Shown here: positions 1 through 64,000 of the stretch, piece after piece | Numbering within the stretch: the stretch's first letter is position 1 | Layout of the letters: each line of letters starts with the position of its first letter | Source: Meiothermus sp. | Lineage (GTDB): Bacteria > Deinococcota > Deinococci > Deinococcales > Thermaceae | Length of the DNA: 64,000 nt | Assembly: GCF_026004075.1 (NCBI RefSeq) | Contig: NZ_BPIK01000002.1 | Coordinates: forward strand, 62,001-126,000 | Reading direction: 5' to 3' | The notes under the pieces: generated by a model | What the model was told of the DNA's origin: nothing | Databases searched by the model: none | What the model saw: the letters and a program-made list of their open reading frames with translations, nothing else | Translations under genes and position numbers: made by a program

Positions 1-472
1 CGTTCCGGGCGCCCGTCCCCACCCCCACCACACCCTGCTCCACCGGCCCGCCCTTCAGGTTCTGGGCCGCCTGGTAGCCGTAAAAGGCGCTAGGGCGCAC
101 CGTAGCGCTGCCCACCAGCAAATCAAAAATCACCGCGGCTGGCACGATGGGCACAATGGCCTGGGTGGTGGCGTTGCCCACCGGGTAGCCCTTGTGGTGC
201 TCCTCGAGCCAGCGCATCACCCCTGAAGCGGCCTCGAGGCCATACGCACTCCCGCCCGAGAGCACAATAGCCTGTACCTGCTCAACCAGGTTAACTGGGT
301 TCAGCAAATCGGTTTCGCGCGTGCCCGGCGCACTGCCGCGCACATCCACCCCTGCCACCGCGCCATTTTCGGGATAGATGACCGTAACCCCTGTGAGGTG
401 CTCGAGGTCGGTGTAGTGACCCACCTGGATACCGGGAACATCGGTGATGGCGTTAAACCGGCCGGGCTTCAT
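1..472 (-). CDS. P1 family (S58/DmpA) peptidase, N-terminal part, cut by window edge
   Basis: Translating the minus strand from the ATG at 472 gives an open frame to the window edge that starts MKPGRFNAITDVPGIQVGHY. The order ITDVPGIQVGHY, GVTVIYP, DVRGSAPGTRETDLL, AIVLSGGSAYGLEAA, GVMRWLEE and VPIVPAAVIFDL is the N-terminal half of the P1/DmpA family. In that family these residues form the alpha chain of a self-cleaving N-terminal-nucleophile aminopeptidase. The autoprocessing Ser/Thr lies further on and is outside the window, so activity cannot be judged. Another in-frame ATG at 487 is possible. The CDGSH gene lies just upstream on the same strand with a gap of about 34 bp, so the two may be cotranscribed. 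Confidence 0.85.
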   Translation of the reverse strand, partial: MKPGRFNAITDVPGIQVGHYTDLEHLTGVTVIYPENGAVAGVDVRGSAPGTRETDLLNPVNLVEQVQAIVLSGGSAYGLEAASGVMRWLEEHHKGYPVGNATTQAIVPIVPAAVIFDLLVGSATVRPSAFYGYQAAQNLKGGPVEQGVVGVGTGARN

Positions 473-506
473 GGACAGACCCAGCATAACAAAAAGCCCA
501 CCAAAA

Positions 507-719
507 CTATTGCAGCTCTATCTCCAGCTCGCCACCCGCCGCCACAAAACCCACCCTTTTGTGGGTGCCGTCGCAAAAAGGCTTATTTTCTGAGTGACCG
601 CAGCGACACAGCGCGAGTTTAGCGCGCTCGAGCACCCGCTCTTCCCCATCGAGCACGAACCTGCTGCCCTCCGGCAGGTCTATCACCAACGATCCGTTTT
701 CCCGCAAGCGGATTTTCAT
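507..719 (-). CDS. CDGSH iron-sulfur domain protein
   Basis: A 70-residue protein with one CDGSH motif near residues 38-53: CRCGHSENKPFCDGTH. It matches C-x-C-x2-S-x3-P-x-C-D-G-T-H, whose three Cys and one His bind a 2Fe-2S cluster in mitoNEET-type proteins. No membrane segment or signal peptide is visible, so it should be a soluble redox or cluster-transfer protein of unknown partner. The N-terminal part is a short beta-rich lead-in, as in other small bacterial CDGSH proteins. The ATG lies 6 nt after a TAAACT hexamer and has no Shine-Dalgarno, which points to a leaderless mRNA. Confidence 0.9.
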   Translation of the reverse strand: MKIRLRENGSLVIDLPEGSRFVLDGEERVLERAKLALCRCGHSENKPFCDGTHKRVGFVAAGGELEIELQ

Positions 720-725
720 AAACCC

Positions 726-731
726 AGTTTA
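726..731 (-). promoter_or_regulatory. -10 element (TAAACT) for leaderless CDGSH transcript
   Basis: On the minus strand TAAACT is followed by exactly 6 nt and then the ATG at 719. The same TAAACT-N6-ATG arrangement precedes pgi. No convincing -35 was found. Confidence 0.45.
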
Positions 732-857
732 GACTCTGCCATTTCACCCAAAACGGGGCGATTGACCCTACTGAGTTATAGGTTCGTAGCGGAGACTAGT
801 TCCGAAGGCTAGTGAGAGATTTATCAAAGTCGCTGGCCTCCCAGAGGAGGAACCACA

Positions 858-2753
858 ATGCCCGTGAAATATCCAGGGACAACCGTTAGAGTTAAGGACG
901 ATATGCAAAGCCTCGAGTTCCCCCCTTACATCAAGAGCGAGCGGGTCAAACACTGGATTGCCGAAGCCGTGGCACTGTGCAAGCCCGACGCAGTGCACTT
1001 CTGCGACGGCTCAGAAGAGGAGTACAACGCCCTGTGCGATCAGTTAGTCGAGGCTGGTACGTTCATCCGCCTCAACCCCAAGCTGCGCCCAAACAGCTTT
1101 CTAGCCCGCTCCGACCCCAGCGACGTCGCACGGGTCGAGGATCGCACCTTCATCTGCTCCATCAACAAAGAAGACGCCGGCCCCACCAACAACTGGGTCA
1201 ACCCCAAAGAAATGCACGCTACCTTGCAGGGCCTGTTCGACGGTTGCATGCGGGGCCGCACCATGTACGTGGTGCCCTTTAGCATGGGGCCGCTGGGCTC
1301 CCCCATCAGCTACATCGGCATCGAGATTACCGACTCGGCCTATGTGGTGGTCAATATGCGCATCATGACCCGCATGGGTAAGGCCGTTTACGACGTGCTG
1401 GGTGAGGATGGCGACTTTGTGCCCTGTATGCACACGGTGGGGATGCCCCTGGAACCCGGCCAGAAAGATATTCCCTGGCCCTGCAATCCCAAGGTCAAAT
1501 ACATCGTGCATTTCCCCGAAGAGCGCAGCATCTGGAGCTACGGTTCGGGCTACGGCGGCAATGCCCTGCTGGGCAAGAAATGCCTGGCCTTGCGCATCGC
1601 CAGCGTAATTGGTCGTGACGAGGGCTGGCTGGCCGAGCACATGCTGATTCTGGGGGTCGAAGACCCCAAGGGCCAGAAAACCTATGTGGCAGCCGCATTC
1701 CCCAGCGCTTGCGGTAAGACCAACTTTGCCATGCTAATTCCGCCCAAGCCCTTCCAGGACGACGGTTGGAAAGTCACCACCGTGGGCGACGACATCGCCT
1801 GGATCAAGCCCGGCCCTGACGGGCGCCTTTATGCCATCAACCCCGAGGCCGGCTACTTTGGGGTGGCCCCCGGCACGTCCTATGCCACCAACCCCAATGC
1901 CATGGAATCCATCAAGGCCAATACCATCTTCACCAATGTGGCCCTCACCCCCGAGGGCGATGTGTGGTGGGAAGGTATGGATGGCCCGCCGCCCGCCAAA
2001 GCCATTGACTGGCAGGGCAACGAGTGGACACCCGACTGTGGGCGCAAAGCCGCCCACCCCAACGCCCGTTTTACCGCCCCGGCCAGCCAGAACCCGGCCA
2101 TTGACCCCGAGTGGGAGAACCCCAAGGGTGTGCCCATCAAAGCCTTTATCTTTGGTGGACGCCGGGCTACGGTCGTGCCCCTGGTGTATCAGAGCTTCAA
2201 CTGGAGCTTTGGGGTTTATCTGGGCGCTACCATGGGCTCGGAGATGACCGCCGCCGCCTTCGGGCAGATTGGGGAGGTACGCCGCGATCCCTTCGCCATG
2301 CTGCCCTTCATCGGCTACCACATGGCCAGCTACTTCAACCACTGGCTGGACATGGGCCGCCGGGTGGTAGACCCGCCCCGCATCTTCAGCGTGAACTGGT
2401 TCCGCAAAGACCAGGACGGCAACTTTGCCTGGCCGGGCTTTGGCGAGAACATGCGCGTCTTGAAGTGGATTGTAGACCGGGCCAATGGGCGCGGCTACGC
2501 CACCGAAAGCCCCCTTGGCTATGTGCCCCACTACGAAGACCTCGACTGGCGTGGCCTGAACTTCAGCAAAGAGCAGTTCCAGGAACTCATGGCCATTGAC
2601 CGCGACCTGTGGCTCAAGGAAATCCTTTCGCACGAGGAGCTCTTCATCAAGCTCTACGAGCGCATGCCCAAGGAGTTCCTGGCCATGCGCGAGCTGCTGA
2701 TTTCCAACCTCTGGCGCTCCCCCGAGCACTGGGACGTGGGCAGCTCGGAGTAA
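858..2753 (+). CDS. pckA: Phosphoenolpyruvate carboxykinase (GTP)
   Basis: A 631-residue protein of the GTP-dependent PEPCK family, which interconverts oxaloacetate and PEP with GTP/GDP at the start of gluconeogenesis. The family P-loop [13 protein letters not shown] with its reactive Cys lies near residues 281-293. The metal-binding segment VGDDIAW is near residue 310, and the base-specificity region [19 protein letters not shown] is near 513. The length fits the GTP family (about 600-630) rather than the ATP family. The start at 858 is fixed by AGAGGAGG at 843-850, 7 nt upstream. The gene is followed by a clear intrinsic terminator at 2771-2802. Confidence 0.97.
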
Positions 2754-2770
2754 CAAACCCCCCATTTCTG

Positions 2771-2802
2771 GCCTCCCCTGCTCCCCGGGGGAGGCTTCTT
2801 TT
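2771..2802 (+). terminator. Intrinsic terminator after pckA
   Basis: GCCTCCCC (2771-2778) pairs with GGGGAGGC (2788-2795) around an 8-nt loop and is followed by TTCTTTT. It ends one base before the GAAGGA Shine-Dalgarno of the next gene, so the U-tract and that ribosome-binding site are adjacent. Confidence 0.8.
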
Positions 2803-2816
2803 GAAGGACTATATTG

Positions 2817-3233
2817 ATGAGCATGCAGCGTACCGATTTTGGATTCTTCCACCGCCTGCGGGTTCGCTGGGCCGAGACCGACCCCCAGGGCATCGTTTTC
2901 AACGGGCACTACCTGACCTACTTCGATGTAGCCATCACCGAGTACTGGCGGGCCGCCGGCATCCCTTACCCCAGCACGGTGGAGCGCTTTGGGCTGGATT
3001 TATTCGTGGTCAAGGCAACGGTGGAGTACCACGCCCCCGCCCACTACGATGACGAACTGGATATCGGGGTGCGGGTCGGGCGTATTGGCAACAGCAGCAT
3101 GCAGTTTGTGCTGGGTATCTTCCGGGAGGAGGCCCACCTGATTAGCGGGGAGGTTATCTATGTGGCGGCCCACCCCCAGACGCGCCAGCCCCAGACCGTT
3201 CCACAGGCCATGCGCCAACTGCTGGGGCACTGA
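2817..3233 (+). CDS. Acyl-CoA thioesterase, 4HBT/YbgC-type hotdog protein
   Basis: A 138-residue protein with the 4-hydroxybenzoyl-CoA thioesterase signature ETDPQGIVFNGHYLTYFD at residues 20-37. The Asp at residue 22 is the usual catalytic or water-orienting acid. The rest matches one hotdog fold (VEYHAPAHYDDELDIGVRV, then a final strand). The family hydrolyses short-chain or aromatic acyl-CoA thioesters in the cytoplasm; the substrate cannot be read from sequence. ATG 2817 was preferred to the TTG at 2814 because GAAGGA (2803-2808) is better spaced for it. The gene stands between the pckA terminator and an intergenic repeat, so it probably has its own promoter or depends on read-through. 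Confidence 0.85.
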   Translation: MSMQRTDFGFFHRLRVRWAETDPQGIVFNGHYLTYFDVAITEYWRAAGIPYPSTVERFGLDLFVVKATVEYHAPAHYDDELDIGVRVGRIGNSSMQFVLGIFREEAHLISGEVIYVAAHPQTRQPQTVPQAMRQLLGH

Positions 3234-3248
3234 GCTGGTTGGGTGCGG

Positions 3249-3389
3249 TTATACGCATTCCGACAGTATCGTTCACTTTTGAAAGCCTAAACGATACTGC
3301 CAAAATGCTTTTCTACTCCCTTCGGTCGGCTTGAATCCTTCACCTTTGACTACGCCCCACGGTAAAGGATTCAAGCGGAAACGGTATTA
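3249..3389 (-). repeat. R1 intergenic double-hairpin repeat, copy A
   Basis: About 140 bp. Hairpin H1 is CAGTATCGTT (3264-3273) with AACGATACTG (3290-3299). Hairpin H2 is the GCTTGAATCCTTCACC arm near 3330-3345 with GGTAAAGGATTCAAGC near 3361-3376. Between them lies the conserved block ctactcccttcggtcgg. It is the reverse complement of copies at 22263 and 60944. Its H2 end contributes the TAA stop of pgi. It separates two convergent genes. Confidence 0.9.
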
Positions 3390-4721
3390 TTCCACCCCCT
3401 CGGCGCGCAACTCCTGGGCCAGCGACTCCCAGCCTTTGCGCCCCATCAGGGCGTAGGTGTACTCCTTGCCCAGTTCCACCCCCGGCTGGTCGAAGGCGTT
3501 GATGTTCCACAGCTCGCCCAGGAAGGCGGTCTGCCACATCAGGTGTTGCAGCAGCCAGCCCAGGTGATAGGCGTCGAGTTTTTCCAGGGTGAGGGTGTAG
3601 TTGGGCTGGCCGGCTTTAGCCAGGGCGTGGGCGGTGGCTTTGGCCTCGGCGTCCAAGAGCTCGAAGAAGCTCTTGCCGAAGAGGTAGTCGAGGGCCTCGA
3701 GCCCCCGCACCGCGGGAATTTCCAGATCCTCGCTGGGACTCAGCAGGCGCACAAAATTGATGAGTTTGTCGTGCGGCCCCTCCCGGAAAAGCTGCACCTG
3801 GGCGTGCTGGTCGGTAGTGCCGATGGCCCGCACCGCGGTGGTGCCGGTGCGCACCTCCTGGCCGGCCCGGTCGCGCATCTTGCCCAGCGACTCGTCGTGC
3901 AGTTGCACAAACCAGTCGGGCAGGTAGCGCAGGCGGGTGGAATAAGGCATGAACACCACGATGTTTTTGCCCCTTTGGCTGTACAGGTGATTAATCAGAG
4001 CGGTCTGGGCCGGCAGGTTGTGCTCGAGGGCCGCCCTGGCCTGTTCGTTGGCCTTGCGGGCCCCGGCCAGCAGGTTTTCCAGCTCGACCCCGGCAAACGC
4101 CAGCGGCAGGGTGCCCACCGGACAGGTGACGCTAAAACGCCCGCCCACCGCGGGGGGCACCTCGAAGGTGGCTAGCCCCTCGGCCTGGGCGTAGGGGCGC
4201 AGGATGCCTTTGGCGGGGTCGGTGGTGACCACCACGTGCTTTTTCCAGTCGGCCACACCCAGCTCGAGCCACTGCCGGAACACCAGAAAGGCTGCCATGG
4301 TCTCGGCAGTGGAGCCCGACTTGGAGATGACGTTGACCAGGGTTTTATGAGGCTCGAGGGTGCGAAGCAAGCTGAGAATGGGCTCAGGTTCGACATTGTC
4401 CACAAAATGCAGGCGCACCGGGCCTTTACCCAGGGCCGCGGCCACCGCCTGGGCCCCCAGGGCCGAGCCCCCAATGCCCAGCACCACCAGGTCTTCGACC
4501 CAGGCATTGGCCTCGCGGTAGCGCAACACCCGCCGTAGGGTCTCGGTGTCTTCGGGCACGTCAATCCAGCCTAGAAACTCAGCAGGGTTGGATTTGCGCT
4601 GCCAGAGTGCATCGCGGGCCGCCTCTAGAAACTGGGCGTGGGCCGCCAGGGCCCCAGGCCAGTCCAGGCCCTGTTCGCCCAGGCGTTTGGAAAGTACATT
4701 GGTCAGATCCAGTCGCAACAT
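3387..4721 (-). CDS. pgi: Glucose-6-phosphate isomerase
   Basis: A 444-residue protein, the length of the short bacterial PGI group. It interconverts glucose-6-phosphate and fructose-6-phosphate in the cytoplasm. Two sugar-phosphate-binding SIS motifs are visible: GIGGSALGAQAV near residue 82 and SKSGSTAETMAAF near 134. The PGI block RTGTTAVRAIGTTDQHAQVQ lies near 285-305 and QLFREGPHDKLINFV follows. The ATG at 4721 is 6 nt after TAAACT with no Shine-Dalgarno, suggesting leaderless expression. The stop codon TAA is the first triplet of repeat copy A, so the repeat abuts the coding end without spacing. The gene is divergent from rel. Confidence 0.96.
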   Translation of the reverse strand: MLRLDLTNVLSKRLGEQGLDWPGALAAHAQFLEAARDALWQRKSNPAEFLGWIDVPEDTETLRRVLRYREANAWVEDLVVLGIGGSALGAQAVAAALGKGPVRLHFVDNVEPEPILSLLRTLEPHKTLVNVISKSGSTAETMAAFLVFRQWLELGVADWKKHVVVTTDPAKGILRPYAQAEGLATFEVPPAVGGRFSVTCPVGTLPLAFAGVELENLLAGARKANEQARAALEHNLPAQTALINHLYSQRGKNIVVFMPYSTRLRYLPDWFVQLHDESLGKMRDRAGQEVRTGTTAVRAIGTTDQHAQVQLFREGPHDKLINFVRLLSPSEDLEIPAVRGLEALDYLFGKSFFELLDAEAKATAHALAKAGQPNYTLTLEKLDAYHLGWLLQHLMWQTAFLGELWNINAFDQPGVELGKEYTYALMGRKGWESLAQELRAEGVE

Positions 4722-4727
4722 ATGACC

Positions 4728-4733
4728 AGTTTA
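4728..4733 (-). promoter_or_regulatory. -10 element (TAAACT) for leaderless pgi transcript
   Basis: TAAACT on the minus strand is followed by 6 nt and the pgi ATG, the same geometry as at 726-731. Confidence 0.45.
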
Positions 4734-4763
4734 CCGTGGAGTTCGTGCGCATGCAGCGTAAAA

Positions 4764-4773
4764 TGCTAAACTT
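4764..4773 (+). promoter_or_regulatory. Extended -10 motif TGCTAAACTT upstream of rel
   Basis: AAATGCTAAACTT occurs here and again at 7775-7787. TGCTAAACT fits an extended -10 (TGnTAAACT). It lies about 27 nt before the rel start, leaving room for the AAGGGG Shine-Dalgarno. No good -35 is seen. Confidence 0.4.
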
Positions 4774-4799
4774 AGAAAAGCATCTAAGGGGCTGACTAT

Positions 4800-7073
4800 T
4801 TGCAACCCCGGAACCTTGATATGATCAAGCCTACCCAGCCCATCGCGGTGCCCCTATCGCCCACAGCGCATTCTGACGTAGAGGCCTTGTGGCAACAGCT
4901 CGAGCCTCACCTGCACTACCTGCCGGCTGCGGCCAAAACCCAGGTGCGGGAGGCCCTCGAGTTCGCCTACACCGCCCACCAGGGCCAGCAGCGCAAGAGC
5001 GGCGAACCTTACATTGTTCACCCGGTCGCGGTCGCGCAAATTTTGGCCGAGCTGGGCCTGGATGTCGAGACCTTACTGGCCGGGCTCCTGCACGACACCA
5101 TCGAGGACACCGATGTGCGGCCCGAGGATATTGAAGAGCGCTTTGGGATCGCGGTACGAAAAATTGTGGAGGGCGAGACCAAGGTCTCCAAGCTCTACAA
5201 GCTGGCCCATGCCACCCAGGAAGATAAGCACGCCGAGGAAAAGCACGCCGAAGACCTGCGCCAGATGTTTATTGCCATGGCCGAGGACGTGCGGATTATC
5301 ATCGTCAAGCTGGCCGACCGGCTGCACAACCTGCGCACCCTGGAGTTTATGCCCCCCCACAAGCAGCAGCGCATTGCCCGCGAAACCCTGGAGATTTATG
5401 CGCCGCTGGCGCACCGGCTGGGGATTGGTCAGGTCAAGCTCGAGCTCGAAGACCTTTCCTTCCGCTACCTTGACCCCGAGAACTACCAGGCCCTCGAGGC
5501 CCGCCTCAAAAGCCACCGGGCCGAGCGCGAGGCCGCGGTGCAGGCCGCTAAAGAAAAGCTCGAGCAAGCCCTGGCCCGCGACTTCATCCTCAAGCAGTCA
5601 GTCAAGAAAGTCGAGGTCACAGGCCGTACCAAGCACCTGTTCTCCATCTGGAAGAAGATGGAACGGGAGGGTAAAACCATCGAGCAAATTTACGACCTGC
5701 TGGCCTTACGGGTCGTATTAGAACCACGGCCAGGCCAGGATGCCGAAGAAAACGCCCTGCGCGAGAAGCAGGTTTGTTATCACGTACTGGGCCTGGTGCA
5801 TGCTCTGTGGCAGCCCATCCCGGGCCGGGTCAAGGACTATATCGCAGTGCCCAAGCCCAATGGCTACCAGTCGCTGCACACCACGGTTATCGCCGTCAAC
5901 GGGCTGCCGCTGGAGGTGCAGATTCGCACCAAGGAAATGCACCGCGTCGCCGAGTTTGGCGTCGCCGCTCACTGGCTCTACAAGGAAGGCGTGACCGACC
6001 CCGAAGACCTTCGCCGACGGGTAGGCTGGCTCAAAAGCATCCAGGACTGGCAGCAGGAATACAGCAGCTCGCGCGATTTTGTCGAGGCCGTGACCAAAGA
6101 GCTGCTGGGGGATCGGGTTTTTGTTTTCACCCCCAAAGGCAAGATCATCAACCTGCCCAAGGGCTCGAGCCCGGTGGACTTTGCCTACCACATCCACACC
6201 GAGGTGGGTCACCATATGGTGGGGGCTAAGGTCAACGGACGCATTGTGCCCCTGAGCTACGAACTGCAAAACGGCGAAATTGTAGAGATTCTCACCGCTA
6301 AAACCGCTCACCCCTCCAAGGACTGGATCGACTACGCCAAAACCCGTTCGGCCAAGCAGAAAATCCGTATGTACTTCCGGGCCTTTGAACGGGCCGAGAC
6401 CCTGGAAAAAGGCGTGCGGATGCTAGAAAAGTACTTCAAGCGGCGGGGCCTACCCCGGCCCCTGGAGAGCCAGCTCGAGGAGGTGGGACGCAAGCTCCTC
6501 AAAAGCTCGTCACCGGAAGACCTCTACGCCGCCATCGCCACTGGGCGGGTAGCACCCCAGCAAGTTGCCCGCATCCTGGCCCCCAAAAGCGAAACCGCCA
6601 TCACCAAGCCCAAGCCTGCCAAAAACGAGTTGGGCATTCGTTTAGAGTCCAACCTCAACGTCCCCATCAAGCTGGCCAGTTGCTGTGAGCCTGCCAAGGG
6701 TGATGCCATTCTGGGCTACATCACCCGGGGGCGGGGGGTCACGATTCACAAAGCAGGCTGCCCCAACATGCGCCGGCTGATGGAGCACGACTCCGGGCGG
6801 GTCGTGCCGGCCTACTGGGAAGGGCTGGGCCGGGTGATGCAGCTCGAGGTGCTGGCCGACGACCGGGCTGGTTTGCTGCGCGACATCATGGATGCCATTG
6901 CCTGGATGGGCAAAAGCGCCATGGGCGTAAACTCGAGCCCCACCTCGCCGCTTTCTTCGCTATTTCGCATCAGCACTCGCATAGACCTCAGCGAAAGTGA
7001 GCAAAAAACGCTTGATGAACGTTTGCGCAGCGTGCCCAATGTGCGCTCAGTGAGCTGGTCCCAGGTGTTATAG
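4800..7073 (+). CDS. rel: Bifunctional (p)ppGpp synthetase/hydrolase, RelA/SpoT family
   Basis: A 757-residue long Rel protein that makes and degrades (p)ppGpp in the stringent response. Order: HD hydrolase domain (HDTIEDT near residues 97-103), synthetase domain with RVKDYIAVPKPNGYQS (about 340-357) and EVQIRTKEMHRVAEFG (about 372-387), TGS domain (VFTPKGKIINLPKGSSPVDFAY, about 440-465), a Cys-containing linker (CCEPAKGD), and a C-terminal ACT domain. RxKD, not ExDD, in the synthetase marks the bifunctional type, and the HD residues are intact. The TTG start at 4800 has AAGGGG at 4786-4791; an in-frame ATG at 4821 is the alternative. Confidence 0.95.
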   Translation: MQPRNLDMIKPTQPIAVPLSPTAHSDVEALWQQLEPHLHYLPAAAKTQVREALEFAYTAHQGQQRKSGEPYIVHPVAVAQILAELGLDVETLLAGLLHDTIEDTDVRPEDIEERFGIAVRKIVEGETKVSKLYKLAHATQEDKHAEEKHAEDLRQMFIAMAEDVRIIIVKLADRLHNLRTLEFMPPHKQQRIARETLEIYAPLAHRLGIGQVKLELEDLSFRYLDPENYQALEARLKSHRAEREAAVQAAKEKLEQALARDFILKQSVKKVEVTGRTKHLFSIWKKMEREGKTIEQIYDLLALRVVLEPRPGQDAEENALREKQVCYHVLGLVHALWQPIPGRVKDYIAVPKPNGYQSLHTTVIAVNGLPLEVQIRTKEMHRVAEFGVAAHWLYKEGVTDPEDLRRRVGWLKSIQDWQQEYSSSRDFVEAVTKELLGDRVFVFTPKGKIINLPKGSSPVDFAYHIHTEVGHHMVGAKVNGRIVPLSYELQNGEIVEILTAKTAHPSKDWIDYAKTRSAKQKIRMYFRAFERAETLEKGVRMLEKYFKRRGLPRPLESQLEEVGRKLLKSSSPEDLYAAIATGRVAPQQVARILAPKSETAITKPKPAKNELGIRLESNLNVPIKLASCCEPAKGDAILGYITRGRGVTIHKAGCPNMRRLMEHDSGRVVPAYWEGLGRVMQLEVLADDRAGLLRDIMDAIAWMGKSAMGVNSSPTSPLSSLFRISTRIDLSESEQKTLDERLRSVPNVRSVSWSQVL

Positions 7074-7107
7074 GGCCCGTACTCAAAGGATTTCGCAGCC
7101 AGTTGGC

Positions 7108-7773
7108 ATGGATGGCACACCCAGCATGAGTCCCCTTCTGGCCCTACCCATCGCTTTTGGAGTCGGGCTGCTGGCCGAGCGGATGGGCTGGCTCAGGCCG
7201 GGAGCTGCCTGGGCTGCTGCGCTGGTGGGAGGTCTGCCCATGTGGGCTGGAGGGATTCCAGCAGCCCTGGCCGTGCTCTTCTTTGTGGCTCTGGGCAGCC
7301 TTGCTAGTCGCTGGAATCAGCGTAGCCAAGACCGCTCGGGCCGCACAGCCTTTCAGGTGCTGGCCAACGGGTTTCCTGCTGCTTTGGGCCTTGCCCTGGG
7401 GTCGCCTGCGTTCTTTCTCGCAGCGCTGGCCACCGCAGCCGCGGATACCCTGGCAACTGAGCTGGGTAGCCGCAGTCGATGGGCCTGGCATCCCTTAAAA
7501 GGCCGGGTGAAAAGCGGAACCAACGCCGCCATCAGCGGGCCGGGTACCTTGGCCCTGCTTGGCGGGGCACTGCTGTTTGTGCCCTGGGCAGCCTGGCTCG
7601 AGGTACCCATCGCGGGAGTAGTGCTTGGAGGCATCGCCGGAGCCCTGGCCGATACTCTGCTTGGTTTGTGTGAAGACCGCTGGGCCTGGTGGAGCAACGA
7701 CCTGACCAATCTGCTGGCCACCACGTTGGGCGGGCTGGTTGGTGTGTGCTTACCCTGGGTGTTCGCGGCTTAA
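7108..7773 (+). CDS. DUF92 (TMEM19-like) integral membrane protein
   Basis: A 221-residue hydrophobic protein with five to six likely membrane segments. The conserved DUF92 elements are RTAFQVLANGFPAAL, ATAAADTLATELGSRS and the STNAAISGPGT-like segment near residue 138, which in the family is TNGAIS. Relatives in plants and cyanobacteria include phytyl-phosphate kinase (VTE6), and many bacterial members have no known substrate. It may be a prenyl-phosphate kinase, but this is not supported beyond the family. ATG 7126 is an alternative start. It follows rel after 34 bp and may be cotranscribed. Confidence 0.75.
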   Translation: MDGTPSMSPLLALPIAFGVGLLAERMGWLRPGAAWAAALVGGLPMWAGGIPAALAVLFFVALGSLASRWNQRSQDRSGRTAFQVLANGFPAALGLALGSPAFFLAALATAAADTLATELGSRSRWAWHPLKGRVKSGTNAAISGPGTLALLGGALLFVPWAAWLEVPIAGVVLGGIAGALADTLLGLCEDRWAWWSNDLTNLLATTLGGLVGVCLPWVFAA

Positions 7774-7777
7774 GAAA

Positions 7778-7787
7778 TGCTAAACTT
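7778..7787 (+). promoter_or_regulatory. Extended -10 motif TGCTAAACTT
   Basis: A second copy of the motif found before rel (4764-4773), starting 5 bp after the DUF92 stop. It would start transcription near 7794, just before a short reading frame at 7811. Confidence 0.4.
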
Positions 7788-7810
7788 TTAGGGCTTTTAT
7801 TTGCACTACC

Positions 7811-7882
7811 ATGACTGTGGATATTGCTTACCGCATTATCGGCCATTTGAAGACCTATGAGGCACCCCCTGAACACGCATAA
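7811..7882 (+). CDS. Possible 23-codon leader peptide
   Basis: An ATG-to-TAA frame that begins MTVDIAYRII and ends APPEHA, lying about 17 nt after the predicted start site of the 7778 promoter. No Shine-Dalgarno is visible and I do not recognise the peptide. The only support is its position between an apparent promoter and the secreted-protein/two-component operon. It may be chance. Confidence 0.2.
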   Translation: MTVDIAYRIIGHLKTYEAPPEHA

Positions 7883-7941
7883 AATGCCCTTTACTGGAAT
7901 CCCATACGTCTGTTCGGGTAGGCTTGCATAGTGGTGGAACG

Positions 7942-8301
7942 ATGCGCGGTCTTCTACTAGCCTTCGTACTGGCGCTCGCACCGCTGCCCAATCTCCCGTT
8001 TATCCCTTCCGGGAGTGAGATCCGGGTGGTGTCTCCAGATTTGCTCACGGTATATGTGGTCTGGCAGGTAGAAGAGCGCAACCTGGTTTTACAAAGCAAG
8101 CTGCCCGCGCCCGCCAATCGGGAGGTGCGGGTGCTGTTCCGGGTGGATGGAGGCTACCGCCCGCCATACAATGGGATCACGACCCCTAGGGGGGATATTG
8201 CCCTGCTGGTTCAAGGGGAGCGTGTTAGCCTTAATGAGCTGTTGACCCGCACATATCGCCTGAATCTGCCCAATGGGCGTGTCTTGCCGGAGGTTCGATG
8301 A
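7942..8301 (+). CDS. Secreted protein of unknown function, coupled to two-component system
   Basis: A 119-residue protein not recognised as any known family. MRGLLLAFVLALAPLPNLPF is a typical signal peptide. The mature part is mostly short beta-type segments (RVVSPDLLTVYVVWQVEE, REVRVLFRV) and two Asn/Arg-rich turns, with no Cys and no further membrane segment. ATG 7942 was chosen over the TTG at 7924 because a GGTGG stands 4 nt upstream and the signal peptide begins there. The stop overlaps the response-regulator ATG by 4 bp (ATGA), so the two are translationally coupled. It could be a sensor accessory or an input protein for the kinase, which is inference from context. Confidence 0.65.
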   Translation: MRGLLLAFVLALAPLPNLPFIPSGSEIRVVSPDLLTVYVVWQVEERNLVLQSKLPAPANREVRVLFRVDGGYRPPYNGITTPRGDIALLVQGERVSLNELLTRTYRLNLPNGRVLPEVR

Positions 8302-8972
8302 AACGCATTTTGCTAATTGAAGACGACCCCGAAATTGCTCACCTCTTGCAGCTCGAGCTGGGCGAGGCTGGCTACACCGTGGACTGGGCCTCGGGCGGCA
8401 TGTCCGGCCTGGTGCGCCTACGCGAAGCCGTACCCGATCTGGTCATCCTCGACCTGGGTCTACCCGACCTGGACGGCGGTGAGGTAGCCCGGCGCATTCG
8501 GGCAGGCTACGAAGTGCCCATCATTGTCCTGACCGCTGCCGACGCAGTCGAGCGCAAGGTCAGCCTGCTCTCCGACGGGGCCGACGACTACATCGTCAAG
8601 CCTTTTCATCCTGCCGAGCTACTGGCCCGTATCCAGGTGCAGTTACGCCACCGGGAGGGGGGCGAACAGATTAGCGTAGGAGGCCTGGAGGTATATCTCA
8701 CCAAACGGCAGGTCTTGTTTGAAGGACAGGAACTGCGCCTTTCGCCCAAGGAATTCGAGCTGTTGTCGCTTTTGGTAAGCCGTGCGGGCAAGGTGTTCAG
8801 TCGGCAGGAGATCGAAGAACATCTGTGGGGAAGGCAGCTCGAGCGCGACTCCAACGTAGTGGATGTCCATATTGCCAACCTGCGCTCCAAACTGCGTGAA
8901 GTCGGTGCTTACGGCTACCTGCGCACCGTGCGCGGGGTAGGTTATGCCCTGCGGCAACGCGAGGCAGAGTAG
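8298..8972 (+). CDS. OmpR/PhoB-family response regulator
   Basis: A 224-residue two-domain regulator. The receiver domain has the acidic pair EDD (residues 7-9), the phospho-acceptor Asp in LVILDLGLPDLDGGE near residue 51, and the conserved Lys in YIVKPFHP near 100. The C-terminal winged helix (about 125-220) contains LSPKEFELLSLLVSRAGKVF and ends RTVRGVGYAL, typical of the OmpR class. It would bind DNA once phosphorylated by the kinase that follows. Its start overlaps the stop of the secreted-protein gene. Target genes are unknown. Confidence 0.95.
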   Translation: MKRILLIEDDPEIAHLLQLELGEAGYTVDWASGGMSGLVRLREAVPDLVILDLGLPDLDGGEVARRIRAGYEVPIIVLTAADAVERKVSLLSDGADDYIVKPFHPAELLARIQVQLRHREGGEQISVGGLEVYLTKRQVLFEGQELRLSPKEFELLSLLVSRAGKVFSRQEIEEHLWGRQLERDSNVVDVHIANLRSKLREVGAYGYLRTVRGVGYALRQREAE

Positions 8973-9050
8973 GTCTGGTTTTGCAAGGCCCTCGCCTTGG
9001 TGGTGCACCCGGCTCATAACTCCCCTTAGCCCTCCGACCCACCCGCCTTT

Positions 9051-10412
9051 ATGTCCTTCCGCACCCGTCTGATACTGGCCTATACGATTCTGTGGGTGCT
9101 GATTCTGGTTCTGACCCTGAGCATCGCGGTCTACAGCATCAACTTTGGTCTGTACGGGCAGGTCGAGCGTACGCTATTGCGCTACGTCAACGAGGTGGCT
9201 TTGCTGTATGCCTCAGGCCGCGCTGGGGAGATTAGCCTGCCACGCTCCGGCCCGGTAAGCGTTAGCTTCTACAGTAGCGGTGGGCAGCTTCTGGTAGCGC
9301 CCACCCCCGATTTCGAGCATAAAGTGCCCAAAAACTATATACGTTCCGCCAGCAGTACCGCCAAACCCTACTATGCCCCCACCTTTATGGCCGCCTACCA
9401 GGCCATACCGGGGGCGGTGGTGGTGGTCAGTCAGGACACTCGTTACATTGAGAGCATCTCGGCCACCGTACGCAATACCCTGATCCAGGGGATGGCTTTT
9501 TTATTGCCTTTAGGAGCTCTTCTGATTGTGTTGGCGGCCCAGGTTTCGCTTATTCCGCTACACCGCGCAGCCTCGGAGGTGGACAAGCGCGGCCCGCGCA
9601 ACCTCGAGCCCATTCACTACACCGGCCCCAAGGACGACCTGGGGGTGATGATAGAAAAGGTCAACGACCTGCTGGGCGAGCTGCGCGAGGCCCAGGCGCG
9701 CGAACGAGCCTTCCTGGCCGAGGTCTCGCACGAACTGCGTACCCCCTTAACCTCGCTCAATGGCTACCTCGAGCGCCTCAGCCGCAACCCTAGCGATACC
9801 GAGATGCTCGAGCGCGCTCGCAAAATTGCGGCCCACACCGCGCGTATGGTGCAAGATTTGCTAGCCCTGGCCCGTGGCGAGGCCGAACGGAGCGTAAACC
9901 CCCATATTGTCAACCTGGGCGAGCTTCTCCGTCAGGCGGTAGAGGAGTATCCGGGGGTAACACTCAAGATTCCCCCCGAGTTCCCCGAGGTGCTGGGCGA
10001 TCCCGACCGCCTGCTGCAACTGGCCCGCAACCTGATTGCCAATGCCGTACGGGCCGCAGGCGCTCCCGAAAAAGTGCAGGTGCGGGTCTGGATGGTCAAG
10101 GAACCCACCGACAACCCTCCCGACCCCTACGAGTCTGCCGACGAACTGCGCACCACCTCCACCCCCGAGATGACGCCCCCCAAGCAGCCCTGGGCCGCCT
10201 TTGCAGTGGTGGATCGGGGGCCGGGCATCGCCCCCGAGGTACTGCCGCGCCTGTTTACCCGCTTTGCCCGCGGCCCCGAAGGCGGTACCGGGCTGGGCCT
10301 GGCCATCGCCAAGCAGATTGCCGAAGCCCACGGGGGCGAAATTCGTGTAGCCAGCCGTCCCGGCGAGACCCGCTTTACGGTGTTTTTACCGCTTCTGATG
10401 GAAGAAGAATAG
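9051..10412 (+). CDS. Sensor histidine kinase
   Basis: A 453-residue membrane kinase. Membrane segments lie at about residues 9-29 and 147-168, framing an extracytoplasmic sensor region of about 115 residues with no recognised domain. The H-box FLAEVSHELRTPLTSLNGYL has its phospho-accepting His near residue 227. The ATP-binding part has the N-box NLIANAVRAAG, DRGPGIAPE and GGTGLGLAIAKQIAEAHGG. About 30 residues of Pro/Thr-rich sequence are inserted between the N and G1 boxes. It follows the regulator by 78 bp and should phosphorylate it. No Shine-Dalgarno is visible before the ATG. Confidence 0.95.
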   Translation: MSFRTRLILAYTILWVLILVLTLSIAVYSINFGLYGQVERTLLRYVNEVALLYASGRAGEISLPRSGPVSVSFYSSGGQLLVAPTPDFEHKVPKNYIRSASSTAKPYYAPTFMAAYQAIPGAVVVVSQDTRYIESISATVRNTLIQGMAFLLPLGALLIVLAAQVSLIPLHRAASEVDKRGPRNLEPIHYTGPKDDLGVMIEKVNDLLGELREAQARERAFLAEVSHELRTPLTSLNGYLERLSRNPSDTEMLERARKIAAHTARMVQDLLALARGEAERSVNPHIVNLGELLRQAVEEYPGVTLKIPPEFPEVLGDPDRLLQLARNLIANAVRAAGAPEKVQVRVWMVKEPTDNPPDPYESADELRTTSTPEMTPPKQPWAAFAVVDRGPGIAPEVLPRLFTRFARGPEGGTGLGLAIAKQIAEAHGGEIRVASRPGETRFTVFLPLLMEEE

Positions 10413-10419
10413 TTTTTGT

Positions 10420-10452
10420 TTGCATCCCTTCGCAAACTTTCGTATGCTTTCG
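10420..10452 (+). promoter_or_regulatory. deoR promoter with 10-bp-phased TTCG operator repeats
   Basis: TTGCAT (10420-10425), 17 bp, then TATGCT (10443-10448), then 6 nt to the deoR ATG. TTCG occurs at 10429, 10439 and 10449, exactly 10 bp apart and overlapping the -10. The same phased TTCG series lies before the sugar-transporter gene at 11254, so this is probably an autoregulatory DeoR operator with a leaderless transcript. Confidence 0.7.
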
Positions 10453-10454
10453 CT

Positions 10455-11231
10455 ATGCCCTCCCTCGAGGCCACCTTCCGTCACCAGGAAATCCTGGAGA
10501 AGCTGCACCGGGATGGCCGGGCCGAGGTGCGCAAGCTGGCCCAGCACTTTGGCGTCTCAGCCGTTACCATCCGCGCCGACCTGGAGTATCTGGAACAGCA
10601 GGGGCTATTGCGCCGTACCCGCGGGGGTGCTGTACCAGCAGAAACCAAACGCTTCGAGCTTCCCCTGGAAGAAACCCGCCAGGTGCATGCTAAAGAGAAG
10701 GAGCGCATCGGCAATTACGCTGCCGGCCTGGTGCGCGACGGCGAGACCATCATTCTGGACGTGGGCAGCACCACCACCGAGTTGGCCAAGGCCCTCTCGC
10801 CCTCGCTCAAAAACGTGGTGGTTATCACCAGCGGCCTCAACATTGCTTTGCTGCTGGAGTCGCACCCTGGCATTACGGTAATCGTCACGGGCGGTACGCT
10901 ACGGCCTTTGCAGCACTCGCTGGTCAACCCCTACGGCACCCTGTTGTTGCGCGAAATCAACGCCGACAAAGCCTTTATCGGTTGCAACGGAGTGCACCCC
11001 GACAAAGGCTTTACCAACACCAACCTGCAAGAGGCCGAAATCAAGCGGGCCATGATCGAGGCGGCCCGCGAGATTATCGTATTAGCCGATCACAGCAAGA
11101 TCATGCAGGTCGCTGCCGCCCGTATTGGGCCGCTGGAGGCAGCCAACCTGCTCGTCACCGACCGCAAGGCCAAAAAGGAGGATCTCGAGCTATTACGGCA
11201 GCGGGGGCTCGAGGTTGCGGTAGGTCGGTAA
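10455..11231 (+). CDS. DeoR-family transcriptional regulator of the galactoside operon
   Basis: A 258-residue protein with an N-terminal DeoR helix-turn-helix (RHQEILEKLHRDGRAEVRKL, then HFGVSAVTIRADLEYLEQQG with RRTRGGAVP, residues about 6-60). A DeoR sugar-phosphate sensor domain follows: DGETIILDVGSTTTELAKAL, VVITSGLNIA, VIVTGG, FIGCNGV and VLADHSK. The family usually represses until a phosphosugar binds. Start 10455 was chosen because the longer frame from 10416 would include the promoter. The gene heads the operon for galactoside uptake and galactose metabolism, and its likely operators lie at its own promoter and at 11254-11289. Confidence 0.93.
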   Translation: MPSLEATFRHQEILEKLHRDGRAEVRKLAQHFGVSAVTIRADLEYLEQQGLLRRTRGGAVPAETKRFELPLEETRQVHAKEKERIGNYAAGLVRDGETIILDVGSTTTELAKALSPSLKNVVVITSGLNIALLLESHPGITVIVTGGTLRPLQHSLVNPYGTLLLREINADKAFIGCNGVHPDKGFTNTNLQEAEIKRAMIEAAREIIVLADHSKIMQVAAARIGPLEAANLLVTDRKAKKEDLELLRQRGLEVAVGR

Positions 11232-11253
11232 ACACACTGTTAAAAGGATTTGT

Positions 11254-11313
11254 TTCGCAACCTTTCGCAAGTGTTCATAACTATTGACAAGCTTTGGGCC
11301 CTGCCCTTAGACT
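11254..11313 (+). promoter_or_regulatory. Promoter of galactoside transport operon with phased TTCG operator
   Basis: TTCG at 11254 and 11264 and TTCA at 11274 are 10 bp apart and run into TTGACA (11284-11289, same phase). With TAGACT at 11308-11313 (18-bp spacer) this makes a good promoter. A repressor on the TTCG repeats would sit immediately upstream of, and overlap, the -35. The 96-nt leader ends with TAAGGAGGG before the ATG at 11410. Confidence 0.7.
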
Positions 11314-11409
11314 CCGCTTGAACCTTGACGGGGAAAAAGCTTCCTGTGTATCCAGGTGGTTTTACTATGTGGTGTACCCCCGAAAAGGCTGGTGTCTAAG
11401 GAGGGTTAT

Positions 11410-12702
11410 ATGAAGCGTTTACTGGTTTTAGGAGCAGCCCTGGCTCTCACAGTGGCCTCGGCCCAATCTATACAGGGGAACCCCAACCTGCGCGGCGAGA
11501 TCACCGTGTGGAGCTGGGACATTGCAGCCAAGGCCCTGGAGGCTAACATCCCCGGCTTCAACAAGCTCTTCCCCAACGTGAAGGTCAAGGTGCTGGACAT
11601 CGGCAACCAGGCCACCTACGACCGCGGCCTGGCCGGCTGTGCTGCCGGCGGGGGCGACCTGCCCGACGTCTATTCCGTCGAGAACAACGAGGCCGAGGTG
11701 TTCTGGGCCCGCTTCCCCAACTGCTTTACCGACCTGAACACCCTGCAGCCCGCTGCCTCTACCCTGCGCAACCAGTTCCCTGCCTTCAAGTGGACCGAAC
11801 TCACCGTAGGCAACAAGGTCTTCGCCATGCCCTGGGACTCCGGCCCGGTGGTCATGTTCTACCGGCGCGACATCTACAGCCAGGCCGGCGTCAACCCGGC
11901 TACCATCCGCACCTGGGACGACTTTATTGCAGCTGGCAAGAAAATTGCTGCAGCCACCAACAACCGCGTCAAAGTAGGGGTCATTGCCAACGGTCAGGAC
12001 GACGAATGGTTCCGTATGCTGGCCAACCAGAACAGCTGCTTCTACTTCAACAACGAGGCCAATGCCGTAACGGTGAACCAGCCCGGCTGTGTGACTGCGC
12101 TCGAGACCGTCAAGAAGCTGATTGACGCCGGTATCGTGATGCAAGGCGGCTGGAACGAGCAGATTCAGGCCTTCAAGGCCGGCACCGTAGCCACCAGCAT
12201 GTTCGGGGCCTGGTACGAAGGCACCATCCGCTCCAACGCCCCCGAGCAGAGCGGCAAGTGGGGCGTGTACCCAATGCCCGCTTCCCGTCCCGGTGGGGTG
12301 CGCGCCGCCAACCTGGGTGGCTCAGCCCTGGCCATTCCCGCCTCCTCGCGCAATAAGGAAGCCGCCTGGGCCTTTGTCCGCTACGCTCTGGGCACCACCG
12401 AGGGCCAGGTGACCATGCTCAAGGAATATGGCCTGGTGCCCTCGCTGCTGGCCGCCACCCGCGATCCCTACGTGGCCCAGCCCCAGCCCTACTGGGGCAA
12501 CCAGCGCATCTGGCAGGTGATCCTGGGCACCCTGGGCAACGTGCCGGCGGCCCGAGGCACCCAGTTCTTCCAGGAAGCCCGCGCCATTATGGTCAAGACC
12601 CAGGCCGACTACGTAGCCGGGCGCTTCCCGAACGCCAAAGCGGCCCTTGATGCCGCCGCCCAGCAGATCTCGCAGGCCACCGGTCTGCCCATCGCACGCT
12701 AA
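11410..12702 (+). CDS. Sugar ABC transporter substrate-binding protein (family 1)
   Basis: A 430-residue exported binding protein. The signal peptide MKRLLVLGAALALTVASA ends near residue 18 with a type I site and no lipobox Cys. The mature part fits the family 1 carbohydrate-binding fold (GEITVWSWD, GGGDLPDVYSVEN, MPWDSGPVVMFYRRDIY, TVATSMFGAWYEG). Four Cys (CAAGG, FPNCF, NSCFYF, PGCVT) could form two disulfides. TAAGGAGGG (11397-11405) fixes the ATG. It is the first gene of an operon with two permeases, beta- and alpha-galactosidase, galT and galK, so galacto-oligosaccharides are the likely ligand; the exact sugar is inferred. No ATPase gene is present, so a shared MsiK/MalK-type ATPase elsewhere is expected. 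Confidence 0.93.
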   Translation: MKRLLVLGAALALTVASAQSIQGNPNLRGEITVWSWDIAAKALEANIPGFNKLFPNVKVKVLDIGNQATYDRGLAGCAAGGGDLPDVYSVENNEAEVFWARFPNCFTDLNTLQPAASTLRNQFPAFKWTELTVGNKVFAMPWDSGPVVMFYRRDIYSQAGVNPATIRTWDDFIAAGKKIAAATNNRVKVGVIANGQDDEWFRMLANQNSCFYFNNEANAVTVNQPGCVTALETVKKLIDAGIVMQGGWNEQIQAFKAGTVATSMFGAWYEGTIRSNAPEQSGKWGVYPMPASRPGGVRAANLGGSALAIPASSRNKEAAWAFVRYALGTTEGQVTMLKEYGLVPSLLAATRDPYVAQPQPYWGNQRIWQVILGTLGNVPAARGTQFFQEARAIMVKTQADYVAGRFPNAKAALDAAAQQISQATGLPIAR

Positions 12703-12711
12703 AACCACTTT

Positions 12712-12743
12712 GGGGGTGGGGGCTGCCCCACCCCCTCGCTTTT
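12712..12743 (+). terminator. Attenuating hairpin between binding-protein and permease genes
   Basis: GGGGGTGGGG (12712-12721) pairs with CCCCACCCCC (12726-12735) over a 4-nt loop, followed by TCGCTTTT. It would cut off most transcripts after the binding-protein gene, giving more binding protein than permease. The xylan operon has a hairpin at the same place. Confidence 0.75.
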
Positions 12744-12812
12744 ACAACAGTAGAATCGTTTTGGAGCCTCCCGTGAGGTGCAATATACCCAGACTTTTGA
12801 CCTGGAGGACGC

Positions 12813-13652
12813 GTGAAACGTAGCGCGACCCCCTACCTTTTTTTACTGCCCTACCTGGCGATTTTCGCTTTGTTCTGGGCCTGGCCCATCCTCGAGTCGC
12901 TGCTTTTGTCGTTCCAGAACACCCGGGTCTCCCCCCCGGTCTGGAACCTAAGCATCAACTGGGGCCGCATCCTGGGCGATGCCGCCTTTTGGGACGCCCT
13001 GCGCAACACGGTTTTGATTCTGGTAATCCAGGTGCCCCTGATGCTGGCCCTGGCCACCGCGCTGGCCGTTGCGCTGAACTCGCAATTGTTGCGGGTCAAG
13101 GGGTTTTTTCGCTTCGCTTTCTTTGCGCCGGTGGTGGTGGGAGCGGTGGCCTACTCGGCGGTGTTCCGTCTGCTTTTCAACCAAAACGGCGCGGTTAATG
13201 CGTTCACGGGCCTCGAGCTCAACTGGATTTTCGACCCCGTGGGGGCCATGGCGGTCATCATCATCACCCTGACCTGGCGCTGGACCGGCTACAACGCCAT
13301 CATCATCCTGGCCGGCCTGCAAAGCATCCCCAAGGATCTCTACGAGGCCGCCGAGATAGACGGGGCCAGCCCCTGGCAGCAGTTCTGGCGCATCACCGTA
13401 CCCAGCCTGCGCCCGGTTTTGCTATTTTGCCTGGTGCTCTCCATTATCGGAACCCTGCAGCTCTTCACCGAGCCCTGGCTCATCACCAACGGCGGCCCCG
13501 GCACCGCCACCACCACCCTGGGGGTCTACCTCTACCGCCAGGGCTTCCAGAACATCAACTTCGGCTACGCCTCCACCATCGCCTACGCCATCACCCTGCT
13601 GGCGCTGGTCTTCTCCATCATCCAGCTTCGGCTTTTTGGGAGGGAATCATGA
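12813..13652 (+). CDS. Carbohydrate ABC transporter permease (MalF/UgpA type)
   Basis: A 279-residue inner-membrane protein with six predicted membrane segments. The EAA loop EAAEIDGASPWQQFWRITVP (about residues 177-196), where the ATPase docks, is intact. The GTG start at 12813 follows a TGGAGG. The stop overlaps the next permease start (ATGA), typical of obligate heterodimeric partners. It works with the binding protein upstream to import galactosides. Confidence 0.94.
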   Translation: MKRSATPYLFLLPYLAIFALFWAWPILESLLLSFQNTRVSPPVWNLSINWGRILGDAAFWDALRNTVLILVIQVPLMLALATALAVALNSQLLRVKGFFRFAFFAPVVVGAVAYSAVFRLLFNQNGAVNAFTGLELNWIFDPVGAMAVIIITLTWRWTGYNAIIILAGLQSIPKDLYEAAEIDGASPWQQFWRITVPSLRPVLLFCLVLSIIGTLQLFTEPWLITNGGPGTATTTLGVYLYRQGFQNINFGYASTIAYAITLLALVFSIIQLRLFGRES

Positions 13653-14659
13653 AACGGCGGCTCTGGTGGCGCAGCTTCTGGCTGCACCTGTTCCTGACCC
13701 CCCTGGCCCTTTTGTGGCTGGCCCCTTTGTGGCTGATGTTCGTCTTCTCGACCCACCCCGAGATCGCCATCTTCAGCACCCCCACCCCCATCCTGCCGGG
13801 CAACCAGTTTGCCGCCAACCTGCAAAGCCTGCAGGCCGACACCAACTTCCTGCGCTCTTTGTTCAACAGCGTGATGGTGGCCGGCATCTACACGGTGCTC
13901 TCCATCTTCCTGACCAGCCTGGCCGGGTACGCCTTTGCGCGTTTTGAGTTCTGGGGCAAGGGCCTGCTGTTCTCCCTGGTGATCGCCACCCTGACCATCC
14001 CCTACTTTGCGGTGGTGATCCCCCAGTTTATTCTGGTGGCCCGCGAGGCCAAAACCCTGCTGGCAATTCTGATTGGGATGGCAGTGTTTGGCGGTATCGC
14101 GGCCCTGCTAGCCTGGCTCCGCTTCTCGCCCACCCTGGGGCGGGCGCTGTGGGTGGGGTATGCGGTGGCGGCCCTGGCCTACCTCTTCCTGGGGGTGCCG
14201 GCGCTGCGCGAGGCCATGACCTTCGACTTCCGCCTCACCAACACCTGGTGGGCGGTGATTCTGCCCTCACTGGCCAACAGCCTGGGAGTGTTTTTCATGC
14301 GGCAAAACTTCCTCAGCGTTCCCATGAGCCTGCTGGAAGCCGCCCGCATAGACGGGGCCGGGGAGTTTCGCATCTTCTTCCGGATAGCCCTGCCGCTGGT
14401 GCTCCCGGCCATGGCTGCCCTGGCCATCATCCTCTTTCTGGCCTCCTGGAACGACTACCTGTGGCCTTTGCTGGTGCTCTCGGATCGGGAGATGCAGACC
14501 GCCCCGGTGGCGCTGGGCTCGCTGATTGGGCTGACGCGGGTCTCGTGGGGGGGCATCATGGTGGGGGCGGTCATGACCACCCTGCCGTTTCTGGTGCTGT
14601 TCCTGTTCCTGCAGCGCTACTTTATTGCGGGCATTACCGCGGGAGGGGTGAAGGATTGA
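13649..14659 (+). CDS. Carbohydrate ABC transporter permease (MalG type) with extra transmembrane hairpin
   Basis: A 336-residue permease partner, about 55-60 residues longer than a usual MalG-type protein (about 280). The EAA motif EAARIDGAGEFRIFFRIALP is present. The extra length is an insertion of about 62 residues (14051-14236) between VAREA and TNTWWAVILP. It contains two hydrophobic stretches, LLAILIGMAVFGGIAALLAWL and LWVGYAVAALAYLFLGVPAL, so the protein may have eight membrane segments. The start at 13649 overlaps the upstream stop by 4 bp and has GGGAGGGAA before it; longer upstream frames are in the partner's coding region. Confidence 0.93.
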   Translation: MKRRLWWRSFWLHLFLTPLALLWLAPLWLMFVFSTHPEIAIFSTPTPILPGNQFAANLQSLQADTNFLRSLFNSVMVAGIYTVLSIFLTSLAGYAFARFEFWGKGLLFSLVIATLTIPYFAVVIPQFILVAREAKTLLAILIGMAVFGGIAALLAWLRFSPTLGRALWVGYAVAALAYLFLGVPALREAMTFDFRLTNTWWAVILPSLANSLGVFFMRQNFLSVPMSLLEAARIDGAGEFRIFFRIALPLVLPAMAALAIILFLASWNDYLWPLLVLSDREMQTAPVALGSLIGLTRVSWGGIMVGAVMTTLPFLVLFLFLQRYFIAGITAGGVKD

Positions 14660-14788
14660 TATGCACCCTGTGCTAGGTAGGCTGTTCCGCACTCTACAAA
14701 GCCCACCAGCGGTTGGGATTCCTTCGGTAAAGGTTGAGCCCTCGAGCCCATTCCCCCTTCTGCGCAGCCTCGCGCTTTACCCTGAACT

Positions 14789-16729
14789 ATGTTAGGCGTC
14801 TGCTACTACCCCGAACACTGGCCCCGCGAACGCTGGGCCGAAGATGCCCGGCGCATGCGCGCGCTGGGCCTGGCCTACGTGCGCATTGGCGAGTTTGCCT
14901 GGAGCGCCATAGAGCCCGACCCTGGCCGCTTTACCTGGGACTGGCTGGATGCGGCCATCGAGACCCTGGGCAAAGCCGGCCTCAAGGTGGTGCTGGGCAC
15001 CCCCACCGCCACCCCCCCCAAGTGGCTCATCGACCAGCACCCTGATATCCTGGCCTACGATATCCAGGGACGGCCCCGCAAGTTTGGCTCCCGCCGGCAC
15101 TACAGCTTTAGCAGCCGGGTTTACCTCGAGGAGGCCCGCCGTATCGTGACCCTGCTGGCCCAGCGCTACGGCCCCAACCCCTTGGTGGCCGGCTGGCAGA
15201 CCGATAACGAGTACGGCTGCCACGACACCACCCGCAGCTACGGCCCCGAAGACCTGCGGGCCTTCCGGCTGTGGCTACAGGCCCGCTACGGCAGCATCGA
15301 GGCCCTCAACCAGGCCTGGGGCAACGCCTTCTGGAGCATGACCTACCGGGCTTTTGGCGAGATCGACCTGCCCAACCAGACCGTTACCGAGGCCAACCCT
15401 TCGCACTGGCTGGATTTTTACCGCTTTAGCTCGGATCAGGTGGCCGCCTTCAACCGTATGCAGACCGAAGTCCTGCGGCAGTATGCCCCCGAGAAGTTCA
15501 TCGTGCACAACTTTATGGGCTACACCCCAGACTTCGACCACTTCAAGCTGGCCCAGGATCTGGATATCGCCGGCTGGGACAGCTACCCCCTGGGCTTTAC
15601 CGATATGGACGTGCTGCCCTGCACAACGGAGGAAAAGCTCCGCTACGCCCACACCGGCCACCCCGATATGGCCGCCTTCCACCACGATCTCTACCGCGGG
15701 GTCAAGCCGCGCTGGTGGGTGATGGAGCAGCAGCCGGGGCCGGTCAACTGGGCCCACCACAACCCCTCCCCGGCCCCCGGTATGGTGCGGCTGTGGACCT
15801 GGGAGGCCCTGGCCCACGGGGCCGAGGTGGTGAGCTACTTCCGCTGGCGGCAGTTTCCCCAGGCCCAGGAGCAGTTCCACGCCGGACTCAACCGGCCCGA
15901 TTTCGAGCCCGACCTGGGCTTTTTCGAGGCCCAGCAGGTGGCTCAGGAGCTTGGCCGGCTGTCCCTGCCCCAAAGCACCCCGGCCCCCGTGGCCCTGGTC
16001 TTCGACTACGAGGCCGACTGGGTTTTCCGCATCCAGCCGCAGGGCCAGGAGTTTGTGTACCGCGACCTGGTCTGGCATTTCTATCAGGCCCTGCGCAGCC
16101 TGGGGCTGGACGTGGATGTGGTGCCTCCGGGAGCCCGCCTGCACCCCTACCGGCTGGTGGTGGTGCCCAGCCTGCCCATCCTGCACGAAGCGGCCCTGCA
16201 GGCCTTCAAAGAGGCCCCTGGCGCGGTGGTCTTCGGGCCGCGCACCGGCTCCAAAACCGAGGCCCTGGGCATACCGGCCCAGCTACCCCCCGGCGCTTTG
16301 CAGGCGCTGCTGCCCCTCAAGGTAACCCGGGTGGAAAGCTGGCGCCCCGGCCTGAGCGAAACCCTCACCTGGCAGGGCCGGCCCTGGCCGGTGGGGGTCT
16401 GGAAGGAGTGGGTCGAGTCCAGCCTCACCCCGGTCGCCGCCTTTGCCGATGGCAGGGGGGCCATCTACCAGCACCACCACCGGCACTACCTGGCCTTCTG
16501 GCCAGGCCGGGAGTTTCTGCAAAGCTATCTGGCCGAGGTGGCCCAGGGCCTGGGCTTGGCGATCCAGCCCCTGCCCGAGGGTTTACGCATGCGGCGGCGG
16601 GGGCCCTGGGTGTTTGCCTTCAACTACACCGACCGACCCCAGGCCGCCCCAACCCCCCCAGGCGCCCGGTTCATTTTGGGCGGCCCCACCGTGGCCCCTT
16701 ATGATTTGAGCATCTGGGTTGAGGAGTAA
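14789..16729 (+). CDS. Beta-galactosidase, glycoside hydrolase family 42
   Basis: A 646-residue GH42 enzyme close in length and motifs to the Thermus A4 beta-galactosidase. It cleaves terminal beta-galactosyl bonds. The N-terminal TIM barrel starts [17 protein letters not shown]. The acid/base Glu is in WQTDNEYGC (residue 141) and the nucleophile is in [11 protein letters not shown] (residue 313). A trimerisation domain and a small beta domain follow. There is no signal peptide, so it acts on imported sugar. No Shine-Dalgarno precedes the ATG and a TACCCT lies 5 nt before it, so a second leaderless start inside the operon is possible. Confidence 0.96.
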
Positions 16730-16733
16730 GGCT

Positions 16734-18188
16734 GTGCAGATTCAGGGCTACGAGTTCAGCATCAGCGCGGGGCGGCTCGAGGAAACCCTGGGCGGCTATC
16801 TGCTGAGCGGCAAAACCGTGCAGATCGGCCATCCCTTCGGGCGCACGCTCTACTTCAAGCACGGCTGGCAGAGCTGGAGCGAGGCCGGCTGGGTAAGCCT
16901 GAGAGAGAACCCCAAGCCCATCCAGCCCCCCGAGCGGCGGCCTCAGTGCGACGACCCAGCCTACGCCCTCTCACCGGTGCACGGCGGCAGCGGCCTGGGG
17001 GGCCTCGAGGGCCACGACGGACGGATGCTCTTCCTGGGGGCTCTGCGTCCGGGGGCGCGCGTAGAGGCCGACCGCCTCTACTTGAAGGGTACCTGCGACC
17101 ACGAGACCCAGTGGTTTGTGGCCTACGGCGAACAGCAGCAGGTGCTGGCCCGCTACGCCGAGCTGCTGGCCAACACCCTGGGCGTCCGGGGCCAGCAGCC
17201 CGCCCCCCGGGTCTGGTGTAGCTGGTACAGCTATTACAGCGATATCTCGGAAAGCAAGATGCTGGAGACCATCGCCGGCTTGCAGGGCCTGCCCTTCGAG
17301 GTGTTTCAGCTCGACGACGGCTGGCAGCAAAACATGGGCGACTGGGAGCCCAACCACAAGTTCCGCTCGGGCATGAGCACCATCGCCCTGCGGGCCCAGA
17401 GCCAGGGCCTGACCCCCGGCCTCTGGCTGGCCCCCTTTATTGCCCGGCCCAGCTCCAGCCTGTTCAAGGAACACCCCGACTGGTTCTTGCGCGACGAGCA
17501 GGGCGAGCTGGTCTCGGCGGGCAGCAACTGGGGCGGCTACTACGCGCTGGACGTGACCCTGCCAGCCGTACAAAACTGGCTGCAGAGCCTGATCCAGAAG
17601 GTGCGGGGCTGGGGCTACCGCTACTTGAAGCTGGATTTCCTGTTTGCAGCGGCCCTGCCTGGCAAGAGGCATAGCGGAGCCTCGAGGGAGGAGGCCTACC
17701 GCGAAGCGCTCCGCCTCATCCGCGAGGCCGCCGGCGACGATGTGTACATTCTGGCCTGCGGGGCCCCCATCATCGCCTCGCTGGGCCTGGTGGATGGGCT
17801 GCGCATTGGGCCGGACGTGGCCCCTTACTGGGACAACGAAGACCGGCGGGTGTACCTGCACGACCCCACCGGCCCCGCGGCCTACAACGCCCTGCGCACC
17901 AGCCTGCACCGCCTCTGGCTGAAGCCGCTGGTGCACACCGACCCCGACGTGGCCTACTTCCGCACCCGCTACAACCTGCTCACCCCGGCCCAGCGCGCGG
18001 TGTTGCAGGACCTGGCCCTGGTTGCGGGCTTCAAGGCCACCTCCGACCCCCCCGAGTGGCTGGACGGCGAGGAGCGGGAAGGGCTCAAGGAGTGGCTCGA
18101 GGCCAGCCCCTCCATCCTCCAGACCGGCCCCTACACCTTCAAGATTGGCGAGCGTGAAGTGGATTTCTCGAGCTGGCTGGAAATCTAG
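16734..18188 (+). CDS. Alpha-galactosidase, glycoside hydrolase family 36 (AgaT-like)
   Basis: A 484-residue intracellular enzyme of the short GH36 type known from Thermus AgaT, which removes alpha-1,6-galactose from melibiose or raffinose-type sugars. Motifs: WCSWYSYYSD, FQLDDGWQQNMGDWEPN, the nucleophile Asp in YLKLDFLF (residue 301, the same number as in AgaT), and the acid/base Asp in RIGPDVAPYW (about residue 361). GTG 16734 was chosen because GAGGAG (16721-16726) is 7 nt upstream; the longer TTG frame would overlap the GH42 stop. With the GH42 gene it lets the cell use both alpha- and beta-galactosides. Confidence 0.95.
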   Translation: MQIQGYEFSISAGRLEETLGGYLLSGKTVQIGHPFGRTLYFKHGWQSWSEAGWVSLRENPKPIQPPERRPQCDDPAYALSPVHGGSGLGGLEGHDGRMLFLGALRPGARVEADRLYLKGTCDHETQWFVAYGEQQQVLARYAELLANTLGVRGQQPAPRVWCSWYSYYSDISESKMLETIAGLQGLPFEVFQLDDGWQQNMGDWEPNHKFRSGMSTIALRAQSQGLTPGLWLAPFIARPSSSLFKEHPDWFLRDEQGELVSAGSNWGGYYALDVTLPAVQNWLQSLIQKVRGWGYRYLKLDFLFAAALPGKRHSGASREEAYREALRLIREAAGDDVYILACGAPIIASLGLVDGLRIGPDVAPYWDNEDRRVYLHDPTGPAAYNALRTSLHRLWLKPLVHTDPDVAYFRTRYNLLTPAQRAVLQDLALVAGFKATSDPPEWLDGEEREGLKEWLEASPSILQTGPYTFKIGEREVDFSSWLEI

Positions 18189-18222
18189 CCCCGCTTCGCG
18201 CCTTGAGACCCTCGAGGAGACC

Positions 18223-19263
18223 ATGCATAAGCGTGTATATGTGAAAAAAGACGGCCGGATGCTGTACCTGTACGGCCTGAAGCCCCACACCCTGCCGGCG
18301 CTCGAGGAGGGCGAAAACACCGGGCAGGCCCAGTCCCATGCCCGCTGGCACCCCCTGCGGCAGGAGTGGGTGGTGTTTGCCGCCAGCCGCCAGGGGCGTA
18401 CCTTCCTGCCCCCCAAGGAGTACGACCCCCTGGCCCCCAGCAAGCCCGGTGGCTTCCCCACCGAGATTCCCTTCGAAGACTTCGAGATCGCCGTCTTCCA
18501 GAACCGCTGGCCCTCCCTCTCCCCCCACGCTGGGGCGCCGCCCGAGGGCCTGGTCATCCCTACCCGCGACGCCCAGGGCGACTGCGAGGTGGTGGTGTAT
18601 ACCCCCGAGCACAGCGGCAGCCTGGCCTCTTTAAGCCCCGAGCGGCGCGAGCTGCTGGTGCGGGTCTGGGCCGACCGCTACCGCGAGCTGTACGCCCGCC
18701 CCCCGATCCAGTACGTGATGCCCTTCGAGAACCGGGGCGAGCAGATGGGGGTCACGCTGCACCACCCCCACGGGCAAATTTACGCCTACCCCTGGGTTCC
18801 ACCCATTCTGCAAAAGGAGCACGAGGCCTTCCAGAAAAGCCCGGTGCTGCTCAACCTGCTGCCGCACCTGGGGCCCTACACGGTGCTGGAAGATGCGCAC
18901 GTGCTGGCCTGCATTCCGCCTTTTGCCCGCTACCCGTACGAGGTGCTGCTCTTCCCCAAGCAGTTCCGCCCCGGCCTGTGGGCCTTTACCGAGGAAGAGA
19001 TACGCAGTTTCGCCAGGGCGCTGGGCCAGGTGGTGCAGAAGCTGGACAACCTGTTCCAGAAGCCCATGCCCTACGTGATGGCCCTGCACGCCGCCCCCAA
19101 AGGCGCCGAGGATGTCTTCCACTTCCACGTGGAGTTCTACCCGGCCCTGCGCACCGCCGACAAGCTCAAGTACCTGGCCGGCACCGAGCTGGCCGCCGGC
19201 ACCTTTGCCATGGATGCCCTGCCCGAGGAGACCGCGCGGGTGCTGCGCGAGGTGGCGATCTGA
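18223..19263 (+). CDS. galT: Galactose-1-phosphate uridylyltransferase
   Basis: A 346-residue Leloir-pathway enzyme that exchanges galactose-1-phosphate with UDP-glucose. The active-site motif HHPHGQIYAYPW lies near residues 178-189, and the middle His of HPH is the uridylylated nucleophile. A second histidine triad region is HFHVEFYP near residue 304. The start is ATG 18223 with CGAGGAG just upstream; the longer open frame upstream lies in GH36. galE is not in the window. It follows the two galactosidase genes, which supply galactose. Confidence 0.96.
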   Translation: MHKRVYVKKDGRMLYLYGLKPHTLPALEEGENTGQAQSHARWHPLRQEWVVFAASRQGRTFLPPKEYDPLAPSKPGGFPTEIPFEDFEIAVFQNRWPSLSPHAGAPPEGLVIPTRDAQGDCEVVVYTPEHSGSLASLSPERRELLVRVWADRYRELYARPPIQYVMPFENRGEQMGVTLHHPHGQIYAYPWVPPILQKEHEAFQKSPVLLNLLPHLGPYTVLEDAHVLACIPPFARYPYEVLLFPKQFRPGLWAFTEEEIRSFARALGQVVQKLDNLFQKPMPYVMALHAAPKGAEDVFHFHVEFYPALRTADKLKYLAGTELAAGTFAMDALPEETARVLREVAI

Positions 19264-19329
19264 GCGCGGCCCCTGGCCTACCCTGGATTTTTTATGAGCG
19301 TGCGTAACACAAAAGCGATAGCCTGAGGT

Positions 19330-20331
19330 ATGAACGATTCTGCACTCACCCGACTGCGGGCCTGGATGGAAGGCCAGGGTTTTGCGCGCTTTTTTGTACA
19401 GCAGCCCGAGAACTTCGCCTGGCTCACCGGCGGCGACAACACCGTGGTCACCTTTCGCTCAGTAGCAGCCTGGCTCGAGGTCACCCCCAACGGCGTGCGG
19501 CTCCACGCCTCGCAGATCGAGGCCGGGCGGCTCCTGGACGAGGAGGTGCCGGGCCTCGAGGTCGTGCGCTACCCCTGGTACAGCCCGCCCGCCCCTCAGG
19601 GGCCCAGCGACAGCGAGCACGACCTCACCCCTTTGCGCCTGGTGCTCTCACCGGAAGAACAGGCCCGCTACCGCGCCCTGGGCCGGGATGCCGCGGCGGC
19701 CCTGGGCGAGAGCCTCCGCTTCGCCGACCCCGGCTGGAGCGAGTACGAGCTGGCCGGGGCCATCAGCGAGGAACTCCTGTCCAAGGGCATCCAGCCCCTG
19801 GTGTTGCTGGTCGCCGGCGAGGAACGGCTCTTCCGCTACCGCCACCCCATCCCCAAACAACGTCCCTTGGGGCGGCTGTTTATGGGGGTGATCTGCGGGC
19901 GGCGGCACGGCCTTATCGCCAACGTGAGCCGCCTGCGTAGCTTTGGTCACCCGGAGGCCCAGCGCCTCAACCAGCAGGTCTGCCAGATCGAAGCCGCCGC
20001 CCTCGAGGCCTCGAGGCCCGGCGCAACCCTGGGCGAGGCGCTGGAAAGCATCCGCGCGGCCTACCAGGCCATCGGCCAGCCCCAGGAGTTTGAAAACCAT
20101 CACCAGGGCGGCCTGACCGGCTACCGCAGCCGCGAGGTGCTGGCCCGGCCCGGCAACCCCACCCGGCTCGAGCCCGGCATGGCCCTGGCCTGGAACCCCA
20201 GCCTGCCCGGCGCCAAGGTCGAGGATACCTTTTTGCTCGGCGAAACCGGCCTGGAAAACCTCACCTTCGATCCGGCCTGGCCCAGCGCACAAGTCAACGG
20301 GCGCCTGCGTCCGATGGTGCTCGAGGGCTAA
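19330..20331 (+). CDS. M24-fold (Xaa-Pro peptidase-like) protein with degenerate metal site
   Basis: A 333-residue protein with an N-terminal creatinase-like domain and a C-terminal pita-bread M24 domain (ANVSRL, HHQGGLTGYRSRE, LEPGMALAW, VEDTFLL). In active M24 enzymes five ligands (Asp, Asp, His, Glu, Glu) bind two metals. Here the first Asp falls in VICG, the second is Asn in IANVSR, and the Glu after EPGM is replaced in LAWNPS. Only the His of HHQGG and the Glu of VEDT remain. It therefore probably does not act as a metallopeptidase. It sits between galT and galK, with GAGGT before the ATG, so a role in galactose metabolism or regulation is possible but unproven. Confidence 0.75.
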   Translation: MNDSALTRLRAWMEGQGFARFFVQQPENFAWLTGGDNTVVTFRSVAAWLEVTPNGVRLHASQIEAGRLLDEEVPGLEVVRYPWYSPPAPQGPSDSEHDLTPLRLVLSPEEQARYRALGRDAAAALGESLRFADPGWSEYELAGAISEELLSKGIQPLVLLVAGEERLFRYRHPIPKQRPLGRLFMGVICGRRHGLIANVSRLRSFGHPEAQRLNQQVCQIEAAALEASRPGATLGEALESIRAAYQAIGQPQEFENHHQGGLTGYRSREVLARPGNPTRLEPGMALAWNPSLPGAKVEDTFLLGETGLENLTFDPAWPSAQVNGRLRPMVLEG

Positions 20332-20376
20332 TGGAAAAACCCAAGACCCTGTTTCCTGCTCCATCCTGATCCGACT

Positions 20377-21420
20377 ATGTTCAAAGACCTCTTTGGCAGC
20401 GAACCCAGCGTATCCGTCTCGGCCCCGGGCCGCGTCAACCTGCTGGGCGAGCACACCGACTACAACGGGGGGTTTGTCTTCCCCACCCCCCTCCCCTACC
20501 AGACCTATATCGAAGCCGCCCCCGCCGAGGGGCTCGAGGCCTACGCCGAGAACTTTCAGGAGCATAAAAGCCGTGGGCTGGAGGTGGGCCGGCAGGGGGA
20601 CTGGCTGGATTACCTCGCGGGCTGCGTGTGGGCTCTGCGCCAGCAGGGGTATGCCGTGCCGGGCCTGCGGGCCTACATCCGCAGCGAGGTGCCCATGAGC
20701 GGGGGGCTCTCGAGCTCGGCGGCGCTGGAAGTGGCCACCCTGCGGGCCCTGCGCGCCCTCTATGGCCTTCCCCTCGACGACGTGCAGATCGCCCGGCTGG
20801 CCCAGCAGGCCGAGGTGGCGTATGTGGGGGTGCGCTGCGGCATCATGGATCAGATGGCCTCGTCGGTGGGGCGGCTGGGGTACGGGCTGTTCCTGGATAC
20901 CCAGAGCCTCGAGACCCGGCTGGTGCCCCTGCCGCCAGGCTACCGGGTGGCCGTGGTGGACTCGTCGGTGCCGCGCCGCCTGGCCGAGTCAGGCTACAAC
21001 ACCCGCCGCGCCGAGTGCGAGCAGGCCTGCGCGCTCCTGGGGGTGCCGTCGTTGCGCGCACTTTCCCCTGCCGACCTCCCCCGCCTCGAGGCCCTGCCCG
21101 AGCCCCTGAAGCGCCGGGCCCGCCACGTGGTCACCGAGAACCAGCGCGTGCTGGAAGGGGTAGCGGCCTTAGAGCAGGGCGATATCCAGCGCTTCGGCGA
21201 GCTGATGATAGCCTCGCACCGCTCACTGCGCGACGATTACGAGGTCTCGATCCCCGAGCTCGACCGGCTGGTGGAGGCCGAGCTGCGCCACGGGGCCGCG
21301 GGGGCCCGCCTGACCGGGGCCGGCTTTGGCGGCTCGACGGTGGCCTTGGTCGAGGAGTCTAAATACGAAGATTTCAAAAAGGGCGTCTTGCAGGACTACC
21401 CCAGGGCGCGGTTCTTTTGA
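20377..21420 (+). CDS. galK: Galactokinase
   Basis: A 347-residue GHMP-family kinase that phosphorylates galactose at C1 with ATP. The galactokinase signature GRVNLLGEHTDYNGG is near residues 17-31. The GHMP glycine/serine loop PMSGGLSSSAALEVA is near 107-121, and the third motif GARLTGAGFGGSTVAL is near 308-323. The Asp of the catalytic pair is in RCGIMDQMAS. It completes, with galT, the route from the two galactosidases. Its end runs directly into the PIG-L gene. Confidence 0.97.
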   Translation: MFKDLFGSEPSVSVSAPGRVNLLGEHTDYNGGFVFPTPLPYQTYIEAAPAEGLEAYAENFQEHKSRGLEVGRQGDWLDYLAGCVWALRQQGYAVPGLRAYIRSEVPMSGGLSSSAALEVATLRALRALYGLPLDDVQIARLAQQAEVAYVGVRCGIMDQMASSVGRLGYGLFLDTQSLETRLVPLPPGYRVAVVDSSVPRRLAESGYNTRRAECEQACALLGVPSLRALSPADLPRLEALPEPLKRRARHVVTENQRVLEGVAALEQGDIQRFGELMIASHRSLRDDYEVSIPELDRLVEAELRHGAAGARLTGAGFGGSTVALVEESKYEDFKKGVLQDYPRARFF

Positions 21421-21436
21421 GCTCGAGCCCCTCCGG

Positions 21437-21442
21437 TATAAT
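21437..21442 (+). promoter_or_regulatory. Consensus -10 (TATAAT) for leaderless PIG-L transcript
   Basis: TATAAT is followed by 7 nt and the ATG at 21450. No clear -35 lies at normal distance. The gene may thus have its own start in addition to operon read-through from galK. Confidence 0.55.
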
Positions 21443-21449
21443 CCCCACC

Positions 21450-22265
21450 ATGGCCGAGCTTCCCCCCATCCTGGCGGTGTTCGCCCACCCCGACGACGAG
21501 GCCTTTCCCACCGGCGGCACCCTGGCCCACTACGCGCGGCGGGGGCATCCGGTCTACCTGGCCTGTGCCACCCGGGGCGAGGCGGGGCAGCTCAAAGACC
21601 CCACCCTCACCGTGGAGGATATGGGCGCATGGCGCACCCAGGAGCTCGAGGCCTCCTGCCAGGCCCTGGGCCTCCAGCCCCCCATCTTTCTGGGCTACCG
21701 CGACTCCGGGCGCAACGAGCGGCTGCGCCGCGACGACCCCCAGGCCCTCCACAACGCCAACCTGTGGGAGGTGGAGGCCAAAATCCGCGAGCTTATAGCC
21801 GAGCTTCAACCCAGAATCCTGATTACCTTCGACCCCCACGGGGGTTACGGGCACCCCGACCACCTGGTCGTGCACCGTGCCGCCACCGCCGCGTTTTTTT
21901 CCTCGGGCCACCTGCCCAACCCCCCAGCACGCCTTTTCTACAGCGTCTTCACCAGCGAATACGCCGCCGCCATGCAGCAAAGCGGCCAGGCCAACAGCAT
22001 CCTGGGTGGCCTCGACCCCCAGGTCTTCGGCGTAGCCGAAAACACCCTGGCGGTGCGGATGAACGTGCAGGCCTACCTACCCCAAAAGCGAGCGGCCATC
22101 GCCGCCCACCGCTCGCAGTTCGCCGACCGCATCCAGGCCATGAACGCCACCCTCGATCGCCAAGCCCTCATGGAGCAGCTGATCTCGGTGGAAACCTTCG
22201 CTCTGGGTGGAACCCGCGGCCCCATCCCGCGCTGGCCCTTGCAGGACTTGTTCGAAGGCCTGTAA
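21450..22265 (+). CDS. PIG-L/LmbE family deacetylase (possible BshB-type)
   Basis: A 271-residue zinc-dependent N-acetylglucosaminyl deacetylase-family protein. The first metal motif is AVFAHPDDEAFPTGGTLAHY (His, Asp and Asp near residues 12-15) and the second is GGYGHPDHLVVH. Relatives include BshB (bacillithiol precursor), MshB (mycothiol) and chitobiose deacetylases, and the substrate cannot be assigned here. ATG 21450 was chosen over the TTG at 21417, which overlaps galK, because a TATAAT lies 7 nt upstream. The last codon is followed by TAA, the first triplet of repeat copy B. Confidence 0.85.
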   Translation: MAELPPILAVFAHPDDEAFPTGGTLAHYARRGHPVYLACATRGEAGQLKDPTLTVEDMGAWRTQELEASCQALGLQPPIFLGYRDSGRNERLRRDDPQALHNANLWEVEAKIRELIAELQPRILITFDPHGGYGHPDHLVVHRAATAAFFSSGHLPNPPARLFYSVFTSEYAAAMQQSGQANSILGGLDPQVFGVAENTLAVRMNVQAYLPQKRAAIAAHRSQFADRIQAMNATLDRQALMEQLISVETFALGGTRGPIPRWPLQDLFEGL

Positions 22266-22402
22266 TACCGGTTCCGCTTGAATCCTTCACCTTTGATTAC
22301 GCCCAAAGGTGAAGGATTCGAGCCGACCGAAGGGAGTAGGAGTGCATTCCGGCAGTATCGTTTAGGCTTTCTAAAGTGAACAATACTGCCAGAATACGTA
22401 TA
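22263..22402 (+). repeat. R1 intergenic double-hairpin repeat, copy B
   Basis: The best preserved copy. H2 pairs AATCCTTCACCTTTG (22281-22295) with CAAAGGTGAAGGATT (22304-22318) and extends outward by about five pairs. H1 follows at about 22345-22390 (GCAGTATCGTT with AACAATACTGC). The block ccgaccgaagggagtag lies between. It starts on the TAA of the PIG-L gene (TAATACCG), as copy A does on pgi, and ends 6 bp before the convergent hslO stop. Confidence 0.9.
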
Positions 22403-22408
22403 AAGCGT

Positions 22409-23335
22409 TCAGGCTTTGGGCACCTCAGGCACAAAACCCTCGCCCAGCGGCAAGGAGCGAATCTCCTCCGGGGTAATCTGGTACCTCTCAGCGCACCAGT
22501 GGCACTGCACCTCGGCCCCCCCGTCCTGCTCGATCATTTCTTCGCGCTCCTGTGGCGAAAAGTAGACCAGGGCGTTTAGGGCCCGTTCCCGGCTACAGCG
22601 GCAGCGGAAGGCCAGGGGGATATACCCTTTACGGAAGCCCACCGCGCTCAGGTCGGTGGGGTCATAGCCCAGGCCCTCCAACAAGGTCTCGACGGTGCCC
22701 TCGAGGCCCCTCTCCAGCAACAGGTCGGTAATACCGGTGCGGCCCTGCAGGTTTTGCTCGAGCCTACCGATCACCTCGTCGGGGCAGCCCGGCAATACCT
22801 GAATCGCCACACCCCCCGCGACCTGTACCTCACCCTGTCCGTGCACCCGCACCCCCAGCAGCACCGCCGAGGGGATTTGCTCCGACTGCCACAGGTAGCG
22901 GGCCAGATCTTCGGCCACTTCGCCGCTCACCAGCTCCACGCTGGACTGATAGAGTTCTTCGTTGGACAGAAGCCGGTCTACCTTGAGTTCGCCCCTGCCG
23001 ATGGCCGCACCCACATCGAGTTTGCCATCGGGGCGCAAAGGAGGGTTGGCCTGGGGGTTTTTGACATAGCCCCGTACAAACCCATCCGGCGCGGCTTCCA
23101 CCACCGGCCCACCCAGCGGCCCATCGCCCACAAACTGCAGACCAATCCGCTCCTTGGGGGTTTTTGAGAGCAGAAAGGTCAGCAGCAATACTCCACTCAT
23201 AGCCCGGCCCAGTGCTGCAGTGGCAGTGGGCGAAAGTTGGTGACGCTCACGGGCTTCCTCGACAATATCGGTGGTCTCCACGGCCAGCACCCGCAGGTTT
23301 CCCTCGGCAGCCAGCCCACGAATCAAACGACCCAT
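22409..23335 (-). CDS. hslO: Redox-regulated chaperone Hsp33
   Basis: A 308-residue Hsp33 that holds unfolded proteins under oxidative heat stress in the cytoplasm. The N-terminal core has GRAMSGVLLLTFLL, QFVGDGPLGG and GYVKNPQANPPL. The C-terminal redox switch has the zinc-binding CRCSRERAL near residue 246 and CHWC near residue 279; oxidation of these Cys activates the chaperone. The gene is divergent from the HNH gene (134-bp gap) and convergent with the galactoside operon. Confidence 0.96.
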   Translation of the reverse strand: MGRLIRGLAAEGNLRVLAVETTDIVEEARERHQLSPTATAALGRAMSGVLLLTFLLSKTPKERIGLQFVGDGPLGGPVVEAAPDGFVRGYVKNPQANPPLRPDGKLDVGAAIGRGELKVDRLLSNEELYQSSVELVSGEVAEDLARYLWQSEQIPSAVLLGVRVHGQGEVQVAGGVAIQVLPGCPDEVIGRLEQNLQGRTGITDLLLERGLEGTVETLLEGLGYDPTDLSAVGFRKGYIPLAFRCRCSRERALNALVYFSPQEREEMIEQDGGAEVQCHWCAERYQITPEEIRSLPLGEGFVPEVPKA

Positions 23336-23469
23336 AACTCTCCGATTGTAGCAGCAGCACCACTGGTAAAAGGGTGCTGGTTCAGGGTTTGACGCTCGTC
23401 CCCATTCAAGCAGTTATTGTGAAGTGTTGCTCTAGAATCCTCTGACATCTTTCGAGTATCCTGAGCTAC

Positions 23470-23991
23470 ATGAACCTCGACTCCCCGCGCATCCTGGTAC
23501 TCAATGCTGGGTATGAGCCCCTGGGTTTAGCCAGCGTCAAGCGGGCCGTCATCCTGGTCATGAACGGAACCGCCGAAATGGTCGAGGAAAGCGGCGAATA
23601 CCTACGAACTCCCAGTACCCCCTACCCCATCCCCAGCATCATCCGCCTCAAACGCCTTGTTCGCCGCCCTCCGGGGCGGCTTGCGCTTAACCGGCGCAAC
23701 ATCCTCCGCCGTGATGCCTACACCTGCCAATACTGCGGCAAGCGTGGGGGCGACCTCACAGTGGATCACGTTTTTCCCAAAAGCCGAGGAGGCCGCAGCA
23801 TCTGGGAAAACCTGGTAACCGCCTGTCGTCCCTGCAATCTCAAAAAGAAAAACCGCACCCCCGAAGAAGCTGGGATGCGCCTGGCCCGCCGCCCCATCGC
23901 ACCGCGTCACAGCCTGCTGCTGGTGGCCGACCTACCCCACCTGCCCGAGGCCTGGCGCATGTATCTGCCCGATATAGACCCCCACCGCTAA
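23470..23991 (+). CDS. HNH endonuclease-domain protein
   Basis: A 173-residue protein with an N-terminal segment (LNAGYEPLGLASVKRAVILV) typical of a widespread bacterial HNH group and a central HNH fold. Motif: CQYCGKRG, then LTVDHVFPKSRGG, then ENLVTACRPCNLKKKNRTPEEA. The two CxxC pairs bind a structural zinc, and the DH and final N/K residues form the nuclease site. Members are common single-copy genes in thermophiles with unknown role, perhaps DNA repair. TATCCT 7 nt before the ATG and no Shine-Dalgarno suggest leaderless expression. Confidence 0.85.
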   Translation: MNLDSPRILVLNAGYEPLGLASVKRAVILVMNGTAEMVEESGEYLRTPSTPYPIPSIIRLKRLVRRPPGRLALNRRNILRRDAYTCQYCGKRGGDLTVDHVFPKSRGGRSIWENLVTACRPCNLKKKNRTPEEAGMRLARRPIAPRHSLLLVADLPHLPEAWRMYLPDIDPHR

Positions 23992-24008
23992 CCCAAAGCC
24001 CGCCCGAC

Positions 24009-24032
24009 TCGCGCCACCCGTGGGTGGCGCGA
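24009..24032. terminator. Perfect 11-bp hairpin between convergent genes
   Basis: TCGCGCCACCC (24009-24019) pairs perfectly with GGGTGGCGCGA (24022-24032) over a 2-nt loop. It lies between the HNH (+) and GH16 (-) stops, so it may terminate both. There is no U-tract on either side. Confidence 0.45.
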
Positions 24033-24065
24033 TTAGCTTGGGGCGGTATAGGCCGCCGCTACGCG

Positions 24066-24115
24066 GATAGCTTCGGTTGGGCTAGTTTGCCCTCGAAGGG
24101 CGACATACTAACTGA
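24066..24115 (+). repeat. R2 hairpin repeat, copy a (degenerate)
   Basis: AGCTTCGGTTGG, then GTTTGCCCT paired with AGGGCGAC, then AACTGA. The same arrangement (AGCTTCGGTTGG, TTTGCC, GGCGAA, AACC) occurs in reverse orientation at 34969-35010. The rest of the 24033-24149 gap shows nothing else I can support. Confidence 0.35.
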
Positions 24116-24149
24116 ATCTGGTATCGCAGGTAGCCTCAATCCAGACCTT

Positions 24150-24995
24150 CTAACGGCTATCAACCCGCTCGTATACCCGGACGTAGTCCACCAGCATACG
24201 CTGGGGAAAGCGCGTACTGGCGTCGGGCACACCCGGCCAGCCACCGCCCACAGCCAGATTGAGGATGATGAAGAAAGGCTGGTCGAAAACCCAGCGGGCA
24301 TCTTCGGGTAGGTCGGCGGGGGTGCGGGTCTGGTAGTGGACGCCATCTACGTACCAGCGCAGCGCTCCTGGCTCCCACTCGAGGGCAAAAACATGAAACT
24401 TATCGGCAAAATCGGCCGCAAGGGTGTAAGACTTACTGATGCCCTCGCCGCCCGAGTAGCCCGGGCCGTGAATGGTGCCGTGCACCGTGCGCGGCTCGCG
24501 TCCGATGTGTTCCATGATGTCAATCTCGCCGCAATTGGGCCACCTCACCGCGCCAAAGTTGCTGCCCAGCATCCAGAACGCAGGCCAGAGCCCCTGCCCA
24601 CGCGGAAGCTTGATGCGGGCCTCGAAGCGCCCATAGCGCTGTTCAAACTTGCCGCGGGTGTTGATGCGGGCCGAGGTGTAGCGGCAGGGGCCGTACCAGC
24701 AGCGTGCACCGGGTAGGCGCTGCTCGAGCGCAGTAATCACCAGGTTGCGCCCATCGTGCACGGCGTTGAGGGTGGATTCGGTGTATAGCTGCAACTCGCT
24801 GTTGCCCCAGCCCCAGCCCCCGGTTTCAACGTTCCACTTGCTGCGATCTACCGGGCTACCCAGAGGTAGGTTGAACTCATCGGCCCAGACCAGCCGCCAG
24901 CCCGGCAGATCCTGGGCCAGGCCGCCCGAGAGTACCATCAGGAAAAGGATCAGTGATTTGAACAAGTGCGGTTTCAAAGTTTTCACCTCTTTCAC
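24150..24995 (-). CDS. Secreted GH16 endo-beta-1,3(4)-glucanase (laminarinase type)
   Basis: A secreted protein of up to 281 residues. The signal peptide is FKSLILFLMVLSGGLAQ, and the mature enzyme starts near DLPGWRLVWADEF, typical of GH16 laminarinases. The catalytic motif E-x-D-x-x-E is in NCGEIDIMEHIG near residues 153-163 (nucleophile and acid/base Glu). LWPAFWML and HVFALEWEPGALRWYVDG are further family blocks. It hydrolyses beta-1,3 or mixed-linkage glucans outside the cell. Start uncertain: GTG 24995, or a TTG at 24980 with AGAGG upstream. It is the last gene of the xylan/glucan operon. Confidence 0.92.
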   Translation of the reverse strand: MKEVKTLKPHLFKSLILFLMVLSGGLAQDLPGWRLVWADEFNLPLGSPVDRSKWNVETGGWGWGNSELQLYTESTLNAVHDGRNLVITALEQRLPGARCWYGPCRYTSARINTRGKFEQRYGRFEARIKLPRGQGLWPAFWMLGSNFGAVRWPNCGEIDIMEHIGREPRTVHGTIHGPGYSGGEGISKSYTLAADFADKFHVFALEWEPGALRWYVDGVHYQTRTPADLPEDARWVFDQPFFIILNLAVGGGWPGVPDASTRFPQRMLVDYVRVYERVDSR

Positions 24996-25040
24996 TAAAA
25001 CCAGCCCTTCAAACGCCTCCAGCAGTCGGGATCACATCGG

Positions 25041-26635
25041 TTACTCGAGCCCCCGGTAGACAAAGTAGTCGAAGTCGGCGTGCAGGCGCGCCCCGCTCAA
25101 GTCCTGGGCACACAGCCCGATAAAGGTACCGGTAAAGCCCAGCCCCCGGCAGTGGTCGTCGGAGAGTTTGTAGGCGGGAAAACGCAGGGGAAGCTCGCTC
25201 CAGTCCAGGCCGTTGGCCGAGTAAGCAAAACCAAAGGTATCCCGCTCGTATCGAACCTTGAGGTAGACCCTTTGCCACCCCTCAATCACCAGCTCCCGAT
25301 CCAGCGGTTCGTCGTAGTGGCCGTTGTCGCAGGTCAGCACGCTGAGGGTTTTGCCCAGTGCTTCGTCGCGGCTCACCCGCAGGTAGACCCAGTTGCCGGT
25401 GTCGTAGTAGCAGACCAGCCCGGCCATCTGCTGGAAGTGCTGGGGTTCGAACTCCAGCGCGGTCTCGGCCTCGGCGTAAAAGTGTTGCAGGCGGCGGGCT
25501 ACCAGGCTCTGGCGGTGGCGCGAGCTGAGCGACTCCCGGCCAAAAAGGCGCAGGTAGCCGGGGCGCTCGGTGAGCGAAAGCCAGGAAGGGTCGGGGGGGT
25601 GGCGCAGGGTCTGGAAGTGGAGGCTCAGGGTTGGCGCTTCGAAATCGTCGCGCTCGGGTTCCTGGGGCCAGGGGTGGGGGGGGAGGGCCGGGGCTTCCAC
25701 CTCCAGGGCCGGGGTATTGCTCCCGTGCCAGAGGCGGGGCCAGCCATCCGGGCTCCAGCGGATCTTTTGCAAGGCCGTCTCGCGGCCCAGCGGGCAGTGG
25801 CGGCGCAGGGCCTGGGGAGGCTCGAGGGGGCGCCCAACCAGGTGGGCCATGTACCACTCCCCCTGGGGGGTCTGTACCAGTGAGGCGTGGCCGGCTTTTT
25901 GCAGGGGCAGCTCGGGGTGGCCTCGAGCGGTCAGGGTGGGGTAGCAGGGATCCACCTCGTAGGGCCCCTCAATGCGCCGCGAACGGGCCACCGTCACCGC
26001 GTGGGCGTAGGTCGTGCCGCCTTCGGCCACCACCAGGTAGTACCAGCCGTCCTTCTTGTACAGGTGCGGCCCCTCGGTCACGCCCAGGGGGGTTCCCCGG
26101 AAGATGTTGTGCACCGGCCCCACCAGCCGCTTTTGCTGGGGGTCGTACTCTTGCAGCAGGATGCCAGCAAAGGCGTTGCGGCCCTTGCGGTGATCCCAGA
26201 GCATGTTCAAGAGCCATTTGCGCCCGTCCTCGTCGTGGAAGAGCGAGGGGTCGAAGCCCGAGGAATTGAGGTACACCGGCTCCGACCAGGGGCCTTCGAT
26301 GCTTGGAGCGGTCACCAGGTAGTTGTGCGCGTCCTTGAAGACCTCGCCGTTGCCCCAGGTTTTCACGTCGGTGTAGATGAGGTAGAACTGCGCCCCATCG
26401 TGGCTCAGGCAGGGGGCCCAGATGCCCCCGGAGTCGGGGTTGCCCAGCATCTCGAGCTGCGAGGTACGGGTCAGGGCGTAGCCGATGGGCCGCCAGTGCA
26501 CCAGGTCGCGCGAGTGGTGCAGCCGCACCCCCGGCCACCACTCGAAGGTGGAGGTGGCGATGAAGTAGTCGCCCCCCACCCGCAGAATCGAGGGGTCGGG
26601 GTGAAAGCCCCGCAGGATGGGGTTGAGAATCTGGG

Positions 26636-26639
<4 letters not shown>
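25041..26639 (-). CDS. GH43 beta-xylosidase / alpha-arabinofuranosidase
   Basis: A 532-residue two-domain GH43 enzyme without signal peptide. The five-bladed propeller starts NPILRGFHPDPSIL (catalytic base Asp), with GIWAPCLS, the pKa-modulating Asp in SSGFDPSLFHDEDG and the acid Glu in GVTEGPHLYKKDGWYYL. The C-terminal half is a beta-sandwich of the GH43_C2 type, as in subfamily 11 xylosidases. It should release xylose from imported xylo-oligosaccharides. The ATG at 26639 overlaps the GH1 stop by 4 bp (ATGA), so the longer upstream frame was rejected. Confidence 0.93.
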
Positions 26640-27970
<1,331 letters not shown>

Positions 27971-27978
27971 AGGTCTCC

Positions 27979-28974
27979 TTAAGGTTGTTGTAAGGTGCGC
28001 TGGAGGGCAAAGTAGGCCGGCTTGGGTTGGTAATCTACGTCGAAGATGAGGGGCTCGCTGGCCCCCCGCCAGGAGTGGGCATCGGTAAAGCCCCACAGGG
28101 TGAAGACCTTGCAGCGGGGCTGGCGCAGGCAGACTTGCAGCACTTCGCGGTACACCTGGGCCTGTTTCTCGAGCCGTTCGGCTCTGGAGCCGGTACTACC
28201 CAGCCGCACGTCCATCTCGGTGATGTGAATTTCCAGTCCGAGCTGGGCGAAGCGCTCGAGGTTCTCGGCCATCCGCACCTGCCTGGGGGAGAAGCTCGAG
28301 TCCACGTGCACCTGGAAGCCCACCCCATCCACCGGCGCCCCCTTTGCTTTGAGGTCCTTCAGGAGCGCGTAGATGGCGTCCGACTTGGCCCCCAGGCCCT
28401 CGGCCCCGTAGTCGTTGTAGAACAGCTTGGCGCTGGGGTCGGCTGCACGGGCCAGCCGAAAGGCTTTTTCCAGGTAGCCGGGCAGCGCATCGAAGGGCGT
28501 CGAGCGCAGCCGGGCGTCGTCGCCGATCGCCTCGTTTACCACATCCCAGTAGGCGATTTGGCCGCGGTAGCGCCCCACCACGGTGCGGATGTGATCGCTC
28601 AGGATGGCCTCCATCTCGGCCGGGGTAAAACTGCCGTACATCCAGCGGGGCAGTTGCTGGTGCCAGACCAGGGTATGCCCCCGCACCGCCTGCCGGTTCC
28701 TCTGGGCGAAGTTCAGAAGCAGGTCGGCAGCGGCGAAGTTGTACTCACCTCGAGCGGTCTGCAGGGCCCCCCACTTCATCACGTTCTCGGCCACCACCAG
28801 GTTGAACTCTCGAGCCAGCACCTGGGCGTACTGGGGTTCCTGCAGCAACAAACTTGGTTCTACGGCTGCTCCAATCTGAATTTTTCGTGCTTCTGCCAGG
28901 TTACGCAGCGGCGGGCCGGGCTGGGCCAACACCAACAACCCCAGGGAAAACCCAAGAAAAACCCAACTAGACAT
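27979..28974 (-). CDS. Secreted GH10 endo-1,4-beta-xylanase
   Basis: A 331-residue single-domain xylanase. The signal peptide MSSWVFLGFSLGLLVLAQ is followed by the GH10 barrel (IQIGAAVEPSLL, NVMKWGALQ, RGHTLVWHQQLPRWM). The acid/base Glu is in YWDVVNEAIGD and the nucleophile Glu in LEIHITEMDVRLG. WGFTDAHSW is the conserved C-terminal block. No carbohydrate-binding module is attached. Start 28974 has AGGAGG 12 nt upstream near 28986-28991, overlapping the permease stop. The enzyme would act outside the cell and feed xylo-oligosaccharides to the ABC transporter. Confidence 0.96.
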   Translation of the reverse strand: MSSWVFLGFSLGLLVLAQPGPPLRNLAEARKIQIGAAVEPSLLLQEPQYAQVLAREFNLVVAENVMKWGALQTARGEYNFAAADLLLNFAQRNRQAVRGHTLVWHQQLPRWMYGSFTPAEMEAILSDHIRTVVGRYRGQIAYWDVVNEAIGDDARLRSTPFDALPGYLEKAFRLARAADPSAKLFYNDYGAEGLGAKSDAIYALLKDLKAKGAPVDGVGFQVHVDSSFSPRQVRMAENLERFAQLGLEIHITEMDVRLGSTGSRAERLEKQAQVYREVLQVCLRQPRCKVFTLWGFTDAHSWRGASEPLIFDVDYQPKPAYFALQRTLQQP

Positions 28975-28988
28975 AATCTTTGGGCCTC

Positions 28989-29828
28989 CTAGTTTTTGAC
29001 TGCTCCCGAGGTTAGCCCTTCCATAAGCTGCCGAGCCGCCAGGGCAAACACCAGCAGCAGTGGAGCGACCATCAGGGCTGTACCGGCCATAATCGCACCC
29101 CACTCCACATCGGTAGCCCCCTGCAAGGTGCGCAGCACCACCGGTATGGTTTTGGTCTCCTGGGTACGCATTATCACGTTCACATCAGCAAAGCGGTTCC
29201 ACGAGCCGATAAAGGTAATCAGGCCCAGGGTGCCGAGGGCCGGGCGGATCAGGGGCAGAACGACGCGCCAGTAAATCTGGAACTCGCTGCAGCCGTCTAT
29301 CCGCGCTGCATCCACCAGTTCCTTAGGAATGGCCGAGATGATGTACTGCCGCATCATAAAGATGCCCAGTGCGCTGGCCATAGCCGGTACCCAGAGGGCT
29401 TTGGGGGTGTTGATCCATCCGATCTGGTAGATGAGCAAATAGAAGGGAATCAGGTTGAGAATGGCGGGTATCAACAAGGTCGCCATGACCACCGCAAAGA
29501 GCTGTTCGCGCCAGCGGAACTGGTACATGGCAAAGCCAAAACCGGCCAGACTGCAAAAAAACAGGCTGGTGATGGTGGTCATCAGGGCCAGGTAGAAGTT
29601 GTTCCAGTAAGCCCGCCAGAAGGGTATTTTCTCGATCAGAATCTGGTAGTTTGTCAGGAAGTGTTCACCAAACCAGATGGGGGGTGGAAAGCCGAAAATT
29701 TCCGAGCGCTGGTGCGTAGCGAACACGAACATAAAGTAGAACGGCGCGATGGTCAGCACCCCGCCCAGCACCAGGAGGGCGTACCCCCCCAGGCGCAGCA
29801 GCCAACCCCCCAGGGAAACTCGAGCCAT
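28989..29828 (-). CDS. Carbohydrate ABC transporter permease (MalG type)
   Basis: A 279-residue permease with six membrane segments and the EAA loop LVDAARIDGCSEFQIYWRVVLP near residues 190-211. Its length is normal, unlike the galactoside-operon homologue. ATG 29828 is preferred because it lies 2 nt from the stop of the partner permease; the longer frame would overlap it. It works with the next two genes to take up beta-glycan oligosaccharides. Confidence 0.94.
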   Translation of the reverse strand: MARVSLGGWLLRLGGYALLVLGGVLTIAPFYFMFVFATHQRSEIFGFPPPIWFGEHFLTNYQILIEKIPFWRAYWNNFYLALMTTITSLFFCSLAGFGFAMYQFRWREQLFAVVMATLLIPAILNLIPFYLLIYQIGWINTPKALWVPAMASALGIFMMRQYIISAIPKELVDAARIDGCSEFQIYWRVVLPLIRPALGTLGLITFIGSWNRFADVNVIMRTQETKTIPVVLRTLQGATDVEWGAIMAGTALMVAPLLLVFALAARQLMEGLTSGAVKN

Positions 29829-29829
29829 A

Positions 29830-30813
29830 CTAATCGCCTCCCCGGGCCGCACGCCCAAAAATCAGGTTGTTGAGGTAGGTGAGTATGCCGATAAAAACGA
29901 AGAGTAACCAGGCGATGGAGGCCGCCGTGCCCATCTCGAGCCACTCAAAAGCCGTGCGGTACATGTACATGGTGGCGGTCTGTCCCCCCGGTGTGGCCGC
30001 GCTGGCGCCCCCGTTAAGCAGCACAAAGGGCTGCTCAAAAAGCTGCATGTTGCCAATGATGGTGAGGCTAACTGCAAAAAACATCATGGGCCGCAGAAGA
30101 GGCAGGGTGATGTAGCGGAACTGCTGGAGGCGGGTGGCTCCATCCACTGAGGCAGCTTCGTAGAGGTCTTTGGGGATGGCCTGGATGGCGGAGAGGTAGA
30201 GCAAGGTGTTCCAGCCGGTAAACTGCCAGATCACCACCAGGGCAAGGGCGTATTTGATGTTGGCGCTGGTGAACCAGTTGATGTTCTGGTCGGGCAGCAG
30301 CGCACCCAGCAGAGGCCAGGTGTTGAGGTGGGCGATCGCCAGGTTGATAACGCCGTTGTTGGTGGCAAAAAGGGTGTTGAAGATGAGGGCAATGGCCACC
30401 GAAGAGGTGATGTAGGGGAGGAAGTAAACCGCCGTGACAAAGGTCTTGAAACGGCTGAGCACCATGTGAATGACAAAGGCCAGCGGAATGGCGATTAGGT
30501 GTTGTGGAACCCCAGAAAATACCCCCAGCCAGATGGTGTTCCACAGGGAGCGCCAGAACATGGGGTCGGTCAGGGTGAAGGTGTAGTTCTCGAGGCCCAC
30601 GTACTTCCACCGGCCCCACCCGTCGCTGGGCGTCCAGGCCTGAAAAGACATGTACAGAGAAAACAGCGTGGGGTACAGGCCAAAAACCAAGAAAAGGATA
30701 AAAAAGGGGCTAACAAAAATGTAGGGTGCATAGCGGCGCTGGAAGCTGCTCCAGCGCATAGCCAGGGGGGGGCTGCCCTGGCCAGAGGTCGAGGTACCAA
30801 CAGACTTTCGCAC
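29830..30813 (-). CDS. Carbohydrate ABC transporter permease (MalF/UgpA type)
   Basis: A 327-residue permease. The N-terminus is a short polar tail, then RRYAPYIFVSPFFILFLVFGLYP, the first membrane segment. The EAA loop is YEAASVDGATRLQQFRYITLP near residues 220-240. The GTG at 30813 is chosen because GAGGAGC lies just upstream on this strand; the longer frame to 30858 has no such site. A hairpin separates it from the binding-protein gene. Confidence 0.92.
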   Translation of the reverse strand: MRKSVGTSTSGQGSPPLAMRWSSFQRRYAPYIFVSPFFILFLVFGLYPTLFSLYMSFQAWTPSDGWGRWKYVGLENYTFTLTDPMFWRSLWNTIWLGVFSGVPQHLIAIPLAFVIHMVLSRFKTFVTAVYFLPYITSSVAIALIFNTLFATNNGVINLAIAHLNTWPLLGALLPDQNINWFTSANIKYALALVVIWQFTGWNTLLYLSAIQAIPKDLYEAASVDGATRLQQFRYITLPLLRPMMFFAVSLTIIGNMQLFEQPFVLLNGGASAATPGGQTATMYMYRTAFEWLEMGTAASIAWLLFVFIGILTYLNNLIFGRAARGGD

Positions 30814-30870
30814 GGATGCTCCTCTTGGCTGGCCCTGCTTGGGAAAACCTTTTCCCACGGGCCACAGAAG

Positions 30871-30896
30871 GGGGAGAAGGGCGGGCCCTTCTCCCC
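30871..30896 (-). terminator. Attenuating hairpin between binding-protein and permease genes
   Basis: GGGGAGAAGGGC (30871-30882) pairs perfectly with GCCCTTCTCCCC (30885-30896), a 12-bp stem with a 2-nt loop. It lies 9 bp after the binding-protein stop. The U-tract is weak (CTTCTGT), so it may act as a partial terminator or as a 3' stabiliser. Confidence 0.65.
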
Positions 30897-30905
30897 TTCA
30901 TTTGG

Positions 30906-32138
30906 TTAGCGCATACGGCGTTCGATGAGCCGCTTGGCCTCAGCCAGGGCCGTCGGAATGTCCTTGCCCTCGTCCAGCACTTGGGCAAGCGCCTGTGAGA
31001 TAATCTCGTTGGCTACACGGTCGTACTTATTGGCGCGCAGGGGCTTTACCCGGCGGGCTGCGTCGCGCCACAGCAGCCGGGCCTGCTGACCACCCAGGAA
31101 CTCAATGGGCTCGTTAAAGGAGGGGTCTTCCTGGGCTGACAGCAAGGAGGGGAAGGCGCCGATAGCTTTGAAAGCGGCTACCTGCGCTTCTCTGGTAGTA
31201 GTTACAAACTTGATGAACTCCCAGGCCAGGGCCTTATTCTTTGAGGTGCTGGAAATCGCATAGAAACTGCCTCCCCAGGAGGCGTACATACCTTCGGGGA
31301 GTTGCTGCACACGCCACAGCCCTTTGGTCTCGGGAGCCATCCAGTTTTGCAGGTGGCCCTGCAGCCAGGCCCCGGAGAACTGCGTGGCCACGGTACCCTT
31401 CTTAAAGGCGTCGTACCACTCGTTGGACCAGGCTCCAATCCGGGCATCCAGTCCGGCAGCGCGAATGTTTTTGGCCAGCTCAAAGGCCCGCACAAAGCGG
31501 GGGCTATCCACAACCACCTTGCCCTGGGCATCGAAGTAAGGGCTGTTGTTGGCTGGGGTGGTGGCGAAGATGTTGATCCAGGCCACATCGGAAGCGTCGG
31601 CAATGAGGAAAGCGCCGGTGGTGGCCTTGATTTTACGGCCAGCGGCAATATAGCCCGGCCAGGTCATCATGTTTTTGGGATCTACGCCAGCCTTTTGCAG
31701 GATATCCACCCGGTAAAAGAAAGTGCCGGGCCCGATGTCCACCGGCATGGCGATAAACCGCCCATCCGACGCGGTGGCTTGGGCGATCGTATAGGGAGTG
31801 AAGAGCCGCTTATACTGCCCGGCATTGTAGGGGGCCTTGTTCAGGTCTTCAAAACCCTGCCCTTCGGCAAAGCGGCCTACAAACCCAACCTCGATGGCCG
31901 CCACATCGGGCAGACCTTGCCCGGTGGCCAGCGCAGTGGTAAGGGCGTTGTGGTGGTCGGCGTACTGCTGGATTACCAGCTTGACTTCGACATCGGGGTA
32001 TTTCTTGTTGAACAACGGAATTTGTGCCTTGAGGGCGTCGTCGAGGTTGGGAAAGACCCCAACCGTGAGGGTGGTTTTCTGGGCCAGGCCCAGCCCAAAC
32101 AGTACCAACAGTGCCAGCAGCGATGGGATTTGCTTCAT
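30906..32138 (-). CDS. Sugar ABC transporter substrate-binding protein
   Basis: A 410-residue exported solute-binding protein. MKQIPSLLALLVLFGLGLAQ is the signal peptide. The mature part fits the family 1 sugar-binding fold (TTLTVGVFPNLDDALKAQIP, GQGLPDVAAIEVGFVGRF, IDGGP-like PVDIGPGTFFYRVDIL, TQFSGAWLQG). AGGAGG precedes the ATG. It is first in the operon with xylanase, GH1, GH43 and GH16 genes, so xylo- or gluco-oligosaccharides are the likely ligands. As in the galactoside operon there is no ATPase gene. Confidence 0.93.
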   Translation of the reverse strand: MKQIPSLLALLVLFGLGLAQKTTLTVGVFPNLDDALKAQIPLFNKKYPDVEVKLVIQQYADHHNALTTALATGQGLPDVAAIEVGFVGRFAEGQGFEDLNKAPYNAGQYKRLFTPYTIAQATASDGRFIAMPVDIGPGTFFYRVDILQKAGVDPKNMMTWPGYIAAGRKIKATTGAFLIADASDVAWINIFATTPANNSPYFDAQGKVVVDSPRFVRAFELAKNIRAAGLDARIGAWSNEWYDAFKKGTVATQFSGAWLQGHLQNWMAPETKGLWRVQQLPEGMYASWGGSFYAISSTSKNKALAWEFIKFVTTTREAQVAAFKAIGAFPSLLSAQEDPSFNEPIEFLGGQQARLLWRDAARRVKPLRANKYDRVANEIISQALAQVLDEGKDIPTALAEAKRLIERRMR

Positions 32139-32174
32139 GGTTTCCTCCTAAACAAACAGATTGCCTGAACCGGT

Positions 32175-32192
32175 TTTGAAAGCGCTTTCAAA
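32175..32192. promoter_or_regulatory. LacI-type operator, perfect 18-bp palindrome
   Basis: TTTGAAAGCGCTTTCAAA, perfectly symmetric with the central GCGC typical of LacI/CcpA family sites. It lies 36 bp upstream of the binding-protein ATG and just beyond the regulator stop. A near-identical site overlaps the regulator promoter at 33311. Repressor bound here should block the operon. Confidence 0.85.
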
Positions 32193-32232
32193 GTTATTTA
32201 GATTGTTTTCATCACCTCCTTCGCTCCATCCG

Positions 32233-33261
32233 TCAGGTCAACAGGTGCGCAGCCAGAGCACCCGAGGAGCGGATCAAAGACGTGGATTCCCGCACTACCA
32301 GGTTAGTAGAGAGGGGCTTGGGCGTGTAATCGTGACCCTCGAGGAGGGCCAGCATCAGACGCGCGGCCTCCCAGCCCATGGCCGGGCCCGGCTGGCGGAC
32401 GGTAGTGAGGGGTGGGGTGAAGTAGCTCGAGCTGGGCAGGTCGTCGAAACCCACCAGCGAGACATCGTGGGGAACACGAATTCCCCGGCGGTACAGGGCC
32501 ACATTGGCGCCGTAGGCCATCTGGTCGTTGGCAGCGAAAATGGCGGTGAACAGAGCACCTCGAGCCAGCAGTGCCTCGACGGCCAGCACCCCGGACTGCT
32601 CCATATAGTCCCCCACCACCACCAAGGCGGGGTCGAAGGGGATATGGGCCTCCTTGAGGGCCGCCCGGTAGCCCTCGAGGCGCTCGATGGCATCCGGGTG
32701 GGAGGTGGGGCCCGCGATGTGCGCAATCCGGCGGTGGCCCAGCTCAATCAGGTGCTGGACGCCTTCGTAGGCTCCCTGCCGGTTGTTTATGCCCAGGCAT
32801 TTCAGGCCCGGAATTTTGCGACCCACCACCACCACCGGCATGGTGTGGGCCAGTTCCTTCAGGCGCTCCTCCGGCACGCTGCCGTCCATCACGATCAGAC
32901 CATCCACCTGGCGGCCCACCAGCACCTTCAAGGCTGCTTCCTCCTGATCGGCGCGCCAGTGGCCGCTGGCAAAGATGGGGTGGTAGGCCGTGCCCTCGAG
33001 GGCCTGTTCCACCCCCTTGAGCATCTCGCCGTAGTAGGGACTGCTGATCTCCTGGGTAATGACCCCGATGGTAAGCGAACGCCCCTGGGCCAGGCCCTTG
33101 GCCATGATGTTGGGGCGGTAGTGCAGGCGCTCAATGGCCCTAAGAACAGCCTCCCGTTTGCTGGCAGCTACTCGAGCCGTACCGTTGATCACCCGCGAAA
33201 CCGTGCTGGGCGAGACCCCGGCCTCGCGGGCTACATCGCTAAGGGTTACGGCTTCGCGCAA
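32233..33261 (-). CDS. LacI-family transcriptional regulator of the xylan/glucan operon
   Basis: A 342-residue LacI protein. The N-terminal helix-turn-helix and hinge are TLSDVAREAGVSPSTVSRVI (residues about 6-25) and HYRPNIMAKGLAQ. The periplasmic-binding-like sensor has GVITQEISSPYYGEMLKGVE, LIVMDGS, NNRQGAYEGVQHLIELGHRRI and VGFDDLPSSSYF. The start is probably the TTG at 33261 with GGAGG just upstream: the longer frame from 33327 includes the promoter. It is expected to repress the operon and itself through the two GAAAGCGCT palindromes until an oligosaccharide binds. Confidence 0.93.
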   Translation of the reverse strand: MREAVTLSDVAREAGVSPSTVSRVINGTARVAASKREAVLRAIERLHYRPNIMAKGLAQGRSLTIGVITQEISSPYYGEMLKGVEQALEGTAYHPIFASGHWRADQEEAALKVLVGRQVDGLIVMDGSVPEERLKELAHTMPVVVVGRKIPGLKCLGINNRQGAYEGVQHLIELGHRRIAHIAGPTSHPDAIERLEGYRAALKEAHIPFDPALVVVGDYMEQSGVLAVEALLARGALFTAIFAANDQMAYGANVALYRRGIRVPHDVSLVGFDDLPSSSYFTPPLTTVRQPGPAMGWEAARLMLALLEGHDYTPKPLSTNLVVRESTSLIRSSGALAAHLLT

Positions 33262-33298
33262 AAATGCCTCCGGGCTACAGATAGTTTCTTGATATGAA

Positions 33299-33328
33299 AC
33301 TAAATCATATTTTGAAAGCGCTGTCAAG
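33299..33328 (-). promoter_or_regulatory. lacI-type regulator promoter overlapped by operator
   Basis: On the minus strand TTGACA (33327-33322) is followed after 17 bp by TTTAGT (33304-33299). The operator TTTGAAAGCGCTGTCAAG (33311-33328) covers the -35 and most of the spacer, indicating autorepression. The transcript would start near 33292, about 30 nt before the TTG start. Confidence 0.75.
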
Positions 33329-33420
33329 ACTTCTCAGATTGTAAATGTAAGAGGTTGCTGGGGGCCCAAAAAAGCTCCAGTAATGGAATCTGGCAGTTGC
33401 ACAACCCCTGCCGGTAGGCC

Positions 33421-34155
33421 ATGATGAGGCCCATGGATTTGCTGGTGGTGGTGCCTCACCCCGACGACGAGGTGTTCGGCGCAGGTGGAACGCTCATTCA
33501 ATATGCCGACCGGGGCCTGGAGACCGGCCTGATCACCCTCACCAAAGGCGAGGCCGGACGAACCCTGGGGCTGTGCAGGCCGGAAGAGCTGGGTGAACTG
33601 CGAGCCCAGGAGCTACAGCGGGCGGCGCAAATTCTCAAACTGGGCCACCTCGAGCTCTACGATTTTCCCAACGGCCTACCCAACAACCCGGTGGACGGCG
33701 AAGCCAGGGGCCACGGTTTTTCCACCCCGCAGGGCGTGGCCGATCACCCCGAAATTGTCGACCTGTTGCTGTGGCGCTTCGAGGTGCTGCGGCCCAGAGC
33801 CATCATTACCTTTGGCCCCAACGGCTCCAACCGCCACCCCGACCACGTCGCCACCCATCGGTTTGTGGTGAAGGCTGTAGAAAAATCCGGGCAGAAGATC
33901 AAGCTATTCTTCTACGCTTCCCCGCGGCCGCTGCCGGAGTACCTGGAGGGCTGGCTGCCCCCCAACCACGTGCGCCACCTGCCCATGGAGGTGCTGCTGC
34001 AAAAGCTGCGGGCCATGGCCCAGCACCGCACCCAGGCCCTCTCGGTGCTCAACTTTATGGATCGCTTTAGCTCCCGGCTAGCCAGCGAGACCTTCCACCT
34101 GGCAGGTTATGAAGGGCCCATACAACACGAGCTGCTCTGGTATGCCCGGCCTTAA
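33421..34155 (+). CDS. PIG-L/LmbE family deacetylase, second copy (BshB candidate)
   Basis: A 244-residue zinc deacetylase-family protein. Metal motif one is VVPHPDDEVFGAGGTLIQYA and motif two is GSNRHPDHVATHRFVV. The TKGEAG stretch is shared with BshB proteins. The next gene is a bacilliredoxin-like YtxJ protein, which strengthens a bacillithiol role (deacetylation of GlcNAc-malate). That remains inference, because bshA and bshC are not in the window. Three in-frame ATGs (33421, 33424, 33433) are possible starts. It differs clearly from the paralogue at 21450. Confidence 0.85.
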   Translation: MMRPMDLLVVVPHPDDEVFGAGGTLIQYADRGLETGLITLTKGEAGRTLGLCRPEELGELRAQELQRAAQILKLGHLELYDFPNGLPNNPVDGEARGHGFSTPQGVADHPEIVDLLLWRFEVLRPRAIITFGPNGSNRHPDHVATHRFVVKAVEKSGQKIKLFFYASPRPLPEYLEGWLPPNHVRHLPMEVLLQKLRAMAQHRTQALSVLNFMDRFSSRLASETFHLAGYEGPIQHELLWYARP

Positions 34156-34219
34156 GCGCGCCCTGGGGAAGTGTTCCGGCTGACGGTTATGGGCAGCCTC
34201 GAGGGTTAGACTAAACCCC

Positions 34220-34867
34220 ATGAGAGAACGCATGTTCCCCATCACCACCCCCGAAGAGGCCGATGCTTTTATCGATAGCAAGCCCATCACGGCCATCTTC
34301 AAAGCCGGCACCTGCCACAAGACCATGCAGGGCTGGGGCAATGTCGAAAAAATGCTGCGCGAGCGGCCCGAAATTCCGGTGGGCATCATCAAGGTGGTGG
34401 AGCACCGCCCAGCCTCGAACCGGGTGGCCGAGCGCACCGGCATTGTGCACCACTCCCCGCAAATTATTCTGTTCCGCAACAGCCAGCCGCTTTTTGAGCT
34501 GAACAACTGGGAGATCACCCTGGAAAACCTCGAGGCCCTCTTCCAGCAACACCTCCCGGAGGTAAAGGTCGAACCCGCGCAAGAGGCGGGCAAAAGCAAC
34601 CTCGAGCCCTACAAGCGGCTTCTGGACGCCTACCTGAGCGGAGCGATCAGCGAGCAGCAGTTCGCCTGGGCCTACCTCAACATGTTCCGCGAAGACGCTT
34701 CACTGCGCTCGCAGGAGGAGTTCGAGCTGCTCAACTCCCTGTTCGGCAACCCCGACGAGCACCACATCCACCCCATGGCCATCCTGCAGTTTGAGCAAGC
34801 CAACCCCCAGTCCACGCCGCTATTTGAGCGCGCCCAACACCTGCGGGCCCGCCTCGACACGCTCTAG
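34220..34867 (+). CDS. YtxJ/BrxC-like bacilliredoxin fused to a second small domain
   Basis: A 215-residue protein. Residues about 1-112 match the YtxJ (DUF2847) thioredoxin-like family, monothiol bacilliredoxins that remove bacillithiol from proteins: AIFKAGTCHKT carries the single active-site Cys, followed by GIIKVVEHRPASNRVAERTG and SPQIILFRN. Residues about 125-215 are an added helical domain (KRLLDAYLSGAISEQQFAWA, SQEEFELLNSLFG) that resembles the colicin-immunity-like fold found next to contact toxins. Such a fusion is unusual for YtxJ, normally about 110 residues. TAGACT lies 7 nt before the ATG, suggesting a leaderless mRNA. Confidence 0.75.
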   Translation: MRERMFPITTPEEADAFIDSKPITAIFKAGTCHKTMQGWGNVEKMLRERPEIPVGIIKVVEHRPASNRVAERTGIVHHSPQIILFRNSQPLFELNNWEITLENLEALFQQHLPEVKVEPAQEAGKSNLEPYKRLLDAYLSGAISEQQFAWAYLNMFREDASLRSQEEFELLNSLFGNPDEHHIHPMAILQFEQANPQSTPLFERAQHLRARLDTL

Positions 34868-34889
34868 ATAACCATCCAAACACCCTCCG

Positions 34890-34907
34890 AGGCTATCTAT
34901 TTAGCCT
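34890..34907 (+). terminator. Small hairpin after the bacilliredoxin gene
   Basis: AGGCTA (34890-34895) pairs with TAGCCT (34902-34907) over 6 nt, followed by AAAGC. A weak stem without U-tract; it may be only a 3' end structure. Confidence 0.3.
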
Positions 34908-34968
34908 AAAGCGCACCCCTCACTGCGTTCGACAAAGAAAGCATCGCCCTCCGCTAGCAAATCGGTCG

Positions 34969-35010
34969 GGTTGGTTCGCCACTATTGGGTGGCAAACCAA
35001 CCGAAGCTGA
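34969..35010 (-). repeat. R2 hairpin repeat, copy b
   Basis: GGTTGGTT and GCCAC (34969-34982) pair with GTGGC and AACCAACC (34989-35002), with one mismatch, then CGAAGCTGATAGC. In reverse complement it has the same core order as the copy at 24066. The gap 34908-35100 holds only this hairpin and then the tRNA promoter. Confidence 0.4.
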
Positions 35011-35100
35011 TAGCAGAAATCGCCAGTCTCCCCTGAATCGCTCCAACATCCAGCTTGTAAGACCGCACCTTACTGAATCGAATTCCACACATCTCGCTCT

Positions 35101-35129
35101 TGCCAAGTCGGTCAAGCTCTGTTATATTT
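35101..35129 (+). promoter_or_regulatory. tRNA-Asn promoter
   Basis: TTGCCA (35101-35106), 17 bp, TATATT (35124-35129) with an extended TG at 35121-35122. The transcript would start near 35136, 17 nt before the tRNA. Confidence 0.75.
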
Positions 35130-35152
35130 TTACCTGCTATTGGCGAAGCGTT

Positions 35153-35228
35153 CCGCGATAGCTCAGTTGGTAGAGCGCTCGACTGTTAATCGAGTGGTCG
35201 CAGGTTCGAGCCCTGCTCGCGGAGCCAG
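35153..35228 (+). tRNA. tRNA-Asn (anticodon GTT)
   Basis: The full cloverleaf is visible: acceptor TCCGCGA with TCGCGGA, D-arm GCTC/GAGC, anticodon stem CTCGA/TCGAG with loop CTGTTAA (GTT at 35186-35188), T-arm GCAGG/CCTGC with TTCGAGC. The discriminator is G and CCA is encoded. A strong promoter lies upstream and an intrinsic terminator begins 3 nt after it, so it forms its own unit. Confidence 0.97.
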
Positions 35229-35230
35229 CA

Positions 35231-35256
35231 AACCCAGGGAAGCCTGGGTTTTTTTC
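35231..35256 (+). terminator. Intrinsic terminator of tRNA-Asn
   Basis: AAACCCAGG (35231-35239) pairs with CCTGGGTTT (35244-35252) over a 4-nt loop and is followed by a run of T. It also stands at the end of the convergent ATPase gene. Confidence 0.9.
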
Positions 35257-35260
35257 TTGG

Positions 35261-36004
35261 CTACAGCCGCCCCGCCTCGATGATGCTGGACAGAAACTGC
35301 TGGGTGCGCTCGTGCTGGGGGTTGGAAAAAATCTGCTCCGGGGGGCCTTCCTCGTGCACCACCCCACCGTACATGAAGCAGACCTTGCTGGCCACCTCCT
35401 TGGCAAAGCCCATCTCGTGGGTAGCCAGAATCATGGTCATGCCCTCGCGGGCCAGCTCGCGCAGCAGGTTGAGCACCTCGGAGACCAGCTCGGGGTCGAG
35501 GGCCGAGGTAATCTCGTCCAGAAGCAAAAGCATGGGCTCCATGGCCAGCGCCCGCACAATGGCTACGCGCTGCTGCTGGCCGCCCGAGAGCTGGTCGGGG
35601 TAGGCCTGGGCTTTGTGCTCGAGGCCAATCCGCTTCAGGAGGGCCAGGGCTTTGGCCTGGGCTTCGGGCTCGGGCATCCGCAGTACCTGGGTGGGGGCCA
35701 GGGTGATGTTTTGCAGCACGGTCATATGGGGGAAGAGGTTAAAGCTCTGGAAAACGATCCCCACATCGCGGCGCAGGGCGTTGAGGTCTACCCCCGGCCC
35801 GGTAATGCGGTCGCCGTGCAGGCGAATCTCGCCCGCCTGGATCTCCTCGAGGCCATTGATGCAGCGCAGCAGCGTAGACTTGCCACAGCCCGAAGGCCCA
35901 ATCAGGCAGACCACCTGGTGCTCCTCCACCGTCAGGTTGATGCCGCGCAGCACCTCATTGGCGCCAAAGCGCTTGTGAACGTTGCGGATTTCCAAAAAGC
36001 TCAT
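35261..36004 (-). CDS. glnQ: Polar amino-acid ABC transporter ATP-binding protein (GlnQ type)
   Basis: A 247-residue ABC ATPase. Walker A GPSGCGKST (about 36-44), Q-loop FQSFNLFPHMTVLQN, signature LSGGQQQRVAIVRALAM, Walker B LLLLDEITSALDPE and switch His in ILATHEMGFA are all intact. Sequence features fit the polar amino-acid (Gln/Glu/His/Arg) subfamily. It pairs with the permease gene upstream (32-bp gap). No binding-protein gene is nearby, so the substrate is open. Confidence 0.94.
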   Translation of the reverse strand: MSFLEIRNVHKRFGANEVLRGINLTVEEHQVVCLIGPSGCGKSTLLRCINGLEEIQAGEIRLHGDRITGPGVDLNALRRDVGIVFQSFNLFPHMTVLQNITLAPTQVLRMPEPEAQAKALALLKRIGLEHKAQAYPDQLSGGQQQRVAIVRALAMEPMLLLLDEITSALDPELVSEVLNLLRELAREGMTMILATHEMGFAKEVASKVCFMYGGVVHEEGPPEQIFSNPQHERTQQFLSSIIEAGRL

Positions 36005-36036
36005 AGGTCTTCTCCCTGGGCCAATACACTACCCGG

Positions 36037-37140
36037 CTACGACCCCTGCCGGAAGCGGGCCCGGTCGCGCTCGACCAACCGGTCTACCAGGCGGGTCTGG
36101 GGGATGGTAATCAGGATAAATAGAATCGCCACGGTGGTCACCGCCGACAGGTTGAAGTCGTTGGAGGCGATGATGCGGGCCTGGTTGAAGGCGTCAATCA
36201 CCCCCACCACATTCACCAGGGCGGTGTCTTTCTGCATCCCGATAAAGTTGTTGAGTAGGGGCGGGATAATGCGCCGCACCGCCTGGGGCACCACCACAAA
36301 GCGCAGGGTCTGCCCGTAGGACAGGCCCAGGCTGCGGGCCGCGGCCCACTGGCTGGGGTGGATGCTCTCGAGGCCGGCCCGGTAGACCTCGGCCATATAG
36401 GCCCCGTAGGTCAGGGTGAGGGCCAGCACCGCCAGGGCCTCCAGGGGCAGGTTGCGGAAAAAGCCAATGCCGGTAAGGGGCAGGCCAAAGCCAATCAGGT
36501 AGATCACGATGATGGAGGGTAGGCTCAAAAAAGCGTCGGTGTAGAAGGTCGCGATAAAACGGATGGGCTGGGCCGGTTTGCCGGGCAGCAGCTTGGCAAT
36601 GGCCACCACCAGGCCCCAGATGAGGGAAAAAACCCCGGCGAACAGAAAAATAACCACGTTCACCCAGAAGGCCTGCAAAATGAGGCCAAAGGAGTTGCGG
36701 ATGAGCTCGAGCTGGAAAAAAGTGCGTCCAACGGCCACATTATTGGCGATAAAAAACAGCACAAACAGCAAAAACAGAATCAGTGCCCCGGCATAGCCCA
36801 GGGTAAACCAGGCCCAGGTATGAGCTTCCGAGCTGTGCACCCTGGCCGCAATCAGGTTTTCGCTCTGCAAAGCCAGTCGGGCCGCCCGCGACTGCCCTAT
36901 GCTGCGGCTGGCCGGGAACAGCAACCCCAGGGGAGCCAGGGCCAGCAGCACCAGTATGGCATCGGCCCATAGCGCCTCAAAGTTGTTGGCAGTCATGGTT
37001 CGTTTCACAGCCCACATTACCCAGCCCGTAGCTATCAGTAAGCTAATGGCCAGGATCAGAGCCAGTAAGGCAAGCCCGAAACCATCCTTGGGCGGGATAG
37101 GGTTACGGCGTTTCACATCTTTGGAGCTTGGTTCGGTCAT
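36037..37140 (-). CDS. Polar amino-acid ABC transporter permease with N-terminal extension
   Basis: A 367-residue permease of the His/Glu/Gln/Arg/opine family. The conserved core (about 150-367) has NSFGLILQAFWVNVVIF, the EAA-type loop RAGLESIHPSQWAAARSLGL and PPLLNNFIGMQKDTALVNVVG. The first ~140 residues add a polar tail and about three extra hydrophobic segments (GLALLALILAISLLIATGW, ALWADAILVLLALAPLGLLF, TLGYAGALILFLLFVLFFIA), so the protein is longer than the common 220-residue permeases. It resembles AapM/BztC-like long permeases. It would pair with the GlnQ gene. Confidence 0.9.
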   Translation of the reverse strand: MTEPSSKDVKRRNPIPPKDGFGLALLALILAISLLIATGWVMWAVKRTMTANNFEALWADAILVLLALAPLGLLFPASRSIGQSRAARLALQSENLIAARVHSSEAHTWAWFTLGYAGALILFLLFVLFFIANNVAVGRTFFQLELIRNSFGLILQAFWVNVVIFLFAGVFSLIWGLVVAIAKLLPGKPAQPIRFIATFYTDAFLSLPSIIVIYLIGFGLPLTGIGFFRNLPLEALAVLALTLTYGAYMAEVYRAGLESIHPSQWAAARSLGLSYGQTLRFVVVPQAVRRIIPPLLNNFIGMQKDTALVNVVGVIDAFNQARIIASNDFNLSAVTTVAILFILITIPQTRLVDRLVERDRARFRQGS

Positions 37141-37208
37141 GGGTAAGTGATTCTACCTAATAACCCGGCCGTGCATGCATTTACACCTCAACGCACGTAC
37201 AAAGCCAG

Positions 37209-37232
37209 CACCGGGAGCTTGCACCCCCGGTG
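37209..37232 (-). terminator. Hairpin downstream of rplQ
   Basis: CACCGGG (37209-37215) pairs with CCCGGTG (37226-37232) with a 10-nt loop. It lies 38 bp after the rplQ stop, at the end of the ribosomal supercluster, between it and the ABC transporter. No strong U-tract, so termination is only likely. Confidence 0.4.
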
Positions 37233-37269
37233 TGGGCATAGCGGTGTCAGCTTTTCAAAAAATTCTCGG

Positions 37270-37755
37270 CTACTTCACCAGCTCAACCACGGCCAGTTGC
37301 GTACCATCACCGCGGCGACGCTCGGCCAGCTTGAGCACACGGGTATAGCCACCCGAGCGGTCGGCGTATCTGGGGGCGACTTCTTCAAAAAGCTTTTTGA
37401 CCAGCTTGGGGTCGTGTAGATCGCGCAGTACCATGCGGCGCAGGTGGTTGCGCTGGGCATAAGCGGCCAGCTCCTCAGGGGTAGCCATACGCTCGCCTTC
37501 TTTGAGGGGCAGTACTTGACCGTTCTTGTCTTTGCGCTTGGTGAAGCGCACGCCCTCAGGCACCGTCAAGGTGGGGGCTTTCTTGGCAGTGGTGATCAGG
37601 TGATCCACGTAACCCGCCAATTCCTTGGCCTTGGGAATGGTGGTGATGATCCGGCCATTCTCCGAAAGCAAGAGGCTTTTAGCCAGGTTGCGGAACAAGG
37701 CCACGCGGTGCGAGGAGTTCCGATTGAGTTTTCTTCCAGCTTTCAGGTGACGCAT
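37270..37755 (-). CDS. rplQ: Ribosomal protein L17 with internal insertion
   Basis: The last gene of the supercluster, 161 residues against about 118 for Thermus L17. The N-terminal half ([20 protein letters not shown] to [17 protein letters not shown]) and C-terminal half ([38 protein letters not shown]) match the family. Between them is an insertion of about 43 residues (about 57-99), rich in Lys, Pro and Glu ([20 protein letters not shown]). L17 sits near the peptide exit tunnel. rpoA precedes it. Confidence 0.95.
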
Positions 37756-37816
37756 GCATCTCTCCTTCAGAGAGGTCTCAGGTCTACGGGTCTAGTTGAA
37801 TTTGTGGCCTGCGACC

Positions 37817-38785
37817 TCAGTCTTTCATCGCCAGCCCATGTTGGGCCAGACAGTCTTTGATTTCCTGTAGGCTGCGGTCGCCAATACCAGGCACTCGCTT
37901 AAGTTCCTTTTCCGATAGGGCCAGCAAGCTTTCCACACTCTCGATACCCTCTTCCTTGAGGTTGTGCAGAACGCGGGTGGTCAGGCCCAGGTCGTCGAGG
38001 GTCAGGGAAATTCCTTGGGGCGCTGGCGTGGCTGCGGGTGCGGCAGGTGCTGCCGTTGTTACAGCGGGCACAGGGGTAGCCTTATGTTCTACCCGCATGA
38101 CCGGCGACTGGTCGAAGTAGCCCAGTTGCTCGCGCAGGATGCCCACGGCCTGCTGGAGCACATCCATGGGTGATACTGCACCGTTGGTCCAGATGCGCAA
38201 GGTTAGCTTATCCAGGTCGGTACGCTGGCCCAGGCGGGTATCCTCAACCTGGTAGGCCACCCGACGAACAGGCGAGTACAGGGCGTCCACCGGGATCGAG
38301 GAAATGCGGTCTTTGATACCGTGCTTCTCTGCCGGGACGTAGCCCACCCCTTCGTCTACGCGAATTTCCATCACCAGCTTGCCCTTATCTTCAAGGGTAG
38401 CGATGTACTGGTCGGGGTTGACGATTTCGGCGTCGGGGGGGCACTCGAGATCCCGAGCGTAAATCACCTTGGGGCCACTGGCGCGCAGGGTAAGGGTCTT
38501 GGGGCCTGTGCCAGGATTAGCAAAGCGCACCACCAGTTCTTTAAGGTTAAGAATGAGCTGAATGGCATCTTCCTTAACCCCAGGAATGGTGGAGAACTCG
38601 TGCAGCACGTCTTCGATATAGACGCTGGTAACTGCCGTGCCAGGGATCGAGGAAAGCAGAATGCGGCGCAGCGGGTTACCCAGGGTTACACCGAAACCCC
38701 GCTCGAGGGGCTCGAGCACAAACTCGCCGTAATTGCCATCAATGCGGGCGTTAAAAACCGGGGCTTTGGTCTTGGTGGTTTCCAA
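37817..38785 (-). CDS. rpoA: RNA polymerase alpha subunit
   Basis: A 322-residue alpha subunit. The N-terminal assembly domain (EPLERGFGVTLGNPLRRILL) dimerises and holds beta and beta-prime. An Ala/Pro-rich linker (TPVPAVTTAAPAAPAATP) leads to the C-terminal domain (LTTRVLHNLKEEGIESVESL, KRVPGIGDRSLQEIKDCL), which contacts UP elements and activators. It lies between rpsD and rplQ in the normal alpha-operon order. Confidence 0.98.
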   Translation of the reverse strand: METTKTKAPVFNARIDGNYGEFVLEPLERGFGVTLGNPLRRILLSSIPGTAVTSVYIEDVLHEFSTIPGVKEDAIQLILNLKELVVRFANPGTGPKTLTLRASGPKVIYARDLECPPDAEIVNPDQYIATLEDKGKLVMEIRVDEGVGYVPAEKHGIKDRISSIPVDALYSPVRRVAYQVEDTRLGQRTDLDKLTLRIWTNGAVSPMDVLQQAVGILREQLGYFDQSPVMRVEHKATPVPAVTTAAPAAPAATPAPQGISLTLDDLGLTTRVLHNLKEEGIESVESLLALSEKELKRVPGIGDRSLQEIKDCLAQHGLAMKD

Positions 38786-38858
38786 ACTAGAACCTCCTCG
38801 GAGGTACCGATAGCCAAATTGACGCTGAGCGGTTTTGCTATCGGCTATGGGCTATGTC

Positions 38859-39476
38859 CTATCGGGAATAGAACTCGATCACGAGCTGCTCGTTCACCGG
38901 CAAAGAGAGCATTTCCCGTTCAGGTACGCGCAAGAAGCGTCCAGTCATGGTATCGGCGTTGAATTCCAGCCAAGGAAAGCTCTTGCGGTTCTTAAAGCGC
39001 TCGACATTCTGGACAATAAAGTCGATTTTTTTGGCCTTTTCCGCAACCTTGATCTCATCCCCCTGGCGCAAGCGGTAACCGGGAATGTTCACCCGCTTGC
39101 CGTTGACCAGAATGTGCCCATGTCGCACAAATTGCCGCGCCTGGCGACGGGTAGAGGCAATGCCCATGCGGAAGACCACATTGTCCAGACGGCTCTCGAG
39201 CAGTTGCAAAAACACCGTACCGGTTACGCCCTTCTTACGGCTAGCTTCCTCGAAAAGGTTGCGGAACTGGGTTTCCGAGACATCGTAAATGAAGCGCAAT
39301 TTTTGCTTCTCACGCAACCGCACAGCGAAGTCGGAGGGACGGCCCCGGCGCTTCTGGCCGTGCTGACCCGGCGCATAAGGACGGCGATCCAGATACTTTT
39401 GAACTTTTTCGGTCTCGGCCACGTTCACCCCAAGGTGACGCGCCACTTTTACAATTGGCCCTCTATAACGACCCAT
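38859..39476 (-). CDS. rpsD: Ribosomal protein S4, zinc-free form
   Basis: A 205-residue S4, a primary 16S rRNA binder. It starts [20 protein letters not shown] and has the S4 RNA-binding fold ([33 protein letters not shown]). It lacks the four N-terminal Cys that bind zinc in Thermus thermophilus S4. The ATG at 39476 has a GGAGGAG upstream; the longer frame adds MEEKR only. Confidence 0.97.
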
Positions 39477-39581
39477 TCTCTTCTCCTCCATCGGTCAGAA
39501 AAGCTCTATGTTGCTTTCCCAGCCGGGTTCCCAGGTTCGAAGGGTGAAGCAGGGAACCAAAGTTTCACCCCGAGTAGCAAA

Positions 39582-39983
39582 CTAAACAGCCTTACGGAAC
39601 TTTTTGCGGGGACGGCAACCGTTGTGCGGCGTGGGGGTATCGTCCACAATGGAGCGCACCTGAAGCCCACTGGCCTGCAAGGCACGAATAGCTTGTTCGC
39701 GGCCTGCGCCGGTACCCCGCACCACCACCTCAACGCTGTTCATCCCAAAACTCTGGGCTTTCTTGGCCGCATCCATGGCCGCTAGCTGGGCAGCATAGGG
39801 AGTGCCCTTACGGCTGCCCTTGTAGCCAATAACCCCGCCCGACGACCAGGTAACGGGGTGACCGTTGGTATCGGTGATAGTCACGATGGTGTTGTTATAG
39901 GAGGCGTGAATAAACGCCTTGCCCATCGTAACCTGACGTTTGACTTTTTTCTTACGACTTGTAGAAGACTTTTTCTCAGCCAT
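39582..39983 (-). CDS. rpsK: Ribosomal protein S11
   Basis: A 133-residue S11 of the 30S platform. After a Lys-rich tail, [20 protein letters not shown] and the C-terminal [20 protein letters not shown] are diagnostic. ATG 39983 is the natural start; the longer frame to 40055 has no Shine-Dalgarno. Operon position between rpsM and rpsD is normal. Confidence 0.97.
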
Positions 39984-40137
39984 ACTCTCCTCGCGTGTGC
40001 TCCACTGCAAAATCAGGGGTGGAGGCTTATCAGGAGTCTCAACTGGCGTGTACACGATGCAGGGTCATGCACCTACGTTCCAGCTTTGTCCGGTAGTGTA
40101 AAAGTCAGCGGGCCCACTACCCAAACCACGGGTACTC

Positions 40138-40518
40138 TTATTTGCGAGGCGCCTTCTTCTTGCCAGCCACAGTCTTGCGGGGGCCTTTGCGAGTACGGGC
40201 GTTGGTACGGGTACGCTGTCCACGCACGGGTAGCCCGCGGCGGTGGCGCAGTCCCCGGTAGCAGCCGATGTCCATCAGGCGCTTGATATTGCCCGCCACT
40301 TCGGCGCGCAGCTCACCCTCGAGCTTGTAGGTGTTTTCCACAAACTCGCGCAGGCGGGCTACTTCGGCCTCGGTCAGATCTTTGACCCGGGTAGCCGGAT
40401 TGACGTTGGTAGCTGCCAGGGCTTCCTTTGCGCGCGCGGGGCCTACCCCATACACGTAGGTCAGAGCAATGTCCACACGCTTATTACGGGGGATTTCTAC
40501 ACCAGAAATACGAGCCAT
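40138..40518 (-). CDS. rpsM: Ribosomal protein S13
   Basis: A 126-residue S13 of the 30S head. [35 protein letters not shown], the [19 protein letters not shown] block and a basic tail are typical. AAAGGAGGTGA is directly upstream of the ATG. It follows rpmJ by 26 bp. Confidence 0.97.
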
Positions 40519-40544
40519 TCGTTCACCTCCTTTCTAGGTTTCCA

Positions 40545-40658
40545 TCAGCCTTGACGCTGCTTATGGGTGGGGTCTTCGCAAATCACATAAACGCGACCGT
40601 GCCGCTTGATCACCTTGCACTTGTCGCACATCTTCTTGACCGAGGTACGCACTTTCAT
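40545..40658 (-). CDS. rpmJ: Ribosomal protein L36 (zinc-binding form)
   Basis: A 37-residue protein found by direct translation. It starts [20 protein letters not shown] and ends [11 protein letters not shown]. The C-x2-C, C and H ligands of the zinc-binding form are all present, unlike S4 and S14 in this cluster. It lies between infA and rpsM, the standard place. Confidence 0.97.
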
Positions 40659-40716
40659 GGTTTCTCCTTAAGAAAAATGAGTCTTGGGCTTAGCACCTTG
40701 TACTGGAGCCAGAGGG

Positions 40717-40935
40717 TCACTTTCTGTACACTATCCGGCCGCGGCTGGGATCGTAGGGAGTAATCTCGACCACCACCCGGTCACCGGGCAGAATACGGAT
40801 GTAATTCATCCGCATCTTGCCCGAAATGTAGCAGAGGATTTCAGGGCCATTATCAAGCTGAACCCGGAAGGTGGTGTTGGGCAGAGCCTCGCTTATGACG
40901 CCTTCAGCACGAATTGTATCTTTTTCCTTGGCCAA
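40717..40935 (-). CDS. infA: Translation initiation factor IF-1
   Basis: A 72-residue OB-fold protein ([51 protein letters not shown]) that occupies the ribosomal A-site during initiation. It lies between map and rpmJ, in the usual spc-alpha order. Confidence 0.98.
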
Positions 40936-40949
40936 GCCTCTCCTCCTAG

Positions 40950-41741
40950 CTACCGTTCTACCGGCACAGCTTTCTGGCTCCCCGTCAAGAGGCGAGGGCC
41001 AGTATCAGTAATCAGCACCGTGTTTTCGTAGTGGGCTGCCAGGTTGCCCTTACCAACCGTGGCCGTCCAACCATCCGCCAATATTACCATCTTGGCAGGA
41101 TATAAAGCAACCATTGGCTCAAAAGCCAGGGTCATACCGGGTCGTAGCTTGGGGCCTTTGCCAGGCTCACCGTAGTTAGGCACCTGGGGATCCTCATGCA
41201 GTTCGCGGCCCACACCATGGCCCACCATCTCCCGGATACACCACAGCCCGTGTTGGCGCTCAACAAAATCCTGCACCGCTGCCGCCACATCGCCGATACG
41301 CTTACCAGGCTGCAGCAGTTCAAATCCCACCCAAAAAGCCTCTTCAGTAACACGCATTAAGCGCTCGGCCTCGGGTGAGACCTTGCCAATGGCATAGGTA
41401 CGGGCCATATCGGTGGTGTAGCCTTCGTAAGTAAATAGGAAATCGATCTTTAGAAGCTCTCCTTCGCGTAAAGGGCGCTTGGAGGGGAAACCGTGCACCA
41501 CCACATCGTCAATAGACATACAGGTTGCGCTGGGGAAGGGCACCGTCCCCCCCGCGCGATAGCCAATCTGTGGCGCCTGGCCTCCCACCTTCTGGATGGC
41601 CCGCAGGATAATCTGATCGAGCTCTTGGGTGCTCACCCCAGGACGAATGTGTGGCTCCACCTCGGCAAAGATGGCGGTATGAAGCTGACCCGTTTTGGTC
41701 ATCTTCTCAATCTCCCAGGGCGACTTAATGTGGATGGCCAT
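40950..41741 (-). CDS. map: Methionine aminopeptidase, type I
   Basis: A 263-residue M24A enzyme that removes the initiator Met. The five metal ligands are visible: Asp in LLKIDFLF, Asp in YTTDMARTY, His in [13 protein letters not shown], Glu in LAFEPMVAL and Glu in [13 protein letters not shown] 41741 is chosen; the longer frame to 41789 overlaps adk. It lies between adk and infA. Confidence 0.97.
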
Positions 41742-41772
41742 ATTCAGTTCCCTACTCAAGCGCGCCAGCGTC

Positions 41773-42348
41773 CTAGGAGACCCCCACACCCAGTGCCTTT
41801 TGAATGGCTTGGTACACCTCGTCTACCTTACCCAGGCCATTGATTTCCTTGAGGTATCCGGTCTTCTTGTAGTAGTCCACCAAGGGTTGGGTTTTCTGTC
41901 GGTACTCCACCATTCGGGCGCGAATGGTGCTTTCGTTGTCATCTGAGCGGCCCTCTTCCAAAGCCCGCCCCAAGAGCCTGCGCACCAACTCTTCTTCTGG
42001 TGCGGTAACCAGCAGTACACCCAGGAGACGAATCTTGCGCTCGGCCAGCAGTCGGTCGAGGGCTTCGGCTTGGGCTAGGGTGCGGGGAAAGCCATCGAAT
42101 ATAACCTTGGGATCAGGCATTTCAGCCAATTCCTGGCCTATTAGCCCCAGGATAATCTCATCGGGCACCAATTTGCCTGCCTCCATCAAGGGCTTGGCCT
42201 GCTGTCCCAGCTCGGTGCCTCGAGCCACGTGGCTACGAAGGATATCACCGGTTGAAAGCTGACGAAAACCAAGCTCGAGCGCCAAGCGCTTGGCCTGGGT
42301 ACCTTTGCCCGCCCCTGGAGGGCCCAAAAAAATTACCGCCTCTGCCAC
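41773..42348 (-). CDS. adk: Adenylate kinase
   Basis: A 191-residue enzyme converting ATP + AMP to 2 ADP. The P-loop FLGPPGAGKGTQAKRL is at the N-terminus, the AMP-binding FDGFPRTLAQAEAL near 81-94, and the LID is short with no zinc Cys. The GTG at 42348 is chosen because AGGAGG (42355-42360) is 6 nt away; the TTG at 42354 would be too close. secY ends 12 bp upstream. Confidence 0.97.
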   Translation of the reverse strand: MAEAVIFLGPPGAGKGTQAKRLALELGFRQLSTGDILRSHVARGTELGQQAKPLMEAGKLVPDEIILGLIGQELAEMPDPKVIFDGFPRTLAQAEALDRLLAERKIRLLGVLLVTAPEEELVRRLLGRALEEGRSDDNESTIRARMVEYRQKTQPLVDYYKKTGYLKEINGLGKVDEVYQAIQKALGVGVS

Positions 42349-42359
42349 CAGCAACCTCC

Positions 42360-43682
42360 TTAGCGGGTACGACCCCGCAAGCGCCCCTTAGACAAAAAGC
42401 CCTCGTAGTTGCGCATCTGTAGCTGGGCCTCGATCTGGCGCAGGGTATCCAGCGCCACACCCACTACAATGAGCAAGCTAATGCCCGAAAAGTGAAAGGC
42501 CAGGGTGGTCACGCCGGTCACGTTTTGCATGATGGTAGGCAGAGCCGCCACAACACCCAGAAAGATGGCCCCCCAGAGGGTTAGGCGAGAGACGATGTGC
42601 TCGAGGAACTTTACCGTGGGCTCGCCCGGACGAATGCCAGGGATAAACCCACCATACTCACGCAGGTTCTCGGAGATACGGCGCGGATCAAACTGCACCG
42701 CCGTATAGACATAGGTAAATCCGATGATCAGCAGCACCTCAATCAGCAAGCCGGGGAAACGGTTGGGGGTGAAAAAGTTGGCAATTCCCTGAGCCACCGT
42801 GGATTCGGGGAATACCCCGGTAATAAAGAGGGGTACCTGGAGCAAGGCTGCCGCAAAAATAATGGGGATGACCCCAGCCGCGTTGAGCTTGATGGGAATG
42901 TAGGTGGCCTGCCCACCAAACATCTTGCGGCCCACCTGCTTCCGTGCGTACTGCACCGGGATGCGGCGCTCGGCCTGCTGAACCGCAGCCATTACCCCCA
43001 AAGCCAGCACGATAAAGGCCAGGAAGATCAGCAAGGCAATTAGGTTGACCTCACCAGTACGCACCAAACCAAAAGTGCGGCCAAGCTGCGGCAACCACGA
43101 GGCCACAATGCCAGCAAAAATCACCATGCTGGTGCCATTGCCTATGCCGTATTCGGTGATGCGCTCGGCCATCCAGAGCAGCAAAGCGATGCCTGCCACC
43201 TGGGTAATCACCACCACAAAATAGAAGAAGAAGCCAGGCTCCCAGCCGGGTAGCAGGAAAGCTCCATTGTTGGAGCCCAGAAAAGCCGTGGCTAGAAACA
43301 AGCCCTGCACCGCCCCCAGGGCAATGCCTGCTATACGGGTGTACTGGGTAATGATACGACGGCCTTCCTCGCCCTCTTTTTGCAGCTTTTCCAGGGATGG
43401 GATTACTGTAACCAGCAGCTGCATGATGATGGCGGCCGTGATGTAGGGCATGATACCCAGAGCAAAAATAGAGAACTGCTCGAAGTTGCCTCCGGAAAAG
43501 AGGTTAACCAGCCCCAAGGCACTGCCCGCCTGGGTGCCCAAAAACTCGCGGATTTTACTGATATCTACCCCAGGGGTAGGGATGAAGGTACCCAACCGAT
43601 ACAACGCCAGCACCAAGAGCGTAAACAGAATGCGCTTACGCAGCTCAGGGATGATGATGGCGGAGCGGAAGGCCGCGAGCAT
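42360..43682 (-). CDS. secY: Protein translocase subunit SecY
   Basis: A 440-residue, ten-segment membrane channel for Sec export. N-terminus MLAAFRSAIIIPELRKRILF, then TPGVDISKIREFL and the loop GIMPYITAAIIMQL; later GMPGIRPGEPT-like FIPGIRPGEPTVKFLEHIVS is diagnostic. ATG 43682 is used; the TAA of rplO lies at 43684, so the genes are nearly contiguous. Confidence 0.98.
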   Translation of the reverse strand: MLAAFRSAIIIPELRKRILFTLLVLALYRLGTFIPTPGVDISKIREFLGTQAGSALGLVNLFSGGNFEQFSIFALGIMPYITAAIIMQLLVTVIPSLEKLQKEGEEGRRIITQYTRIAGIALGAVQGLFLATAFLGSNNGAFLLPGWEPGFFFYFVVVITQVAGIALLLWMAERITEYGIGNGTSMVIFAGIVASWLPQLGRTFGLVRTGEVNLIALLIFLAFIVLALGVMAAVQQAERRIPVQYARKQVGRKMFGGQATYIPIKLNAAGVIPIIFAAALLQVPLFITGVFPESTVAQGIANFFTPNRFPGLLIEVLLIIGFTYVYTAVQFDPRRISENLREYGGFIPGIRPGEPTVKFLEHIVSRLTLWGAIFLGVVAALPTIMQNVTGVTTLAFHFSGISLLIVVGVALDTLRQIEAQLQMRNYEGFLSKGRLRGRTR

Positions 43683-43683
43683 C

Positions 43684-44145
43684 TTAGGCCCCCTCAATCA
43701 CAACAGCTTCCCCACCAGCCGCCTTGAGTTTTTCAACGGCAGCCTGGGAGAATTTGTGGGCACGCACTTTTACCCCGTTGGCGTTACCCATAGCCAGCAC
43801 CTTGATCGGGTAGCCCGGGCGCACCAGACCTGCTTGCACCAGCGCTTCAGGGCCCACCTCGCCAGAAGTGAAGTGCTTAGCAATTGCCCCCACATTGACC
43901 ACCTGGTATTCAACCCGCTTAAGCTCGCCGTGCGAATCACCCTTCATGCCGCGTTTGGGCAGACGCATAATCAGGGTAGAACGCCCGCCTTCGAAGCGCG
44001 CTGGGTTCTTCAGGCCGCCCGAACGGGATTTCTGACCCTTGTGACCCCGCCCAGCCGTCTTGCCGTGACCAGAGCCGGGACCCCGACCCACGCGCTTGCG
44101 GCGCTTGTTGGCCCCTTGGTTGGGACGAATATCGGTAAGTTTCAT
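43684..44145 (-). CDS. rplO: Ribosomal protein L15
   Basis: A 153-residue L15. The Gly/Arg/Lys-rich N-terminus ([20 protein letters not shown]) is characteristic. The ATG overlaps the rpmD stop by 4 bp (ATGA). It precedes secY. Confidence 0.97.
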
Positions 44146-44318
44146 TCCAGCACCTCCACCAAGTGGGCCACCTTGCGAATCTGGCCGCGCACAGCAGGGT
44201 TATCCTGCACCTCACGCACGCGGTTCATCTTGGTCAGGCCCAGCACCTTGAGGGCTACTTTTTGGTCTTTGGGGTAGCCAATAGGGCTCTTAACCAGCCG
44301 CACCTTCAAGGTCGCCAT
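44142..44318 (-). CDS. rpmD: Ribosomal protein L30
   Basis: A 58-residue protein found by direct translation, starting [20 protein letters not shown] and ending AHLVEVLE, with [20 protein letters not shown] in the middle, the L30 signature. Its start shares one base with the rpsE stop (TAATG) and its stop overlaps rplO, so all three are coupled. Confidence 0.96.
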
Positions 44319-44806
44319 TAGGCCACCTCCTCGGATTTGGCAGGAGTTTTACGCAGGCGCTTGACATCATCCCAGGTCTGAAGCTGGCGCAGGGCCTCCA
44401 TGGTGGCATAGGCAATGTTCACCGCGTTGCGGGAGCCCAGCTCCTTAGTCAGAATGTCGGTGATGCCAGCGAGCTCGAGGATCGCGCGGGGCACCTGACC
44501 AGCAATTACCCCAGTACCAGGAGCCGCCGGGCGCAGCAAAATGGTGGAAGAGCCCCAAGTTACGCTAATTTCGTGGGGGATGGTGCCATTGTGCAGCGGC
44601 ACCTCGATCATGTCGCGCTTGGCATAGTTGTTGGCCTTCTGTACAGCCATAGGCACTTCTTTGGCTTTGCCCAGACCCAGGCCCACACGGCCCTGCCGGT
44701 CGCCTACGGCCACCAAAGCCCCAAAGCGGAACCGACGCCCGCCCTGGTAGGTTTTGGAGGTACGGCGCACAAAGATCATCTTTTCTTCAAAATCGGTTTC
44801 AGGCAT
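44318..44806 (-). CDS. rpsE: Ribosomal protein S5
   Basis: A 162-residue S5, involved in decoding accuracy. After [17 protein letters not shown] come [20 protein letters not shown] and [13 protein letters not shown], the family core, and [23 protein letters not shown] 44806 is used. The usual spc order is kept between rplR and rpmD. Confidence 0.97.
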
Positions 44807-44889
44807 ATGTAACCTCGCTCGAGGCAGAAGACTCAAAAAAACCGGTTGCCCTGTTTCAATGCTTGGGCTTCGGCTTTTTCGCCCTCAGC

Positions 44890-45228
44890 TTAGAACTCCA
44901 ACCCGCCTTCGCGGGCCCCTTCGGCCAAGGCTTTCACGCGTCCGTGGTACTTGAAAGCGCCACGATCGAACACTACCTGAGAAATACCCTTGGCCTTGGC
45001 CGCCTCAGCGATGGCTTGGCCTACCTTCTTAGCCACTTCGGTCTTGTTGCCCGAGAGCTTGAGGGATTTACTCGAGGCCGCCACCAGGGTATGTCCTTTA
45101 CTATCGTCAATGATTTGAGCGTAGATATGCTGCAAGCTACGGTGTACGCTCAAGCGCAAGCGACCAGAGGCCTTTACCGCGTTGCGAACCCGGAACTTGC
45201 GGCGATCTTCGGTGGTCAAACGAGCCAC
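44890..45228 (-). CDS. rplR: Ribosomal protein L18
   Basis: A 112-residue 5S rRNA-binding protein. [40 protein letters not shown] and the C-terminal [20 protein letters not shown] block identify L18. rpsE follows after 83 bp. Confidence 0.97.
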
Positions 45229-45242
45229 AGATTCTCCTTCCT

Positions 45243-45782
45243 TTACTTGCCAGCGGTCTTGCCGGGCTTGGTCTTGACTACCTCATCCGCATAACGGATA
45301 CCCTTGGCGTGGTAAGCATCGGGGGGTCGCACCGCACGCACGTTGGCGGCAACCTGACCCACGAGTTGCTTATCAATACCAATTACCCGAATCTTGGTGG
45401 GCTCCGGTACTTCAAAGGTAATGCCGTCTGGGGGCGTAACAATGTCTTTGTGGCTGTGCCCCACGGTGAGCTCGAGGTTCTTACCCTGCATGGCCGCACG
45501 GTAACCGGTTCCGCTAATCAGCATCTCCTTCACGTATCCTGTCGAGACGCCTTGAACCGCGTTGGCAATTAGGGTGCGGGTCAGGCCGTGCAGGCTTCTG
45601 TGGGTTCGGCTGTCGGAGGGACGGCTAACAGTAAGCGTGCCCCCTTCGTTCTTTACGGTTAGGTCGGGGTGCACAGGTACGGTCAATTCGCCCTTGGAGC
45701 CCTTGACCTTTACGAAACCAGGGGCCACTTCTACGGTCACGCCCTTAGGCAAGGTGATGGGTTGTTTTCCGATGCGGCTCAT
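45243..45782 (-). CDS. rplF: Ribosomal protein L6
   Basis: A 179-residue two-domain L6 near the factor-binding site. [40 protein letters not shown] and [20 protein letters not shown] are typical, with the C-terminal [18 protein letters not shown]. Its ATG shares a base with the rpsH stop (TAATG). Confidence 0.97.
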
Positions 45783-46177
45783 TACCACACCTCGCAAATC
45801 ACTTCGCCGCCAACGCCCAGCTTACGGGCTTCACGGTCGGGCAGCAGACCTTTGGAGGTCGAGACGATGGCCAGGCCCAGGCCGCGGCGCACGTTAGGCA
45901 CGTTCTCGGCAGTTACGTATACCCGGCGCCCCGGACGGCTCACCCGGCGAATGTGCTTGATAACCTGTTCGCGGCGGGGGCCATACTTGAGGATTAGGCG
46001 GAGAAACGGCTTACCCTCTACCTCGATGCGCTCCATTCCTTTGAGAAAACCTTCTTTGACCAGGATGCTGGCGATCTGCTCCTTAAACTTAGAAGCAGGA
46101 ACATCCACGCTCTCCTTGTAGACCTGGACTCCATTTCGAATCCGGGTCAGCATATCGGCAATCGGATCACTTAGCAT
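45782..46177 (-). CDS. rpsH: Ribosomal protein S8
   Basis: A 131-residue S8, a central-domain 16S binder and in many bacteria the spc-operon repressor. [20 protein letters not shown] and the C-terminal [20 protein letters not shown] are diagnostic. ATG 46177 has GAAGGAGATGC upstream. A 163-bp gap to rpsN carries the hairpin TCGGTGA/TCACCGA (46308-46325). Confidence 0.97.
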
Positions 46178-46340
46178 TACAGCATCTCCTTCTTCTGGGG
46201 TGGCTCCGCTTGGTCTGGAGGTTTGCAGAGCTCGGTCTTGGCTAAGGCAAGCCAACCTGTCGGCTCAGAACATCCACAGAGGACACCCTAGGATTGGCCT
46301 TGCGGTATCGGTGAAATCTCACCGACCTACAAAGCAATCT

Positions 46341-46610
46341 TTACCAGCTTGCCTTCTTGACGCCCGGCAACTGCCCCTTGTGGGCCATTTCGCGGAACTG
46401 GAGGCGCGAAAGCCCAAAGTAGCGCAAGTAAGACTTGGCACGGCCCGTCACCGCGCAGCGGTTCTTGTGGCGGGTGGGGCTGGCATCGCGCGGCAGCTCG
46501 GCCAGCGCAGCGTAATCACCCGCAGCCTTGAGGGCAGCCCGCTTGGCGGCATACTTGGCGATGGTCTTTAGCTTGCGCTTCATCTTCTCGACTTGAGATT
46601 TTTTAGCCAT
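46341..46610 (-). CDS. rpsN: Ribosomal protein S14, zinc-free long form
   Basis: An 89-residue S14 with a single Cys ([20 protein letters not shown]), so it is the zinc-independent long form. Thermus thermophilus uses the 61-residue zinc form. The S14 C-terminal [20 protein letters not shown] is clear. GAAGGAGGTGA precedes the ATG. Its place between rplE and rpsH is standard, so it is the main S14 and not an extra paralogue. Confidence 0.96.
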
Positions 46611-46668
46611 GGTTTCACCTCCTTCCTAAGTTCAGCTAAGCAACTCTACGATGATAGCAAACAAAGCA

Positions 46669-47217
46669 TTACTTACGGAACGGGAATCCAAGCAGCTCGA
46701 GCAGGGCTTTGGCTTCCTCGTCGGTTTTAGCCGTGGTAACCACCGCAATGTCCATTCCACGCACGGCATCCACCATGTCGTAGGTAATCTCGGGGAAGAT
46801 GGCCTGCTCCCGGAGACCCAGGTTGTAGTTGCCGCGGCCATCGAAAGCGCCGGGGTTAACCCCGCGGAAATCGCGGATGCGGGGCAGGGCAATGTGAATT
46901 AGCTTTTCGGCAAAAATCCACATGCGGTCGCCGCGCAGCGTAACCCTTAAGCCAATGGGCATACCTTGGCGCAACTTGAAGTTGGAGATCGATTTTTTGG
47001 CGCGGGTAATGGCCGGCTGCTGACCGGTGATAACGGCCAGCTCCTTACCGGCTTTCTCGAGGATGCGGCTGTCTTCTTTAGCCTCGCCCAAGCCCTGGTT
47101 GACCACGATCTTCACCAGGCGGGGCACCGCCATGACGTTGTCGTAGCCAAAGCGCTTCATCAGCTCGGGGCGAATTTCTTCCAGATAGCGTTTCTTGAGG
47201 GCAACTTCCAGTGGCAT
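46669..47217 (-). CDS. rplE: Ribosomal protein L5
   Basis: A 182-residue L5 that binds 5S r[43 protein letters not shown] and [20 protein letters not shown] are family blocks. It lies 11 bp after the rplX stop. Confidence 0.97.
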
Positions 47218-47228
47218 TTACAACCCCC

Positions 47229-47558
47229 TTATTTGGTATCCAGCACGCCATCGCACTTGGCGCAGGCGCGCACCTTGGTGCCATCGGGCAGCACTTTCTT
47301 GCGGATACGGGTCGGCTTCTCGCAGCTTGGACAGATTGGCATGACCTTAGAGGCATGAATGGGCGCCTCGGTCTCGATAAAGCCCCCCTGGGGGTTGCGG
47401 GGGTTGGGCCGCACTGCGCGCTTGATGAGGTTTAGTCCCTCAACCACTACCAGCCCCTCTTTGGGCATCACAGCCTTGACTTTACCGGTTTCACCGCGAA
47501 GTCCTTCCTTGCCGGAAAGAACCACCACCGTGTCCCCTTTTTTGACGTGTATTTTCAT
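47229..47558 (-). CDS. rplX: Ribosomal protein L24
   Basis: A 109-residue L24. The KOW-type N-terminus ([20 protein letters not shown]) is followed by [22 protein letters not shown]-terminal zinc ribbon-like [13 protein letters not shown] and CAKCDG is shared with Thermus L24. A 193-bp gap with hairpins and a promoter-like motif separates it from rplN. Confidence 0.97.
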
Positions 47559-47609
47559 TTAATTCCTCCGATTTTGCTTCAGGGCCGGTCAGCTAAGACA
47601 CCAAATGAC

Positions 47610-47619
47610 AAGTTTAGCA
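47610..47619 (-). promoter_or_regulatory. Extended -10 motif TGCTAAACTT inside the ribosomal cluster
   Basis: The third copy of the decamer seen at 4764 and 7778, here on the minus strand 52 nt upstream of the rplX start. It may be an internal promoter for rplX onward. Confidence 0.35.
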
Positions 47620-47678
47620 GAAACCGTCCCAAAAAGCATCCTGTGCAAGAGCTTGCCACATGCAAGCCGGGCGCGGGA

Positions 47679-47701
47679 CGAGAGGCCTGAGTAGCCTCTC
47701 G
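47679..47701 (-). other. Hairpin in the rplN-rplX gap
   Basis: CGAGAGGC pairs with GCCTCTCG over 7 nt. Two smaller stems flank it: GCTTGC/GCAAGC (47651-47667) and CTTGCC/GGCAAG near 47715-47729. The 193-bp gap is much longer than others in this half of the cluster and could be a regulatory or processing site. Confidence 0.45.
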
Positions 47702-47751
47702 TGTATCGGAACAACTTGCCTACGGCAAGAACCCGCAAACCCACACAAGGC

Positions 47752-48120
47752 TTAAAGCACCTCAGGGGCCAGCGAAACGATCTTCATGAAGCCGCGTTCG
47801 CGCAGTTCGCGGGCGACCGGCCCAAAGACACGGGTACCTCGAGGCTCATTCTGCTGGTTGATGATCACCGCAGCGTTGGTGTCGAAGCGAATAGAAGAAC
47901 CGTCCTGCCGACGGATTTCTTTGGCTGTCCGCACCACTACCGCTTTAACTACGTCGCCTTCCTTGACCATACCTCGGGGGATGGCTTCCTTGACCGAAGC
48001 CACGATCACATCACCCACACTGGCATACTTGCGGTAGTGACCACCCATCACCCGGATACAGGCAATCTTGCGAGCGCCGGTATTATCGGCGACTTCCAGT
48101 ACGGTTTCTTGCTGGATCAC
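47752..48120 (-). CDS. rplN: Ribosomal protein L14
   Basis: A 122-residue L14 of the subunit interface ([60 protein letters not shown]). The ATG overlaps the rpsQ stop by 4 bp. Confidence 0.98.
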
Positions 48121-48410
48121 GCTTTACCACGCTCCTTACGCAAGAGATAGCGCTCGACCAGGTCCATACGGCCCTCCTCGAGGCGCCCCACCACCACAAA
48201 TTTTTTGTTTTTGGAAATGGGGGTGGCTTCCCGAATTTCGACGACGTCGCCCAGCTTGTATTGGTCGTTTTCATCGTGGGCAAGGTATTTCTTGGACTGC
48301 TTGATCACCTTGCCGTACAGCGGGTGCTGCATCTGGCGCTCGACCAAAACCGTAACGGTCTTCTGCGCCTTATCGCTCACCACCACGCCGGTAAGAACTT
48401 TTTTAGGCAT
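48117..48410 (-). CDS. rpsQ: Ribosomal protein S17
   Basis: A 97-residue S17 with OB fold. [20 protein letters not shown] and [20 protein letters not shown] are typical. The C-terminal extension [17 protein letters not shown] is of the Thermus type. It lies 14 bp after rpmC. Confidence 0.97.
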
Positions 48411-48424
48411 TGCGGACTCCTTTC

Positions 48425-48649
48425 TTAGGCCTTTTTGGCGCGGGGCGATTGTTCTTTTACTTTCTCGCCCAATACGGTCATCATGCGGGCAATTTCGCGC
48501 TTGGCTTCCGAGACCCGATGGTTTTTATCAAGCTGACCGATGCTGGCTTGGAAGCGCAGCTCCATTAGTTCTTTTTTGGTGTCCTGGATCCGCTTTTGCA
48601 GCTCGGCCACCGAAAGTTTGCGCAGCTCACTGGGCTTCGTCGTAGGCAT
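48425..48649 (-). CDS. rpmC: Ribosomal protein L29
   Basis: A 74-residue helical protein at the tunnel exit ([20 protein letters not shown], then [10 protein letters not shown] and [17 protein letters not shown]). From the ATG at 48649 it overlaps the rplP coding end by 23 bp, so a start at this ATG implies translational coupling. Confidence 0.95.
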
Positions 48650-49052
48650 CGCGTCTCACCACCTTGGTCTGAATCGGCAGTTTGTGGCCGGCCAGGCGCA
48701 GGGCTTCACGGGCTTGCTCCTCGGTCACACCGGACACCTCGAACATGACGCGCCCGGGCTTTACCACAGCCACATACCCCTCTACGTTCCCTTTACCTTT
48801 ACCCATCCGCACTTCCAAGGGCTTCTTGGTATAGGGCTTGTCAGGGAAGATACGGATAAAGATTTTGCCGCCACGGCGGAAGTGGCGCACCATGGCCACA
48901 CGGGCCGCCTCAATCTGCTGGCTGGTAACCCACGAGGGCTCCATCGCCACCAAACCCCACTCGCCAAAGGCCACATAGTCGCCGCCCTTGGCTGTACCCC
49001 GCATACGGCCCCGGTGGGCCTTGCGGTATTTCATGCGCTTGGGCATCAGCAT
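48627..49052 (-). CDS. rplP: Ribosomal protein L16
   Basis: A 141-residue L16 of the A-site region ([60 protein letters not shown]). It follows rpsC by 2 bp and overlaps the following rpmC. Confidence 0.98.
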
Positions 49053-49054
49053 GC

Positions 49055-49816
49055 TTATTCGCCCCCTTCTTTGCCCGTCGCCCCGGCCTTACGAACTGCC
49101 GAGCGGCGACGAGGTTTGCCTTCCTGATCACGTTTTGGCGCCGCCGGACGAGCCGCAGGTGCAGCGCCTGGCACCACCTTCTTGCCGCCGATCACCTCGC
49201 CCATGAACACATAGGCCTTGACGCCCAGCGAGCCGTAGGTGGTCTCGGCCCTAGCCGTTCCATAGTCGATGTTGGCCCGCAGGGTGTGCAAGGGAACCCG
49301 TCCCTCGGCTGCCCACTCAACGCGGGCCTGCTCGGCTCCACCAATCCGACCCGAAACCACGATTTTGGCCCCCTGTGCACCGGATTCACGCACACGCTGG
49401 ACAGCTTGTTTGATGCTACGGCGCACGGCAAAACGGCGCTCGATTTGCTCGGCCACGCGCTGAGCCACCAGGGGCGCGGAAAGGTTGGGGTTGCCCACCT
49501 CCTGCACGTTGAGGGCCACGGTTTTACCGGGGAACTGGCTTTGCAGGGCCTCGCGCAGGCGCTTGATGGTCTCGCCCCCACGCCCGATCACCACGCCGGG
49601 TTTGGCTGCGTACACCATAACCGTAACGTTGTCAGCCGCGCGCTCGATGTCGATACGGGCCAGGCCGGCCTGGCGCAGCTCCTTCTCGATCAGAGCCCGG
49701 ATTAGGCGGTCTTCTTGCAGGGTCTTGGCGTAGGCTTTTTTGCCGGCATACCAGCGCGACTCGAAATCGCGGGTGATACCCAGGCGCAGACCCACGGGAT
49801 TGATCTTGTTACCCAT
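49055..49816 (-). CDS. rpsC: Ribosomal protein S3
   Basis: A 253-residue S3 of the mRNA entry tunnel. [20 protein letters not shown], the KH domain with [19 protein letters not shown] and [20 protein letters not shown] are typical. A Pro/Ala/Lys-rich C-terminal tail extends the protein. The start overlaps the rplV stop by 8 bp. Confidence 0.98.
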
Positions 49817-50309
49817 TTTTCTCCCCCACGATGATGGTGATATGGCTGGTACGCTTCTTGATCATGTTGGCGCTTCCGCGGGCTCGAGGCAGCATTCGCT
49901 TGATGGCGGGGCCTTCGTCTACATAGGCCGCTTTGACATAGATCTGGTCTTCGATCATGTTTTTGCGGTCGTCATTCATGCCGTTGGCTGCAGCCGACTC
50001 GAGCACCTTAGCCACCACTTCCGAGGCCCGGTGCGGGGTGTACTTGAGGATAGCCCGGGCTTCCTCGAGCTTCTTACCCCGAATCAGGTCTACAACCAGG
50101 CGCACCTTTTGCGGTGACATACGGACATAACGGGCCGTGGCTAGGGCATAGGTGTGGGCTTTCTCATCCTTGACGGCTTCACCGCGTTTGCGCAACGAGA
50201 GCTTGGCGTAGCGCTGCAAGCCCGCCGAACCGGGGTAGTGCACATCGCGCAGGTCTTTACGAATATCGCTGCGCTCGCCTTTCTTGAGACGTTTTCTGGC
50301 TTCCATCAT
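49809..50309 (-). CDS. rplV: Ribosomal protein L22 with N-terminal extension
   Basis: A 166-residue L22 against about 113 in Thermus. The family core begins near residue 54 ([20 protein letters not shown]) and ends with [20 protein letters not shown], including the tunnel-lining loop. The first ~53 residues ([20 protein letters not shown] and beyond) are basic and have no counterpart in Thermus L22; Deinococcus L22 has a shorter extension. The upstream part is continuous and follows rpsS by 7 bp, so it is likely translated. Confidence 0.95.
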
Positions 50310-50316
50310 CCACCCC

Positions 50317-50595
50317 TTACTTCTTAGCGGTCTTGGCCTCTTTGCTGTGGCCGCGGTAGGTGCGGGTAGGCGAGAACTCGCCTAGTTTGTGCCCGACCAT
50401 CTGCTCAGTTACATAAACCGGCACGTGCTGCTTACCGTTGTAAACCGCCAGGGTATGGCCGATCATCTCGGGCACAATGGTGCTCCGGCGGCTCCAGGTC
50501 TTGATCACCCGCTTTTCGCCTTTGGCGTTCATCGCCTCGACTTTTTCCAGCAGGTGGCTTTCCACAAAAACTCCTTTTTTCAAGCTACGTGGCAT
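50317..50595 (-). CDS. rpsS: Ribosomal protein S19
   Basis: A 92-residue S19 of the 30S head ([58 protein letters not shown]). It lies between rplB and rplV in S10-operon order, 9 bp after rplB. Confidence 0.98.
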
Positions 50596-50604
50596 AGTTC
50601 ACCT

Positions 50605-51432
50605 CTACTTGCGACGAGACACGATGAGTGCGCTCGAGGGCTTCTTCTTCTTGCGGGTCTTGAGACCTTTGGCCTGCTGGCCCCAGGGCGAGACTGGCGG
50701 ACGGCCTCGCGGCGCGCGACCTTCACCACCACCGTGCGGGTGGTCTACCGGGTTCATGGCCGTACCACGCACGTGGCCTTTTCGGCCAAGGTGGCGCGTA
50801 CGACCCGCTTTACCGAGCACGATGTTCTTGTGATCGGCGTTGGATACCACCCCGATGGTGGCGTAGCACTCACCGTGCACTTTGCGCAGCTCACCAGAGG
50901 GCAGGCGCAAGATTACGTAATCACCTTCGCGGCCCTGCACCTGCACGCTAGTACCGGCGCTACGGGCCATTTTGGCGCCCTTGCCAGGCTCGAGCTCTAC
51001 CGCGTGAATCACCGTACCCACCGGAATAAAGCGCAGCGGCAGGGCGTTGCCCACTGAGATGGGCGCTTCGGGGCCGCTGGAGACGATGGTGTCGACCTTC
51101 AGGGCATCGGGGGCCAGAATATAGCGCTTTTCGCCGTCGCGGTAGAACAGCAGGGCGATACGGGCGGTGCGGTTGGGATCGTACTCAATGGCTGCAACCC
51201 GCGCAGGAATACCGGCCTTATCCCGCCGACGGAAGTCGATGATGCGGTAGAGCTGCTTGTGCCCACCCGAGATAAAGCGGCTGGTGGTGCGGCCTTGGTT
51301 GTTGCGCCCCCCGGTTTTTTTCATCGGGGCGGTCAGGCTCTTCTCCGGACGCTTCTTGGTCAGCTCAGAGAAGTCGGCCACCGTCATGAAGCGGCGCGAT
51401 GGGGTGTAGGGTCTGAATTTCTTTACTGCCAT
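50605..51432 (-). CDS. rplB: Ribosomal protein L2
   Basis: A 275-residue L2 required for peptidyl transferase and subunit joining. [40 protein letters not shown] and the conserved [20 protein letters not shown] with its universally conserved His are present. A 201-bp gap separates it from rplW, unlike most S10-operon junctions. Confidence 0.98.
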
Positions 51433-51499
51433 TGTTCTCTTCCTCTCACTTGATACGGGCTAACCGAGTCGCCCTGATGCCAAGTGGATTTTTGCCCCG

Positions 51500-51586
51500 T
51501 CATCGTCCAGCGCCGTGAGATACGCATGTACGCTCGGTCTCGAGGCAGTTTGGAGGGCGCAGGGTTCGAGTTTTTTTGTCCCACAT
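51500..51586 (-). CDS. Possible 28-residue small protein between rplW and rplB
   Basis: In the 201-bp rplW-rplB gap a short frame begins ATG at 51586 (MWDKKTRTLRPPN...) and ends TGA at 51500, rich in Arg/Lys with two Cys. It has GAGGAGG 7 nt upstream of the ATG, a better Shine-Dalgarno than many genes here. I do not recognise it; it may be a leader peptide or a chance frame. Confidence 0.3.
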   Translation of the reverse strand: MWDKKTRTLRPPNCLETERTCVSHGAGR

Positions 51587-51633
51587 CCCCTGTCCTCCTC
51601 GATTAAAAGCCCTTAAAATCGGGACAAACCGAT

Positions 51634-51924
51634 TTAGATCAGTCCTTCCAGGGCTTCAATCTTCTGTCCGGGAGCTACCGTTACGATAGCTTTCTTACGG
51701 TCGGGGCGCTTACCCATAAAGCGGCCCAGGCGCTTGTCTTTACCCAGGATGTTCTGGGTATTGACCCGCACCACCTTGACCTTGAAGGCGGCCTCTACAG
51801 CGTTGGCAATCTCGGTCTTGTTGGCCCTGGGGTGCACCCAAAAGGTATAGACCCCATCGGCAAACCGGCCGTACGCCTTCTCCGACAAAACGGGTTGAAT
51901 AATCACATCGTGGGGCGTTTTCAT
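51634..51924 (-). CDS. rplW: Ribosomal protein L23
   Basis: A 96-residue L23 at the tunnel exit, dock for trigger factor and SRP. TPHDVIIQPVLSEKAYGRFA, FWVHPRANKTEIANAVEAAF and VNTQNILGKDKRLGRFMGKR identify it. Its start shares one base with the rplD stop. Confidence 0.98.
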   Translation of the reverse strand: MKTPHDVIIQPVLSEKAYGRFADGVYTFWVHPRANKTEIANAVEAAFKVKVVRVNTQNILGKDKRLGRFMGKRPDRKKAIVTVAPGQKIEALEGLI

Positions 51925-52544
51925 CAGGCCTCACCCCCTACACTTTGGCCCAGCTTGGCTTGTACCCCTGGCCAGGCCGAAGCCTCCATCACCAGAACTT
52001 CCTGGCGCATGATGTCGTAGACGTTGAGCCCTTCGGGGGCCAGCACCCGCACCTTGGGCAGGTTGCGGGCCGCACGAGCCACCTTTTCGTCGCTGGTTAC
52101 CAGCAGGATGGAAGGGCCCTCGAGGTTGTGGGCTTTGAGCCAGGCCACGAACTCTTTGGTTTTGCCGCTCACGCCCTTGAAGTCTTCCACCAGGAAGAAC
52201 TTACCTTCCTTAGCGCGGTCGGCCAGGGCCATGGAGAGGCCCAGCTTGCGCACCTTCTTGGGCAGGGTGTAGCTGTAGTCGCGAGGCTGCGGCCCAAATA
52301 CCGTGCCACCACCCACAAAAATAGGGGCGCCGTAATCGCCGTGGCGGGCCCGGCCGGTGTGTTTTTGCGCGTACATTTTTTTGGTGGTGAAGTTCACCAT
52401 ACCGCGGGTTTTGGTGGCCGCGGTACCCCGGCGGCGCGAGGCCAGTTGCCAGCGCACCACCTCGTAGAGCACGTGGCTCTTAACCTTTTCAGGCAGGGCC
52501 GCCTCCACGGTTTTATTGCTTCCGAGTATCGGAAGGTGATACAT
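51924..52544 (-). CDS. rplD: Ribosomal protein L4
   Basis: A 206-residue L4. YEVVRWQLASRRRGTAATKT, the tunnel loop KHTGRARHGDYGAPIFVGGG and FGPQPRDYSYTLPKKVRKLG are typical. ATG 52544 overlaps the rplC stop by one base (TGATG); a GTG at 52547 is the alternative. In some bacteria L4 represses the S10 operon. Confidence 0.97.
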   Translation of the reverse strand: MYHLPILGSNKTVEAALPEKVKSHVLYEVVRWQLASRRRGTAATKTRGMVNFTTKKMYAQKHTGRARHGDYGAPIFVGGGTVFGPQPRDYSYTLPKKVRKLGLSMALADRAKEGKFFLVEDFKGVSGKTKEFVAWLKAHNLEGPSILLVTSDEKVARAARNLPKVRVLAPEGLNVYDIMRQEVLVMEASAWPGVQAKLGQSVGGEA

Positions 52545-53188
52545 CACTTACCTCCCTTGCCGGCCTTTACGGCAGGAACTTTGCTGGTCTGGCGCACCAC
52601 CACAAGGCTGCCGTTGGCCCCGGGCACTGAACCCTTGACCAGGATCAGGTTCTCGCTCTCGAGCACATCCACGACCTCGAGGCCCTGAATCGTCACGCGC
52701 TCGTTACCCCAACGCCCGGCCATCTTCTTGCCCTTGAAGACCCGGCCCGGGGTCTTGCGGTTACCAATCGAACCCCCGTGGCGGTGAATCTTGTGGGCAC
52801 CGTGCGAGTCGTTGCCACCGGCAAAATTCCATTTCTTCATCACACCAGTAAAGCCGTGGCCCTTGGAGGTACCCGTCACATCCACCACTTCCCCGGCATT
52901 GAAAATGCTCACCGTCACGGTGTCGCCCTCGGGGTTGAAGCCCCGCAGTTCACGCAGGTACTTCACGGGCTCCACACCTGCCTTGGCGAAATGACCCTTG
53001 GCCGGCTTGTTGACCCGCTGTGGCTTCTGGCTCTGGAAGCCTAGTTGTACCGCTTCGTACCCATCTTTCTCGATAGTTTTGCGCTGTACCACTGGGCAAG
53101 GGCCAGCCAAAATCACCGTTACCGGCACGGCTTTATCGCCTTTCCAAATCTGGGTCATACCCACTTTAGTCCCAAGGATGCCCTTCAT
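52544..53188 (-). CDS. rplC: Ribosomal protein L3
   Basis: A 214-residue L3. [20 protein letters not shown], the deep loop [20 protein letters not shown] and [20 protein letters not shown] are family blocks. Its ATG overlaps the rpsJ stop (TAATG). Confidence 0.98.
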
Positions 53189-53502
53189 TAGCGGCCTCCT
53201 ACCATCTTGAGCTCGATCTCTACCCCGGTGGGCAGATCGAGGTTGCGCAATCCCTCAATGGTTTTGGGTGTGGGATCGGTAATATCCACCAAGCGATTGT
53301 GGGTGCGCAACTCAAAGTGCTCACGGCTGTCTTTGTGCTTGAAGGGACTCCGCAGCACGGTAAAGCGACGGATGCGGGTCGGCAGCGGCACCGGCCCTGA
53401 CACCTGGGCCCCGCTACGGCGGGCCGTCTCCACAATCTTGGCCGCCGAAGCGTCCAAGCTCTTGTGGTCAAAGCCCCGAAGTTTGATACGAATCTTTGGC
53501 AT
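53188..53502 (-). CDS. rpsJ: Ribosomal protein S10
   Basis: A 104-residue S10, also the NusE antitermination factor. [40 protein letters not shown] and [19 protein letters not shown] identify it. It follows tuf by 12 bp, linking str and S10 operons. Confidence 0.98.
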
Positions 53503-53514
53503 TCAGGGCCTCCC

Positions 53515-54732
<1,218 letters not shown>

Positions 54733-54797
54733 AACAGTTTCACTCCTTCTATTTCGCTTAGCGTCGTGGGGTCAAGGGTAGGCCCGACCCCCTTGGT

Positions 54798-56891
54798 TTA
54801 TTGCCCCTTGATCAGCTTTTGCGCGATGTTTTGGGGCACTTGCTCGTAGTGGTCGAAGAACATCGAGAACTGGGCACGGCCCTGGCTCATCGAGCGCATA
54901 TCGTTGGCGTAGCCAAACATCTCGGCCAGAGGAACGAAGGCCCGTACCAGCCGGGCGTTGCCGCGCTCTTCCATGCCCTGAATCTGCCCACGGCGAGAGT
55001 TAAGATCGCCGATGATGGAGCCCAGGAATTCCTCAGGGGTGATGACCTCAACACGCATGATGGGCTCGAGGATGGCCGCACCACCCTTCTCGATGGCCTC
55101 TTTAATGGCCATTGAACCGGCAATCTTGAAGGCCATTTCGGAGGAGTCCACCTCGTGGTAGCTACCGTCGTAGAGGGTGACCTTAATGTCCACAATGGGG
55201 AAACCGGTGAGGGGCCCCGACTGCATGGCTTCCTCGATGCCTTTTTGCACCGCCGGGATGTACTCGCGCGGAATTACCCCACCCACGATGGCGTTGACAA
55301 ACTCGAAGCCCGAGCCGCGGCCCAGGGGTTCGGCCTTGATCTTGACGTGACCGTACTGTCCACGCCCACCCGACTGGCGCACGAACTTACCCTCGACATC
55401 CACCGGGCGGGTGATGGTCTCGCGGTAGGCTACCTGGGGCTTGCCCACGTTGGCGTCCACCTTGAACTCGCGCTTGAGGCGATCCACGATGATTTCCAGG
55501 TGCAGCTCACCCATCCCCGAGATAATGGTCTGGCCGGTCTCGGGGTCGGTGGAGACGCGGAAGGTGGGGTCTTCCTCGCCCAGACGCGCAAGGGCCACGC
55601 CCAGCTTGTCCTGGTCGGCCTTGGTTTTGGGCTCGATGGCCAGGTCAATCACAGGCTCGGGGATTTCGATGGACTCGAGGATAATCGGCTCGTCTCCATC
55701 CCCTACCAGCGAGTCGCCGGTGATGGTTTCCTTGAGTCCCACCACCGCACCCAGCTCGCCCGCACGCAGCTCTTCCACCTCTTCGCGGTGGTTGGCGTGC
55801 ATCTGCAGCAAGCGAGCTACGCGCTCCTTCTTCCCTTTGGTGGTGTTCTGCACGTAAGAGCCCGACTTTAGGGTGCCGGAGTAAACCCGGACAAAGGTCA
55901 GTCGGCCCACGTAGGGGTCGGCCATAATCTTGAAGGCCAGGGCCGCCAAGGGGCCGTTGGGGTCAGCCGGGCGCTCGATTTCCTCGCCATTCTCGGTTTT
56001 GCCCTTGATGGGGGGAATATCCAGCGGCGAAGGCAGGTAGTCCACCACCCCATCCAAGAGCAGTTGCACGCCTTTGTTCTTGAGCGCCGAACCCAGGAAG
56101 ACCGGGAAGATCTCGATGGCAATGGTGCCCTTGCGGATGGCCCGGATGAGCTCCTCTTCGGTGGGCTTCTCGCCCTCGAGGAACTTCATCATGATGTTCT
56201 CGTCATAGTCGGCGGCCGCTTCCACCAGTTTCTCGTAGTATTCGGCGGCCTGGGCCTTCATGTCCTCGGGGATTTCAACCTCTTTGATGTCGGTGCCCAG
56301 GTCGTTGCCGTAGATGTAAGCCTTCTGGCGCAGCACATCCACGATGCCCTTGAAGGTATCCTCGCGGCCAATGGGCAGTTGCATCAACACCGGCTTGGCC
56401 CCCAGGCGCTCCTTCATGGTGTTGACCACCAACCAGATATCGGCCCCGGTCTTGTCCATCTTGTTGGCGAAAGCAATGCGGGGCACCCGGTACTTGTCGG
56501 CCTGGCGCCAGACCGTTTCGGACTGGGGCTCCACCCCCTGCGAAGCGTCGAACACCGCTACTGCACCGTCCAGCACCCGCATGGAGCGCTCAACCTCGAT
56601 GGTGAAGTCTACGTGGCCGGGGGTGTCAATGATGTTGATGCGGTGCTCGATGCCGGTACCGCTGTGCTTCCAGTTGGCGGTGGTTACAGCCGCAGTAATG
56701 GTAATACCACGCTCGCGCTCCTGCTCCATCCAGTCCATGGTGGCAGCGCCTTCGTGCACCTCACCGATTTTGTGGATGCGCCCGGTGTAGTACAGGATGC
56801 GCTCGGTAGTGGTGGTCTTACCGGCGTCGATGTGGGCCGCAATCCCGATGTTGCGGAAGAGTTTTAGGTCAAAACCAGTCTTGACAGACAT
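54798..56891 (-). CDS. fusA: Elongation factor G
   Basis: A 697-residue translocase. G-domain motifs are [28 protein letters not shown] and [11 protein letters not shown]. Domain IV-V blocks GEPL-like [15 protein letters not shown] and [20 protein letters not shown] are present. ATG 56891 is chosen 3 bp after the rpsG stop; the longer frame begins inside rpsG. Confidence 0.98.
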
Positions 56892-56893
56892 AC

Positions 56894-57364
56894 TTACCAC
56901 CGGTAGTGGGCGTAGGCTCGGTTGGCTTCGGCCATACGCTCAACATCTTCTTTCTTCTTGACTGCACCACCCTTGCCCTCGGCAGCCTCCAGCAGCTCGG
57001 CCGCCAGGCGCTGATGGGCCTCGCGTTCGCCGCGGCTGTTGAAGGCGTTCACGATCCAGCGGATGGCCAGGGTCTGCTGGCGGCGGGGCGATACCTCGAC
57101 GGGCACCTGGTAGTTGGCCCCACCCACCCGGCGGCTGCGCACCTCCACGCGGGGGCGCACATTGTCCAGGGCCGCCTTAAACACCTTGAGAGGTTCCTGC
57201 CCGCTTTTCTCCTGGATAACCTCACAGGCCTGCTTGAAGATTCGGGCTGCCAGGTTCTTCTTACCGCCGCGCATCATACGGTTGATGAGCGCGGTGACCA
57301 CCACATCGCCGTACAGATGATCGGGCTCGAGTTGGCGAATTTCTGCTTGTCTTCTCCGCGACAT
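56894..57364 (-). CDS. rpsG: Ribosomal protein S7
   Basis: A 156-residue S7, nucleator of the 30S head ([60 protein letters not shown]). It lies between rpsL and fusA with only 2 bp before the fusA ATG. Confidence 0.98.
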
Positions 57365-57410
57365 ACTTAAACCTCACTCGTGCCGCCCCAAAGGGCCACA
57401 CGTGGAAGAG

Positions 57411-57827
57411 TTACTTCTTACCCTTGGCCGCCGCACCCTTGGCATCGGCTTTGGGACGCTTGGTGCCGTATTTAGAGCGGCTCTTCTTACGGTCTTTCAC
57501 GCCCTGGGTGTCGTAGATACCCCGCACAATGTGGTAGCGCACACCCGGCAGGTCTTTCACACGGCCCCCGCGGATCAGTACCACCGAGTGTTCTTGCAGG
57601 TTGTGGCCTTCGCCAGGAATGTAGGCGGTGACTTCGTACTGGCTCGAGAGCCGAACCTTGGCTACCTTGCGCAGCGCCGAGTTGGGCTTCTTGGGGGTGA
57701 CAGTACGCACCACGGTGCAGACCCCCTTGCGGAAGGGGCTTCCTTTGAGCGCGGGCACCTTGCTCTTCTTGACCACCGGCGTACGGCCCTTACGGAGGAG
57801 TTGGTTGATGGTTGGCAGTGTAATCAC
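57411..57827 (-). CDS. rpsL: Ribosomal protein S12
   Basis: A 138-residue S12 of the decoding centre and the first gene of the supercluster. [40 protein letters not shown] and [20 protein letters not shown] are typical. The Lys after VTP (streptomycin site) is the wild-type residue. The start is GTG with GAAAGGAT upstream. The C-terminal tail is a Lys/Ala-rich extension. Confidence 0.98.
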
Positions 57828-57862
57828 ATCCTTTCGTTCGACTAGAGTGTTCTAAAAACTGA

Positions 57863-58034
57863 AACCCCACACGGAGGTCTGCGTACTTGCGCTGCGCTCG
57901 GTGCGGGGTTCCCGTCGAGAAGCGAACCAGGCCAGCAGCCTGCGTTTCGCCCCTAGGTTCTCAAGAATCGCTGTGCGCGACGGTCTTCCCGTGAGCGCAA
58001 CCGATGTTACCTCAGGGCCGGGGCTGGCCTGAGG
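57863..58034 (-). promoter_or_regulatory. Structured leader of the ribosomal supercluster
   Basis: About 216 nt of leader lies between the promoter start site and rpsL. It contains AACCCCACAC (57863-57872) with GTGCGGGGTT (57901-57910), nearly perfect, and CCTCAGG/CCTGAGG (58010-58034). A long leader suggests control by antitermination or by a ribosomal protein. The remaining 58079-58245 stretch shows no gene. Confidence 0.5.
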
Positions 58035-58049
58035 CGACGCAACCCTAGA

Positions 58050-58078
58050 AGTATATACGGCCAGGAAGAGTTAATCAA
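58050..58078 (-). promoter_or_regulatory. Promoter of the str-S10-spc-alpha supercluster
   Basis: TTGATT (58078-58073 on the minus strand), a 17-bp spacer, then TATACT (58055-58050). Close to consensus. It drives rpsL and everything downstream. Confidence 0.8.
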
Positions 58079-58245
58079 GGGGGAAAATATGGCTTAGGTA
58101 TCAGCTACAAAGACGGTGCTGCCATGCTCAATAGCCCATCTATGGGCGTGGCACTGGAAACTCAGGCGAACCCGGGGCAATTGCTGGAGCATAAGAAAAA
58201 CATGCGCCCTGCCCTAAACTCATATGGAAGGATGGGTCGCACGGT

Positions 58246-58860
58246 TCAGCGCAGCAGCCAGCGCACGTCCTCTACCACCCGTTCCGTTTCGGCGGCTTTA
58301 CCGTTGCCGTACACGAGGCGCAGTTGTCCCTTGGGGTCGAGGGCGAAGACCGTAGCGGTGTGGTCTACGTTGTACTCAGCGGCCGACTTGATCTGGGATT
58401 TTTGATAAAAAACCCCGTAGCGTTTGGCCACCTCGGCGATCTGCTCGGGGGTTCCGGTCAGCCCGATAAAGCTGGGGCTAAAGAAGGTGACGTAGTCCCT
58501 TAGCTTTTCCAGGGTGTCTCGCTCAGGGTCTACCGAGATGAGCAAAACCTGCACCCGCGCCTGCTCGGCGGGGGTCAGGGCTTTGTAGACCTTGCTGAGC
58601 TCGAGCAAGGTGGTGGGGCAGACATCCGGGCAGTTCACAAAGCCAAAGAAGATCAGAACCACCTTACCCTGAAAGTCGGACAGGCTTTTGCTCGAGCCGT
58701 CGTGGGCGGTGAGGGTAAACTGATTGGCCTCGGCTGGCCGAACATTCAGAAGCCGGGTTCCGTAGGGCTGGTAGGTGTCTCGAGATAGCAGAAAAGCCGC
58801 CCCCGCCAGCAGCAAAGGCAGGCCAGCCAATAAGGTGATCCAAATTGCTCGACGTGGCAT
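58246..58860 (-). CDS. SCO1/SenC-type copper chaperone
   Basis: A 204-residue membrane-anchored thioredoxin-fold protein for cytochrome oxidase CuA assembly. MPRRAIWITLLAGLPLLLAG is an N-terminal anchor. The copper Cys pair is in GFVNCPDVCPTTLLELSK and the His ligand in NVDHTATVFALDPKGQLR. ATG 58860 is chosen; the longer frame to 58968 adds an unlikely Cys-rich extension and GGGAGT lies before 58860. No oxidase genes are in the window. Confidence 0.93.
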   Translation of the reverse strand: MPRRAIWITLLAGLPLLLAGAAFLLSRDTYQPYGTRLLNVRPAEANQFTLTAHDGSSKSLSDFQGKVVLIFFGFVNCPDVCPTTLLELSKVYKALTPAEQARVQVLLISVDPERDTLEKLRDYVTFFSPSFIGLTGTPEQIAEVAKRYGVFYQKSQIKSAAEYNVDHTATVFALDPKGQLRLVYGNGKAAETERVVEDVRWLLR

Positions 58861-59079
58861 GTTTGTACTCCCGAACCAGAGGGGCAGGATACACCCCCTG
58901 CGAACCTGGGTTAACCCTAGACAACCAGGCCCGAGGCAAATGTCCCCCAGTAGACAGTTTCCCGGCACCCCGCACGTAGCTTTTGAAGGTCAGGGCGGTA
59001 TCACCACCGCTACCCGAATGCGGTATAAGGCAAGCCAATTTACATTGGCCCGGCGTCTTTGGGGCAAGATGGGGTTGGC

Positions 59080-59574
59080 ATGGATGGTCGGGCTGTCGCT
59101 TTTTCTCACCCCCTGGTTCGCTGGGCAGGGGCCCTCTTCGTGGCGCCCTTCTTCTTACAGTTGCTGGGACTGGGCAACACCTTGCTGGGGGGTGGGTTGT
59201 GCGGTGAGTTGTTTGGCAACGACACCCCGCTGGGGCTTCAGGGGGCGGGGTTCTGGTATGCGGTCTTGTTCATGATGCTGCTGGGCTTTCAGCTCATGTA
59301 CGGGGGTTTCTTGCTGCTGGCGCGTTTGCTCGAGATGCCCGCCAGCATGGAGCGGGGAACCTACAAAGGGGGGATCTGGTTGGTGGGGCTTATCACCCTG
59401 CTGTTCGTCCTGACCCGCACCACCGGCCTGCCCTACCCCAGCCCCCAGGGCCTGGCCTTGGGGGATACCGCCCCGGTAGATTTACTGAGCCTGATGCTGA
59501 TGGGCTGCTCGTGGGTGGCTGGCTTCCTGCTGTGGCAGTTGCTCAGACATGGCGAACTTTCCAAAACCCGCTAG
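59080..59574 (+). CDS. Small integral membrane protein of unknown function
   Basis: A 164-residue protein with four likely membrane segments (WAGALFVAPFFLQLLGLG, FWYAVLFMMLLGFQLMYG, GIWLVGLITLLFVL, LLSLMLMGCSWVAGFLLW). I do not recognise the family. Two Cys and a short Thr/Pro loop lie between segments. ATG 59080 is used; a TTG at 59059 is possible. Upstream lies the palindrome GCCAATTTACATTGGC (59034-59049). mazG follows, its promoter hexamer containing this gene's stop. Confidence 0.6.
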   Translation: MDGRAVAFSHPLVRWAGALFVAPFFLQLLGLGNTLLGGGLCGELFGNDTPLGLQGAGFWYAVLFMMLLGFQLMYGGFLLLARLLEMPASMERGTYKGGIWLVGLITLLFVLTRTTGLPYPSPQGLALGDTAPVDLLSLMLMGCSWVAGFLLWQLLRHGELSKTR

Positions 59575-59583
59575 GCTGTAAGC

Positions 59584-60174
59584 ATGGAGCGTTTACTCGA
59601 GGTCATGCGGCGTTTGCGGGGCCCGGACGGCTGTCCCTGGGACAAGGAGCAAACCCACCAAAGCCTGCGCCCCTACCTGCTCGAGGAGGCCGCCGAAGCC
59701 GTAGATGCCATTGGCAAGGGTGACCCCAACGAGCTCGCCGAGGAACTGGGGGATGTGCTGTTGCAGGTGGCCTTTCATTCGGTGATTGCCGAGCAAGCGG
59801 GCACCTTTACTTATTCACAGGTGGAGCAGCACATTGTGGATAAGCTCATCCGGCGTCACCCCCACGTGTTCGGCGACGTGCAGGCCGACACCCCCGAGGC
59901 CGTTACCGCCAACTGGAACGCCATTAAGGCCCAGGAGGGCAAAACCGCCCAGTCTATTTGCGACCAGGTGCCGAGAAGCCTGGGGGCCCTGGCCCGCGCC
60001 GCCGAGATCCAGAAAAAAATGGGGTACGCCTTTCCCGGAAAAGACCGACTGATGGACGCTCTCGAAGCGGGCAACCTGGCCGAGGCCCTGTGGCTGATGG
60101 TGGCCTGGTGTCGGGAGGAAAAAATCAATCCGGAGATTCTGTTGCGCGAGCGATGTGAGGAAAGCTGTTCATAA
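59584..60174 (+). CDS. mazG: MazG nucleoside triphosphate pyrophosphohydrolase
   Basis: A 196-residue MazG, which hydrolyses NTPs and may lower ppGpp under starvation. The metal motif EEAAEAVDAIGKGD followed by EELGDVLLQVAFHS (E-x2-E ... E-x2-D) is intact near residues 35-68. WDKEQTHQSLRPYLLEE is also typical. It is shorter than E. coli MazG (263) and ends inside the second domain. TAGGCT 6 nt before the ATG, with no Shine-Dalgarno, suggests a leaderless mRNA. Confidence 0.93.
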   Translation: MERLLEVMRRLRGPDGCPWDKEQTHQSLRPYLLEEAAEAVDAIGKGDPNELAEELGDVLLQVAFHSVIAEQAGTFTYSQVEQHIVDKLIRRHPHVFGDVQADTPEAVTANWNAIKAQEGKTAQSICDQVPRSLGALARAAEIQKKMGYAFPGKDRLMDALEAGNLAEALWLMVAWCREEKINPEILLRERCEESCS

Positions 60175-60279
60175 AGCGTCAGATACCACAGATGAGAGCG
60201 CAGCACCGGTGCACAATAGGAAACGTGAAGGTTCCGTGGTGACCCCGGCACCTGGTTGCCCAGTCCAGCGGACAGACCC

Positions 60280-60903
60280 ATGAAATCGGATCTGCTCAAA
60301 GCCCTCGTTGCCCGCTCCCCTCAACCATTGGTGAGGCCGGAGGGCTTCGTGGATGCCGCCGTGCTGCTGCCGGTATGGGAGGGACAGCTTTTGTTCACCG
60401 TACGCAGCGCCCACCTCCCCCACCATGCCGCCCAAATTAGCTTTCCGGGGGGCCGCTTTGACGATGACGAAAGCGCAGAGGAAGCTGCCTTGCGCGAGGC
60501 CTGGGAAGAGGTGGGGCTCAACTCGGAGCACGTGGAAATCCTGGGACACCTCAACCCCACCCTCTCGCCTTTTGGCTTCCGGATATTTCCTTTGCTGGGC
60601 CGGATTACCCAGGAACCCCAGCTCACCCCCAACCCCGCGGAAGTAGAAACCCTGCTCTGGGTGCCCATTGAGGAGTTGCTGGCCGCTCCAGCTTACGCCG
60701 AAGAGCGTACGCCCCCACCGGGCAACCGCTTTCCAAATGGCCTGGGCGGGGAGTTCTCCGAGATAGAAGGCCAGCTACGGCGCAAAGTCTGGCATTATCC
60801 CTGGCGGGGCTACGACATCTGGGGTGTGACCGGGAACATTGTGCACGATTTCCTCGAGCGCCTCCGCCAGGTACGCCTTTTTACAGATTCAGCCCCTGGC
60901 TGA
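60280..60903 (+). CDS. NUDIX hydrolase, CoA pyrophosphatase type
   Basis: A 207-residue protein with the NUDIX box GGRFDDDESAEEAALREAWEEVGL (Glu residues bind the metal) near 63-86. The preceding RSAHLPHHAAQISFPGG matches the UPF0035 signature of CoA pyrophosphatases, which cleave CoA to adenosine diphosphate and phosphopantetheine. ATG 60280 is used; a longer TTG frame at 60256 has no better signal. Confidence 0.88.
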   Translation: MKSDLLKALVARSPQPLVRPEGFVDAAVLLPVWEGQLLFTVRSAHLPHHAAQISFPGGRFDDDESAEEAALREAWEEVGLNSEHVEILGHLNPTLSPFGFRIFPLLGRITQEPQLTPNPAEVETLLWVPIEELLAAPAYAEERTPPPGNRFPNGLGGEFSEIEGQLRRKVWHYPWRGYDIWGVTGNIVHDFLERLRQVRLFTDSAPG

Positions 60904-60992
60904 ACCCAAAAAACAACCGAAGAGACCCCCGGATGCGCCTTTCATAAGGTTTCCGCTTGAATCCTTCACCGCCCGCCGCAGTCAGAGGTGAA

Positions 60993-62250
60993 GGTCGTGT
61001 AAGGAATTATGTGTAGGGGTTTGTGTAAAAAGAGGGGGTACCGCAATCAACAAGGAGGTACCCCATGGATCAGGATACCCTACAGATGATTTTGCGCGAA
61101 GCGGTAAGGGAAACAGCCACCGAGGTCTTGCAGATTCTGCTGGACGCCGACCGGGAGGCCTTCTTGCGGGAACACGGAGGACGCAAAAACGGCTACTACC
61201 CCAGGCGGCTTTCGACCCGCTTTGGTTCAGTGAACCTCCAGATGCCCAGGGATCGCGAGGGGTGCTACTATCCCAGCTTCCTGGAACCTTATGCCCGGCG
61301 CCTGGTGGACGTGGGGGAGGTGGCCGTGGCCCTGTATGCCGCCGGGGTGACGCAGCGCAAAGCGGCGGAGGTGCTGAGCCTGTTGCTGGGGCACCGCTAT
61401 ACCCACGAGACCCTTAGCAGCCTGACCGACCAGGTCTTGCGGGCGGCGGAGCAGTACCGCCAGCGGCCTTTGCCGGAGGAACTGGCCGTGGTCTACCTGG
61501 ACGGTCTGTTTCTGAGGGTCATGCGGGACGACCTGGGGGTTCAGCAAGAGGCGGTGTATGTGGCGCTGGGCATCACCCCCAGCGGGGAGCGGCAGGTGCT
61601 GGGCTTCTGGCTCCTGCCCGCAGAGAGCGCTCTGGCCTGGGAGGAGGTGTTGAAGGGCTTGTGGCAAAGGGGCCTACGGCGGGTCTTGCTCTTCGTGACC
61701 GATGGCCTTCCCGGCATGGAGGCGGCCATCCAAAGGGTCTACCCCGGCGCCGAATGGCAGCGCTGCGTGGTGCACATGGTGCGCTCCAGCCTGGCACAGG
61801 TGCGTGCACGGGATCGGGGGGCGGTGGCCGAGCATCTACGCGGGGTGTACCGGGCGGAAAGCCGACAGGAAGCCCTGGAAGGCCTGGAGCGGCTGCGGCG
61901 AACCTGGGGGTCGAGGTACCCGCGGCTGGTGAGCGGTTGGTGGGAGGACTCCGCGGCGCTGCTGCGGTTCTATGGCTATCCCAAGGTGCTGTGGCCCTAC
62001 CTTCGGAGCACCAATCCGATGGAACGGTTTATCCGGGAGATAAGACGCAGTACCAAGGTACGGGATCACAAGTTTCCTACAACGGAGGCGGTGTTCAAAG
62101 TGCTGTATCTGGAGAGCGAAAGGCAGGAGGGCAAATGGACAGAGCGTACACTCAGAGGCTTTGCCGAGGCAAAGGAGATGCTAGAACAGATGCTGAAGGA
62201 GCGGTACTTCCCCTCTACACAGACTGCTACACATAAATCTTGACACGACC
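60993..62250 (+). mobile_element. Complete IS256-family insertion sequence
   Basis: 1,258 bp bounded by imperfect inverted repeats of about 35 bp (left 60993-61027, right 62216-62250). The first eight bases, GGTCGTGT, are identical at both ends, and GTGTAG recurs. An 8-bp duplication GAGGTGAA flanks it (60985-60992 and 62251-62258), the size typical of IS256. The transposase stop lies inside the right repeat. The element looks intact and possibly active. Confidence 0.93.
61065..62243 (+). CDS. IS256-family transposase (mutator type)
   Basis: A 392-residue DDE transposase. The catalytic Asp residues are in VYLDGLFLRVM (about 147) and FVTDGLPGM (about 213), the Glu in NPMERFIREIRRSTKV (about 325). 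The IS256 C-x2-H signature is in RCVVHMVRSSLA. GGRKNGYYPRRLSTRFGSVN and MPRDREGCYYPSFLEPYARR are the N-terminal DNA-binding region. AAGGAGG precedes the ATG. No frameshift is seen, so the protein is probably functional. Confidence 0.97.
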   Translation: MDQDTLQMILREAVRETATEVLQILLDADREAFLREHGGRKNGYYPRRLSTRFGSVNLQMPRDREGCYYPSFLEPYARRLVDVGEVAVALYAAGVTQRKAAEVLSLLLGHRYTHETLSSLTDQVLRAAEQYRQRPLPEELAVVYLDGLFLRVMRDDLGVQQEAVYVALGITPSGERQVLGFWLLPAESALAWEEVLKGLWQRGLRRVLLFVTDGLPGMEAAIQRVYPGAEWQRCVVHMVRSSLAQVRARDRGAVAEHLRGVYRAESRQEALEGLERLRRTWGSRYPRLVSGWWEDSAALLRFYGYPKVLWPYLRSTNPMERFIREIRRSTKVRDHKFPTTEAVFKVLYLESERQEGKWTERTLRGFAEAKEMLEQMLKERYFPSTQTATHKS

Positions 62251-62359
62251 GAGGTGAAGGATTCAAGCCGACCGAAGGGAGTAGAAAAGCATTTCGGTAG
62301 TATCGTTTAGGCTTGTCAGAATGATACTACCGAAATGCGTATTACGCGCAGAATTGATA

Positions 62360-63139
62360 TCAATCCGCAGCAGCCGAACGGGGCTCAAACACCGGACGGG
62401 CCTGCCGGGAAAGCTGATTGTACAGTTCCAGGAATTGCGCCTTGGCCTGCTGCCCCAAAAAGCCCGGCGGGGTGAGCTCGGGCGGTAGGCCGGGGTCTAA
62501 GAAAAGGTTCTTGCGGGCCTGGTGAATCATGTGGGTCAGGCGCACAAAGGCCTCCTCGGCGCTTTGGGCCCGCGGTGGCTTCTGGGCCAGAAAAGCCCGG
62601 TAGCGGGTCTGGGCCGCCTTCAGGTTGAAGGATTTTTCGATGAGCTCGAGGGAGGGTGTGCTGGAAAAACGCTCGGCCTGGAACAGCTCAACGTAGTTTT
62701 GCAGGCCGTAAAAGCCCACCAGGTCGCGGGCGGCCTCGAGCGAGCCGTTGGGGCTGATCCAGACGCCCGGCGCCGGCGTACCGAAGCCAAGGAGGATTAG
62801 CTCATTGCGAAAGCGATCCCGCACGGTGCGCTTGGTTTCCGGCACGGCATAGACCAAAATGCGCCACTTGCCATCCCATGGCGCACCATAGCTATACAGG
62901 CGCTCCCGCACCTTCTCGACCTGCCAGGATACCCGCGGCGAAAGCCGGTAGTAGGCGCGGCGTCCATCCTTCTCTGGCATAATCCAGCCCCGTTTGACGC
63001 TGCGCGAGACCGCGGCCCGCACGGCGGGTTCGCTGAATTGCAGCAGTTCCATCCAGCGAATCAAGTCCCCCACCCAGGCCCGGTTTTCTGGGTAAAGGTA
63101 CTCCATGTAGAGTGTAAATAGATAAGACCGCGCCCGCAT
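62360..63139 (-). CDS. PaaX-family transcriptional repressor
   Basis: A 259-residue PaaX-like protein. The N-terminal winged helix (ARSYLFTLYMEYLYPENRAW, then FSEPAVRAAVSRSVKRGWIM) and the PaaX central block YSYGAPWDGKWRILVYAVPE, then RFRNELILLGFGTPAPGVWI, are clear. PaaX represses phenylacetate catabolism and releases DNA on phenylacetyl-CoA. No paa genes are in the window, so the target is unknown. ATG 63139 is chosen because TATACT lies 8 nt upstream; the longer frame to 63178 would include the promoter. Confidence 0.9.
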   Translation of the reverse strand: MRARSYLFTLYMEYLYPENRAWVGDLIRWMELLQFSEPAVRAAVSRSVKRGWIMPEKDGRRAYYRLSPRVSWQVEKVRERLYSYGAPWDGKWRILVYAVPETKRTVRDRFRNELILLGFGTPAPGVWISPNGSLEAARDLVGFYGLQNYVELFQAERFSSTPSLELIEKSFNLKAAQTRYRAFLAQKPPRAQSAEEAFVRLTHMIHQARKNLFLDPGLPPELTPPGFLGQQAKAQFLELYNQLSRQARPVFEPRSAAAD

Positions 63140-63147
63140 TGAAGCAC

Positions 63148-63175
63148 AGTATAATACGGATTTTTGCCCTACCAA
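63148..63175 (-). promoter_or_regulatory. Promoter of the paaX-type gene
   Basis: TTGGTA (63175-63170 on the minus strand), 16 bp, TATACT (63153-63148), then 8 nt to the ATG. No Shine-Dalgarno, so leaderless. Confidence 0.6.
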
Positions 63176-63316
63176 CAAAAAAGCGTTTGCATTCAGAGTC
63201 AGGGTTTGAGCCCCCCATTACCATACGCCAGGTGCTTTTTTTCTGGGGCTCCCGTGGAAAGCGCAAATACGCTGTTTGCTGCGACGGGCTAAGGAGCGAA
63301 GCTTCCCGTGAAGCAC

Positions 63317-64000
63317 CTAATCGGAAGCCGCTGGCTGGGCCTCGAGGCGAAACCACCGCCCACTTCGATAACGCCACAAAAACATGCTCACCCGCACCGT
63401 CTCCTCACCCAGCAGCCGCCCCAGAAATATGCCCCACAATCCCAAACCCAACGGAAACGCCAGCAGCCAGGCCAGGGGCAAACCCACCACAAACACTGTC
63501 ACAAAATCGGAGAACAGTAAAAAACGGGTGTCCCCCCCGCTGGCCAGGGTGCCAAAAAAGATGAAGTTGGACACCTTAACCGGCTGGAACAGCGCGTTGA
63601 GCAGCACGGCCCAGAAAGCCCATTCCTGCACCTGCGGGGTGGTGTTGGGGTAGAGCACCGGCAGGAGAAAAGCGAACAGGGCAAAAATAAAGCCAAAGAT
63701 GGCGGCCGAAGCCAGCCCAATCTGCCAGATTTGGCGCGAGACTGCCCAGACGCCGGGGGAGTCGGCCCGCCCAATGAACTGGGCCACCAGCACGGTAGCC
63801 GCGTAATGCAGGCCCGCCGAGGCGGTGATGAAGACCATCTCGAGGTTGCTCACAATCTGAAACACCGCCAATTCCTGGGTGCCCAGACGCTCGAACAGCA
63901 GGGCGAACAAAAACACCCCGCCGCTGAATACCACCTCGGTGATGAACAGCGGCAACACCAGCGGCACGGCCTGGGCCAGCAGCGGCCGGATTTGCCTCAG
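63317..64000 (-). CDS. MATE family efflux transporter, C-terminal part cut by window edge
   Basis: The frame is open to the window edge (LRQIRPLLAQAVPLVLPLFI, then TEVVFSGGVFLFALLFERLG), so the start is outside. The visible part has several membrane segments and MATE features (GTLASGGDTRFLLFSDFV, LGLGLWGIFLGRLLGEETVR). MATE proteins export cationic drugs or metabolites with a Na+ or H+ gradient. The gene ends with TAG at 63317 and a 177-bp gap separates it from the paaX-type gene. A large imperfect inverted repeat (GGTGCTT/AAGCACC, 63231-63318) begins at this stop. Confidence 0.88.
   Translation of the reverse strand: MRQIRPLLAQAVPLVLPLFITEVVFSGGVFLFALLFERLGTQELAVFQIVSNLEMVFITASAGLHYAATVLVAQFIGRADSPGVWAVSRQIWQIGLASAAIFGFIFALFAFLLPVLYPNTTPQVQEWAFWAVLLNALFQPVKVSNFIFFGTLASGGDTRFLLFSDFVTVFVVGLPLAWLLAFPLGLGLWGIFLGRLLGEETVRVSMFLWRYRSGRWFRLEAQPAASD

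Follow-up and report, generated by a model that had tools for sequence, protein, structure and literature searches.

Retaining glycosidases of the GH42 and GH2 types yield the beta anomer of the sugar, and galactokinase (GalK) takes the alpha anomer. E. coli K-12 has a mutarotase gene in each of its gal (galM), fuc (fucU), rha (rhaM) and sulfoquinovose (yihR) clusters. GalM has a beta-sandwich fold, unrelated to the pita-bread fold of the M24 proteins, FucU/RbsD, RhaM, YihR and SqvB likewise have folds other than pita-bread, and we know of no mutarotase that has one. On the pita-bread fold, creatinase and ectoine hydrolase cleave C-N bonds, the former functioning without the metals, and in Spt16 the fold is used as a binding domain. 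For sulfoquinovose clusters, an unrelated protein, SqvB (DUF4867), has been proposed in place of YihR (PMC9594981), which is the closest precedent for a non-homologous protein in a mutarotase slot, and the clusters of Arthrobacter are reported to have no identifiable mutarotase gene (PMC8873060).

The stretch of DNA analysed here (“the window”, 64,000 nucleotides of a Meiothermus sp. contig) encodes an M24-fold protein within a run of galactose genes. The locus is that of a conserved pita-bread family without metal ligands that is tied to aldose catabolism, and is more than an odd peptidase. Gene context suggests, with belief and doubt evenly balanced in our view, that the family is a new, non-homologous aldose 1-epimerase (mutarotase) family on a metal-free pita-bread fold.

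The M24 gene, its metal site and its predicted fold

The gene belongs to a same-strand run in which a putative ABC importer, a GH42 beta-galactosidase, a GH36-type glycosidase and galT precede it, and galK and a PIG-L-type deacetylase follow (Table 1). The preliminary description had placed it between galT and galK, which is borne out by the TIGR00209 and TIGR00131 matches of the two neighbours and by gaps of 66 bp (galT stop to M24 gene) and 45 bp (M24 gene to galK start). In an annotated Thermus beta-galactosidase operon, the sugar ABC genes have the same order as those of the putative importer. The top NCBIfam match of the deacetylase is MshB, at 146 bits (cut-off 224). A promoter scan gave one sigma-70-like site (11284-11313), which does not exceed the 1.3 that chance would give. 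A transposase-like gene (61065-62243; phrog_2331, E 1.7e-93) lies close to the window's right end.

Table 1. Features of the galactose gene run in the window (searches used a galT start at 18217, two residues longer than the version listed).
Feature	Position	Strand	Basis or remark
Putative sugar ABC importer (solute-binding protein and two permeases), same gene run	11452..14659	+	Gene calls; clustering with Thermus gal-locus genes
GH42 beta-galactosidase, upstream, same gene run	14789..16729	+	PF02449, E 5.8e-149
Melibiase-like (GH36-type) glycosidase	16719..18188	+	PF02065, E 3.5e-16
galT, galactose-1-phosphate uridylyltransferase	18223..19263	+	TIGR00209 above cut-off; PF01087/PF02744
M24-fold protein without metal ligands	19330..20331	+	333 aa, ATG start; feature under study
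Codons R166 to H172 (R166, H172 invariant)	19825..19845	+	107/107 rows
HHQGG motif (residues 257-261), which aligns to the metal-His motif HxxGH of prolidases	20098..20112	+	Alignments
NPSLPGAKVED, residues 289-299 (N289 in the place of E1; E298 is E2, retained)	20194..20226	+	1pv9 alignment and motif
galK, galactokinase	20377..21420	+	TIGR00131 above cut-off; PF10509
PIG-L/MshB-like deacetylase, overlaps galK end; loosely associated	21417..22265	+	PF02585; gene cluster of 3 members including the window

The window protein matches Peptidase_M24 over residues 114-303 (E 3.5e-12) and Creatinase_N over residues 6-83. Its PF00557 score of 47 bits (cut-off 23) places it in the M24/pita-bread superfamily, and up to E 1 no Pfam domains other than PF00557 and PF01321 were found, so that it is not a member of PF01263 (GalM). 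The source genome (3.25 Mb) has three further PF00557 genes, one of them inside the window at about 41.0-41.7 kb. Relatives were collected by a profile search of genome contigs with the family alignment, and the best 80 of 178 were retained; among these, the closest named relatives are from Meiothermus. A quick tree was built from 107 of 127 rows, after removal of near-copies and with pieces shorter than 300 aa left out.

Metal ligands were mapped with HMMER alignments to the P. furiosus (1pv9) and D. radiodurans (5cdl) prolidases, and with a MAFFT alignment to the prolidase-like paralogue from the same genome. The position of the first Asp (D1) falls at V187-C189 and that of the second (D2) at N198, and the second metal Glu (E2) is kept as E298. 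The counterpart of the first Glu (E1) differs by alignment, being N289 with 1pv9, a Glu inside an insertion with 5cdl, and E281 with the paralogue. We prefer N289, since an NP motif stands in the place of EP and since N289 is invariant (107/107) while E281 is Glu in 27 of the 107 relatives. In all three alignments, the ligand His of GHGxG pairs with G261 of HHQGG, and H257 is the counterpart of the first His of HxxGHG, which is no ligand. H172 presumably corresponds to the His that M24 enzymes conserve but do not use as a ligand. The replacement of three of the five ligands, as put forward in the preliminary description, is thus confirmed for D1, D2 and E1, and the ligand His has probably been lost as well; none of the three alignments recovers all five (D, D, H, E, E) that characterize an M24 metallopeptidase. 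In the 107 relatives, the D2 position is N in 67, S in 24, A in 12, D in 3 and C in 1, and the C189 position is C in 96, V in 7, T in 2 and G in 2. With D1 and D2 positions this variable, the metal site is not maintained in the family, and the protein is predicted from its sequence to bind no metal.

Nineteen positions, by comparison, are identical in all 107 rows, which include bacteria and haloarchaea: W31, G34, R67, E71, W83, R166, H172, G194, R201, Y245, H258, Q259, G260, G261, R268, N289, P290, K296 and E298. With H172, H258 and E298 among them, the remaining His and Glu to which the preliminary description had drawn attention are conserved throughout. Such conservation across differing operons argues for catalysis rather than for a decayed peptidase, and we reject the latter on the basis of these 19 positions.

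An AlphaFold2 model (15 family proteins as input; mean pLDDT 93.0, pTM 0.90) predicts a pita-bread fold, in agreement with the M24 fold first assigned to the protein. Its top solved match is 5cnx, the Xaa-Pro aminopeptidase of E. coli (Z 30.9, 2.6 Å over 309 residues), and it is similar over nearly the whole chain to prolidases, ectoine hydrolase, creatinase and Spt16 (5ce6, Z 27.9). By profile, the match to 5cdl has an E value of 4.6e-19.

Distribution and gene neighbourhoods of the family

Members occur in Deinococcota, Cyanobacteria, Geobacteraceae, Acetothermia, Actinomycetota, Chloroflexota, Pantoea and haloarchaea, and are annotated in plasmid records as M24 metallopeptidase or aminopeptidase P. 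In Deinococcota, 53 of 111 genomes have a match at E 1e-10, and we used the 51 found at 1e-20 (G081 and G100, with weak matches resembling ordinary M24 proteins, were dropped, as were weak second hits; G163, with the gene in two pieces, was counted as present). These 51 genomes hold 52 family genes, 23 of which lie within 300 bp of galT or galK and 27 within 10 kb; in the genus of the window, all 17 are within 10 kb. galK is present in 50 of the 51 genomes with the family, as compared with 44 of the 60 without it.

Outside Deinococcota, galK or galT is found within 5 kb at 46 of the 60 loci that have a called gene (L110, where the family gene is uncalled, is not counted), and galK is within 300 bp at 35. 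By group, linkage within 5 kb holds for Acetothermia (4/4), Geomonas (6/6) and cyanobacteria (31/37). The order galT-M24-galK recurs in Geomonas, Citrifermentans, several Nostocales and an unclassified proteobacterium, and M24-galK occurs in Acetothermia and others. All 12 sampled cyanobacteria with the M24 protein have galK, versus 32 of the 232 without it. A GH42 or GH2-type glycosidase gene is present at 33 of the 46 gal-type loci with at least 5 kb of upstream sequence. The linkage to gal genes that the preliminary description regarded as decisive is therefore conserved across phyla. On the quick 107-row tree, the gal label changes 14 times, with at least 8 changes forced by supported branches, from which we conclude that the linkage was made or kept repeatedly. 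The other 14 of the 60 loci have no gal gene within 5 kb, and a clear sugar operon is absent at L108, L144, L154 and L163.

Several neighbourhoods have features of their own. Close to GH2-galT-M24-galK, at L092-L101, at L116 and at numerous loci of Nostoc (such as L134 and L143), genes for UDP-galactopyranose mutase and for a GH1-like/RmlD-type fusion protein are found repeatedly; members of the mutase cluster occur in 21 of 57 gal-type loci, and these neighbours might indicate salvage of galactofuranose. In some Meiothermus (L061 and L062, of G033 and G030; L074, L075), galT is elsewhere, and a serine hydroxymethyltransferase gene stands directly before M24-galK. In family f5, L047 (G099) forms a separate clade with L044, L048 and L051; one of the four is directly before galK, and the others have no gal gene nearby. 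In three Thermus loci (L036 of G062, L042 of G046, and L165, on a plasmid of T. thermophilus SG0.5JP17-16), the family gene is interrupted by a stop or frame break beside a beta-galactosidase or gal operon, which indicates that the family gene can be lost while the gal operon stays. For Geobacter bemidjiensis, one report gives galT as Gbem_4017 and galK as Gbem_4019, and describes growth with glucose and none with galactose; its main text contains neither the word peptidase nor the word mutarotase (PMC2996986).

The family is also found in clusters for other sugars. Several Thermus members are downstream of xylA and xylB (642 bits for XylA and 478 for XylB, both above cut-off), and on plasmid pVV8 of T. 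thermophilus HB8, xylB overlaps the M24 gene. The Thermaceae genome G071 has two family copies (L033 and L041), of which one belongs to a xyl cluster and the other is 3.3 kb away from galT. The xylA and xylB genes of T. brockianus have been described in a paper whose main text lacks the word mutarotase (PMC5292009). In one actinomycete, araA immediately precedes the family gene, and elsewhere a FucI-like isomerase, an FGGY kinase (by clustering) and an AraD-type protein are encoded beside it. A Trueperaceae-type clade has clusters of isomerase, PfkB, LacD-aldolase and Gfo-Idh genes. We rejected a sulfoquinovose label for these clusters and that of G004, as their isomerases score only 116 and 63 bits where the SftI cut-off is 700, and the GH31 enzyme of G004 is nearest to alpha-xylosidase; they are isomerase/kinase/LacD-aldolase clusters, sugar unspecified. 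Glucose dehydrogenase, GMC oxidoreductase and GH15 genes surround the family gene in one Dehalococcoidia, a malQ gene precedes it on a Nostoc edaphicum plasmid, and a GMC oxidoreductase gene precedes it on a Pantoea plasmid. In seven haloarchaeal records, it lies among arabinofuranosidase genes and, in most of them, sugar ABC genes. The contexts of two further haloarchaeal copies, L108, L144 and a Gloeothece copy (with a glucoamylase gene about 2 kb upstream) are less clear.

The common thread of these contexts is free aldoses. A galactose-only role is rejected by the occurrence of the same family in clusters for xylose, arabinose and other sugars. The galactose-specific jobs offered in the preliminary description (sugar-phosphate sensing, or a partner of GalK and GalT) do not agree with the finding of the same invariant residues beside xylA/xylB, araA and FucI-like isomerase genes, and near glucose dehydrogenase and arabinofuranosidase genes.

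Known mutarotases in relation to the M24 protein

Homologues of GalM, YihR, FucU and RhaM were not detected in 135 stretches around family loci, a search in which GalM and YihR had positive controls, both within the profile, and in which FucU and RhaM were each queried with one sequence and without a control. The 135 stretches are the loci L032-L165, which partly overlap and of which L069 has no M24 gene, together with the neighbourhood in the window. What surrounds the family gene is thus an aldose catabolic cluster without a detected known mutarotase, save at a minority of loci without clear sugar context.

The cyanobacterial sample comprises 244 genomes, 44 of them with galK, and the 12 with the M24 protein are all within these 44, in which PF01263 was searched. 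The M24 protein alone is found in 12, GalM alone (at least 240 bits) in 16, both in none and neither in 16 (Fisher p 0.0016). Within 6 kb of galK are 13 of the 16 GalM genes and 10 of the 12 M24 genes. The two strong cyanobacterial PF01263 members that were scanned pass the PRK11055 GalM cut-off, and a weak one fails it. The contrast is confounded by ancestry, since genome sizes split by lineage: 15 of the 16 genomes with GalM measure 1.7-2.2 Mb, and all 12 with the M24 protein measure 5.3-7.7 Mb.

In Deinococcota, the alternation of GalM and M24 protein is weak. In the 94 genomes with galK, both the M24 protein and a strong GalM are present in 3 (G079, G085 and G086, each with a PF01263 member of at least 150 bits), the M24 protein only in 47, GalM only in 10 and neither in 34 (p 0.033, uncorrected for ancestry), and when any PF01263 member is counted, weak ones included, the corresponding numbers are 22, 28, 14 and 30 (p 0.29), with no anti-correlation. 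The PF01263 matches listed include no genome of the genus that contains Thermus (27 genomes), in which the M24 gene is present in 10 genomes, galT in 27 and galK in 26. The only PF01263 match of the window genome (G000:C1:1149872-1150753, L177), a weak relative of aldose 1-epimerases, is far from the gal genes and fails the PRK11055 GalM cut-off by a wide margin, its best NCBIfam score being 80 bits (cut-off 251).

PF01263 was also searched at E 1e-8 in 48 family-bearing genomes (from 50 of the 80 loci). Some member is present in 31. In 6 (three Nostoc, one Anaerolineae, Plantibacter and Humibacter) it reaches at least 150 bits, so that in these the M24 protein occurs together with a strong PF01263 member. 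No PF01263 member was found at this threshold in 17 of the 48, several of which are draft MAGs; they include four Geomonas, Citrifermentans, four Acetothermia, Thermoanaerobaculia, Neomarinimicrobiota, Anaeromyxobacter and Nannocystis, the last without gal linkage.

Several points weigh against a mutarotase reading, among them the genomes above that have both proteins. With neither gene in 34 of 94 Deinococcota and 16 of 44 cyanobacterial galK genomes, and in many genomes of the Thermus genus, a mutarotase is not obligatory. At the growth temperatures of Meiothermus and Thermus, spontaneous mutarotation is fast. Chemistry at the anomeric carbon other than mutarotation is possible, and the invariant set, which is rich in Arg and Lys, might point to an anionic ligand.

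Possible functions and comparison with known systems

The mutarotase reading rests on free aldoses being what the sugar clusters have in common, with anomer interconversion as the step unaccounted for; 19 positions that stay invariant while the operons change are what would be expected if the chemistry acts on the part that aldoses have in common. We infer the reaction, the catalytic residues and the substrate range of the family as follows. The ring of a free aldose would be opened at the anomeric carbon and would reclose as the other anomer, possibly with interconversion of furanose and pyranose as well. H172, H258 and E298 are the candidate acid/base set, which may be aided by R166, R268, N289 and K296. 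In the operon of the window, the GH42 enzyme would release beta-D-galactose, the M24 protein would then supply alpha-D-galactose, and this would be phosphorylated by GalK and the product passed on by GalT. In wider terms, and tentatively, with doubt here slightly the heavier side, this widespread family may be a new class of sugar mutarotase or ring-opening enzyme (acting on anomers, perhaps also on furanose and pyranose forms) on a metallopeptidase fold after loss of the metal site. Among the matches listed in the open-access literature, none assigns a sugar function to the metal-free M24 family, and no open-access paper was found that treats mutarotase together with the M24 family. The preliminary description offered three non-peptidase options, of which an enzyme that uses the fold without two metals agrees best with these results; it did not propose mutarotation.

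Another step of aldose use on the same fold (lactone hydrolysis, dehydration or isomerisation) is conceivable but unlikely. Gfo/Idh/MocA, SDR, GMC or glucose dehydrogenase genes adjoin the family gene in the Thermus xyl, Trueperaceae-type and Pantoea clusters and at L139. In the Meiothermus, Geomonas and Nostoc clusters, however, the stretch from the glycosidase genes to galK has no recognised sugar dehydrogenase gene (in Geomonas, a protein with an RmlD-like domain is encoded downstream of galK), and GalK and GalT require no such step.

The structural similarity to creatinase (Z 28.1) and ectoine hydrolase (Z 28.8), which cleave C-N bonds, would also suit a hydrolase that works without metal on the anomeric carbon of sugar derivatives, for instance by clearing glycosylamines or N-glycosyl amino acids from free aldoses with creatinase-like chemistry. 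The free-aldose contexts apply equally to such an enzyme, and the serine hydroxymethyltransferase gene immediately upstream in some Meiothermus genomes speaks for it. We nevertheless consider it quite improbable, as no other cluster for handling amines or amino acids was recognised beside the family (many neighbours being judged without a domain scan) and as it leaves the alternation of GalM and M24 protein in cyanobacteria unexplained.

The tight galT-M24-galK order, and the use of the fold for binding in Spt16, would fit a non-catalytic sugar sensor or a binding partner of GalK or GalT. The same invariant polar set is kept in xyl and haloarchaeal contexts without adjacent GalK or GalT, and a protein dedicated to two particular enzymes would not be expected beside other kinases and glycosidases, so that we regard this role as very improbable. 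That the protein is a peptidase still active with an altered metal site is scarcely credible despite the plasmid annotations and the retained ligand E298, since D1, D2 and E1 are lost, probably along with the His ligand, and the D1 and D2 positions are variable.

If the mutarotase reading is correct, organisms that have no GalM would obtain the missing first enzyme for using galactose, xylose or arabinose from genes that records label as peptidases. Mutarotation would then have been reached by yet another unrelated protein, to our knowledge the first on the pita-bread fold, and a peptidase fold would have been turned to carbohydrate chemistry through metal loss.

By structure, the nearest known systems are the M24B prolidases and aminopeptidases P (YpdF, 5cnx; D. 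radiodurans, 5cdl/5giu; P. furiosus, 1pv9), which likewise have a full-length pita-bread domain and a creatinase_N-type N-terminal domain (Z about 28-31). The family differs from them in its HHQGG and NPS..K.ED motifs, in the replacement of D1, D2 and E1 (and probably the His), and in its sugar-operon context. Creatinase (1chm, Z 28.1) and the ectoine hydrolase DoeA (6twk/6yo9, Z 28.7-28.8) have the fold in common with the model, but identity is 18-22%, and no creatine or ectoine genes were recognised near the family genes. By genomic position, the counterpart is GalM (PF01263), which occupies the same slot beside galK and alternates with the M24 protein in the sampled cyanobacteria. FucU/RbsD, RhaM, YihR and the putative SqvB are mutarotases or ring-opening proteins encoded in the operons of other aldose pathways, the role that we propose for the M24 family.

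Follow-up and report, generated by a model that had tools for sequence, protein, structure and literature searches.

A gene for a PIG-L family deacetylase and, after a gap of 64 bases on the same strand, a gene for a YtxJ-type bacilliredoxin with an additional C-terminal region resembling colicin immunity proteins lie within the window analysed here, a stretch of 64,000 nucleotides from a Meiothermus genome. The locus raises the question of what kind of protein this fusion is and whether its upstream neighbour belongs with it, as the initial annotation had read the pairing as pointing to bacillithiol metabolism and the fusion as a new architecture, maybe a redox-controlled toxin-binding or signalling protein. 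We consider the best overall explanation, with a probability of roughly 0.9, to be that the protein is a Meiothermus AbxC, a monothiol bacilliredoxin with an ImmD-like helical domain, presumably reduced by bacillithiol that Bdr recycles; less firmly, its second domain would have been co-opted for docking or dimerisation. The host genome comprises 3.25 Mb in two contigs, and its close relatives include Meiothermus sp. KatS3mg071 (96%) and M. taiwanensis (95%).

Table 1 Features of the abxC locus, in window positions.
Feature	Position	Strand	Details
PIG-L family deacetylase	33421..34155	+	244 aa; PF02585 98.9 bits
AbxC-type atypical bacilliredoxin	34220..34867	+	215 aa, ATG start, kept in close relatives
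BrxC (YtxJ) thioredoxin-fold domain, residues 7-104	34238..34531	+	PF11009 82 bits, cut-off 24.2
TCHKT active-site motif, residues 31-35	34310..34324	+	C32 codon 34313-34315
Colicin-D-immunity-like helical domain, residues 129-212	34604..34855	+	PF09204; AlphaFold helices; Foldseek 1v74_B, 1tfk_B

The PIG-L gene adjoins an apparent xylan or xylo-oligosaccharide use cluster on the opposite strand (window positions 26636-33327), which, from reading the translations, contains GH1 beta-glucosidase-like, GH10 xylanase-like and sugar ABC transporter genes and a LacI-type regulator. A tRNA-Asn (GTT) is found at 35152-35227, between abxC and a gene for an amino-acid-type ABC transporter ATPase.

The cysteine of the TCHKT motif, C32, is the only one in the protein and is the counterpart of C36 in the AbxC of Deinococcus radiodurans. 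When aligned with its orthologues from the phylum, the cysteine was invariant (60/60) and the complete TCHKT motif was present in 58 of the 60. AlphaFold modelled the whole protein (10 sequences, mean pLDDT 81, pTM 0.71) with five helices (residues 129-212) after the thioredoxin fold. Searching with this model, Foldseek returned thioredoxin-fold proteins, of which the best was 3iv4 (E 5.5e-6), with the bacilliredoxins YphP and BrxA among the top matches.

The C-terminal region matched the Colicin_immun family (PF09204) over residues 131-182 with 28.3 bits, or 30.4 bits when this part was scanned alone, against a cut-off of 22. In the AlphaFold model this region is a separate all-helical domain, so that the alternatives which the initial annotation had named as refuting its reading, a place within the thioredoxin fold or a linker, were rejected; modelled alone, the domain was again all-helical (pLDDT 83.6). 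Foldseek gave 45 weak matches for this domain, none with a significant E-value, and it is within this limit that the two ImmD chains, 1v74_B (0.69, TM 0.56/0.61) and 1tfk_B (0.57), had by far the highest probabilities; by E-value they ranked second and third (TM 0.52-0.61; E 1.8, non-significant). Sequence searches of the PDB with the domain gave nothing credible, the matches being troponin C, nucleoporin and SRP68 at E 0.17 or worse. The Pfam profile and the structure comparison both point to a predicted ImmD-like bundle for residues 129-212, so that the initial description as a bacilliredoxin with a colicin-immunity-like C-terminal domain was upheld. The two-domain fusion is not due to chance, because throughout the phylum the Colicin_immun matches lie in the same reading frame as BrxC.

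By far the best NCBIfam match of the protein was NF053651, "monothiol bacilliredoxin AbxC" (244.5 bits, E 7.6e-73). This score, over model positions 2-177 of 202, does not make the protein a member by this narrow equivalog model, whose curated cut-off of 340 bits seems to be tuned to closer Deinococcus relatives. The name AbxC ("atypical BrxC") was given to D. radiodurans DR_1832 for its TCHKT motif and PF09204 C-terminal region (Jeong et al. 2021, PMC8301015), and the Meiothermus protein has all of the features by which AbxC was defined there: an N-terminal BrxC/DUF2847 domain, TCHKT containing the only cysteine and a PF09204-like C-terminal extension. The same paper names AbxC homologues in Meiothermus and Calidithermus, and de Groot et al. 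2022 repeat the architecture, stating the function of the C-terminal domain to be unknown (PMC8945050). With these two papers and an NCBIfam model in existence, the architecture cannot be called new: the fusion is the published AbxC and is not restricted to the host genome. The question as originally posed is closed, since this is a phylum-wide, already published type of bacilliredoxin.

Among the 111 Deinococcota genomes searched, PF11009 was found in 62 and PF09204 in 58, nearly always in the same frames, and AbxC with its invariant cysteine is present in about 60. The AbxC tree broadly follows the lineages, indicating vertical inheritance, and the median dN/dS within the genus was about 0.08 and 0.10 for the two domains, indicating purifying selection on both. 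BshC was found in 102 of the 111 genomes. The listed genomes of one genus, probably Thermus by kinship and gene content, lack a BrxC match; this genus has bshC without a BrxC-type protein, so bacillithiol genes do not always call for an AbxC. Clustering of the genes around abxC in relatives showed no bacillithiol gene common to them; what it grouped were frame-shadow ORFs and neighbours without a name. In a few genomes a short stand-alone BrxC with the classical CPIS/CPVS motifs occurs beside AbxC (genome G072, locus L027; genome G096, locus L080).

What the second domain does is where the explanations differ. Its similarity to PF09204, with ImmD as the most probable structural match, could be taken to mean that AbxC is a redox-controlled immunity protein, one whose C-terminal domain would inactivate a tRNA-cleaving toxin of the colicin D type, this binding being turned on or off by the thioredoxin domain according to redox state. 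We regard this as very improbable: a search for the Colicin_D nuclease domain (PF11429) came up empty in all 111 genomes of the phylum, the host and 110 others, PADLOC gave no match, and no toxin gene is apparent among the immediate neighbours of abxC. Immunity genes usually turn over rapidly, whereas AbxC is vertically inherited and evolves slowly under strong purifying selection. The toxin-binding role suggested at the outset was therefore abandoned, and a toxin-antitoxin or defence reading was rejected, as the Colicin_D domain is absent from these 111 genomes and PADLOC gave no match. With no toxin domain, slow evolution and a tree which follows the lineages, the immunity-like fold appears to have been co-opted.

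The biochemistry of the D. radiodurans protein indicates what it may have been co-opted for. There, the sole Cys36 is needed for resistance to H2O2, and the C36S variant fails to provide it; H2O2 oxidises the cysteine, giving intermolecular disulfides in the form of homodimers or, as proposed, with clients such as the one-cysteine OxyR; bacillithiol, together with DrBdr and NADPH, reduces the disulfide dimers; and AbxC binds DrOxyR (PMC8301015). By analogy, C32 of the Meiothermus AbxC would undergo the same oxidation, disulfide formation and reduction by bacillithiol, which would in turn be recycled by Bdr with NADPH and supplied by the host's own bshA, bshC and a PIG-L deacetylase. More tentatively, the C-terminal domain would serve to dock other proteins or to dimerise rather than in toxin immunity, and docking of client proteins is the role which we infer and prefer. 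That the domain does no more than dimerise or stabilise the protein, without docking clients, we think unlikely, though it would suit both an all-helical domain and the H2O2-linked dimers reported for D. radiodurans AbxC; the motifs FR.D, LR and FG..D are kept across the phylum, which speaks for more than an appendage, although structural constraint alone could explain their conservation.

The bacillithiol context suggested by the initial annotation was borne out by the genome itself, in which bshA (two genes), bshC and a bdr/YpdA reductase all score over their family cut-offs. The two BshA-type glycosyltransferases which pass are at G000:C2:525819-527060 (L015) and G000:C1:911129-912205 (L016). 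The PIG-L gene is a different matter. Its adjacency to abxC is real, and the 64-base gap on a common strand, its best NCBIfam match to BshB2 and the wide occurrence of its orthologues in a phylum with nearly universal BshC would all suit a dedicated two-gene bacillithiol module, in which AbxC would be served by the PIG-L protein encoded next to it, acting as the bacillithiol deacetylase (BshB or a conjugate amidase). However, the BshB2 match is below its cut-off (TIGR04000, 81 vs 195.25 bits), as is that to TIGR04001 (50.3 vs 182.5 bits), and the protein is under all of the BshB, MshB and Mca cut-offs. The host genome contains five PIG-L matches in all, and two of the other four outscore the abxC-adjacent one on PF02585. 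Of 22 genomes checked, from the genus and the two genera closest to it, only 5 have PIG-L beside abxC and 2 more have it 6-8 kb away, in a count where "other contig" in a fragmented assembly does not exclude closeness; at loci L005-L012 no PIG-L gene is near abxC (up to 4 kb flank). Relatives of this PIG-L occur across the phylum, including in the probable Thermus genus without AbxC, and many genomes with BshC have no close orthologue of it at E 1e-20. We therefore find the two-gene module doubtful. Since the two genes adjoin only in some lineages and the PIG-L protein passes neither BshB nor MshB cut-offs, the gene pair on its own is weak evidence for bacillithiol metabolism, and it gives no evidence of a shared function; the two genes are probably co-transcribed in the species group of the host, yet this does not require a functional link between them. 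The scores under the cut-offs and the non-conserved adjacency also ruled out the PIG-L protein as a proven BshB. Because none of the four full PIG-L proteins tested from the host genome passed a BshB cut-off, the bacillithiol deacetylase is not assignable among them. A second PIG-L in the window (21471-21893; G000:C2:83471-83893) has a higher PIG-L score than the one beside abxC and a best NCBIfam match which is MshB-like and under the cut-off.

We also found a second AbxC-type gene in the host genome (BrxC match at G000:C1:1747860-1748150; L068:3635-4432, minus strand), with 47% identity to the AbxC of the window. It has the same two-domain layout, TSDKT replaces TCHKT and there is no cysteine; for PF09204 it scores close to the cut-off of 22 (20.3 bits as scanned, 22.6 in the genome search). 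The paralogue is present in 12 of the 18 genomes of the genus (orthologues L057-L067, 42-47% identity to the AbxC of the window) with the motif T[ST]D[KR]T, the catalytic position being Ser in 8 and Thr in 4; the aligned region is entirely free of cysteine in 9 of the 12, and the remaining 3 have one elsewhere. The 12 sequences group together with full support (100/100) at the end of a long stem (length 1.56), the attachment point of which is not secure. Gene order around the paralogue is kept, with a class II aldolase-like gene close to it in 12/12 and a VTT-domain membrane protein in most, along with genes named, from reading their translations, as Sir2-type, NnrD/E-type and nucleotidyltransferase. 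As its median dN/dS is about 0.13 at a median dS of 0.94, the paralogue is not a decaying pseudogene.

Given that C36S inactivates the D. radiodurans AbxC, the paralogue very probably lacks bacilliredoxin chemistry, and it is probably best described as a cysteine-free pseudo-bacilliredoxin. A binding or regulatory role would be the obvious guess; we would give even odds to its binding AbxC or the clients of AbxC without thiol chemistry, for example through its ImmD-like domain, as a scaffold or competitor. In the open-licence PMC literature there was no paper on a cysteine-free paralogue, and only PMC8301015 mentions bacilliredoxin or AbxC together with Meiothermus. The paralogue is thus a new-looking by-product of this analysis and a modest lead. 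It constitutes a natural experiment in which both domains are kept and the thiol is removed, so that whatever the second domain does can be addressed separately from the thiol reactions.

Compared with known systems, the C-terminal domain resembles the colicin D immunity protein ImmD (PF09204; 1v74_B), a small helical bundle, in scoring above the Pfam cut-off; however, ImmD is the stand-alone partner of a tRNA-cleaving colicin, whereas the domain described here is fused to a bacilliredoxin, and no such toxin was found in the 111 genomes of the phylum. With the BrxC/YtxJ proteins of Bacillus and Staphylococcus (PF11009, TIGR04019) the protein shares the monothiol thioredoxin-fold domain, and the BrxC/YtxJ structure 3iv4 is its top PDB match both by structure and by sequence. 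Those proteins have about 105-108 aa, the motif TCPIS and no C-terminal domain, in contrast to the 215 aa and TCHKT found here, and the protein falls under the cut-off of the canonical model TIGR04019 (55.5 vs 77.25 bits). D. radiodurans AbxC DR_1832 has the same BrxC domain, one-cysteine TCHKT motif, C-terminal PF09204 region, bacillithiol genes and Bdr as here, the differences being that the Meiothermus protein scores under the NF053651 cut-off and that a PIG-L gene is linked to it in a few species. The AbxC of Meiothermus hypogaeus, which has 51% identity to the D. radiodurans protein (PMC8301015), is 86% identical to the one described here.
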